Of a DNA stretch of 40,321 nt, positions 1-40,321 are shown one piece after another. Origin of the DNA: Xanthobacteraceae bacterium (lineage in GTDB: Bacteria; Pseudomonadota; Alphaproteobacteria; Rhizobiales; Xanthobacteraceae); assembly GCA_030037065.1 (NCBI GenBank), contig JASHRW010000423.1:1-40321 (forward strand). The letters run 5' to 3'. A program made the position numbers and the translations under genes. How positions within the stretch are numbered: position 1 is the stretch's first letter; each line of letters starts with the position of its first letter. The notes beneath the pieces were generated by a model, which saw only the letters and a list, made by a program, of their open reading frames with translations, made no database searches and was not told the origin of the DNA.

Positions 1-186
1 AAGGGCGCCATGCTGATCGGCAACGGCCCGACCGATCTGCGCCGCATCTCCATGGTCGGCAACGATCTCCAACTCGACAATGGCATCGGCACCTGCGGCA
101 AGAACGGCCAGGGGGTTCCGGTCGGCGTCGGCCAGCCGACGCTGCGCATCGACCGCATCACCGTCGGCGGCACGGGTGGCCGATGA
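1..186 (+). CDS. C-terminal fragment of a protein of unknown function (5' truncated by window edge)
   Basis: Frame 1 is open from base 1 to TGA at 184-186 (..[55 protein letters not shown]) and overlaps the lepB ATG at 183 (ATGA). Confidence 0.55.
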
Positions 187-965
187 CGACGCCTGAACAT
201 GCCGATGCCGGCGCCGAAGCCCCTCGTCGGGCGGGCTGGGCCAAGTCGCTCCTCGATCTGGCCCTGATCCTGTTGGCGATCACCGTTGCCAAGAGCGCGC
301 TCGCCGAGCCGTATTATGTGCCGTCAGGCTCGATGGAGCCGACGTTGAAGATCGGCGACGAGTTGCTGGCGACCAAGTACCCTTACGGCTACAGCACGGC
401 ATCCCTGCCGCTGTTCATCAACATCCCGGGCACGAAGCGAATCTTGGGCGCGCTGCCGCGGCGCGGCGATGTCGTCGTGTTCCGCTCGCCGGCGAATATG
501 TCGCAAATCTGGGTCAAGCGGGTAGTCGGCCTGCCGGGGGATCGCATCGCCGTGCGGCACGGCCGGGTATGGATCAACGGCAAACCGGTCGGCCTTACGT
601 CCGACGGCATGGGCAGCGACGAGAGCGACGACGGCGCGCGGCAGCTCGTGCCGCAATTCCTCGAGACGCTGCCGGGCGGACGTCAACACCTGATTTTCCA
701 GGAGAGCACCAGCGGGCCGATGAACAACATGGCCGAGATCACCGTCCCGCCCGGCCACTTGTTTGTCATGGGCGACAATCGCGACAATTCGGACGATAGC
801 CGGGTGCCCGTCAGCATGGGCGGCGTCGGGCTGTTGCCGGTCGCCGATTTGGTCGGACGGGTGAACGTGCTGCTAGGCTCGTGGGACTTGGCGGTCGCGC
901 ACCGATCGGTTTGGCAGTGGCCGTCCGGATTGCGGCTCTCTCGATTCTTCAGCGCCGTCCGCTAG
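183..965 (+). CDS. lepB: Signal peptidase I
   Basis: S26 motifs: PSGSMEPTL (catalytic Ser), [12 protein letters not shown] (Lys), [12 protein letters not shown]-terminal hydrophobic segment. Confidence 0.93.
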
Positions 966-1039
966 GGGTGGCTAGTCCATAACTGGCTGCCGAAGGCCAA
1001 CTTTGCTATGTAACTGCGCGATAGAGTCAGGAGCTATCG

Positions 1040-1279
1040 ATGAACGAGCGCGTTACGGTCGAGCTGGATGGCGAGACTCTCGCAGCGGCACGCAAGGCCG
1101 GGATCGATCTATCTGAGCTTCTGAGCCGCGCTTTACGGCGTCACCTGCCGTACCTCAACGCGGCAGACCGCGAACAAGCCGCGCGCCAGTGGTACGAGGC
1201 AAACAAAGAGGCGGTCGACGCCTACAACGAGATGATCGAGACCCATGGCCTGTTTTCTGACGGCATGCGGATGTTTTGA
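1040..1279 (+). CDS. ccdA: Type II toxin-antitoxin system antitoxin, CcdA family
   Basis: 79 aa; N-terminal RHH-like region (RVTVELDGETLAAARKAGIDLSELLSRALR) and acidic C-terminal tail; directly abuts a CcdB-like ORF. Confidence 0.8.
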   Translation: MNERVTVELDGETLAAARKAGIDLSELLSRALRRHLPYLNAADREQAARQWYEANKEAVDAYNEMIETHGLFSDGMRMF

Positions 1280-1594
1280 GTGCCCCGACAATTTGACATC
1301 GTTGAAAATCTCAATCGCACCAGCCGCAGTCAGTATCCGTTTCTTATCGTTTTGCAGCACGATCGTGTGGCCGCGTTGAGAAGTATTATCGCTGCACCGC
1401 TTGTCGAGGCCAGTACAAGGCTCGCCGGATCTCGGCTGCATCCGTCGATTTCGATCAGCGGAAGCAATTACGTCATCGTCGTGGAGGAACTGGCCGCCGT
1501 TGAACGTCGTGCGCTGGGCCAAAGGATAACCTCGGTAGAATCCGCTCGGTACGATATCGTTGCAGCGGTCGATTTGTTATTTACTGGAATTTGA
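1280..1594 (+). CDS. ccdB: Type II toxin-antitoxin system toxin, CcdB family
   Basis: GTG start directly after the ccdA stop; ~104 aa; CcdB-like fold pattern (YPFLIVLQHD, C-terminal VDLLFTGI). Confidence 0.8.
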   Translation: MPRQFDIVENLNRTSRSQYPFLIVLQHDRVAALRSIIAAPLVEASTRLAGSRLHPSISISGSNYVIVVEELAAVERRALGQRITSVESARYDIVAAVDLLFTGI

Positions 1595-1620
1595 AGTGTT
1601 CGCAACGAGTTGACGGGCAA

Positions 1621-2166
1621 TCACCGCACCACGGCCGAAATGCAGCACGGGCGATGGCGCGGCGGCTTGATGACGTTTTTTAGATAACAGCGGGCGCCGA
1701 CGGTGCCGTAGCCGGGGCGGCGGTAGGTCCAGGCGCGGCAGCGCGCTTCGGCCTGGCAGGCCTCGGCGCAGGCTTGGCCTCTGGGTTCTGGCTTGGTCTC
1801 GAACGTGCGGTAATCGCCGCCGGCGCGATCGATCGAATATTCGAGGCCGCCGGAATAGCGCGGCTCGATAACGCCGGCGCCGCGCACCCCGGACACGCAG
1901 CAGCTCGACCGCACCGGCGGACGCACTTGGCGCTTGAGATAGCACATGGCCGGACCGCCGGTTGCCGGCGGATAGGAGAAACTCCAGGACCGGCAGCTCT
2001 TGTCGTGCTCGCAGCGCGACGCGCAGACGGCCGGATCGCCGTTGGCAACCGGGGCGCGCGCGTAATCGCCGCCCGGCCGGTCGTAGCCCGACTGCGCCCG
2101 GAGTGGGCCGATCGCTGCAGCGACCGACACCACAACCGCAACGCTCACGATCAATGCCCGCATCAT
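1621..2166 (-). CDS. Secreted protein with two PAN/Apple-like Cys-rich repeats
   Basis: Signal peptide MMRALIVSVAVVVSVAAAIGPLRAQ then two similar units (YDRPGGDYAR..CASRCEHDKSCRSWSFSY..CYLK / IDRAGGDYRTF..CAEACQAEARCRAWTYRR..CYLK). Start moved from the ORF-track start 2244 to 2166. Confidence 0.75.
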   Translation of the reverse strand: MMRALIVSVAVVVSVAAAIGPLRAQSGYDRPGGDYARAPVANGDPAVCASRCEHDKSCRSWSFSYPPATGGPAMCYLKRQVRPPVRSSCCVSGVRGAGVIEPRYSGGLEYSIDRAGGDYRTFETKPEPRGQACAEACQAEARCRAWTYRRPGYGTVGARCYLKNVIKPPRHRPCCISAVVR

Positions 2167-2295
2167 GCGATGCGCTTTCCGTGTTTCGGCGTCGCTCCCG
2201 GCAATGCTGCTTATAGAAGAGCGCCGTTTTATGCGAAATGCCACAACAATTTTATGTCGGCTTTCCGTCTGTTCGCTGCGCGCCGCGACTGCTTC

Positions 2296-3459
2296 TCAAA
2301 CGGCATTGCGATTTTCTCGTACTGGTCGGAAGTGCTTCGACAGTTTGAGTCCCTGCGCTTGATAATTGGAGCCGATGCCGGTGCCGTAAAGCTTGTCGGG
2401 GCGGGCCAGCATTCTTTCAAACACTAGCCGGCCGACGATCTGGCCGTGTTCGAGGATGAACGGCACTTCGCGCGAGCGCACTTCCAGCACCGCGCGTGCG
2501 CCGAGTCCGCCGGCGCCGGCGTAGCCGAAGCCGGGATCGAAGAAGCCGGCATAGTGGACGCGAAATTCGCCGACCAGCGGATCGAATGGCACCATTTCGG
2601 CGGCGTAATCGGGCGGCACTTGCACCGCCTCGGTGGAAGCCAGGATGTAAAATTCGTCGGGATCGAGGATAAGACTCTTGTCGGCGCGGGCGGCAATCGG
2701 CTCCCAGAAATCGGCCATATCGTAGGCGCCGCGGCGCTCGACATCGATGACCGCGGTGTGACGCTTGGCGCGGTAGCCGACGATGCCGCCCTCCCGGCCG
2801 GAAAGATCGATGCTGACCGCAACGCCGTCGCCCATCACCGCCTCGGCGCGATCGACCAATCGCTCGCGCGCGTGCAGCGCACGCAGCTCCTTTTCGTCGA
2901 GCGCGGCGCCGCCGCGGTGCAGGCGCATTTGCGAAAGCCGCGTGCCTTCGCGTACCAGTATTGGAAAGGTCTTTGGACTGATCTCGGCGTAAAGCGGGCC
3001 GTGATAGCCGTTGGCGACGCGATCGAAGCCGCGCGTCTCGTCGGCGATCACGCGGGTGAAAACATCGAGCCGGCCGGTGGAGCTTTTCGGATTGGTGGCC
3101 GCCGCGATATCGGCAGGCAGTTCGAGCTTCTCGAGCAGCGGCACGATATAGACGCAGCCTGTTTCCAGGACGGCGCCGCCGGCCAGCGCAAACTCATGCA
3201 GCTTCAGTTCGGCGATGCGCTGGGTCACCGTGATGCCCGGACCGGGCAGAAAACTCGCCCGTACCCGATAGGCGACGGCACCGAGGCGAAGATCGAGGCT
3301 TGCCGGTTGGATCTGATCGGCGATGAATGGATCCGGCGCCGCAATCGCTCCCTCAGCCGCCAACGCCGCGATCATGCGGTCGGGCAGGATTCCGGACTGC
3401 GAAGGTTGAAACGAGAGCGGCACGAGATGCCATCTAACGCGCTGCCGGTTTGACGCCAA
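2296..3459 (-). CDS. dcd: 2'-deoxycytidine 5'-triphosphate deaminase (long, two-domain form)
   Basis: Dcd/DUT-type motifs (IQPASLDLRLGAVAYRVRASFLPG, NPKSSTGRLDVFTRVI, second domain PGFGYAGAGGLGARAVLEVRS). Confidence 0.88.
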   Translation of the reverse strand: MASNRQRVRWHLVPLSFQPSQSGILPDRMIAALAAEGAIAAPDPFIADQIQPASLDLRLGAVAYRVRASFLPGPGITVTQRIAELKLHEFALAGGAVLETGCVYIVPLLEKLELPADIAAATNPKSSTGRLDVFTRVIADETRGFDRVANGYHGPLYAEISPKTFPILVREGTRLSQMRLHRGGAALDEKELRALHARERLVDRAEAVMGDGVAVSIDLSGREGGIVGYRAKRHTAVIDVERRGAYDMADFWEPIAARADKSLILDPDEFYILASTEAVQVPPDYAAEMVPFDPLVGEFRVHYAGFFDPGFGYAGAGGLGARAVLEVRSREVPFILEHGQIVGRLVFERMLARPDKLYGTGIGSNYQAQGLKLSKHFRPVRENRNAV

Positions 3460-3487
3460 GACGCCGGTGGCGTATAGAGACGTTTAT

Positions 3488-3543
3488 CCCGTGGTCATTT
3501 GAGCCGGCCGGCTTGCAGCCACGTAAAATAAATCGCTAAAAGG
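3488..3543 (+). ncRNA. SAM-II riboswitch (metA motif)
   Basis: CCCGTGGTCATTTGAGCCGGCCGGCTTGCAGCCACGTAAAATAAATCGCTAAAAGG: P1 CGTGG(3490-3494)/CCACG(3519-3523), TTGCAG, and conserved 3' ATAAATCGCTAAAAGG; located directly upstream of metZ. Confidence 0.93.
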
Positions 3544-3558
3544 CCGGGGACGCGTGAG

Positions 3559-3600
3559 CCCGGCCTGAGGATTTGCTCCTCCCGGCCGGGTTTTGTTTTG
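3559..3600 (+). terminator. Intrinsic terminator in the riboswitch expression platform
   Basis: CCCGGCC(3559-3565) pairs with GGCCGGG(3584-3590), inner GAGGA/TCCTC stem, followed by TTTTGTTTT. The competing upstream stem is AGGCCGGG(3541-3548)/CCCGGCCT(3559-3566). Confidence 0.8.
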
Positions 3601-3617
3601 GGCCAAAGGAGGGCCAC

Positions 3618-4808
3618 ATGTCCGCGTCTGCAAAGAGAGACTACCGCCCGGAAACCCGCCTGGTTCAGTCCGGCATCCTGCGCTCGCCGTTCGGCGAAAC
3701 GTCCGAGGCGCTATTTCTCACCCAGGGCTACGTCTACGACAACGCAGCGCAAGCCGAGGCGCGCTTCAAGGGCGAGGATCCCGGCTATCAATATTCGCGC
3801 TTCGCCAATCCAACGCTCGACATGTTCGAGCGGCGCATGGCGGCGTTCGAGGGCGCCGAAGCCGCGCGCGCTACCGCGACCGGGATGGCCGCGGTTACGC
3901 TTTCGCTCGTCGGGCAGCTCAGGGCGGGCGATCATGTGGTTGGCTCGAAGGCCATGTTCGGGTCCTGCCGCTACGTCATCGAGGATTATCTGCCGCGCTT
4001 CGGCGTCGCCTCGACCTTGGTCGACGGCTGCAATCTCGACGCCTGGCGCAACGCGGTGCGGCCGAATACCAAGACCTTCTTTCTCGAAAGTCCGACCAAT
4101 CCGGCGCTCGACGTGATCGACATCGCCGAGGTGGCGAACATCGCGCATGCGGCCGGCGCGACGCTCGTAGTCGACAATGTGTTCGCCACGCCGCTCTATC
4201 AGAGCCCGCTCGCGCTCGGCGCTGATTGCGTGGTCTATTCGGCGACCAAGCATATCGACGGGCAGGGCCGCTGCCTGGGCGGCGTCGTCCTCGGCTCGCA
4301 AAAATTCATCATGGAGAAAATCCATGTGCTGTTGCGCCAGACCGGACCGTCAATGTCGCCGTTCAATGCCTGGGTGCTGCTCAAAGGGCTGGAGACGCTG
4401 GCCGTGCGCGTGCGCCGGCAGACCGACAGCGCCGCGACCCTCGCCGTCGCACTCGCCGAACATCCCAAGATCGCGCGGCTGATCTATCCCGGCCGGCCCG
4501 ACCACCCCCAGGCCGCCATCGCGCAGAAGCAGATGCGCGGCGGCTCCACGTTGGTCGCTTTCGAGATCAAGGGCGGTAAGAAGGCCGCTTTTCGCTTCCA
4601 GGACGCGCTGAAGCTCATTCGCATCAGCAACAATCTCGGCGACGCCAAAAGCCTCATCACCCATCCGGCAACGACTACGCACCAGCGGCTCACCCCGGCG
4701 CAGCGCGCTGAGCTCGGCATCGGCGACGGATTGGTGCGCCTCTCCGTGGGCCTCGAACATCCCGACGACATCGTCGAGGACGTGCTCGGCGCTCTCGATA
4801 CGGTGTGA
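3618..4808 (+). CDS. metZ: O-succinylhomoserine sulfhydrylase
   Basis: Cys/Met PLP-enzyme motifs (YSRFANPTLDMFERRMAAFEGAE, YSATKHIDGQGRCLGGVV, LGDAKSLITHPATTTHQRL). Start placed at ATG 3618 after AAAGGAGGG; ORF-track start 3573 lies in the riboswitch terminator. Confidence 0.93.
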   Translation: MSASAKRDYRPETRLVQSGILRSPFGETSEALFLTQGYVYDNAAQAEARFKGEDPGYQYSRFANPTLDMFERRMAAFEGAEAARATATGMAAVTLSLVGQLRAGDHVVGSKAMFGSCRYVIEDYLPRFGVASTLVDGCNLDAWRNAVRPNTKTFFLESPTNPALDVIDIAEVANIAHAAGATLVVDNVFATPLYQSPLALGADCVVYSATKHIDGQGRCLGGVVLGSQKFIMEKIHVLLRQTGPSMSPFNAWVLLKGLETLAVRVRRQTDSAATLAVALAEHPKIARLIYPGRPDHPQAAIAQKQMRGGSTLVAFEIKGGKKAAFRFQDALKLIRISNNLGDAKSLITHPATTTHQRLTPAQRAELGIGDGLVRLSVGLEHPDDIVEDVLGALDTV

Positions 4809-4823
4809 GGGTCGGGCCAATAC

Positions 4824-5762
4824 TCAGGGCGCGGTGCGCTCGACTGCCGACGCCACGGGTGGGTTGGCCGCTTTGGCGATGCTGGCCGCGAGCAGTTTGG
4901 CCCAGCAGCCGTAACCCCAGTCATTCATATGCAGGCCGTCCGGCGAAACGAAGACGTTGAAGGAGGCGTGCTGCGTTTCGTACCAGTCGCGCATCACCGC
5001 AAAGCGATGGAACAGATCGACGTTCTGCTCCCGGGCGACGAGCGCGATCAGATCGACCATGCCCGGCGTTTCCGGCTTGGCGAGAACCTTTGGCGCGTAT
5101 TGCGGATCGATCAGCACTATGTCGGCGCCGGCCGCCCTGAGCTGTTCGATGCCCTCGCGCAGCAGCATCAAATGCGGCTTGAGCGGACGATCGCGCAGCA
5201 CCGAGTTGGTGCCGAGCTGCCAGAGCACGAGCTGCGGATGTGCGGCGATCACCCCGGCGGAAAACCGCTCGATCATGTCGGGAGCTTCCTCGCCGTTGAC
5301 CCCGCGGTTGAGCACGGTGATGAAGCGTCCGGGAAATAGCTTTTTCAGTTCGACCGCAAGCCTACTCGGATAGCTCGCCGCAGGCGAGCTTGCGCCTGCA
5401 CCGGCGGTCGATGAGGAACCAATGGCGACGATGGTGAGCGGCTTGCCGTTGGCAAGTCGCTGAGCGGTGTGCAGCAATGGGCGATTGAGCCGCGTCAATT
5501 CCGTCGGCGCGGTGCAGCCTGGAGCTCCCGGCGCAAGCGGGGCAATGGCGGGATGTAGCACCGCTGGCTGCAGCGGTTTCGTGAGTGCCGGCCGCAGCAG
5601 CGGTGGCGCAACCACGCCAGGCGCGGCAGCAGCAATCGCGGCCGGCGTGAGCGAATGCGTGCCAGCCGGCACCTCCGCGTGCGCTGCAGCAAATCCCGTA
5701 AGGAGAACAATCGCCGCCCCCGCCTTGACGCGGTTATTCAACGTTCTCGTTTGTTGAAACAT
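4824..5762 (-). CDS. SGNH/GDSL hydrolase family protein (secreted)
   Basis: Signal peptide; block I AIGSSSTAGAG, block II NRGVNGEE, block III QLGTNS, block V DGLHMND. Confidence 0.85.
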   Translation of the reverse strand: MFQQTRTLNNRVKAGAAIVLLTGFAAAHAEVPAGTHSLTPAAIAAAAPGVVAPPLLRPALTKPLQPAVLHPAIAPLAPGAPGCTAPTELTRLNRPLLHTAQRLANGKPLTIVAIGSSSTAGAGASSPAASYPSRLAVELKKLFPGRFITVLNRGVNGEEAPDMIERFSAGVIAAHPQLVLWQLGTNSVLRDRPLKPHLMLLREGIEQLRAAGADIVLIDPQYAPKVLAKPETPGMVDLIALVAREQNVDLFHRFAVMRDWYETQHASFNVFVSPDGLHMNDWGYGCWAKLLAASIAKAANPPVASAVERTAP

Positions 5763-5780
5763 CAGTTCTGCGTCGCACCC

Positions 5781-6509
5781 TCATGGCGTCAGATGAGCCG
5801 CATCGACGATCTGAAACGCCAGCGCCCTCCCAATACAATTATGTACGCGGCGAGCCATATCAGTTTTTTTGGTCGCCGCATAGAGATCGAACGTACCTTG
5901 ATCGTTCCAATAGCGCATGATCGCCAGCCGGTCGAACAGGAGCGTGCCGTGCTCTTGCGCCACCCACTGCATGACATCGGCATAAGCCGAGACGTTCAGC
6001 AAGGATTCGGTGCGCGGACTGTACTGCATGTTCAACAGGTCGACGTCGGCGCCTGCGTTAAGGATAGTTTCGACGCCGGCGACAAGATCAGCACTGAACT
6101 CCTCGGGCTCGATGCCGCTGACGGCATCGAACGTCCCGGCCTGCCAGACCACCAATGTCGGCTTGTCGGCGGCGAGGATGTTCTTCATGCGGGCGGCCAT
6201 GTCGGCGGTGGTCTGTCGCGATTGAACACGCGCCACGACCTTGATCTCATTCCCCGGCAAAAGCTCCCTCAGCGCAGCTTGCAGCCGCGCCGGATAGGCA
6301 AAGTTCGCGCCATCGGGCCCTGGCAGCGTCGACGATCCCGTGCCGACGACTGAAATATTGAGCCGGTGATTGGCCTTTATTTCCTTCATTACGCGCGCGA
6401 GCGCGATATCGCTTGTAATGAACGATGGCGGCACCGCGCATTCGTCCGCCGCCAACGCGGAGCCGGTCATCAATGCAAGAACGGCCGCAACAGCCGTAAT
6501 GAATCTCAT
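5781..6509 (-). CDS. SGNH-hydrolase-like secreted protein, apparently degenerate catalytic blocks
   Basis: Signal peptide MRFITAVAAVLALMTGSALA; block I VVGTGSSTLPG; block III reads QAGTFDA (no GTN); no clear C-terminal DxxH. Start moved from 6770 to 6509 (4-bp overlap with the opgC stop). Confidence 0.75.
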   Translation of the reverse strand: MRFITAVAAVLALMTGSALAADECAVPPSFITSDIALARVMKEIKANHRLNISVVGTGSSTLPGPDGANFAYPARLQAALRELLPGNEIKVVARVQSRQTTADMAARMKNILAADKPTLVVWQAGTFDAVSGIEPEEFSADLVAGVETILNAGADVDLLNMQYSPRTESLLNVSAYADVMQWVAQEHGTLLFDRLAIMRYWNDQGTFDLYAATKKTDMARRVHNCIGRALAFQIVDAAHLTP

Positions 6510-7870
6510 GCCTCGCCCCCCGCGAGGTTGTCCGGAGAGGCTTTTGCGCGTTGCTGTTGACTTCGCCCCTCCATCGTCCTGTACCACGAAATCAGGCTTG
6601 CTGTCGCGATCATGATCAAGATACCGGCGATGCTGATGCCGGTCTGCACCAGCGGGCCGCCCGACCATTCGCTGATGATAAATTGCCCGGCGAACGCCAG
6701 AAACACGCCCAGGCAGAAGATTTCGAGCGAATGCTGCCCGCAGCGGATGGCCGGCTGCAAAATCGGCCATCGCAAGCCGCGCCAGTCGCGCGAGACGAAC
6801 CTGACGGTGATGGCGGCGAGCGCCAAGAAATGTGCGAACCGCAACACATCCAGATTGGTCTTATCGATCGGGTAGATCATTTCGCCGAGCCAGTTCGGTA
6901 CAAACGCCTGCAGCGACTCAAAATGCCATGTCAGCGTGATGAAGAAGGCGAACAGCAGGTAGATGATTGCCAGCGCGAACACGATGCGCGATCGCAACAG
7001 GCCGCTGAGCCATTGCGCTCCCCCCACTGCGCACCAGGCGCCGAATATGAACAGCAATTGCCAAGCGAACGGATTGAAGACCCAAACGCCGTTCGGATAG
7101 GCGGGAAGATTGATATTGAAGTGCAACGCCAAAACATAAACGACGGCAGCGCCGATAAGGGCGTAGGCGGGTTGCCACAGCAGGACGCGAAGCACGGGCG
7201 GTAACAACACGAGCAGCACGATGTAGAGCGGCAGCACGTCCATGTTGACGGGCTTGAACTTCAGAATGAGCGCTTGAAATATCGTGACGTCGGGCTGCTT
7301 CAGGAAGCCGAGAATATTCATTTCCTCGGCGTAGAGCGGATTGCTGAAGGTCGCCGCCACATAGGCAATCTCGGCCATGAAGATCGTGAAAAGAAAAATA
7401 TGCGCCACATAAATCTGCCAGGCGCGTCGCAGGATGCGGGCGCTGGAAATGATAAATCCCCGCTGGTGCATGGCGCGGCCGTAGACGAATGCCGCCGTGT
7501 AGCCGGAAATGAAGATGAAGATTTCGGTCGCGTCGGAAAAGCCGTAATTGCGCGGCGTGAAATAGTTTACGACGTTGTTGGGAATGTGATCGAGAAAAAT
7601 GAGCCAGAGCGCGATGCCACGGAATAGATCGAGCCGCAGATCGCGCCCGGTCGCCAGTGCTGGCTGCGAAGAGGCGGCCATTGACGGGCGCGCATCCGCA
7701 GCCGCCGGCTGCTCCGCGCGCGCGGCTTTGGTCCTTGTCGTCTCCGGCAAAAACCGCAGCAGCGGGGCTAAGCCCTTGGGGTTTGCCGTTATTGCCAGCC
7801 ACCGCAACGCGGAGGCGAAGCTCAGTCCATGGAACAAGGATGCCGCCCGTCTATCCGCTTGGTTAGGCAC
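6506..7870 (-). CDS. opgC: OpgC-domain membrane protein (glucan succinyl/acyltransferase-like)
   Basis: RDLRLDLFRGIALWLIFLDHIPNNVVNYFTPRNYGFSDATEIFIFISGYTAAFVYG and about 10 hydrophobic segments. Real start may be ATG at 7681. Confidence 0.85.
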   Translation of the reverse strand: MPNQADRRAASLFHGLSFASALRWLAITANPKGLAPLLRFLPETTRTKAARAEQPAAADARPSMAASSQPALATGRDLRLDLFRGIALWLIFLDHIPNNVVNYFTPRNYGFSDATEIFIFISGYTAAFVYGRAMHQRGFIISSARILRRAWQIYVAHIFLFTIFMAEIAYVAATFSNPLYAEEMNILGFLKQPDVTIFQALILKFKPVNMDVLPLYIVLLVLLPPVLRVLLWQPAYALIGAAVVYVLALHFNINLPAYPNGVWVFNPFAWQLLFIFGAWCAVGGAQWLSGLLRSRIVFALAIIYLLFAFFITLTWHFESLQAFVPNWLGEMIYPIDKTNLDVLRFAHFLALAAITVRFVSRDWRGLRWPILQPAIRCGQHSLEIFCLGVFLAFAGQFIISEWSGGPLVQTGISIAGILIMIATASLISWYRTMEGRSQQQRAKASPDNLAGGEA

Positions 7871-7995
7871 AGCTTGAGAAAGCGCGCCAGCACGGTTATT
7901 GCAACAATATGGCCGAATCTATTCATTCATACGGGCAATTGCATAAGGCTGTTACGTGCGGCCCAAAAGGGGCCAAACGCGTCAAGGATCGCACC

Positions 7996-8388
7996 ATGTA
8001 TCGTGCCGTCACCCGAAAGATCGAAGTTGTGGTGACTCCGCGCTTTGTCGCCGATCGCTCGTCGCCGGAGAACAATTACTTCTTTTGGGCCTATACCATC
8101 TCGATCACCAATCAAGGCAAGGACACGGTCCAGCTCAAGACCCGTCACTGGCACATCACCGATGCCAATGGCCGGCGCCAGGAAGTGCGCGGCGCCGGCG
8201 TCGTCGGCGAGGAGCCAGTGCTCAAGGCCGGAGAGAAGTTCGAATATACCAGCGGGGTGCCGCTGCAGACGCCATCCGGGTTCATGGCCGGCAGCTATGG
8301 CATGGTGAGCGCAAGCGGTGAGCATTTCGACATCGAAATTCCCGCCTTCTCGCTGGATAGCGCCGAAACCAAGCGCACGCTCAACTGA
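7996..8388 (+). CDS. apaG: Co2+/Mg2+ efflux protein ApaG
   Basis: MYRAVTRKIEVVVTPRFVADRSSPENNYFFWAYTISITNQGKDTVQLKTRHWHITDANG, typical ApaG. Start moved from 7909 to 7996. Confidence 0.92.
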   Translation: MYRAVTRKIEVVVTPRFVADRSSPENNYFFWAYTISITNQGKDTVQLKTRHWHITDANGRRQEVRGAGVVGEEPVLKAGEKFEYTSGVPLQTPSGFMAGSYGMVSASGEHFDIEIPAFSLDSAETKRTLN

Positions 8389-8498
8389 TACCGACGGACT
8401 TGATCTTGAGGCATCGATAAAAACCGCGCTTGGCCGTCGCGAGTGATTCCAAGCCCAAGGTTTATTGGCCGGCCTTTATTGCGGTTGCGCTGCGGCCG

Positions 8499-8588
8499 CT
8501 ACAGCGTCGCCGGCAACCCCGTAAGGGTGATATAGGAAAGCGCGAACCACAACGCCGCCGTGACAACACCAATCAAGACCTTACTCAT
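8499..8588 (-). CDS. Small single-TM protein, 29 aa (not in the ORF track)
   Basis: ATG at 8588 to TAG at 8499: MSKVLIGVVTAALWFALSYITLTGLPATL*; GGGAGG Shine-Dalgarno upstream (gatcGGGAGGcatcaATG). Confidence 0.55.
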   Translation of the reverse strand: MSKVLIGVVTAALWFALSYITLTGLPATL

Positions 8589-8609
8589 TGATGCCTCCCG
8601 ATCTTGCTT

Positions 8610-8655
8610 GATCGAGCATCTTTCCCGAAAACGGTAGCCGCCTTTCGGGATCATC
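8610..8655. repeat. Short inverted-repeat element resembling a dispersed Rhizobiales intergenic repeat
   Basis: TCCCGAAA(8623-8630)..TTTCGGGA(8643-8650) in gatcgagcatctttcccgaaaacggtagccgcctttcgggatcat. Confidence 0.5.
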
Positions 8656-8744
8656 CTTCACGGCATTAATCCAAAACGCCGCATTTTGTTCCGATGTCCG
8701 GGCTTGCTGTGAGGTCGGCCGACAAAGGAGTCGCAACGATATGG

Positions 8745-9761
8745 TCAAACCGCGGGTTTGTCCGCGGCACTAATTTCATGCGGAGCAAACACATAGGTCG
8801 AACTGCAAAACTCGCAGGTCACGGTAATTTTGCCGTCTTCGACCATGTCGTCGCGATCGGCCTGCGGAAAGCTGCGCAGCATGTTCTCGACGCCATCGCG
8901 CGAACACGAACAATGCGCTTCTACCGGCGCGGCGCGGAATACGCGCACGCCGCGTTCGTGAAACAGGCGGTAGGCGAGGCGCTCGCTCGACAGCGCCGGA
9001 TCGATCAGCTCGAGATCTTCAACCGTGGCGACCAGCGAGCGGCCTTCGGTCCAGGCCTCGTCTTCGGGGATCGTATGCGGCACCGTGCCGGGCGGAGCAT
9101 CGCCCGGATCGAGGTCGGGTTGCCGCACGCGCTCGATCGAGTTGGGTAAAAACTGCAACAGAATGCCGCCGGCGCGCCAATGCCGTCGCGCACCGTTGCG
9201 GCCGGCGCGGAATTCCTCGGCGACGGCAAGGCGCACCTTGGTGGGAATTTGCTCCGAGCGGGCAAAATACTCGTGCGCGGCGTCCTCGAGGCCGCCGCCT
9301 TCGAGCGGCACGAGCCCCTGATACCGGCTCATTTCCGGCCCTTGGTCGATGGTCATGGCAAGGTGGCCGCGACCGAGGAGCTTGCCAGGCTCGGCCGCGT
9401 TGGCGGCGATGGCGCCGGCCACACGCGCGGCATCGAAGCGGGCGCAAGCCCGCACCTTGCCGGGCGAGGTGAAATTGACCACCAGCATGCGCACCGGTCC
9501 GTCGCTTTGCGTCTGCAGGATGAAGCGGCCGTCGAATTTCAAGGCCGAACCGAGCATGACCGTGAGCACGATCGCCTCGCCGAGCAATTTCGCGACTGGC
9601 GCCGGGTAATCGTGGCTGGTCAGTATCGTATCGACCGCGGGGCCAAGCCGCACGATGCGGCCGCGAAGGTCGAGCGCCTTCACGGCAAATGGCAGGATGG
9701 TATCGTCGACAGCTTCGGCGGCTGGCGCCCGGATCGGGATGCCGATGTGAGGATTGTTCAT
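8745..9761 (-). CDS. hslO: Redox-regulated chaperone Hsp33
   Basis: Hsp33 fold sequence; C-terminal redox zinc site CSCSRDGVENMLRSF..VTCEFCSSTYVF. Start likely ATG 9761. Confidence 0.93.
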   Translation of the reverse strand: MNNPHIGIPIRAPAAEAVDDTILPFAVKALDLRGRIVRLGPAVDTILTSHDYPAPVAKLLGEAIVLTVMLGSALKFDGRFILQTQSDGPVRMLVVNFTSPGKVRACARFDAARVAGAIAANAAEPGKLLGRGHLAMTIDQGPEMSRYQGLVPLEGGGLEDAAHEYFARSEQIPTKVRLAVAEEFRAGRNGARRHWRAGGILLQFLPNSIERVRQPDLDPGDAPPGTVPHTIPEDEAWTEGRSLVATVEDLELIDPALSSERLAYRLFHERGVRVFRAAPVEAHCSCSRDGVENMLRSFPQADRDDMVEDGKITVTCEFCSSTYVFAPHEISAADKPAV

Positions 9762-9824
9762 CGGAAGCAAATATAGGGCACCGCTGCCGAATTGTGAGGC
9801 CTGCGGGGCCGGAAGCGATTGGCA

Positions 9825-10739
9825 TCAAACGCCATTCGCAGCCAAACACCAAGTCAAAATGCCCTTTTGTGCGTGCAGCCGATTCTCGGCCTCATCGAAT
9901 ACCGCCGATTGAGGTCCGTCGATCACCTCGTCGGTGACCTCCTCGCCGCGATGCGCCGGCAGACAGTGCATAAAGATGGCGTCCGGCTTGGCGCGTGCCA
10001 TCAGCCGCGCGTTGACCTGATAGGGCCTGAGCAGGTTGTGGCGGCGGGTGCCATTGCGGTCGCCCATGGATACCCAGGTATCGGTGACGACACAGTCGGC
10101 GCCCTTCACCGCGTCCTCGGGGTCGGTGCCGATGCGGATCGCAGCGCCGGAGGATTTCACCCAGTCGAGGAGCTGCTTCTTCGGCGCCAATTCCGGGGGG
10201 GCGGCGACGCGCAGGCGGAATTCGAACCGTTCGGCGGCATGCATCCACGACGTCAGCACATTGTTGGTGTCGCCGGTCCACGCCACGGTACGGCCGCAGA
10301 TCGGTCCGCGATGTTCCTCGAAGGTCATGACGTCGGCCATCACCTGGCAAGGATGCGAGCGTCGCGTGAGGCCGTTGATCACCGGCACTGTGGCGTGGCG
10401 CGCCAGCTCGAGGAGTTCGCCCGGATCGAGCGTACGGATCATGATGGCATCGACGTAGCGCGACAGCACCCGGGCGGTATCGGCCAATGTTTCGCCGCGG
10501 CCGAGCTGCATCTCCTCGGCGGTCAGTAAGATTGCGTCGCCGCCAAGCTGGCGCATGGCGACTTCGAAAGACACCCGGGTGCGGGTGGACGGGCGCTCGA
10601 AAATCATCGCCAGGGTTTTCCCGGCAAGCGGACGCGAAGCACTCGCGCCTTTCTTCTTCATTGCCCGCGCGGCTTCGATGATCCCGCGCAGTTCGGCGGC
10701 GGGAACATCGATCAGATCGAGAAAGTGGCGGATGCTCAC
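9825..10739 (-). CDS. argF: Ornithine carbamoyltransferase
   Basis: [52 protein letters not shown] start at 10739 overlaps the argD stop. Confidence 0.95.
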
Positions 10740-11944
10740 CGCGCCGCCTCCTGCTTGCGCTGCCTTGAGTGTGCCGCATCGAGGCGAGCGCATGCCCGGT
10801 CGAGCCGGGCGACGCCTTCGCCGATTTCAGCCTCGCTGACGATGAGCGGCGGCAGCAAGCGCACCACATTGTCGCCGGCCGCGACTGCGAGCACTTGTTC
10901 GCCGCGCAGCGCGTCAACCAGTTCGCCCGCGGGCACAAGCGCACGTAAGCCGATCAGCAAGCCTTCGCCGCGCACCTCGGCGATCAGCGAAGGATAGCGG
11001 TCCTTGATTTCAGCGAGCCGCTGCTTGAGCAGGAGCCCGACCTTCTTGACGTGATCGAAGAAGCCGGGTGCCAGCATCACGTCGAGCGTCGCATTGGCGG
11101 CACTCATGGCCAGCGGATTGAAGCCGAAAGTGGAGCCGTGAGTGCCGGGCGTCATACCCTTGGCTGCTTCCCGCGTCGCCAGACAGGCGCCGACCGGAAA
11201 GCCGCCGCCGAGCGCCTTGGCGAGTGTCATGACGTCGGGTGTAACGCCGGTCCGCTGATAGCAGAACAATTCGCCGGTGCGTCCCATTCCGGTCTGCACC
11301 TCGTCAAACATCAGGAGCAGGCCGTGTCGGTCGCACAGCTCGCGCAGCGCCTTGAGAAACGCCGGCTCGACGACGCGCACGCCGCCCTCGCCCATGATCG
11401 GCTCGATGAGGATCGCCGCCGTTTCCGGACCGATGGCGCGCTTGACGGCATCGAGATCGCCGCACGGCTTTTGCTCGAAGCCATCAACCGGCGGGCCGAA
11501 GCCGTCGAGATATTTCTTGTTGCCGGTGGCGGCGAGGGCCGCCAGCGTGCGGCCGTGGAAGGCGCCTTCGAACGTGATGATGCGGTAACGCTCGGGGTGT
11601 CCGTTCGCAGACTGGTATTTGCGCGCCGTCTTGATCGAACACTCCACGGCCTCGGCACCGGAATTCTGAAAGAACACCACCTCGGCGAAGCTCGCCGCGC
11701 ACAAACGATCCGCGACGCGGTCGGCTTCCGGAATATCGTAGAGATTGGAGACGTGCCACACCTTGTTCGCCTGCTCGGTCAGAGCGGCGACGAGATGCGG
11801 ATGGCGGTGGCCGAGCGCGGTTACGGCGACGCCGCAGCAAAAATCCAGATAGCGCTCGCCATTCGTCGCCGTGAGCCATGCGCCCTCGCCCTGCGCGAAG
11901 GCGAGGTCGACGCGTGAATAGGTCGGCATCAGGTGCGATGTCAT
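10736..11944 (-). CDS. argD: Acetylornithine aminotransferase
   Basis: Class III aminotransferase: [43 protein letters not shown]. Start moved to ATG 11944 ([16 protein letters not shown]). Confidence 0.93.
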
Positions 11945-12076
11945 GGCGGGGCCCGGATCCGGCAGCGCAATAAAATTCACGCGGCCAAACAAAATGTGCC
12001 GCCTCTTTTTGGGCGGCACCATTGGACATTTTATTTGCGCTTGCCCGCCTGTCAACAGAGGATAGCGGTCGGGACG

Positions 12077-12266
12077 GACTCGGTTCATCCACAGCAAGAA
12101 GGAACATGTGGACTTAGCGCGCCTGACTCTTGCGCCCGACTCTCGTCATATTGTAGTCTTTTGCTTGTCAAGTACGACATCTCGTGCGGCGGACAGTCTT
12201 CTAAAGCGTTGGGTCCTTACGTGGCGTGTTGGGCGGCTACGCGCTTCCTGGCTCAATGGACGATTC
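12077..12266. promoter_or_regulatory. gcrA upstream region with four GANTC motifs and one near-consensus DnaA box
   Basis: GACTC at 12077-12081, 12125-12129, 12138-12142; GATTC at 12262-12266; TCATCCACA at 12085-12093 (one mismatch to TTATCCACA). Confidence 0.45.
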
Positions 12267-12302
12267 CGTCAGGTTTCTGCCCGCAGCTTTTAGGAGGATG
12301 GT

Positions 12303-12794
12303 ATGTCGTGGACGGACGAGCGCGTCGAGCTGCTTAAGAAGTTGTGGTCCGACGGACTATCGGCGAGCCAGATCGCAGCCGAGTTGGGGGGCATCACGCG
12401 CAACGCAGTCATCGGCAAGGTGCACCGCTTGGGGCTTTCCGGTCGCGCCAAGAGCCCAAGCGCTGGCGTGGCGCGCCCACGCAAGATGCGATCGCCCATG
12501 CTCCGTATCGGACGAGGTGCGATCCGTGGCAACACCGCGCTGGCGCACGCCTATGAGATCGAAGCGGAGGCCGAGCCGGAGTTGCTCGACAACGTCATCC
12601 CGATCGGTCAGCGGCGCACGCTTTTGGAGCTGAACGAGCAAACCTGCCGGTGGCCGGTCGGAGACCCAGGCAGCGGAGATTTCTTTTTCTGCGGCGGCAA
12701 CACGATTGAGGGTCTGCCTTATTGCGCTTACCATTCGCGTATCGCCTATCAGCCGCCGGCCGATCGGCGTCGCGACCGCCGCGCGACGCGGTGA
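12303..12794 (+). CDS. gcrA: Cell-cycle regulator GcrA
   Basis: MSWTDERVELLKKLWSDGLSASQIAAELGGITRNAVIGKVHRLGLSGR N-terminus and C-terminal Cys/His region; RBS taggagg. Confidence 0.95.
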   Translation: MSWTDERVELLKKLWSDGLSASQIAAELGGITRNAVIGKVHRLGLSGRAKSPSAGVARPRKMRSPMLRIGRGAIRGNTALAHAYEIEAEAEPELLDNVIPIGQRRTLLELNEQTCRWPVGDPGSGDFFFCGGNTIEGLPYCAYHSRIAYQPPADRRRDRRATR

Positions 12795-12824
12795 ATGACT
12801 CATCATTGCAGGACAGACCCGGAC

Positions 12825-12887
12825 GTAGGGGCGGCCCTTGTGGCCGCCCGATGTTTGATCCGGCCGCCCACGCGGGACGCCGCTACG
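12825..12887. repeat. REP-like palindromic element, copy 1
   Basis: GTAGGGGCGGCCCTTGTGGCCGCCCGA at 12825-12851, near-identical to 19055-19080; outer cGTAG..CTACg pairing; between convergent gcrA and phoB. Confidence 0.7.
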
Positions 12888-12898
12888 GCCTGCACCGA

Positions 12899-13600
12899 TC
12901 AACTCGCCTTGCCGAACCTGTCGTCGAGCGAATAGCCGGCGCCGCGCACGGTGCGGATCGGATCGGACGCGTGGCCGCGGTTGAGCGCCTTGCGCAGGCG
13001 GCCGACATGGACGTCGACGGTACGCTCATCGATATAGACGTCGCTGCCCCAGACGCCGTCGAGCAATTGCTCGCGGGAAAACACTCTGCCGGGGCGTTCC
13101 ATCAAAAATTCAAGCAGGCGGAATTCCGTCGGTCCGAGCTCGACCGGGCGGCCGGCCCGCGACACGCGTTTCTTCTCCCGGTCGAGCTCGAGATCGCCGA
13201 TGACCAAGACCATAGCGACGCGCTCGGGGCTTGCGCGGCGCAACAGCGCGCGGATGCGCAGCAACAGCTCCGGTACCGAAAACGGCTTGACGATGTAGTC
13301 GTCGGCCCCGGTGGCGAAGCCGCGCACCCGTTCGCTTTCCTCGCCGCGTGCGGTGAGCATGATGATCGGCAAGGATTGCGTCTGCGGTCGCGCCCGCAGC
13401 CGTCGGCACAGTTCGATGCCCGACAGGCCGGGCAACATCCAATCGAGCACAAGCAAATCCGGCGCGGTTTCGCGCAGCCGCGTGTCGGCCTCGTCGCCAC
13501 GAGCAACGGCGTCGACCTCATAGCCTTCGGCTTCCAGGTTGTAGCGAAGGAGCGTGGTGAGCGGCTCCTCGTCCTCCACGATCAAGATATTGGCTCCCAT
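12899..13600 (-). CDS. phoB: Phosphate regulon response regulator PhoB
   Basis: MGANILIVEDEEPLTTLLRYNLEAEGY..LLVLDWMLPGLSG..wHTH..TVDVHVGRLRKAL; start corrected from 14059 to 13600. Confidence 0.93.
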   Translation of the reverse strand: MGANILIVEDEEPLTTLLRYNLEAEGYEVDAVARGDEADTRLRETAPDLLVLDWMLPGLSGIELCRRLRARPQTQSLPIIMLTARGEESERVRGFATGADDYIVKPFSVPELLLRIRALLRRASPERVAMVLVIGDLELDREKKRVSRAGRPVELGPTEFRLLEFLMERPGRVFSREQLLDGVWGSDVYIDERTVDVHVGRLRKALNRGHASDPIRTVRGAGYSLDDRFGKAS

Positions 13601-13614
13601 CCCAGTTTCCTCGT

Positions 13615-14346
13615 TTATTTCTGCATGAACGCGGACGGAAAGCTGGTGGTGTCCCCCTTGGGGCGCTGATCGGTGATGGTGCGACCTTCGATCATGAAGT
13701 AGACGGTCTCGGCGATATTGGTGGCGTGATCGCCCATCCGCTCGATATCCTTGGCGCAGAACATCAGATGCATGCAGAAGGTAATGTTGCGCGGGTCCTC
13801 CATCATATAGGTGAGCAGCTCGCGAAACAGCGAGGTACACAGCGCGTCGACTTCCTCGTCGCCCTTCCAGACCGCAAGCGCCGCCTGCAGATCGCGGCTG
13901 GCATAGGCGTCGAGCACCTGCTTGATCTGCGCCAGCACCAGGTCGGCCATGTGCTCGACGCCGCGGATCAGCGTCTGCGGATAGAGGTCGCCCGAGAGTG
14001 CCACGACGCGTTTGCCGATGTGCTTGGCATGGTCTCCGATGCGTTCGAGGTCGTTGCACACGCGCATGGCGCCGATGATCTCGCGCAGATCTACGGCCAT
14101 AGGTTGCCGCCGCGCGATGGTGAGTATGGCCTTCTCCTCGATCTCGCGTTGCAACGCGTCGATCATCGGATCGGTCGTAATGACCTGTTCGGCCAGTTCG
14201 GCATCGCGTTCCAACAGCGCTTGAACTGCGTCGGCGATCTGCTTCTCGGCAAGGCCGCCCATTTCGGCGACCTTGCGGGCGATCTCCTGCAGATCGGCGT
14301 CGAAGGCGTGGGCGGTGTGATCGATCCTGGTGTTGATTTCGGTCAT
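13615..14346 (-). CDS. phoU: Phosphate signaling complex protein PhoU
   Basis: PhoU repeats: MRVCNDLERIGDHAKHIGKRV and FCAKDIERMGDHATNIAETV. Confidence 0.95.
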   Translation of the reverse strand: MTEINTRIDHTAHAFDADLQEIARKVAEMGGLAEKQIADAVQALLERDAELAEQVITTDPMIDALQREIEEKAILTIARRQPMAVDLREIIGAMRVCNDLERIGDHAKHIGKRVVALSGDLYPQTLIRGVEHMADLVLAQIKQVLDAYASRDLQAALAVWKGDEEVDALCTSLFRELLTYMMEDPRNITFCMHLMFCAKDIERMGDHATNIAETVYFMIEGRTITDQRPKGDTTSFPSAFMQK

Positions 14347-14375
14347 GATCTTTACCTGGGTGCTTTGCCTTCAGA

Positions 14376-15191
14376 TCAGCCGAAGCGTCCGGTGATGTAA
14401 TCCTGCGTGCGCTGATCGTGCGGCGCGGTAAATACTTTGCTCGTCGAATCGAACTCGATCAGTTCGCCGAGATACATAAAGCTCGTGTATTCCGACACGC
14501 GCGCCGCCTGCTGCATGTTGTGAGTGACGATGACAATCGTGTAGTCCTCCTTCAGCTCATCAATCAGTTCCTCGATCTTGGCGGTCGAGATCGGGTCGAG
14601 CGCCGAGCAGGGCTCGTCGAACAGGATCACTTCCGGGCGCACCGCTACGGTGCGGGCGATGCACAGTCGCTGTTGCTGCCCGCCGGACAGGCTCTGCCCG
14701 TTGGCGGAGAGCTTGTCCTTGACCTCGTCCCACAAGGCGGCGCGGCGCAGCGAGGTTTCGACGCGGCCTTCCAGCTCGGATTTCGGCAGCCGCTCATACA
14801 GCCTTATGCCGAACGCAATATTCTCGAAAATCGACATCGGAAACGGCGTCGGCCGCTGAAACACCATGCCGATGCGCGCCCGTAACAGGTTGATGTCCTG
14901 CTGCGGCGAGAGGATGTTGACGCCATCGAACATGACCTCGCCGGTTGCGCGCTGGTTCGGATAAAGGTCGTACATCCGGTTGAGAACCCGCAGCAGAGTG
15001 GACTTGCCGCAACCCGACGGGCCGATGAAGGCAGTGACCTTTTTCTCAAAGAGAGCAAGATTGATCGATTTCAGCGCCCGCACGTCGCCATAGAAGAAAT
15101 TGAGATCCTTGATGGTGACCTTTTCGGGCCCCTCGGCATGATCGGCGGGGGTATGGGCGGCGGTTGGCACGGCGACGGAAGCAACGTTCAT
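14376..15191 (-). CDS. pstB: Phosphate ABC transporter ATP-binding protein PstB
   Basis: Walker [10 protein letters not shown], signature [25 protein letters not shown]. Confidence 0.95.
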
Positions 15192-15468
15192 GACTGTTTT
15201 CTCGGTCTGAGCGCAAACTGCACGATTACGACCGGCATGCGATCCGGCCTTGCACCGGCGGCAGCGCGAAGCGCAACGCCGCTAGACGAAAAAGGCAAAT
15301 ACGAACAGGATCGATCGGATCGTGCTGAGCACTGAACGCTACGAATACTGAACGCCTCGCCGACCTCCGCGTTGAACGGTAAGCAGATATGGTCATCGGG
15401 TGCGGCAATCGAGGCTACGATCCTCTACTGGGCTTAGGTTTGACACGCCACATTTCTATGGGTGCCAG

Positions 15469-15486
15469 ATGACAATTGGATGACTG
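15469..15486 (-). promoter_or_regulatory. Candidate Pho box (PhoB binding site) directing leftward transcription toward pstB
   Basis: Minus strand reads CAGTCAT-CCAA-TTGTCAT, one mismatch per half to CTGTCAT-N4-CTGTCAT; downstream CATAGAAAT is a plausible -10. Confidence 0.65.
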
Positions 15487-15512
15487 CACAAATCATTGAA
15501 ACGGCGCGGATT

Positions 15513-16796
15513 TTATTGACTTGGCCGCGGTCCAGCAGCAGGCAAATGGACGATGAAGGTGGCGCCGGCGCCGGGCGCGCTCTCGATCGACAGCCGCCCG
15601 CGATGGCGATTGAGGATATGCTTGACCAGCGCCAGACCGAGTCCGGTTCCGCCCTGGGCGCGGCTTTCGCGCACGTCGACGCGATAAAATCGCTCGGTCA
15701 ACCGCGGCAGATGTTCGGGCGCGATGCCCGGGCCGTAGTCGCGCACGCTGACTGAAGCCTCCGGCTCGCCGTCTGCTGCAGTGCCGGGCGCCAGCTTGAT
15801 ATCGACGCGTTTGCCGGCAGCCCCGTATTTGAGCGCGTTCTCGACCAGATTCTCGAACAGGCGGACCAGCTCGTCGCGGTCGCCGAACACCGTGATCGCA
15901 TCGGCCGCTTCGACATTGACGGTCACGCCGCGGTCGCGCGCCAGCGTTTGCAGACCGTCGACCACTTGGCGGACGATCGGATTGAGGTCGATCGGCGCGT
16001 CGGGCCGGCGGTGAGCATTGAGCTCGATGCGCGACAACGACAGGAGATCGTCGATCAGCCGCGCCATTCGCCGCGCCTGCTCCTGCATGATGGCGAGGAA
16101 TTTTTCGCGCGCCTGGGTGTCGTTGCGCGCCGGGCCCTGCAGCGTCTCGATGAAACCGGACAGCGCCGCCAATGGCGTGCGCAGCTCGTGACTGGCGTTA
16201 GCAACGAAGTCGGCGCGCATTTCCTCGACCCGGCGCAACGGCGTGAGGTCGCGCAACGTTAACAGCACCATGTCGGCCGCGGCGGTGTCGGCAGCGCGCT
16301 TGACCGGCATGGCGACGGCCTCGAACCAACGGTCGACCGGAACCCGTTCGGAATACTCCGCGCGCTGCGTCTCGCCCTGCGCGAAGGCGCGGCCGACCGC
16401 CTCGATCAATTCCGGCATGCGCAGCGCCAGCGAAACCGGTTCGCCGTGGCGCAGCGCCGGCGCCAGCGCCCGCGCCGGGTCATTGAGCGCCAGCACGCGG
16501 CCTTCGCGGTCGATCGCGATGACCGGATCGGGCAAGCCGGAGACGACGGTGCGCAACGGGTTGTTGGTCGGCTCAGAAATCGCGTACGGCGGTGCCGCGC
16601 CCTTGGCGTCCCTGCCGATACGCAGTGCGAGAAAGCCGGCCAGTGCAACGATGGCGAAGCCGGCAATGGCATAGCTGGCGGACAGAACACCGCTGATCAC
16701 CATGACGGCAAACACTACAGCCGCCGTGGCGATCACCAGTTGCGCGCTATGCTCGCGCCGCTTGCCTGGTGCCGCTCGATCCTCATTCAAGCTCAT
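15513..16796 (-). CDS. phoR: Phosphate regulon sensor histidine kinase PhoR
   Basis: TM segments, PAS, HisKA FVANASHELRTPLAALSGFIETL, HATPase ENLVENALKYG..GTGLGLALVKHILNRH; located in the pho locus. Confidence 0.9.
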   Translation of the reverse strand: MSLNEDRAAPGKRREHSAQLVIATAAVVFAVMVISGVLSASYAIAGFAIVALAGFLALRIGRDAKGAAPPYAISEPTNNPLRTVVSGLPDPVIAIDREGRVLALNDPARALAPALRHGEPVSLALRMPELIEAVGRAFAQGETQRAEYSERVPVDRWFEAVAMPVKRAADTAAADMVLLTLRDLTPLRRVEEMRADFVANASHELRTPLAALSGFIETLQGPARNDTQAREKFLAIMQEQARRMARLIDDLLSLSRIELNAHRRPDAPIDLNPIVRQVVDGLQTLARDRGVTVNVEAADAITVFGDRDELVRLFENLVENALKYGAAGKRVDIKLAPGTAADGEPEASVSVRDYGPGIAPEHLPRLTERFYRVDVRESRAQGGTGLGLALVKHILNRHRGRLSIESAPGAGATFIVHLPAAGPRPSQ

Positions 16797-16853
16797 CGCA
16801 TATGCTCATGAGGCTGGCTGGCGAAGCGGTGACAGCGATTTCGATCGCCCCCT

Positions 16854-17948
16854 TCAGGACACGTCCGGCTGTTCGCGCGCGTACTCGCCGGCGATCCGCG
16901 GCGAAGTTGCTTGCGCAATGCGGCGAGACCCATGGCCGAGCCACAATTCGCGAACGCCGAGAATGACGAGCGAGATCACGAACGGGGTAATGTAATATAG
17001 CAGCCTGAATAACAGCAGACCGGCCAGCAAATCTTCCTTACGGAACTGCCACAGCGCCACCAGCATGGCGGCATCGAACACGCCGAGACCGCCGGGGGCA
17101 TGGCTGGCGAAGCCGAGGAGCGTGGCGGCAACGAAAATGACCGCCACGGTGGCGAAGCCGAGATTGGGCTGGCCGGGCATCAGCATGTACATGGCCGCCG
17201 CGCAGCAGGAGAGATCGACGATGCCGATCGTGATCTGCACCAGTGTCAGCGGGCCGCCCGGCAGAGTCAGTTGCCAGTCCTCGCGGCCGATCACGCGCGG
17301 CTTCACCCAGACCCAGGCGACATAAGCGGCAAGCAAAGCGAGCAAGAGAAGTCCGAAGCCACGGTTGAGCCACAGCGGCAGTTGATCGATGGCGCGCCCT
17401 GCCGCCGGCGTATAGAGAACGCCAAGCCCGAGCACCGTGACGTTGCCAAGCCAGAAGGTGAGCCCGGCGACGAAGCAGATTTTGGTGACCTCGACGACAC
17501 TCAAGCCCCAATTCGAGTAAATGTGATAGCGCACGGCGCCGCCGGAAAATACGCTGGCGCCGATATTGTGTCCGACCGCGTAGCTGGTGAAGCCGCCCAG
17601 AGCGGCGGCGCGGTAAGGTAAGTCGTTGCGTCCGATCGTGCGTAGCGCGAACAGATCGTAAAAGGTGAGCGTCACGTAACCGGCGGCGACGAAGCAGGCG
17701 GCGACGAGCAACGTGCGCCAGTCGGTGGCCTTGAGCGCCGCCAGGAGCGCGCGCGGGTTGATGTCGCGGAGGATGTGATAGAGCACGAACAGCGCGATCA
17801 CGAAAATCGCCAAGCTCAACGCAAAGCCGATGCGGCTGAAGACGATCTTGCGCTCGATGGCAGGCGTGCGGCGGCGCTCCGACGTCAGCATGGCGCGCTC
17901 CGACCGGGATTTTTCCGCATCAATCGACCGTTTCGTCCATGCCGCCAA
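16854..17948 (-). CDS. Lysylphosphatidylglycerol synthase TM domain / UPF0104 flippase-like membrane protein
   Basis: Polytopic protein with YAVGHNIGASVFSGGAVRYHIYSNWGLS and SHAPGGLGVFDAAML motifs. Confidence 0.8.
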   Translation of the reverse strand: MAAWTKRSIDAEKSRSERAMLTSERRRTPAIERKIVFSRIGFALSLAIFVIALFVLYHILRDINPRALLAALKATDWRTLLVAACFVAAGYVTLTFYDLFALRTIGRNDLPYRAAALGGFTSYAVGHNIGASVFSGGAVRYHIYSNWGLSVVEVTKICFVAGLTFWLGNVTVLGLGVLYTPAAGRAIDQLPLWLNRGFGLLLLALLAAYVAWVWVKPRVIGREDWQLTLPGGPLTLVQITIGIVDLSCCAAAMYMLMPGQPNLGFATVAVIFVAATLLGFASHAPGGLGVFDAAMLVALWQFRKEDLLAGLLLFRLLYYITPFVISLVILGVRELWLGHGSRRIAQATSPRIAGEYAREQPDVS

Positions 17949-18083
17949 GGCGATACGCCCCCACTAGCAGATGTCGCTGGCCGGGGCGAGCGCGGCCGGA
18001 CTGCCCGACGCTGCGCCCGCCCGGAGCGTGCGTGCCGCCGGACGGGGCGATTTGTTAACCTGTGCGCCGAACGGGAGACCGGC

Positions 18084-19058
18084 ATGACGGATCATCGGGT
18101 TGCACGCCACACGAGCGGCCAAGGCCGTAGGCCAAGCGTTGGGAGTGCGGCTGCCACTATATGGAGCTCCGAATATTGGGCGCATAAGGGCGGCGTGAAG
18201 CTTTATCTCTACCGCAAGCGGATCGGCCCGCCCTTTGGCGGCGCGCCGCCGCTGCCGGTGCTGTTTCTCGTCCATGGTTCCTCGAATTCGGCGCGTTCGA
18301 GCTACGACCTCAGCGTGCCCGGCAAGGGCGAGTATTCGCTGATGAACGTCTTCGCCGGTTACGGCTATGACGTGTGGACCATGGATCATGACGGTTACGG
18401 GCATTCCGGCAGTTCCGGCGACAGCTCCGATATCGCCAGCGGGGTTGTGGACCTCAAAGCGGCGGTGCCTGTGGTGGTGAAGGAAACCGGGCGATCGAAA
18501 ATCCACTTCTACGGCACGTCGTCGGGCGCCATCCGCGCTGCAGCTTATGCGCAGGCCGAGCCGGAGCGCGTCGACCGGCTCCTTCTCTGCGCCTTCACCT
18601 ACAGGGGACACGGCGCCGCCGAAATCGCGCGGCGGCAGCAGCGCGTCGCCGAACTGCGCGCGAGCCCGCGGCGCAAGCGCGACGCCGCCATGATCCGCTC
18701 GATCTTCAGCCGCGATGGTCATCCGGAATTTTACGATCCTGCCGTTGCCGAGGCGATCATCGCGGCGGAAATGAAATTCGGCGACACCATCCCGAGCGGC
18801 ACCTATCTCGACATGGCGGCGAACTTGCCGCTCGTCGATCCCGCCAAGGTGCGTGCGCCGGTGCTGATGATCCGCGGCGAATTCGACGGCAATTCTACCG
18901 ACGACGACCTCCTCGAATTCTTCCGCCAGTTGCCCAATGGCGACCGCCAGTTCGTCATTTTGCCGCAAGTGGCACACAGCGCCGGTTACAGCAACAACCG
19001 TCATCTGTTGTGGTACGCGATGAGGAATTTCTTGGCCGCGCCGGAAGTGAGTTTGTAG
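18084..19058 (+). CDS. Alpha/beta hydrolase
   Basis: LFLVHGSSNSARSSYD, WTMDHDGYGHSG, nucleophile GTSSGAIRA, VLMIRGEFDGNS, C-terminal QVAHSAGY. Start moved from 17775 to ATG 18084. Confidence 0.85.
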   Translation: MTDHRVARHTSGQGRRPSVGSAAATIWSSEYWAHKGGVKLYLYRKRIGPPFGGAPPLPVLFLVHGSSNSARSSYDLSVPGKGEYSLMNVFAGYGYDVWTMDHDGYGHSGSSGDSSDIASGVVDLKAAVPVVVKETGRSKIHFYGTSSGAIRAAAYAQAEPERVDRLLLCAFTYRGHGAAEIARRQQRVAELRASPRRKRDAAMIRSIFSRDGHPEFYDPAVAEAIIAAEMKFGDTIPSGTYLDMAANLPLVDPAKVRAPVLMIRGEFDGNSTDDDLLEFFRQLPNGDRQFVILPQVAHSAGYSNNRHLLWYAMRNFLAAPEVSL

Positions 19059-19113
19059 GGGCGGCCTTGTGGCCGCCCGACTTGCACCGGGCGCCTATGA
19101 GGAGCACGCCTAC
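19055..19113. repeat. REP-like palindromic element, copy 2, spanning both stop codons of a convergent gene pair
   Basis: GTAGGGGCGGCCTTGTGGCCGCCCGA (19055-19080) near-identical to 12825-12851; terminal gTAGg..ccTAc carries TAG at 19056-19058 (+) and at 19112-19110 (-). Confidence 0.7.
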
Positions 19114-20009
19114 AATTCGCCTTTCACAAAAAACTCGCGTAGCTCGCGATACGTCTCCTCGGGCGCCTCTTCTGACAGATAGTGCCCGCACGGCAGCGCC
19201 TTGGCGCCGCGGATGTCGTTGGCGTAGCGCGCCCAGACTTCGCCCGGGCTCGGCCTGGTATTGCGGCCGACGCCGCCGGTTGCGCCCCATAACAGCAGCA
19301 CCGGGCAGCCGATCTTGCGGCCGGCATCGAAATCCGCCGTGTCCATTTCAAAGTCGATGCCGGCGCAGGCGCGATAATCCTCGCACATGGCGTGCACGGT
19401 CGCCGGATTGCGCATGTAGCGCTTGTATTCGGCGAGCGCGGCCGGATCGAAGAACTTCAAGCCTTGCGCGGTCTTTGCAAGCTTCTTCTCGATGAAGAAG
19501 TCCGGATCGGCGCTCATCAGATGTTCGGGAAAGTCGTAGGGCTGGATCATGAAAAACCAGTGCCACGAAAACGTCGCCCAGGCCTTGTTGGGATGATTGA
19601 AGACATGATGCTGCGGCACGATGTCGAGGATGGCGGCGCGCGCTACTCTGTCGGGATGGTCGAGGCACATGCGGTGCAGGACGCGGGCGCCGCGATCGTG
19701 CCCGGCGGCATAGAACCGCTTAAAGCCCAGCGCGTCCATCACCTCGATCTGGTCCTGCGCCATGGCGCGGAACGAGTAGTTTTCGTGGTTGTTGCCGCCC
19801 GGCGGCTTTTCCGAATCGCCGTAGCCGCGCAGATCGGTGGCGACCACGGTGAATTGCTCTGCCAGCTTCGGCGCGATCTTGAACCACGACAAATGGCTGA
19901 ACGGATTGCCATGTATAAGCAGGAGCGGCGGCCCTTTGCCGCCGTAAACCGTGACGATGCGCGCGCCGGAGGTCTTGATCTCGGTGCGCGTAAAGCCGTC
20001 GAAGAACAT
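19110..20009 (-). CDS. Alpha/beta hydrolase, haloacetate (fluoroacetate) dehalogenase-like
   Basis: LLLIHGNPFSHLSW, AGHDRGARVLHRM (D-R-x-x-R as in fluoroacetate dehalogenases), WHWFFMIQP, CEDYRACAGIDFE, CGHYLSEEAPEE. Confidence 0.8.
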   Translation of the reverse strand: MFFDGFTRTEIKTSGARIVTVYGGKGPPLLLIHGNPFSHLSWFKIAPKLAEQFTVVATDLRGYGDSEKPPGGNNHENYSFRAMAQDQIEVMDALGFKRFYAAGHDRGARVLHRMCLDHPDRVARAAILDIVPQHHVFNHPNKAWATFSWHWFFMIQPYDFPEHLMSADPDFFIEKKLAKTAQGLKFFDPAALAEYKRYMRNPATVHAMCEDYRACAGIDFEMDTADFDAGRKIGCPVLLLWGATGGVGRNTRPSPGEVWARYANDIRGAKALPCGHYLSEEAPEETYRELREFFVKGEL

Positions 20010-20023
20010 GCATCCTCCCTCTT

Positions 20024-20160
20024 GTCATTCCGGGGCGCGCGCAGCGCGAACCCGGAATCCATAATCGCGATCCGATGAAACCATGTCGAGTATCTTCAAG
20101 AACTTCGCCTCCTGGGGTTATGGATTCCGGGCCCGGCCCTTCGGGCCGCCCCGGAATGAC
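20024..20160. repeat. ~137-bp REPIN-like inverted repeat between divergent genes
   Basis: Left GTCATTCCGGGGCGCGCG..ACCCGGAATCCATAA; right TTATGGATTCCGGGCCCGGCCCTTCGGGCCGCCCCGGAATGAC; ends are perfect complements over GTCATTCCGGGGC/GCCCCGGAATGAC. Confidence 0.85.
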
Positions 20161-20215
20161 GGGCGAGAGAACCCGCGCTAAGGTCGCACTCTATAAACCC
20201 TGGAGATGCCCTCCC

Positions 20216-20827
20216 ATGCCGATGCCCGCCGATATCGACCAGCAATCCGGGTGCCGCCTGCCGTTATTGAAACGCGAGCAACTGGACGAAGCCGGCAAGC
20301 GCGCCTTCGATCGCGCCTCCACCCCCGGCAAGACGATCGTCGGTCTGCGCGGACCCTCCGGCATCCATCTTTACAGCACCGCGACGGTCGACGCGCACAA
20401 TGTCGCGAACCAACACCTGCGCTTCAAATGCTTCGATCCGAAAACGCGCGAAATCGCCATCCTCACGGTGGCGCGCGAGATGGACAGCCGCTTCGAATGG
20501 GCCGCGCACGAACCGGAAGCTTTGAAAGAGGGCGTCTCGCAGCAAATCATCGACATCATCAAGTACCGCAAATCTACGCAAGGCCTCGACGAAACTAACG
20601 CGGCCATCATCGAATTCGGCCGGCAGATTTTCCGCGACCATAACGTCACGCAAGAGGCCTACGCGCGAATGAAAGCGTTGTTTGCTCCCAACAAACTGGT
20701 CGAACTCGTCATGCTCATGGGCAATTACGCAGCAACCGCGGCTTTGCTGTGCGCTTTCGACATGCAGGTGCCTGAGGGAAAGCCGCTGCTGCCGGTAGAG
20801 GGATGGCTGAAGGCGGATGACAGATAA
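20216..20827 (+). CDS. Carboxymuconolactone decarboxylase (AhpD-like) family protein
   Basis: LTVAREMDSRFEWAAHEPEALKEGVSQQIIDIIK..LVELVMLMGNYAATAALLCAF; start corrected from 20075. Confidence 0.85.
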   Translation: MPMPADIDQQSGCRLPLLKREQLDEAGKRAFDRASTPGKTIVGLRGPSGIHLYSTATVDAHNVANQHLRFKCFDPKTREIAILTVAREMDSRFEWAAHEPEALKEGVSQQIIDIIKYRKSTQGLDETNAAIIEFGRQIFRDHNVTQEAYARMKALFAPNKLVELVMLMGNYAATAALLCAFDMQVPEGKPLLPVEGWLKADDR

Positions 20828-20888
20828 CAGATAACGAAGAGGTCGGGCCTAATCTTCCGTCCGCCGTCATCTGTCGTCTGTCGTCCGC
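20813..20888. repeat. Inverted repeat built from ~7-bp units, spanning the 3' ends of two convergent genes
   Basis: Left GCGGATGACAGATAACAGATAACG (20813-20836); right CGTCATCTGTCGTCTGTCGTCCGC (20865-20888): 20 of 24 Watson-Crick pairs plus 2 G.U wobbles. Confidence 0.8.
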
Positions 20889-22399
20889 TTGGCGAAGCCA
20901 AGCTCCCCCCACCGCTTCTGCACCGCGTCGATGTCCTTCTGCTCCGGCCAGACTTTGGGCGGGAAGCGCGCGCCGCCGAGATCGGGGTCGGGGTCGTAGT
21001 CGAGATTGACGGTGGCGTCGATCAGGACGCGGTGCCACTTGCCGGTGCCGAATTGCGCGACGTTGCGGTCGCGCCGCCGCGTCGACGGATCGAGACCGGC
21101 GCCGAAGGTCGACGGCATGATGACGATGTCATCCTCGCCGGCATTGACGCGGAACGCGATCGCCCAATCCACCGCGGCGTAATCGTGGATGTCGATGTCG
21201 TCGTCGACCACGGTGACGTGCTTGTAGCGCACGTGCGCGGCCGACGAGCCCCACAGCGCGTTGGCGACCTGCTTGGCCTGGCCGCGATAGCTCTGCTTGA
21301 TCTGTACCAAAGTGTTGATGCCGGTCTGTACCGGCGGACACCACACGTCGGTGACGCCGGGCACGCCGGCGCGGTCGAGCACGTTCCAGGCGGTGGCGGC
21401 GCGCATGATCGACGAGCAGGTGCCGTTCTCGGAATAGCTTCCCGGCAGCGAGCCCTCGATGGTGCCGCGCAGAATCGGATCGGTGCGGTGGGTGATGGCG
21501 GTGACGCGAATGGTCGGCTTCGGCGAGGCGTCGCCGGCCACGTAGCCGGTAAATTCGGCGAACGGGCCTTCCATCGTGTAGGTCTTGGGATCGAGCTGCA
21601 GATAGCCCTCGATGACGATCTCGGCGCCCGCCGGCACGTGCAGATCGACGGTCTCGCATTTGACCAGTTCGACCGGCGCGCCGCGGATAGCGCCAATGAC
21701 GTCGTATTCGCAGATGCCCTTGGGCACCGGCGAGCCGGCGACGAACGGCAGCGACGGCTCCCAGCCGATCGCCACCGCGATCGGCATTTCGTTGTGGCCC
21801 TTGTCCTGCCAGGCGGTGACGTGGTGGCCGATGTGCTGCGCGCGCCACATCAGAATCGGAATCTTGTTCTTACCCGCCACCATGCCGCGATAAACGCCGA
21901 CATTCATCACGCCGGTGTCGGGATCCTTGGTCACAACGCCGCCGTAGGTGAGAACGTAGCGGCCGCCGTCGATCCGATTCCACTGCGGCACCGGAAATTC
22001 GCTGAGATCGATGTCCTTGCCGGTGACGACGTTCTCCTTGACCGGGCCGCTCTTGACGATTTTCGGCGCGATGCCTTCGGTCAGGATGGTGCGGCCGAGC
22101 TTGACCAGTTCGCGCGGATGCGTGTCGGTCGGCAGGCCCAGCATCATGGCGACCCGCCGCGCGCTGGACAGGCCGCCGGTGAAAACCTGATGGCAGCGGC
22201 TGTTCTTGCCGTAATCGCGGATGTTGTTGAACAGCAGCGCCGGTCCGGTGCCCGGCCCTTGCGCCAGCCGCGCGATGGTACCGAGTTCGACGTTCCAATC
22301 GACCTCGGCCTCGATTCTGTGCAGTTCGCCGGCGGCGTCGAGCGCCTTGATCCAGCCGCGCATATCGCCGAACTGTGTCGATTTTCTTTTTGCCACCAT
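20867..22399 (-). CDS. UbiD family decarboxylase
   Basis: Full-length UbiD-like protein (NNIRDYGKNSRCHQVFTGGLSSARRVAMMLG, EFPVPQWNRIDGGRYVLTYGGVVTKDPDTGVMNVGVYRGMV, EGPFAEFTGYV, HVTVVDDDIDIHD). Confidence 0.92.
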   Translation of the reverse strand: MVAKRKSTQFGDMRGWIKALDAAGELHRIEAEVDWNVELGTIARLAQGPGTGPALLFNNIRDYGKNSRCHQVFTGGLSSARRVAMMLGLPTDTHPRELVKLGRTILTEGIAPKIVKSGPVKENVVTGKDIDLSEFPVPQWNRIDGGRYVLTYGGVVTKDPDTGVMNVGVYRGMVAGKNKIPILMWRAQHIGHHVTAWQDKGHNEMPIAVAIGWEPSLPFVAGSPVPKGICEYDVIGAIRGAPVELVKCETVDLHVPAGAEIVIEGYLQLDPKTYTMEGPFAEFTGYVAGDASPKPTIRVTAITHRTDPILRGTIEGSLPGSYSENGTCSSIMRAATAWNVLDRAGVPGVTDVWCPPVQTGINTLVQIKQSYRGQAKQVANALWGSSAAHVRYKHVTVVDDDIDIHDYAAVDWAIAFRVNAGEDDIVIMPSTFGAGLDPSTRRRDRNVAQFGTGKWHRVLIDATVNLDYDPDPDLGGARFPPKVWPEQKDIDAVQKRWGELGFAKRTTDDR

Positions 22400-22799
22400 T
22401 GATCGTTCCAGATTCGATAAAGAGCGCTTTGTGCGCTGGCGGCGCCTGCGGTGTCAACGATTTGTCCCTCGGCGGTGCCGCCGCGCGCCCGCTCTGGTCC
22501 AGCCGCGCGGAATATTGCGCGGACGGAAGCGTTCCGCCGGATCGTCGAATGCGCCCGGCATGATCGACCGCGCAGCCCGTTCGCGCGCCGCCATATTGCG
22601 CGGCGTCGCCTGCAGAGGCTGCTCGCGGCTAACGAATTGGTCGTGATGCGCTGAAGTCGCGCTTTTCTTGCTGACTCGTGAACAGCCGACGCGATCCTGA
22701 TCGCTTCAATCCGGAACTGTTGGTTAAGCATCCTTTCAAATGTCCGATGTATCCAGGTTGCGAGGGCGCCCTCCAATCCAGCCGTCCGCAGGTTGAGAC

Positions 22800-25610
22800 A
22801 TGGCAAATATGCAGATTGGCAAACCGAAAGCCGAACTGCCGCTGTTTCTGTCCACCATCAGTGCCGAGCACCGCGACCGTCGCATCGCGCTGATCGCCGT
22901 CGTCATCTCGGTTGCGATATTTGCCGCCATCGCGCCGTTCGCGCGCCTGCCGCTGCCGCGGGTGTGGGGCTTCCTGCCGGCCTACGAATCGGCGCTGACG
23001 ATCTGCGACCTGATCACCGCGGCGTTCTTATTCGCGCAGCTTTCGATCCTGCGGGTGCGCGGCCTGCTTGTGCTGGCGGCGGGTTATCTGTTCACCGCGC
23101 TCATTGCCGTTGCGCACATGCTGACCTTTCCCGGCCTGTTTTCAGCAGCCGGCTTGCTCGGCGCCGGTCCGCAGAGCACGGCCTGGCTGTACATGTTCTG
23201 GCACGGCTTCTTTCCCATAGCCGTCATCGTCTACGCACGGACCAAGGACGACGGCCTGGCGGCGGCGCGTTCGGTATCGGCCCGCTCTCTCGTAGCGTTC
23301 AGCATTCTGGCGGTCATTGCCTTGGTGGCGATGCTGACGCTGATGGCGACGGCCGGACAATCGCTCTTACCCGGCATCATGCGCGGCGACGGTTATACGC
23401 CGGTAATGATTTTCGTCGTCTCCACGGTGTGGGCGTTGAGCGCCGGCGCCTTGGTCGCCTTATGGCTGCGCCGCCCGCACAGCGTGCTCGATTTGTGGCT
23501 CATGGTCGTGATGTGCGCCTGGCTGTGCGATATCGCGCTCAGCGCCGTGTTCAATGGCGGACGCTTCGATCTCGGTTTTTATGCCGGCCGCATCTACGGG
23601 CTGCTTGCGGCTACGTTCGTCCTGCTGGTGCTGCTGGTCGAAACCGGCGTGCTGTATGCACAATTGGCCCGTTGGTTCGCCGTCGAGCGGCAGGGTCACC
23701 TGCGCGAGATGGAGGAGCGCCGCCTCCTGTTCGAGACCTCGCTCGACCTCATTCTGGCGACGGACCGCCAAGGCAAGTTTGTCCGCGTCAGCCCGAGCTC
23801 ACATGCGGTGCTCGGCTATCATCCCGACGAGATGACGGGCCACAGCGCTGTGGACTTCATTTACGCAGCCGATCTCGAGCCGACGCGCAACGAGATGCGG
23901 CTAGCGCGCCGCGGCAAGGAACTGCGCAATTTCGAGACGCGCTACGTCCACAAGGACGGCCACGTCGTGTCGCTGGCATGGTCGGGCGTGTGGTCGGAAG
24001 CGGCGCAGCGTCACTTTTTCATCGGTCGCGACATGACCGAGCACAATCGCTTGGTGGCAACCGAGCGGCAGGTGAAGGAAATGCTCACCGCCGTCATCGA
24101 CGCTTCGCCGGTCGCCATCATCTGCATCGCGCCGGACCGCACCGTCACGATGTGGAGCCGTGCTGCCGAGCGCATCTTCGGCTATTCGGCGGCGGAAGCC
24201 GTCGGCAAGCCGTACAACCTGGTGCCAAAGGGGCACGCGGCGGAGTTCGATCGCCTGTTTCAAACAGCCATGTCGGGCAAGACGATCCGCGACATTCGCG
24301 TGCAACGGCTTCGCAAGGACGGCGCGTTGATCGATATCAGCCTTTCCGCCGCGGCAATGTACGGCCCCGAAGGCATAAGGGGCGTCGCCTATGCCCTGTC
24401 GGACATCACCGAGAGCACCAAGATCGAGCAGCAACTGCGTCACGCGCAGAAGATGGACGCGATCGGCCAGCTCACCGGCGGGGTCGCGCACGACTTCAAC
24501 AATCTCCTGACCGTCATTACCAGCACGATCGATATTATGGCCGACGGTGTCGCCGACAAGCCGGAATTGGCGGCGATCGCCAAGCTCATCGGCGAGGCTG
24601 CCGCACGCGGCGCGGAGTTGACGAGCCAGTTGCTTTCGTTCGCCCGCAAACAGGCCTTGCAGCCGCGCGAAGTGGATGTGAACGGCTTGGTGCTCGCGTC
24701 GGCCAAGCTGCTGAGGCCGACGCTCGGCGAAAATATCGAGGTCGACACCAAGCTGGATGATGCGACTTGGCCAGCGATGATCGATCCGGGCCAGCTCACA
24801 ACGGCAATTCTTAACCTTGCGGTGAACGCCCGTGACGCGATGCCACATGGCGGCAAACTGACGTTGGAAACGTCCAACATCGTTCTCGACGAGGATTATG
24901 CCGCCGCCAATCGCGAAGTTACGCCCGGTCCCTACGTTATGGTCGTGGTGAGCGACACCGGCAGCGGTATTCCGGTCGAGCTTCAGGACAAGGTCTTTGA
25001 GCCGTTCTTTTCCACCAAAGAGGTGGGTAAGGGCACTGGCCTTGGGCTCAGCATGGTGTACGGCTTCATCAAGCAGTCCGGCGGTCATGTGAAGATCTAT
25101 AGCGAATCCGGCATCGGAACCGCTGTCCGGCTTTATCTTCCGCAGGCCAGCGCGCTTTCCGACGGACAGAGAGACGCAGCGACGGATCTTGCCATCAGCG
25201 GCGGTAACGAAACGATTCTGCTGGTCGAGGACGATCCGCTGGTCCGCAGCTCCGTCACCGCGCAGCTTGAGAACCTCGGATACGAGGTGATATCCGCCGC
25301 TGCCGCCGCCGAGGCGCTTAGATTTGTCGACGACGGGGCTGAATTCGATTTGCTGTTTACCGACGTGATCATGCCGGGTCCGATGGATGGGCCGCAATTA
25401 GCGCGCGAGATGGCCGAACGCCGACCGGGAACCAGGGTGCTGTTCACGTCGGGCTATACCGAGTCCGCCATGGTTCACCACGGCCGCCTCGATCCAGGCT
25501 TACTCCTGTTGCAAAAGCCGCACCGCAGAGCGGACCTCGCACGCATGCTGCGCCTCGCGCTCGGCGACGCGCCGGAACCGCAACGGCGCGTCCGCGCCGC
25601 GGCCAATTGA
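22800..25610 (+). CDS. Hybrid sensor histidine kinase: MASE4-like membrane domain, PAS-PAS, HisKA, HATPase_c, REC
   Basis: N-terminal TM block; PAS (FETSLDLILATDRQGKFVRVSPSSHAVLGY; TERQVKEMLTAVIDASPVAIICIAPDRTVTMWS); GGVAHDFNNLLTVI; GTGLGLSMVYGFIKQSGG; REC ETILLVEDDPLVRSS..FTDVIMPG. Confidence 0.92.
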   Translation: MANMQIGKPKAELPLFLSTISAEHRDRRIALIAVVISVAIFAAIAPFARLPLPRVWGFLPAYESALTICDLITAAFLFAQLSILRVRGLLVLAAGYLFTALIAVAHMLTFPGLFSAAGLLGAGPQSTAWLYMFWHGFFPIAVIVYARTKDDGLAAARSVSARSLVAFSILAVIALVAMLTLMATAGQSLLPGIMRGDGYTPVMIFVVSTVWALSAGALVALWLRRPHSVLDLWLMVVMCAWLCDIALSAVFNGGRFDLGFYAGRIYGLLAATFVLLVLLVETGVLYAQLARWFAVERQGHLREMEERRLLFETSLDLILATDRQGKFVRVSPSSHAVLGYHPDEMTGHSAVDFIYAADLEPTRNEMRLARRGKELRNFETRYVHKDGHVVSLAWSGVWSEAAQRHFFIGRDMTEHNRLVATERQVKEMLTAVIDASPVAIICIAPDRTVTMWSRAAERIFGYSAAEAVGKPYNLVPKGHAAEFDRLFQTAMSGKTIRDIRVQRLRKDGALIDISLSAAAMYGPEGIRGVAYALSDITESTKIEQQLRHAQKMDAIGQLTGGVAHDFNNLLTVITSTIDIMADGVADKPELAAIAKLIGEAAARGAELTSQLLSFARKQALQPREVDVNGLVLASAKLLRPTLGENIEVDTKLDDATWPAMIDPGQLTTAILNLAVNARDAMPHGGKLTLETSNIVLDEDYAAANREVTPGPYVMVVVSDTGSGIPVELQDKVFEPFFSTKEVGKGTGLGLSMVYGFIKQSGGHVKIYSESGIGTAVRLYLPQASALSDGQRDAATDLAISGGNETILLVEDDPLVRSSVTAQLENLGYEVISAAAAAEALRFVDDGAEFDLLFTDVIMPGPMDGPQLAREMAERRPGTRVLFTSGYTESAMVHHGRLDPGLLLLQKPHRRADLARMLRLALGDAPEPQRRVRAAAN

Positions 25611-25705
25611 TTCGTTTGTTAGCAAGACCCGTAAGCGAATCTTCATGAACCGGACGTAAAAGGCTCACGCTCTGATTGCGGGGGTGCACATCGGCGGAGA
25701 TCGGG

Positions 25706-26140
25706 ATGCGCCGCGTCCTCATCATCGATGACCAGTCGCACGTTCGCACCGCTGTCTGCCTGGCGCTGCGGGCGAAAGGCTTCGACGTGGAGACCGCGGA
25801 CAACGGTCATTCGGGCCTGCGTGCATTCAAAGCTTCGTCCTTCGATCTGGCGATCGTCGACATCTTCATGCCGGAGATGGACGGCGTGAAGTTGATCAAG
25901 GCGCTGCGCGAACGAAATCCGAACCTTCCGGTGATCGCGGTCTCGGGCGTACATCTGGGCGGCTCCGACCGGACGGCGCTCGACCTGTTTCCGCTCGCCG
26001 CCGAGCTGTCCAATGTCGTGTGTTTGCAAAAGCCGTTCGGGCCGGCCGAGCTTCTGCAGGCCATCGCCAAGGCCATGGCGGTTGGAGTTTCGAGAAGCGC
26101 AACGTCCATGGCCGTGAGAGAAGGCGTTCATCCGCAATAG
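25706..26140 (+). CDS. Stand-alone response regulator (REC only)
   Basis: MRRVLIIDDQSHVRTAV..LAIVDIFMPEMDGVKLIKAL..VSGV..LQKPF. Start at ATG 25706. Confidence 0.88.
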   Translation: MRRVLIIDDQSHVRTAVCLALRAKGFDVETADNGHSGLRAFKASSFDLAIVDIFMPEMDGVKLIKALRERNPNLPVIAVSGVHLGGSDRTALDLFPLAAELSNVVCLQKPFGPAELLQAIAKAMAVGVSRSATSMAVREGVHPQ

Positions 26141-26184
26141 GAGCCGAATCGCCAACCGATAATCTCTAGCGTGAGTGTTTGGAT

Positions 26185-26571
26185 ATGGCTCGTATCTTGA
26201 TCATCGACGACGACAAGAGCGTGCGCGAAGCAACGAAAATCCTGCTCGCCGCCAACGGCTACGATGTCATTACCGCAGATAGCGGCCGGTCGGGGATCGA
26301 CCTGATCGGGAAAAATGCCGTCAGTCTCGTCCTCCTCGATGTGTTCATGCCGGGCATGGACGGCCTCGCCACGGCGCAGGCGATCCATCGCGAGCAGCCG
26401 AACCTGCCCATCATTGCCGTCTCGGGTTTCATGTTCGGCGGCCAATGTCCGACCATGCCGGGTTTCGATGCCATGGCGGCGGAGGCCGGAGCGATATCCA
26501 CGCTCTACAAGCCATTCAAACCGCACGACCTCATCGAGGCCATTGAAAAGGCGCTGCGCGTTACGGTTTAG
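26185..26571 (+). CDS. Stand-alone response regulator (REC only)
   Basis: MARILIIDDDKSVREATKILL..LVLLDVFMPGMDG..VSGF..LYKPFKPHDLIEAIEKAL. Start at ATG 26185. Confidence 0.88.
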   Translation: MARILIIDDDKSVREATKILLAANGYDVITADSGRSGIDLIGKNAVSLVLLDVFMPGMDGLATAQAIHREQPNLPIIAVSGFMFGGQCPTMPGFDAMAAEAGAISTLYKPFKPHDLIEAIEKALRVTV

Positions 26572-26827
26572 ACCGGACTTCTGCACCGGTAGTGGCATAC
26601 CTGCCAGCGCAGCCCGTTACCTCGCTTGTGGCACCCTCCGACGTTTGTGGGGCCAAATCGCCTGAACTGCGGCCATCAGACACATTTTCTGCCGTCGGAG
26701 ATATGAGGCTATGTGCCCAATGTTGGAAAGCCGACTCGGGAACTTACGCAGCGACAAGTTATTGATAATGTACGTCTGCCGATAGATGGGACGGTAGCGC
26801 GAACGCAAGGGCACGGAGGCGATGCTG

Positions 26828-27229
26828 ATGCCACTTTATACGTTTGAATTGAGAGGGATCGGCGGCTCTTTCGGACAACACGGGTGTGCATCTGCCCGAT
26901 CGTGGTCGCGCTTTGGCCTACGCCCGGGAGGTTGCTCGCGAGTTGATGAACGGTAGGGAAGATCAGATTCGTTGCTGGCGGCTCGACGTCTACGAAAATC
27001 GCAGTGAGCGGGTGTTCGAGCTGCCGTTCGCGGCGCGCTCGACCATACGGTGGATCACCTTGATCCGGAGTTCAGGAGCACGGTTGAAATCGTGTGCAAC
27101 TGGCGCCGGTCGAGTCGGGAAGCGGTACAGGCGGCGCGGGTCACGATGCGTGAATCGCGTGCATTGCTGGCGCGGGCTCGCGGCAAGCCATACGTTGCCG
27201 CTATCGCAGGAGAACAAATTATCAGGTGA
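26828..27229 (+). pseudogene. DUF6894-like protein disrupted by two frameshifts
   Basis: Frame shifts 2 to 0 to 2: MPLYTFELRG / SDNTGVHLPDRGRALAYAREVARELMNGREDQIRCWRLDVYENRSERVFELPFAA / ALDHTVDHLDPEFRSTVEIVCNWRRSS..GEQIIR*. Confidence 0.65.
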
Positions 27230-27365
27230 GACACGGATGGCGGGAGCCGTTTCCAGATTGGAGCCACGGATAAAAACGGGGCAAGCTCGGAATCCAATTC
27301 TGCACCGAGTACTTACCCCTCGGGAGCGAGGTCGAGCGATTGGGCGCGGGAGGGAGTTCAAGTCA

Positions 27366-28121
27366 ATGTCTACGACGTTAACGTCGAGAAACCTCTTTCT
27401 TTCCGGGTTGAGCGCTGAGGATTTCTCTCTTTTGCGCGGTCACTTGGCGCCGATAGAATTACGCGCCGGCGATGTCCTGCAGCGGTGCGGAGACAGGATT
27501 AATGAAGTTGTCTTTCCCCATTCGGGGGTCGCTGCGATAAAAGCTTCGCTGCGCCAGGGAGCCGGCGCGGGAATTGCTTTGATCGGCCGCGACGGATTTG
27601 TCGGCGGATTTGCCGCCGATGCATCGGCGCCGGCAACGTGCGACTGTGAGATCCTAATCGCCGGCAAAGCATCCAGGATTGCCGCACGCGAGTTTCGCAA
27701 TGCGCTGGACTGCAGCCCTACTCTTCGTCACTGGGCCTCGCTGTTCGACAACGCGCTGATGGCGCAGGCGCAGCAAACAGCGGTTTGCAACGCCACTCAT
27801 TCGGTCGAGGCGCGAATGTGCCGTTGGCTGCTCGAGATGCAGGATCGGAACGAGGGCGCAAGGATTCCTCTCACACAGGGCATAGTGGCGGACTTGCTCG
27901 GCGTGCGCCGCACCACCATTACCTTGGTCGCCGGTCATCTCGAGGCGGCAGGCGCGATCAACTGCCACCGGGGCTTCATGGAGGTCGTCGATCGGGTTGC
28001 GCTCGAGAAATGCTGCTGCGAATGCCACACGCAGCTCAAGAGCAATGCGATACGCATTGCTCCATTGCGCGACCAGACCTTGATCGTACGCGCGGCGCTC
28101 CCTCTGAGCTCATCATGCTGA
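27366..28121 (+). CDS. Crp/Fnr family transcriptional regulator
   Basis: cNMP-binding-like domain (FLSGLSAEDFSLLRGHLAPIELRAGDVLQRCGDRINEVVFPHSGV) and HTH (LTQGIVADLLGVRRTTITLVAGHLEAAGAI). Start corrected from 26886 to ATG 27366. Confidence 0.88.
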   Translation: MSTTLTSRNLFLSGLSAEDFSLLRGHLAPIELRAGDVLQRCGDRINEVVFPHSGVAAIKASLRQGAGAGIALIGRDGFVGGFAADASAPATCDCEILIAGKASRIAAREFRNALDCSPTLRHWASLFDNALMAQAQQTAVCNATHSVEARMCRWLLEMQDRNEGARIPLTQGIVADLLGVRRTTITLVAGHLEAAGAINCHRGFMEVVDRVALEKCCCECHTQLKSNAIRIAPLRDQTLIVRAALPLSSSC

Positions 28122-28238
28122 ATTTGGCGGCGATATTGCAATTGGATTTGTTCGTCGGTCGGCGTCGGACGGCGCCATGCAGATGCGGTCTGACAATGAG
28201 CGCGCACTGCGTGTCGTGCAGGACGATCTAAAGAGCTG

Positions 28239-28568
28239 CTATCCGCAATTCCACATCGGTCCGATCGGCGTCGGCGTCCAGCAGGGGCCGAAGCTGCCGC
28301 CGTTATAGCGGCCGCGGTAAAAGCCGGGCCGACCGAAATAGTACCAATCGCCGTTATACCAGTACATCGGAGCGTCCGGCGCGCCGCCGATGGCCCCCTT
28401 CGGACCAAAAACCGGAACGTTGTTGTTGGGCGGCTGATGATAGCCGGGCAGGAAGCCGTAGCCGTGCCAGTGATAGATGTGCCGCTTGTGAGGAGGCGCG
28501 GCGAATGCAACGGCCGGCAGCAGCAGCGATAAGAGGACGGCACTTGCCAGGGAGAACGTGCGCGACAT
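28239..28568 (-). CDS. Small secreted Trp/Tyr/Gly/Pro-rich protein of unknown function
   Basis: MSRTFSLASAVLLSLLLPAVAFAAPPHKRHIYHWHGYGFLPGYHQPPNNNVP..WNCG*; signal peptide; ORF-track start 29039 is far too long. Confidence 0.65.
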   Translation of the reverse strand: MSRTFSLASAVLLSLLLPAVAFAAPPHKRHIYHWHGYGFLPGYHQPPNNNVPVFGPKGAIGGAPDAPMYWYNGDWYYFGRPGFYRGRYNGGSFGPCWTPTPIGPMWNCG

Positions 28569-28715
28569 TGCTGCACCATATACGCTCTGCCGCTCAAACG
28601 CGACGGCTCGATCCGCGAAAGATGGTGCCGCGCCCGCGCGCCGGCGAAAGCCGGCCACAATTGCCGCGTAGCTTCCTTCATCGCCAACTGGCAGGCAATC
28701 GGGGAGTGCGCGGCG

Positions 28716-29108
28716 ATGCGGTTTCGCAGCAAACTGCGCGCGCCGCCCTTGGCTGCCAGCGCCGTGTTGATTGCGCTGGGCTGCGTCTACGCCAGCACGC
28801 CGCTCTACGCGAAGAAGCATTCGTTGCCCAAGCAACCACGGCAAGTCCAGCCGCCGAAGGTTCACCTCATCAGGTGTGCCGAGGCGCCTGTGCCGCAGGT
28901 TGGGTGGCCGTGTGGGCCTGATCCGGGCATGCTGCGTTTGAATCCCCGTCCGCATCTGCAGGCGGAGCCGTCGGATGATCTGCCGACGTTTACTCCAGAA
29001 CGCTGGCGCGCGTCGGCCGATCCCGGCCAAATCCGCCAAGTCGGCATTTCCGGCGGACTGACGCGCGTCTCGGCCGGCTCAATCGTCCTATGCCGCGACG
29101 GCGGTTGA
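28716..29108 (+). CDS. Hypothetical secreted protein
   Basis: Signal-like N-terminus MRFRSKLRAPPLAASAVLIALGCVYAS; no family recognised. Confidence 0.45.
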   Translation: MRFRSKLRAPPLAASAVLIALGCVYASTPLYAKKHSLPKQPRQVQPPKVHLIRCAEAPVPQVGWPCGPDPGMLRLNPRPHLQAEPSDDLPTFTPERWRASADPGQIRQVGISGGLTRVSAGSIVLCRDGG

Positions 29109-29158
29109 GCGCGGCGGCGCCCCCGCCTAATATTCCCGCATCAGGGAAGGATTTCGCC

Positions 29159-30040
29159 ATGCAGCAGAAAACATATGACCGCGCCGCCGAGGACATCGGC
29201 AACGCCGTCGGCATCGGACACGTCAATGTCTGTATCACCGACCAGCACCATGGCACGGACTTTTACGTCACCGGGCTCGGCTACACGCGCGACCCGTTTC
29301 TCAACACCACGTCGCGCAACATGTGGATCAATGTCGGCATGAGCCAGTTCCATCTGCCGATGGGCGTGCCGGACGTGCTGCGCGGCGTCGTCGGACTGGT
29401 GTCGCCGGACCGTGCCGCCTTGCTCGACCGGCTCGCGCAGGTGCGCAAGAGCAAGAAGCTCGACGGCACCAAGTTCGATTTCCGCGAAAGCAACGATTGC
29501 GTCGAGACCGTCTGCCCGTGGGGCAATCGCATTCACGTGCATACGCCGGACGCCGAACGGTTCGGCCGCATCCAGCTCGGCATGCCCTATATCCGCTTCG
29601 ATGTGCGCCCGGGCACCGCCGAGCGCATCGCGCGATTTTATCGCGAAGTTTTGCATGTGCCGTCCGAAGTGCACAAAAACGGCGCCGGGCCGGAGGCGAA
29701 GGTCCAAGTCGGCGAGAAGCAATATTTTTATTTCCGCGAGACCGACGCGCCGGAAAAGCCCTACGACAAGCACCACGTGCAGATCTATCTGTCCGATTTC
29801 TCCGGCCCGTACCGCAAGCTGCTCGACCTCGGTCTCGTCACGATAGAGGACAACCAGTACCAGTACCGCTTCAAGGACGTGATCGATCTCGACACCAAAG
29901 AGGTGCTGTTCACCGTCGAGCACGAAACGCGCAGCCAGACCAATCCGATGTACGCCCGCCCGCTCATCAACCGCAATCCGGCGGCGACCAACATTGACTA
30001 CAAGCCCGGTCACGACAGTTTGTCCTGGGCGCTGCCGTGA
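29159..30040 (+). CDS. VOC family protein (two glyoxalase/dioxygenase-like modules)
   Basis: GIGHVNVCITDQHHGTDFYVTGLGYTRDPF and PYIRFDVRPGTAERIARFYREVLHVPSEV..HHVQIYLSDF. Start ATG 29159. Confidence 0.82.
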   Translation: MQQKTYDRAAEDIGNAVGIGHVNVCITDQHHGTDFYVTGLGYTRDPFLNTTSRNMWINVGMSQFHLPMGVPDVLRGVVGLVSPDRAALLDRLAQVRKSKKLDGTKFDFRESNDCVETVCPWGNRIHVHTPDAERFGRIQLGMPYIRFDVRPGTAERIARFYREVLHVPSEVHKNGAGPEAKVQVGEKQYFYFRETDAPEKPYDKHHVQIYLSDFSGPYRKLLDLGLVTIEDNQYQYRFKDVIDLDTKEVLFTVEHETRSQTNPMYARPLINRNPAATNIDYKPGHDSLSWALP

Positions 30041-30092
30041 AATTGTCCGGGGCGACGTCGGGCAAATGAGCGACATAGCGGCGAACTCGGCG

Positions 30093-30187
30093 TGTTCCCC
30101 TCCCCCTTGTGGGGAGGGGGTACTTGCTTCCGGCTCAGTGCAGCCGACCCCCCTCCCTATCCCTCCCCTACAAGGGGGGGAGGGAAC
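30093..30187. repeat. Pyrimidine/purine-rich inverted repeat
   Basis: GTTCCCCTCCCCCTTGTGGGGAGGGGG .. CCCTCCCTATCCCTCCCCTACAAGGGGGGGAGGGAAC; arms are near-complements. Confidence 0.7.
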
Positions 30188-30188
30188 G

Positions 30189-31448
30189 GTGACCCGCCGC
30201 GCGCTGGTCATCGGCGGCTCGCTGGGCGGGCTGATCGCGGCGCATCTGTTGCGCGCGAGCGGCTGGGACGCGGTCGTCTTCGAGCGCAACGAAGAAGAAC
30301 TGGCGAGCCGCGGCGTCGGGCTCGGCACGCATCCGCAGCTCATTGCCATCCTCAAACGCGCCGGCATCGCCTTCGACGAGACGATGGGCATCAAGGTGCC
30401 CAAGGTCATCTGCCTCGACCGCGAGGGCCGGATCGTCATTGCGCAGCCGACGGTGCGCACCATGAGCGGCTGGGCGCGGCTCTATCGCGCGCTACGTGAT
30501 GCGCTGCCGGAGCAAACTTATCGGCTCGGCAAAAATCTGTGCCGCGTCGAGCAGGCCGGCGCCGCCGTCACCGCACACTTTGCCGACGGCGCGCGCGAGC
30601 GCGGCGACTTGCTCCTCGGCGCCGACGGCATCCGTTCGGTGGTGCGTGCGCAATACCTGCCGCAGGCGCAGCCGGTTTACGCCGGCTATGTGGCTTGGCG
30701 CGCGGTGCTCGACGAAGATCTGGTGCCGCTGGAAATTCGGCGTGAGATTTTCGACCTTTACACGTTCTGTCTGCCCGAAGGCGAGCAATTGCTCGCCTAT
30801 CCGGTGCCGGGCCGCGACCACGACACGACGGTCGGGCGGCGCGCCTACAACATCGTCTGGTATCGGCCCACCGACGCGCACGCGCTGGCCGATCTGTGCA
30901 CGGACGCGGCCGGCCGCCATCATGATGCCGGCATTCCGCCGCCGCTGATCCGCCCCGAGGTGATCGCGCGCGTCAAGGCCGAGGCCAAGGCGCTGGTGGC
31001 GCCGCAGATCGCCGAGATATTTACGCGCACCACTCCGTTTTTTCAGCCGATCTACGACCTGGAATCGCCACGGCTCGTGTTCGGTTGTGCCGCGCTGATC
31101 GGTGACGCCGCGTTCGTGGCGCGCCCGCATGTCGGCGCTGGCACCACGAAGGCGGCGATCGATGCAGCGAGCCTCGCCGATTCCATCCGCGATGCCGGCG
31201 GCGATCTCGACGCCGGCCTTGCGCGCTACGAGCGCGTGCAGCTGCCGTTCGGCGTCGAGATGGTCGCGCTCGGCAGGCGGCAGGGCGCCTACCTCAGCGC
31301 CCAGCTCAAGCCCGCGGACGAGCGCAGCGCCGAAGAACTCAACCGCGACATCGGCGACGTGCTGCGTGCGCACGGCACGCGCAGCGAGCAGGTGCGCGCC
31401 ATCGTCAATGCGCGCGGGCTCGATGTTCATGTTCAATCGCCGATGTGA
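30189..31448 (+). CDS. FAD-dependent monooxygenase (aromatic hydroxylase-like)
   Basis: VTRRALVIGGSLGGLIAAHLLRASGWDAVVFER, LLLGADGIRSVVR, CAALIGDAAFVARPHVGAGTTKAAIDA. GTG start 30189 after GGGAGGGAA. Confidence 0.87.
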   Translation: MTRRALVIGGSLGGLIAAHLLRASGWDAVVFERNEEELASRGVGLGTHPQLIAILKRAGIAFDETMGIKVPKVICLDREGRIVIAQPTVRTMSGWARLYRALRDALPEQTYRLGKNLCRVEQAGAAVTAHFADGARERGDLLLGADGIRSVVRAQYLPQAQPVYAGYVAWRAVLDEDLVPLEIRREIFDLYTFCLPEGEQLLAYPVPGRDHDTTVGRRAYNIVWYRPTDAHALADLCTDAAGRHHDAGIPPPLIRPEVIARVKAEAKALVAPQIAEIFTRTTPFFQPIYDLESPRLVFGCAALIGDAAFVARPHVGAGTTKAAIDAASLADSIRDAGGDLDAGLARYERVQLPFGVEMVALGRRQGAYLSAQLKPADERSAEELNRDIGDVLRAHGTRSEQVRAIVNARGLDVHVQSPM

Positions 31449-31460
31449 TAGGCAAAGCGC

Positions 31461-32507
31461 ATGCAGTTCGGAGTGCAATTTTTCCCCAACTTCCGGCCGG
31501 CCGACAAATCCGCCGCGGAGTATTTCGCGCAGAGCCTCGACATCGCCGAGGAGGCCGACCAACTCGGCTACACGCATGCCCGCTCGGTCGAGCATTATTT
31601 CGAACGCTACGGCGGCTACAGCCCCAATCCGATCCTGTTTCTTGCCGCCGCCGCGCAGCGCACCAAAAAAATGCGGCTGGTGACCGGCGCCGTAGTGCCG
31701 GCATTCAACAATCCGCTAAAACTTGCCGGCGAGATCGCCATGCTCGATGCCATCTCCGGCGGCCGCTTTGACGTCGGTTTTGCGCGCGCATTCCTGCCGC
31801 ACGAGTTCCGCCGCTTCCGCATTTCGCCCGACGAATCGATTGCGCGCTTCCGCGAAGGACTGGAGCAGATCGAGCTTCTGCTGACGCAAGAGAATGTCAC
31901 GCACCATGGCCAGTTTCATTCCTTCGACAACATCACCTCGCTGCCGCGGCCGACGCAGAAGCCGCGGCCGAAATTTTATATCGCCTCGACCCGCACAGCG
32001 GATTCATTCGAATTCGCCGGCCGCGCCGGCCATGCTTTGATGTCGATCCCGATCGGGCCGCTGAAGGATTTGATCCCGATCTACCGCAAGGCCTGGCGCG
32101 ATGCCGGCCATCCCGGCGACGGCGAGGTGATGGTCGCATTCCACATGTTCTGCCACGAGGACGCGAAGAAGGCGCGCGAAATCCCGCACAAGCAGTTCGA
32201 GGATTATTTCATCGCGCTGTTCGAGTCCGCTGGCGAATGGACGCAAGGCACTTCGTCGAAAGACTACAAGGGTTACGACGAGTCGATCAACCGGATGAAG
32301 GATTTTACGCTGGAAAGCCAGATCGAAGCGCGCGGCGCGCTGGTGGGCACGCCGGACGAAATCAAGGCGATCATTCGCGGCTTCGAGGACAAGATCGGCA
32401 AATTCGAGCACGCTTCGCTGCAGATCAATTTCGGCACTCTTCCGATCGCAGAGGCCCAGAAATCGATGCGCCTGTTTGCGCGCGAGGTGATGCCGGCCTT
32501 CGCTTAA
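31461..32507 (+). CDS. LLM class flavin-dependent oxidoreductase (bacterial luciferase-like)
   Basis: MQFGVQFFPNFRPADKSAAEYFAQSLDIAEEADQLGYTHARSVEHYF..LVTGAVVPAFNNPLKLAGEIAMLDAISGGRFDVGFARAF. Confidence 0.9.
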   Translation: MQFGVQFFPNFRPADKSAAEYFAQSLDIAEEADQLGYTHARSVEHYFERYGGYSPNPILFLAAAAQRTKKMRLVTGAVVPAFNNPLKLAGEIAMLDAISGGRFDVGFARAFLPHEFRRFRISPDESIARFREGLEQIELLLTQENVTHHGQFHSFDNITSLPRPTQKPRPKFYIASTRTADSFEFAGRAGHALMSIPIGPLKDLIPIYRKAWRDAGHPGDGEVMVAFHMFCHEDAKKAREIPHKQFEDYFIALFESAGEWTQGTSSKDYKGYDESINRMKDFTLESQIEARGALVGTPDEIKAIIRGFEDKIGKFEHASLQINFGTLPIAEAQKSMRLFAREVMPAFA

Positions 32508-32521
32508 TTCCGGACCGTCAA

Positions 32522-33736
32522 ATGACCGCGCCCTTAGCCGGCATCCGCATTCTCGATCTCACGTCGGTCGTGGCCGGCCCGCTGGCGACGCAGATGCTCG
32601 CCGACATGGGCGCAGACGTGATCAAGGTCGAGGCGCCCGAGGGCGACGCGCCACGGCATACCGGACCGGCGCGCTCGCCCAACATGGCGGCATTGTTCAT
32701 GGGGCTTAATCGCGGCAAACGCTCGATCGTGCTCGATCTGAAAAAGGACGCCGCCAAGGACGCACTGTGGCGGCTGATCTCCAGCGCCGACGTTCTGGTT
32801 CATTCGATGCGGCCGCAAGCGATCGGCAAGCTCGGCTTCGACCATAAGATCGTGTGCGGGAAGCATCCGCGCCTGGTCTATGCGGCGCTGCACGGCTACC
32901 GCGACGGCGGCCCCTATAGCGGCCAGCCGGCCTATGACGACGTGATCCAGGGCCAGTCGGGCATCGCCGCCTTGATGGCGCAGATGGCGGGCGAGCCGCG
33001 TTACGCGCCGATGATCCTTGCCGACAAGACCTGCGCGCTGGCCATTGCCGGCGCGGTGTGCGCGGCGTTGTTCGCGCGCGAGCGCAGCGGGCGCGGCCAG
33101 TTCGTCGAAATTCCGATGTTCGAGCAGATGGTGTCGTTCGTGCTCGGTGAGCATTTGTTCGGCCACAATTTCGTGCCGCCGCTCGGTCCGCTCGGCTATA
33201 CGCGGGTGACCGCGCCGTGGCGGCGGCCGTACAAGACCAAGGACGGCTATCTGTGCATGATGGCCTACACGCAAACGCACTGGCGGAAATTCTGGAGCGC
33301 CATCGGCAAGCCGGAAATGCTGAGCGATCCACGCTTCGATTCGATCGCCTCGCGCGCGCAAAACATCGTCGCGTTGTACGAGATCGCCGGCGCCTGCATC
33401 GCCAGCAAGACCACGGACCAGTGGCTGACGCTGCTGCGCGAGCTGGAAATTCCGGCGGCGCGGATGGCAAGTCTCGACGACGTTCTGACCGACCCGCAGC
33501 TTGCGGCCTCGGGTTTCTTCAAGCGCGCGACCCATCCGAGCGAGGGCGAGATTCAGTTCACCGAACCGCCGGTGCGGTTCGACGGCGCGAGCACGATCTC
33601 TCGACGCCTGCAGCCGCGGCTCGGCGAGCATAGTTTTGAAATCCTGCGCGAAGCCGGCTTGAGCGAGAACGAAATCAGGGCGCTCGCCGCCGCGGGCGCC
33701 ACGCTCGGCGGCGGCAAGGCGGAAGCGGCGGAGTAG
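32522..33736 (+). CDS. CaiB/BaiF family CoA transferase
   Basis: LAGIRILDLTSVVAGPLATQMLADMGADVIKVEAPEGDAPRHTGP..NRGKRSIVLDLKK..start ATG 32522. Confidence 0.92.
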   Translation: MTAPLAGIRILDLTSVVAGPLATQMLADMGADVIKVEAPEGDAPRHTGPARSPNMAALFMGLNRGKRSIVLDLKKDAAKDALWRLISSADVLVHSMRPQAIGKLGFDHKIVCGKHPRLVYAALHGYRDGGPYSGQPAYDDVIQGQSGIAALMAQMAGEPRYAPMILADKTCALAIAGAVCAALFARERSGRGQFVEIPMFEQMVSFVLGEHLFGHNFVPPLGPLGYTRVTAPWRRPYKTKDGYLCMMAYTQTHWRKFWSAIGKPEMLSDPRFDSIASRAQNIVALYEIAGACIASKTTDQWLTLLRELEIPAARMASLDDVLTDPQLAASGFFKRATHPSEGEIQFTEPPVRFDGASTISRRLQPRLGEHSFEILREAGLSENEIRALAAAGATLGGGKAEAAE

Positions 33737-33950
33737 TAACCCTCCCCCCGCGAAGCGGTGGGGAGGGTCGGCGAAAATCGCGATAGCGATACGAGCCGGG
33801 GTGGGGGGAGCGGTATCGAGGCCCCCACCCCTGACCCCTCCCCGTCATTCGCTTCCGCCTTCGCGCTCCGCGCTTCGGCGGACTCAAACCCGCCGAAGCT
33901 CGCCCAGCGAGCGAAGGCGGGGCGCTCGCGGGGGGAGGGGAGAGAGCAGC
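33737..33950. repeat. Composite palindromic repeat region between convergent genes
   Basis: CCCTCCCCCCGCGAAGCGGTGGGGAGGG; CTTCGGCGG..CCGCCGAAG; CCCCCACCCCTGACCCCTCCCC..GGGGGGAGGGGA; several nested inverted repeats. Confidence 0.65.
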
Positions 33951-34931
33951 CTACGACTCCATCACGTTCGGCGCGTAGAGCTCGTCGATCTTGATCAGCC
34001 GCTGGGTCAAACCTTGCTCCAGCGAATATTGCGCGATGGTCTCGATCACCTTGCGGTTGGCTTTGAGGCCGTGATTGACCACTGGCGTCTTGGCGTCACC
34101 CGATAACAGACCCGCGGCGAGATGGTACTCCACATGCTGCCGGCGTCGCGCATTGGCGACCTCGTTCGCCGCGACGAAGGCCTTGAGGATGTTCTGCGCC
34201 ACCCACGGTTCCTTCTCGTAGATGTCGCGCCGCACCACCGCCTGGTGATTGATCGGAAAGATGCCGGTCTTGCGATAATAGCGGATGCCTTCGGCGGCCG
34301 CATCCGGGAACAAATATTTGAAGTCCGGATGGCTGATGAGATCGGCGCGGCTGCGGTCGACCAGATTATTGCCGGAGAGATAATGCAGCGCGGCGTCGAG
34401 CTCGCCATTAAGCAGCATCGAGCCCATGCTCTTGTCGGCGGGAATCTGGTTGACGGTCACGCCGGGCGGCGGCCTGAAGCCGGTGGCGCCGCCGTGGCTC
34501 TTGTCCGGTGTGCGCTCCATCCAGAACTCGATGTCCTTGGGATGCACGCCGAATTCGTGCTGCAGCACGCCGCGTGCCCATACCGCCGCGGTCTGCTGAT
34601 ATTCCGGCACGCCGACGCGCTTGCCCTTCAGATCGGCCGGCGCCTCGATGCCGGCCTTGCGCCGCACCAGGATATGGGTGTGGTAGAAGCGGCGCGTCGT
34701 GTAGATCGGCAGGCCGACAAAGCGCCGGTCGCCATGGCCGGTCACGATCATGAACGACGAACACGACATTTCCGAAACGGCGAATTCGGCGAAGTGCAGT
34801 TGCCGCCAGAACAGCTCGGATGGATGCACCACACTGGGAATGAGCTCGATGCCGTCCGGCTTCACAGTGCCGTCGAGGATCGGCCAGGTGCGCGGATTGT
34901 TGGTGATGCCGATGCTCAGTTGCAGATTCAT
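33951..34931 (-). CDS. 4,5-dihydroxyphthalate decarboxylase-like / periplasmic-binding-fold protein
   Basis: LQLSIGITNNPRTWPILDGTVKPDGIELIPSVVHPSELFWRQL..FVGLPIYTTRRFYHTHILVRRKAGIEAPADLKGKRVGVPEYQQTAAVWARGVLQHEFGV. Start corrected to 34931. Confidence 0.8.
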   Translation of the reverse strand: MNLQLSIGITNNPRTWPILDGTVKPDGIELIPSVVHPSELFWRQLHFAEFAVSEMSCSSFMIVTGHGDRRFVGLPIYTTRRFYHTHILVRRKAGIEAPADLKGKRVGVPEYQQTAAVWARGVLQHEFGVHPKDIEFWMERTPDKSHGGATGFRPPPGVTVNQIPADKSMGSMLLNGELDAALHYLSGNNLVDRSRADLISHPDFKYLFPDAAAEGIRYYRKTGIFPINHQAVVRRDIYEKEPWVAQNILKAFVAANEVANARRRQHVEYHLAAGLLSGDAKTPVVNHGLKANRKVIETIAQYSLEQGLTQRLIKIDELYAPNVMES

Positions 34932-34953
34932 GATCTTTCTCTTTTTGCTCAAG

Positions 34954-35757
34954 TCACCACTTCGGCGCGCGCTTTTCCAGAAAAGCGCGGATGCCCTCCT
35001 GCGCCGCGTCCGTGGCCACGGACTTGCAAAAGTCCTCGACCGCGTCGGCGATGCTGCGCCGGTAGTCGTTCTGGCGCATGAACGCGGCGCGGCCGAGCCG
35101 CGTGGCCGCAGGCGATTTCGCTGCGAATTCGGCGGCAAGCGCATGCACAGATGCAGCGAGTTGCGCATCGGCAACGATCTTGCTGACGAGCCCGAGATCG
35201 CGCGCTTCCTGCGCGCCGAACGTTCGCCCGCTGAACAGAAGCTCGAACGCGCGGTGGCGACCGGCGATGCGGGGCAAATGGGCGAAATGAATCGCCGGCA
35301 GTACGCCGATGTTGATTTCCGGATAGCCGAAGGTTGCGCCTTCTCCGGCGACAATAACGTCGCACGAGATGGCCAGCGTCATGCCGCCGCCGCGCGCGGC
35401 GCCGCCGACCGCCGCGATCGACGGCTTGCCGAGGCTGTACTGCGCGTCGTGCAGATCGAGGTAAAGCGCCTGCAGCAATTCGCGCACCTGTCCGCCGGAT
35501 TTGTCGAGAAGGAGCGCAAGATCAAGCCCGGCGCAGAAGCGCTGCGGAATGGCGCTGGCGAGCACAGCCGTGCGCGCCTCATCGTCCGCGGCCGCGCGCC
35601 GCAGCGCGGCGATGATGGCGCGGATCATGTCGAGGTTCAGCGCATTGACCGGCGGGCGGTTGAGCGTGATGCGCGCGATGCCGCCGGCGGCTGAGTAGCT
35701 CACGCCGGCGTCGGATGTGTCCGCCTGTCCGTCTGGGTGCAGTCCCCGCACGAGCAA
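34954..35757 (-). CDS. Enoyl-CoA hydratase/isomerase family protein
   Basis: ITLNRPPVNALNLDMI, RFCAGLDLALL, GGAARGGGMTLAISCDVIVAGEGATFGYPEINIGVLP. Confidence 0.9.
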   Translation of the reverse strand: MLVRGLHPDGQADTSDAGVSYSAAGGIARITLNRPPVNALNLDMIRAIIAALRRAAADDEARTAVLASAIPQRFCAGLDLALLLDKSGGQVRELLQALYLDLHDAQYSLGKPSIAAVGGAARGGGMTLAISCDVIVAGEGATFGYPEINIGVLPAIHFAHLPRIAGRHRAFELLFSGRTFGAQEARDLGLVSKIVADAQLAASVHALAAEFAAKSPAATRLGRAAFMRQNDYRRSIADAVEDFCKSVATDAAQEGIRAFLEKRAPKW

Positions 35758-35769
35758 AAAGGCCCGCGC

Positions 35770-36906
35770 CTAATACCGGTACGGCGCGATTTCCAGATGC
35801 GGGAAGGCGCTGAACACGCTCGGCGGATTGGTCGGCGCCGCGGCGTGCAGGTAGGACGCATCGAGTTTTCCTAAGCTGGTGATGCCAAGGAGCCCCATCG
35901 AGCGCATCATCTCGTCTTCAAGAAGTTCGAGCATGCGCACGATGCCGGCCTGACCGGCCGCGGCGAGGCCGTAGCATTGCATACGGCCGAGGCCGACCAG
36001 GTGCGCGCCGAGTGCGATCGCCTTGACAATGTCGCTGCCGCGATAAAAGCCGCCGTCAATGATGATCTTGGCGCGTCCGGCGACCGCCTCGACGACTTCC
36101 GGCAGAACATCGGCCGAGCCGCGGCCGTGGTCGAGCTGACGGCCGCCATGATTGGAGACGTAGATAAAGTCGACGCCGTGATCGAGCGCGATCTTGGCGT
36201 CCTCGGCGGTGGCGATGCCCTTGATGGCGAGCGGAATTTTGAATTTTGTCTTGATACGTTCGACCGTGCGCCAGTCGAGCGCCTCTTGATATTCGCGGCC
36301 CGTGGCGCGGCGGCGGCCGCCGGTGATGTGGCGCTTGGCGATGTCGCGTTCGCGCCGGCTGTAATGGGCGGTGTCGACGGTCAGGCAGAACGCCGCGTAT
36401 TTGTTGGCGATGGCGCGGGCGACATAATCGTCGACCCAGGCGGCGTCGCCGCGGACATAGAGCTGAAAGATGCGCAGTGCATCCGGCCCCGCCTGCGCGA
36501 CGCCTTCGAGACCCGGATCGCACACCGACGACAACATATGGGCGACGCCGAATTCGGCCGCCGCCTTGACCACCGGCGTGGCGCCTTCGGGATGAAAACT
36601 TTCCAGCGAGCCGACCGGGCAAAGCACGATCGGCAGTCGCAGCTTGCCGCCGAGAATTTCCGTCGAGGTATCGACCTTGCTCACGTCGCGCAGCACGCGC
36701 GGCCGGAACGCGATCGAATCGAGTGCCATCCGGTTGCGCCGCAACGTCGTCTCAGTCTCCACGCCGCCGGCGATGTAATCCCAGGCGTTCTGGTTGAGGT
36801 TCTGCCGCGCCTTGTGCACGACCTCGTGCAGATTCATGAAGTCGGGACTGGCCGACAGCTTGGCCAGATAGGCGGCTTCGTCGCGTTTTTCGGTGCTCTG
36901 TTGCAT
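35770..36906 (-). CDS. FMN-dependent alpha-hydroxy acid oxidizing protein (LldD-like)
   Basis: AWDYIAGGVETETTLRRNR, AIKGIATAEDAKIALDHGVDFIYVSNHGGRQLDHGRGSADVLPEV, IIIDGGFYRGSDIVKAIALGAHLVGLGR. Start likely ATG 36906. Confidence 0.9.
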   Translation of the reverse strand: MQQSTEKRDEAAYLAKLSASPDFMNLHEVVHKARQNLNQNAWDYIAGGVETETTLRRNRMALDSIAFRPRVLRDVSKVDTSTEILGGKLRLPIVLCPVGSLESFHPEGATPVVKAAAEFGVAHMLSSVCDPGLEGVAQAGPDALRIFQLYVRGDAAWVDDYVARAIANKYAAFCLTVDTAHYSRRERDIAKRHITGGRRRATGREYQEALDWRTVERIKTKFKIPLAIKGIATAEDAKIALDHGVDFIYVSNHGGRQLDHGRGSADVLPEVVEAVAGRAKIIIDGGFYRGSDIVKAIALGAHLVGLGRMQCYGLAAAGQAGIVRMLELLEDEMMRSMGLLGITSLGKLDASYLHAAAPTNPPSVFSAFPHLEIAPYRY

Positions 36907-37046
36907 ACGCGTCGCTCGCTGCGGCCGATCGGCCGGAAAGGATGGAAGCCTTGCGGATTGCAAGGATGGCACGGGACGGTACAGGGCGGCAGGCGGCGAA
37001 TCAAGAAAGCGGCGAAGGGTGCAAATTAGCGCGAGTCTGCCCGCTG

Positions 37047-39953
37047 CTACTTCTTTGCACCTGCTTGCATTTGAGGCGTGATTCCGTATGCCGCGAATTC
37101 GTCTGGAATGTCGGGCTGAAGCACCTTAGCGGCGGTGACATCCTTATCGCCAGTCTCGACTTCATCTTTTTTCAACTCGGCTATGCCGCGTCCGTAAAGC
37201 GAGCTGGCGAGCTTGGGGTTGAGCTTCAGCGCGGCGGTATAGTCGGCAATGGAGTTGTCGTATTGCCCCAGCTTCAGGAAGACAAGCCCGCGGCTGTCAA
37301 GTGTGCTAGCGTCATTTGGTTTAAGTTTCAGAGATTGATTGCAATCTGACAGCGCGCTGTCGAGTTGGCCGAGCAGGGCGCGTGCCCAACACCGAAGGTT
37401 CCACAGCCACGCATTTGAGGGTTCAAGTTGAATCGCATGGTCAAGATTTTGAATCTCCGCCTGATAATCATGTTTTGAATCTAGCAGTTCCGCGATTTCC
37501 TGGTATGTTGCCCTGAGGATTGACTGCAGATCAGTATTAGAATGGTCGCTGTCGAGGAGCTTTTGACGAATGGCAAGTGTGTTGCGAAGATTGACGAGGG
37601 CGTCGTCCGGCTTGTTCTGACGCCAGAGCACCTCGGCAATCGACTGATAGGTTGAGGCGAGATCACGCTGCCAAAGTGCGTTGTTCGGATCGATTGCCAC
37701 CAGGCGCGTCCTGATCGCAAGGCTGGCGTGGTAGGCCTGCAGCGCATCGTCGAGCTTACCTTGTCCTACCAGGATCTTGCCAACAACGTAGTGGGCTACA
37801 GCAAGGTCGCGTTGCCACCAATTCTCATTTGAATTCGCCCCGACCAGCTGGGTCAAAATCGCTATGCCGTCGCGATACACAGTCAGTGCGTCTTCGGACT
37901 TGCCCAGAGCCCAGAGGGCGGAACCAAGCCGCAGATTGGAAGTCGCCAAAACGGCTTTGAAGGTTGGATCGTTGGGAGCCAAGCTCACGGCGGCTTTGGC
38001 AAATTCCACGGAATCGCGATAGGCGGCGATTGCCTCATCCGGCTTGTGCTGAGCAAGGAGAATGTCGGCCATTCGATAAGCCACAAGCGACAGCGATCCT
38101 TGATTGCCCACCACTGTTGGCTCTTGGGCGGCTATTGATTTGAATTTGCTTTCGGCCTCTCGGTAGTCAGAGAGCGCGTCATCAAGTTTCCCCTGCTGCT
38201 TAAGCATGTCGCCTATATGGGCCAAACTCACCGCAAGATCGCGTTGCCAGTCAGTGCGTGTTGGATCTTTCGCCACCAGCGCCTGTGCAATGCGGTGGCA
38301 GTCTTGGTATGCGGAAAGTGCGTCGGCAGATCTGCCCATCACGACCAGGAGATCGCCCAGTTTTTCGTCGCTGCTCAGCAGCTCTCGCTGTGCCACGGTG
38401 TTGGTCGGGTCCAGGCCGCTGAAATTCTTTGCAACGCTCTGGCTGTCGCGAAAAGCGCTCAAAGAGTTTTCAAATTTACCCTCAGCCTTTAAAACAATGC
38501 CCATTTGCAAATCGGCGGCCCAAACATCTTCGAGAGCCGGAAAACTGTGGGAGTCTTTTGCGGAAGCCTGTTGGGCGATTGCAAGCTCGCGCCGATAGGC
38601 AGCGAGCGCTTCGTCTATTTTTCCTTGATCTGCCAGCGCAAGGCCAATGTCGCCGTATGTGTCGGCGACGGCAAGCTGCAACGACGAGTCGTTGGGATTC
38701 TTCGTAGCAATTGCTTGGCGGGTGGCGAGCGCCTCGCGAAAAGATGCGAGCGCATCGTCGAGTTTGCCCTGTCCCTCAAGCACTAATCCGATATTGACGT
38801 AGGCGACGGCGAGGTCGTTCTGCCACTCTGCCTTGGTCGGGTCCTGGGCGACGAGCACTTTGTCGTTAGCCAAGCTGTCGCGATAGCTGGCAAGTGCTTG
38901 CATAGGCTTTCCGAGCTTGATCAACGCGTTGCCGATACGCTCTTCGCTCCCGGCCAACCCAGCACGCCAGTCTTCGTTGTCAGGTTCCGTTGCAACCAGG
39001 CGCAGCAAGAGCGACTGCGCCTGACGAGCAGAGTCCAGAGCGGCTTGAGCGTCGCCAAGTGTTTCAAGCGTCACGGCCGTTTCGTTCAGAGCCAAAGCCT
39101 CGCTCCGTAGCAGGTCCAGGCTGACCTCACCTTGTCCTATAAGCTGCTCCTGGAGTTTTCGGGCGCGGTCAAGGATGTCTTTGACAAGCGTCGAAGGGAT
39201 GCCCACGACATCTCTGAGCTTGAGTGCCAAATCTTTCACAAGAGCATTAGCGGTGTTTGTTGCGGTCGTGAGCGTTTGCTCTGCGCGATTGCGCTCGGCG
39301 ATCGCCACTCTTTGCTCATGGTAAGCCAGGATGCCCGCTGCGCTTGCCGCGATGGCCAGGATGAGCAATGCGGCGGCTGCGCCGATTGCAAGCCGCAGTG
39401 CGCGGCGCTGTTGGCGCACCTCCTCTGACAGCAAATCCTCTTTCGGTACGTCGCGGATCGCAGCGGCAAAGTCGGCGACAAGATCGGTGAATTTGGCGTC
39501 ACGCTTGTCCGCGTCTTGGCGATACGGACGCAAATCGACCCATTTCGGCTCGTTAGGGAAGCGCTTGGCCAGAACGGGCGGCAGGGGATGCGTTGCGCTT
39601 GCGGCAAAATCGGCGATGGCTTCATCCCACCTCAATTCGCCGTCGCACAGCCCAATCAACAACGTATCAACTGAATTGTGTTCGAGCCAAAAGGTAACCT
39701 CCTTATTGACCCATTTGGAAGCGGCAGCTTCCGGCGAGGCGAGGAGGAGGAAATGGCGCGATTGCCCGAGCGCCTGTTCGATCATTGGCCATAGGTGGGG
39801 CGTGGCCGACAAGCTTGTGTCGTCGCGAAATAGCCGCAGCGCGCGACGCTTGTACCACGGCTTTCCAAGCTTCTGAATCGCCGACTGCAATGCCGCTGCT
39901 ATCGACTTATCCTTGGTGTGGCTGTATGAAATGAACGCGTCATAGAGCGCCAT
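37047..39953 (-). CDS. TIR-domain protein with a single TM segment and a long TPR array
   Basis: MALYDAFISYSHTKDKSIAAALQSAIQKLG..LFRDDTSLS..FLLLASPEAAASKWVNKEVTFWLE (TIR); TM LAIGAAAALLILAIAASAAGILAY; tandem units such as LAVAYVNIGLVLEGQGKLDDALASFREALATRQAIATKNPN. Start ATG 39953. Confidence 0.88.
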   Translation of the reverse strand: MALYDAFISYSHTKDKSIAAALQSAIQKLGKPWYKRRALRLFRDDTSLSATPHLWPMIEQALGQSRHFLLLASPEAAASKWVNKEVTFWLEHNSVDTLLIGLCDGELRWDEAIADFAASATHPLPPVLAKRFPNEPKWVDLRPYRQDADKRDAKFTDLVADFAAAIRDVPKEDLLSEEVRQQRRALRLAIGAAAALLILAIAASAAGILAYHEQRVAIAERNRAEQTLTTATNTANALVKDLALKLRDVVGIPSTLVKDILDRARKLQEQLIGQGEVSLDLLRSEALALNETAVTLETLGDAQAALDSARQAQSLLLRLVATEPDNEDWRAGLAGSEERIGNALIKLGKPMQALASYRDSLANDKVLVAQDPTKAEWQNDLAVAYVNIGLVLEGQGKLDDALASFREALATRQAIATKNPNDSSLQLAVADTYGDIGLALADQGKIDEALAAYRRELAIAQQASAKDSHSFPALEDVWAADLQMGIVLKAEGKFENSLSAFRDSQSVAKNFSGLDPTNTVAQRELLSSDEKLGDLLVVMGRSADALSAYQDCHRIAQALVAKDPTRTDWQRDLAVSLAHIGDMLKQQGKLDDALSDYREAESKFKSIAAQEPTVVGNQGSLSLVAYRMADILLAQHKPDEAIAAYRDSVEFAKAAVSLAPNDPTFKAVLATSNLRLGSALWALGKSEDALTVYRDGIAILTQLVGANSNENWWQRDLAVAHYVVGKILVGQGKLDDALQAYHASLAIRTRLVAIDPNNALWQRDLASTYQSIAEVLWRQNKPDDALVNLRNTLAIRQKLLDSDHSNTDLQSILRATYQEIAELLDSKHDYQAEIQNLDHAIQLEPSNAWLWNLRCWARALLGQLDSALSDCNQSLKLKPNDASTLDSRGLVFLKLGQYDNSIADYTAALKLNPKLASSLYGRGIAELKKDEVETGDKDVTAAKVLQPDIPDEFAAYGITPQMQAGAKK

Positions 39954-40212
39954 GGCGCAAGCCCCTGCTGCCGGCCGGGCCGCTGTGAACGCGCAAGGCG
40001 ACAAAACTCGGCCACAATAGCCCCAAGCAAACATAATCTAGACGGGGCATGCGCCGCTTGACAATTCTTGCGGCCCCGCTGGGTTAACGCCGTCACGCCA
40101 ATACGACGGGAGGATTTTTTCGAGCCAAGGAGAGCTAGATCAGAATGCTGCGCGAGTTGCACCGACCTTTCGGGCCAGCGCTGATACCGGGTGTCTATGT
40201 GGTAGTGATTGA

Positions 40213-40235
40213 CCTCGTCCGCGGCTAGGACGAGG
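40213..40235. terminator. Possible terminator hairpin downstream of the tRNA
   Basis: CCTCGTCC(40213-40220) GCGGCTA GGACGAGG(40228-40235), perfect 8-bp stem; no strong U-tract. Confidence 0.35.
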
Positions 40236-40242
40236 ACGTAAT

Positions 40243-40319
40243 TGGCGGTCCCGACAGGACTCGAACCTGTGACCTTCGGTTTAGGAAACCGCTGCTCTAT
40301 CCGGCTGAGCTACGGGACC
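40243..40319 (-). tRNA. tRNA-Arg (anticodon CCT), CCA encoded
   Basis: Minus strand GGTCCCGTAGCTCAGCCGGATAGAGCAGCGGTTTCCTAAACCGAAGGTCACAGGTTCGAGTCCTGTCGGGACCGCCA; acceptor GGTCCCG/CGGGACC, anticodon loop TTCCTAA, T-loop GGTTCGAGTCC. Confidence 0.95.
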
Positions 40320-40321
40320 AA

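What the first reader, a model, noticed from the sequence alone, without database searches (positions are those of the whole stretch)
37047..39953. Receptor-like TIR-TM-TPR protein beside a tRNA gene
Seen: N-terminal TIR domain with a Glu in the SKWVNKEV motif where bacterial TIR NADases carry their catalytic Glu, then an Arg-rich stretch (RQQRRALRL), one clear TM helix, then about nine to ten TPR-like units with a regular ~48-residue period. The Arg-rich flank on the TIR side predicts a cytosolic TIR and an extracytoplasmic TPR array. That order (repeat ectodomain, TM, TIR) resembles Toll-like receptor topology and differs from typical soluble TIR-STAND defence proteins. Codon usage looks less GC-rich than the neighbours, and the gene lies ~290 bp from tRNA-Arg, a typical island anchor. 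A role in defence or signalling is inference.
Basis: partly seen in the sequence, partly recalled or inferred. Interest (0 to 1): 0.72.

Follow-up and report, generated by a model that had tools for sequence, protein, structure and literature searches.

The report
Membrane-spanning bacterial TIR-TPR receptor-like protein
This gene encodes a bacterial protein with a probable NAD-cutting immune (TIR) domain inside the cell, one membrane-crossing segment, and a long, probably outside-facing, scaffold of TPR repeats; it looks like a mix-and-match alarm receptor gained next to a tRNA gene, built from known parts in a little-described arrangement.

Summary
A TIR domain carries an invariant W81xxxE85 motif. 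One hydrophobic helix follows (188-212), then about eleven 48-residue helix pairs modelled as a confident TPR superhelix, ending in shorter TPRs. No STAND ATPase is present. The gene is accessory: the close TIR subfamily occurs in 1 of 20 congeners, 7 of 300 family genomes and 8 of 397 order genomes. In six congeners tRNA-Arg(CCT) lies only 45-159 bp from the downstream oxidase gene (an empty site). Here about 3.2 kb, holding only this gene and a leader, was inserted (or lost elsewhere). No integrase or att repeat was found. The TM-linker-TPR module is shared with unrelated TIRs and nSTAND1 ATPases, and the same TIR also occurs on WD40 modules; a tree test rejects co-inheritance of TIR and receptor module (p~1e-8). 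Neighbours of homologues are mostly housekeeping genes; only two loci have a defence-like neighbour, each time a TIR-nSTAND1-TM-repeat gene. Best reading: a membrane-embedded TIR NADase receptor that signals damage or attack at the envelope. Topology is well supported; NADase activity and a defence role are inferred. New variant of a known kind.

The parts
37047..39953 (-). TIR-TM-TPR gene, 968 aa (a longer ATG start at 40034 adds 27 aa that the homologue alignment does not support)
39438..39953 (-). TIR domain, residues 1-172
   Evidence: Pfam TIR_2/ThsB_TIR above cut-off; model pLDDT 84 and Foldseek TIR hits
39699..39713 (-). W81-V-N-K-E85: putative catalytic WxxxE motif in the helix at residues 80-92
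   Evidence: E85 invariant in 15 homologues; aligns with the Glu of RUN1 and 3h16 TIRs; WxxxE Glu needed by most bacterial TIR NADases (PMC11374754)
39393..39416 (-). Arg-rich cytosolic flank RQQRRALR, residues 180-187
39318..39392 (-). single predicted transmembrane helix, residues 188-212
   Evidence: only segment over hydropathy 1.4; inside one helix 177-213 in the model, low confidence
39120..39317 (-). juxtamembrane helical linker, residues 213-278, shared with other TIR and nSTAND1 proteins
37164..39119 (-). TPR superhelix, residues 279-930: about eleven 48-residue helix pairs, then canonical 34-residue TPRs
   Evidence: pLDDT mostly over 90; 48-residue autocorrelation; Foldseek TPR solenoids such as OGT
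37015..40239 (.). segment absent from congeners (about 3.2 kb): leader plus TIR-TM-TPR gene only
   Evidence: similarity to empty-site congeners stops at the tRNA 3' end and resumes at about 37014
40243..40319 (-). tRNA-Arg (CCT), the anchor of the variable site
35770..36972 (-). alpha-hydroxy-acid oxidase/dehydrogenase-like gene (named by reading, not by a family search), conserved neighbour on the far side of the variable site
   Evidence: 76-90% identical in 10 congeners

Best explanation
The protein is a stand-alone, membrane-embedded TIR receptor-effector. Shown from sequence, homologues and models: an N-terminal TIR with the WxxxE glutamate, one transmembrane helix, and a long C-terminal TPR superhelix. 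Inferred with good support: the TIR is in the cytosol and the TPR array in the periplasm. Inferred: binding of a protein or other signal at the envelope clusters the receptors, through the TPR superhelix and the helical juxtamembrane linker. Clustering brings TIR domains together, completes their composite active sites, and the TIRs cleave NAD+. The result would be growth arrest or death of a damaged or phage-attacked cell, or a nucleotide signal. The receptor half is an exchangeable cassette: TIRs of this kind recur on TPR or WD40 cassettes, and the same cassettes recur on nSTAND1 ATPases. Estimates per step: architecture 0.97; TIR in, TPR out 0.85; active NADase 0.7; defence or regulated cell death 0.5.
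For: TIR fold and invariant WxxxE Glu (PMC11374754). Single TM; a large N-terminal domain with no signal peptide; N-side net charge exceeds C-side in 13 of 17 homologues, 2 ties. On cassette relatives the N side carries an nSTAND1 ATPase, which needs cytosolic ATP. Cassette shuffling: linker tree rejects the TIR subfamily as a clade, p-AU 1.2e-8; the same TIR on WD40 in L034 and L125. Patchy distribution, empty sites, atypical GC and TIR counts of 0 to 14 per congener fit a fast-turnover accessory immune-type gene. Two homologues adjoin TIR-nSTAND1-TM-repeat genes. A TIR-STAND-TPR protein is a validated single-gene anti-phage system (PMC9122126).
Against: No STAND or other switch domain in the polypeptide. 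No defence island: of 109 neighbour proteins scanned, the clear defence-type hits are the two TIR-nSTAND1 genes. Charge bias is modest (+1 against 0 for this protein). No NADase or phage data exist. About four of some 17 related copies are frame-broken (L032, L035/L052, L050, G026:C46), so selection to keep it is weak in places.
Confidence: 0.5

Rival explanations
1. It is an amplifier or co-receptor of a two-gene system: it is recruited by a TIR-nSTAND1-TM-TPR protein carrying a related cassette, the ATPase doing the sensing and switching.
For: In G551 (L129) and G335 (L130) the homologue lies directly beside a TIR-nSTAND1-TM-TPR or TIR-nSTAND1-TM-WD40 gene; in L129 the two linkers are sisters in the tree, weakly (85/54), within a starred clade. 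The window's genome also has a TIR-nSTAND1 (C75) and another TIR-TM-TPR with a related linker (C124).
Against: Only 2 of about 17 loci show the pair; in L130 the two repeat types differ (TPR against WD40). In the window the gene stands alone, and its genome may pair it only in trans.
Confidence: 0.2
2. It is not immune: the TPR array scaffolds periplasmic or envelope assembly, or reports envelope stress, and the TIR acts as a non-enzymatic cytosolic assembly domain.
For: TPR solenoids are generic scaffolds; homologues lie among housekeeping genes; some TIRs signal without NADase activity (PMC9153377).
Against: WxxxE Glu is invariant in all aligned homologues; patchy presence and broken copies do not fit a housekeeping role.
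Confidence: 0.2
3. The TPR array is cytosolic: the hydrophobic segment is only a membrane anchor or hairpin, and the sensor reads an intracellular signal as in soluble TIR-STAND-TPR proteins.
For: Validated TIR-STAND-TPR proteins are NLR-like sensors of infection without a reported membrane segment (PMC9122126); the charge bias is small.
Against: A 25-residue uncharged segment flanked by charged ends is long enough to span the membrane once; one crossing with a large N-terminal cytosolic domain puts the C terminus outside.
Confidence: 0.1

Closest known systems
TIR-STAND-TPR single-gene anti-phage systems (bacterial NLR-like; PMC9122126)
   Same: N-terminal TIR effector and C-terminal TPR sensor in one protein
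   Different: No STAND NTPase here; a transmembrane helix instead; TPRs predicted outside the cytosol
TIR-TM-TPR / TIR-TM-WD40 proteins, and nSTAND1-TM-repeat proteins, of the same genome and order (found here)
   Same: Same layout; the same TM-linker-TPR cassette (about 48-50% identical to C124 and L101)
   Different: Different TIR class or an ATPase on the N side; only the TIR half of the window protein belongs to its own subfamily
Bacterial TIR group 6 (N-terminal TIR plus multiple C-terminal TPRs; Toshchakov and Neuwald, PMC7075850)
   Same: TIR first, many TPRs, large protein
   Different: Group 6 is mainly actinobacterial, with other box motifs; the passages read do not mention a TM
Animal Toll-like receptors
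   Same: Working layout: repeat ectodomain, single TM, cytosolic TIR
   Different: Opposite chain order, LRRs instead of TPRs, TIR that recruits adaptors; no sign of common descent as a receptor
Thoeris ThsB TIR
   Same: Pfam ThsB_TIR matches above its cut-off
   Different: ThsB is a separate TIR protein partnered with ThsA; no such partner found

Membership tests
TIR domain (PF13676) | Profile match above curated cut-off and TIR fold | tested here: met
   34.5 bits against 28; Foldseek TIR hits at probability ~1.0
Bacterial TIR NADase | WxxxE glutamate in helix C | tested here: met
   W81/E85 in helix 80-92; E85 invariant in 15 rows
Bacterial TIR NADase | NAD+ cleavage | not testable with these tools
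   needs an assay
TIR-STAND-TPR (NLR-like) anti-phage protein | Central STAND NTPase | tested here: not met
   No NTPase model matches the 968 aa
Thoeris | ThsB TIR with a ThsA partner in the neighbourhood | tested here: not met
   PADLOC ThsB match only E 7e-5; no ThsA among 109 neighbours of homologues; window neighbours judged by reading only
Toll-like receptor | N-terminal LRR ectodomain, TM, C-terminal TIR | tested here: not met
   TIR is N-terminal and repeats are TPRs
Single-pass TIR-TM-repeat protein | One TM between TIR and a repeat domain | tested here: met
   same layout in C124, C7, C161 and C282 of the genome
Single-pass TIR-TM-repeat protein | Repeats outside the cytosol | tested here: inconclusive
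   Charge bias in 13 of 17 and ATPase on the N side of cassette relatives; no experiment
tRNA-integrated genomic island | Integrase and direct repeat of the tRNA end | tested here: not met
   No repeat of 12 bases or more of the tRNA/3' flank elsewhere in the window; the ~3.2 kb segment holds only this gene
Defence island cargo | Defence genes around homologues | tested here: not met
   Only 2 of 16 homologue loci, and there only TIR-nSTAND1 genes

The most novel reading that the evidence does not exclude
A bacterial counterpart in working principle to Toll-like receptors: a one-protein transmembrane receptor whose periplasmic TPR solenoid recognises a ligand (for instance a phage or envelope protein) and directly switches on a cytosolic TIR NADase without any STAND ATPase, drawn from a pool of interchangeable receptor cassettes (TPR, WD40, possibly others) shuffled among TIR and STAND effectors.
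Probability: 0.3. Interest if true: 0.75.

Novelty: new variant of a known kind. Interest (0 to 1): 0.5.

Why it matters
Characterised bacterial TIR defence proteins are mostly soluble and read signals inside the cell (from general knowledge). If the topology holds, this class would read the periplasm and fire a cytosolic NADase through a single helix, making direct outside-in immune sensing in bacteria testable with one gene. The shuffling of one TM-TPR cassette between TIRs and STAND ATPases gives a concrete handle on how such receptors diversify.

Tried and rejected
Integrative island with attachment repeats: no repeat found. An integrase-like remnant beside the tRNA in congener G013 was my reading; Pfam found nothing. 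Defence-island context: searched 109 neighbours, essentially negative; mad3, mad8 and similar hits are probably generic ATPases. Phase variation in the split copy of G045 (L050): no homopolymer at the break, so treated as a frameshifted copy. Literature searches for membrane-spanning bacterial TIR receptors found none, but most subscription papers are not held. Foldseek of the full model returns only generic TPR solenoids. One linker search failed for wrong coordinates and one Pfam call likewise.

Full report
Observation. The gene lies on the minus strand, 39953 to 37047, 968 codons from the ATG at 39953. Homologues begin at the same place, so the longer ATG start at 40034 is not favoured. Pfam finds TIR_2 (34.5 bits, cut-off 28), ThsB_TIR and many TPR models, and no NTPase. 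AlphaFold2 gives a TIR domain at mean pLDDT 84, and Foldseek against the PDB returns TIR domains of TLR1, SPARTA, MyD88, SARM1 and RUN1 at probability about 1.0, with modest TM-scores of about 0.4-0.6. The full model shows the TPR part as a superhelix mostly above 90 pLDDT, helices of 20-21 residues every 24 residues, about eleven 48-residue pairs, ending in shorter TPRs. The 48-residue period is far beyond chance. Only residues 183-214 pass a hydropathy threshold.

Catalytic motif. W81-V-N-K-E85 sits in the helix at residues 80-92. E85 is invariant and W81 nearly invariant in 15 aligned homologues. Profile alignments pair E85 with the Glu of the RUN1 TIR and of the bacterial TIR 3h16; the alignment to the RUN1 E100A mutant chain stops just short of that position. 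PMC11374754 states that most bacterial TIR NADases depend on the Glu of a WxxxE motif in helix C. Activity itself is untested.

Topology. Net charge of 15 residues is higher on the TIR side in 13 of 17 homologues, with 2 ties and 2 opposite. The bias is modest. A stronger argument is that relatives carrying the same cassette have a TIR plus nSTAND1 ATPase on the N side of the same helix, and an ATPase needs cytosolic ATP; with a single crossing the repeats are then outside. This is inference; experiments are needed.

Cassette shuffling. The window's TIR is 66-68% identical to TIRs of several Hyphomicrobiales proteins, but its linker is only 38-47% identical to most of theirs; it is 56-58% identical to the linker of C124 (a different TIR class, same genome) and of an nSTAND1 protein, L023/L101. 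Over a longer stretch the figures are 48-50% for L050, L101 and C124 and 40% or less for most TIR orthologues. A maximum-likelihood tree of the linker rejects the TIR subfamily as one clade (p-AU 1.2e-8), and L047's linker groups with that of a different TIR class (96/96). The same TIR type also occurs on WD40 repeats (L034, L125). The genome has five proteins with TIR, TM and TPR or WD40 (C126, C124, C7, C161, C282).

Distribution and site. With the TIR-TM query, 7 of 300 family genomes match; with the TIR profile, 8 of 397 of the order and 3 of 399 of the phylum (two of them weak), each count including the window's own genome. Among 20 genomes of the genus only the window's own has it. In G001, G003, G009, G010, G011 and G019 tRNA-Arg(CCT) is followed at 45-159 bp by the oxidase gene. 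G006, G007 and G013 carry other genes in the gap: an FkbM methyltransferase; an MFS transporter with a LysR regulator; and several others. In the window, similarity to the congeners ends at the tRNA 3' end and resumes at about 37014, 33 bp past the stop codon. The extra ~3.2 kb therefore holds this gene and a 0.29 kb leader only. No direct repeat of the tRNA end was found. Loss in the others is possible but needs more events than gain. The gene's GC is 0.566 against 0.630 +/- 0.027. The TIR count per congener runs from 0 in about half of them to 14 here.

Neighbours of homologues. Of 109 proteins within about 4.5 kb of 16 homologue loci, PADLOC finds only two TIR-nSTAND1 proteins plus generic matches; the rest are mostly metabolic genes. 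The two exceptions, L129 and L130, place a TIR-nSTAND1-TM-TPR or TIR-nSTAND1-TM-WD40 gene immediately beside the homologue.

Interpretation. The anatomy (known effector, single TM, shuffled receptor cassette, patchy presence) best fits a receptor-effector that turns a signal at the envelope into TIR activity. TIR-STAND-TPR proteins are validated anti-phage systems in which the TPRs are proposed to sense phage (PMC9122126), and C-terminal sensors such as TPRs of antiviral STAND proteins bind conserved phage proteins (PMC10907252). What is missing here is the STAND switch; the membrane helix could replace it by clustering. Defence is the likelier role but not shown.

Known or new. TIR plus TPR in bacteria is known (PMC7075850; PMC9122126). 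I found no paper describing a bacterial TIR receptor with repeats across the membrane, but the held library is partial. I therefore call it a new variant of a known kind.

Noticed in passing
G000:C231 (L009:1-1962, minus strand): TIR, long charged coiled coil, TM, then tandem beta-sandwich-like repeats (weak GldM_3rd match, below cut-off): another TIR-TM layout whose C-terminal part looks extracytoplasmic.
   Followed up: partly
L120:318-2477 (G301): TIR-TM protein in a 1819-residue open frame with about 42-residue repeats (YDERGN...FGIDGKP...) that match no Pfam repeat model.
   Followed up: partly
L129:7641-14148 and L130:2897-8938: Adjacent same-strand pairs: a TIR-TM-TPR homologue beside TIR-nSTAND1-TM-TPR (L129) or TIR-nSTAND1-TM-WD40 (L130).
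   Followed up: partly
window genus, 20 genomes: TIR_2 counts per genome are very uneven: 0 in about half, 6-14 in a few.
   Followed up: partly
L050:8267-11163, L032:7986-10183, L035:8001-8387, G026:C46: Frame-broken copies of the same TIR-TM subfamily, a sign of birth-and-death evolution.
   Followed up: partly
G001:C317:19413-21723: A 46-base copy of the 5' part of tRNA-Arg(CCT) about 2.2 kb upstream of the full gene, with a long secreted-looking protein between them; possible trace of an insertion at this tRNA.
   Followed up: no
window 40125-40321 and G000:C135 (L093): C135 overlaps the window's right end by 197 identical bases and continues it beyond the tRNA.
   Followed up: partly
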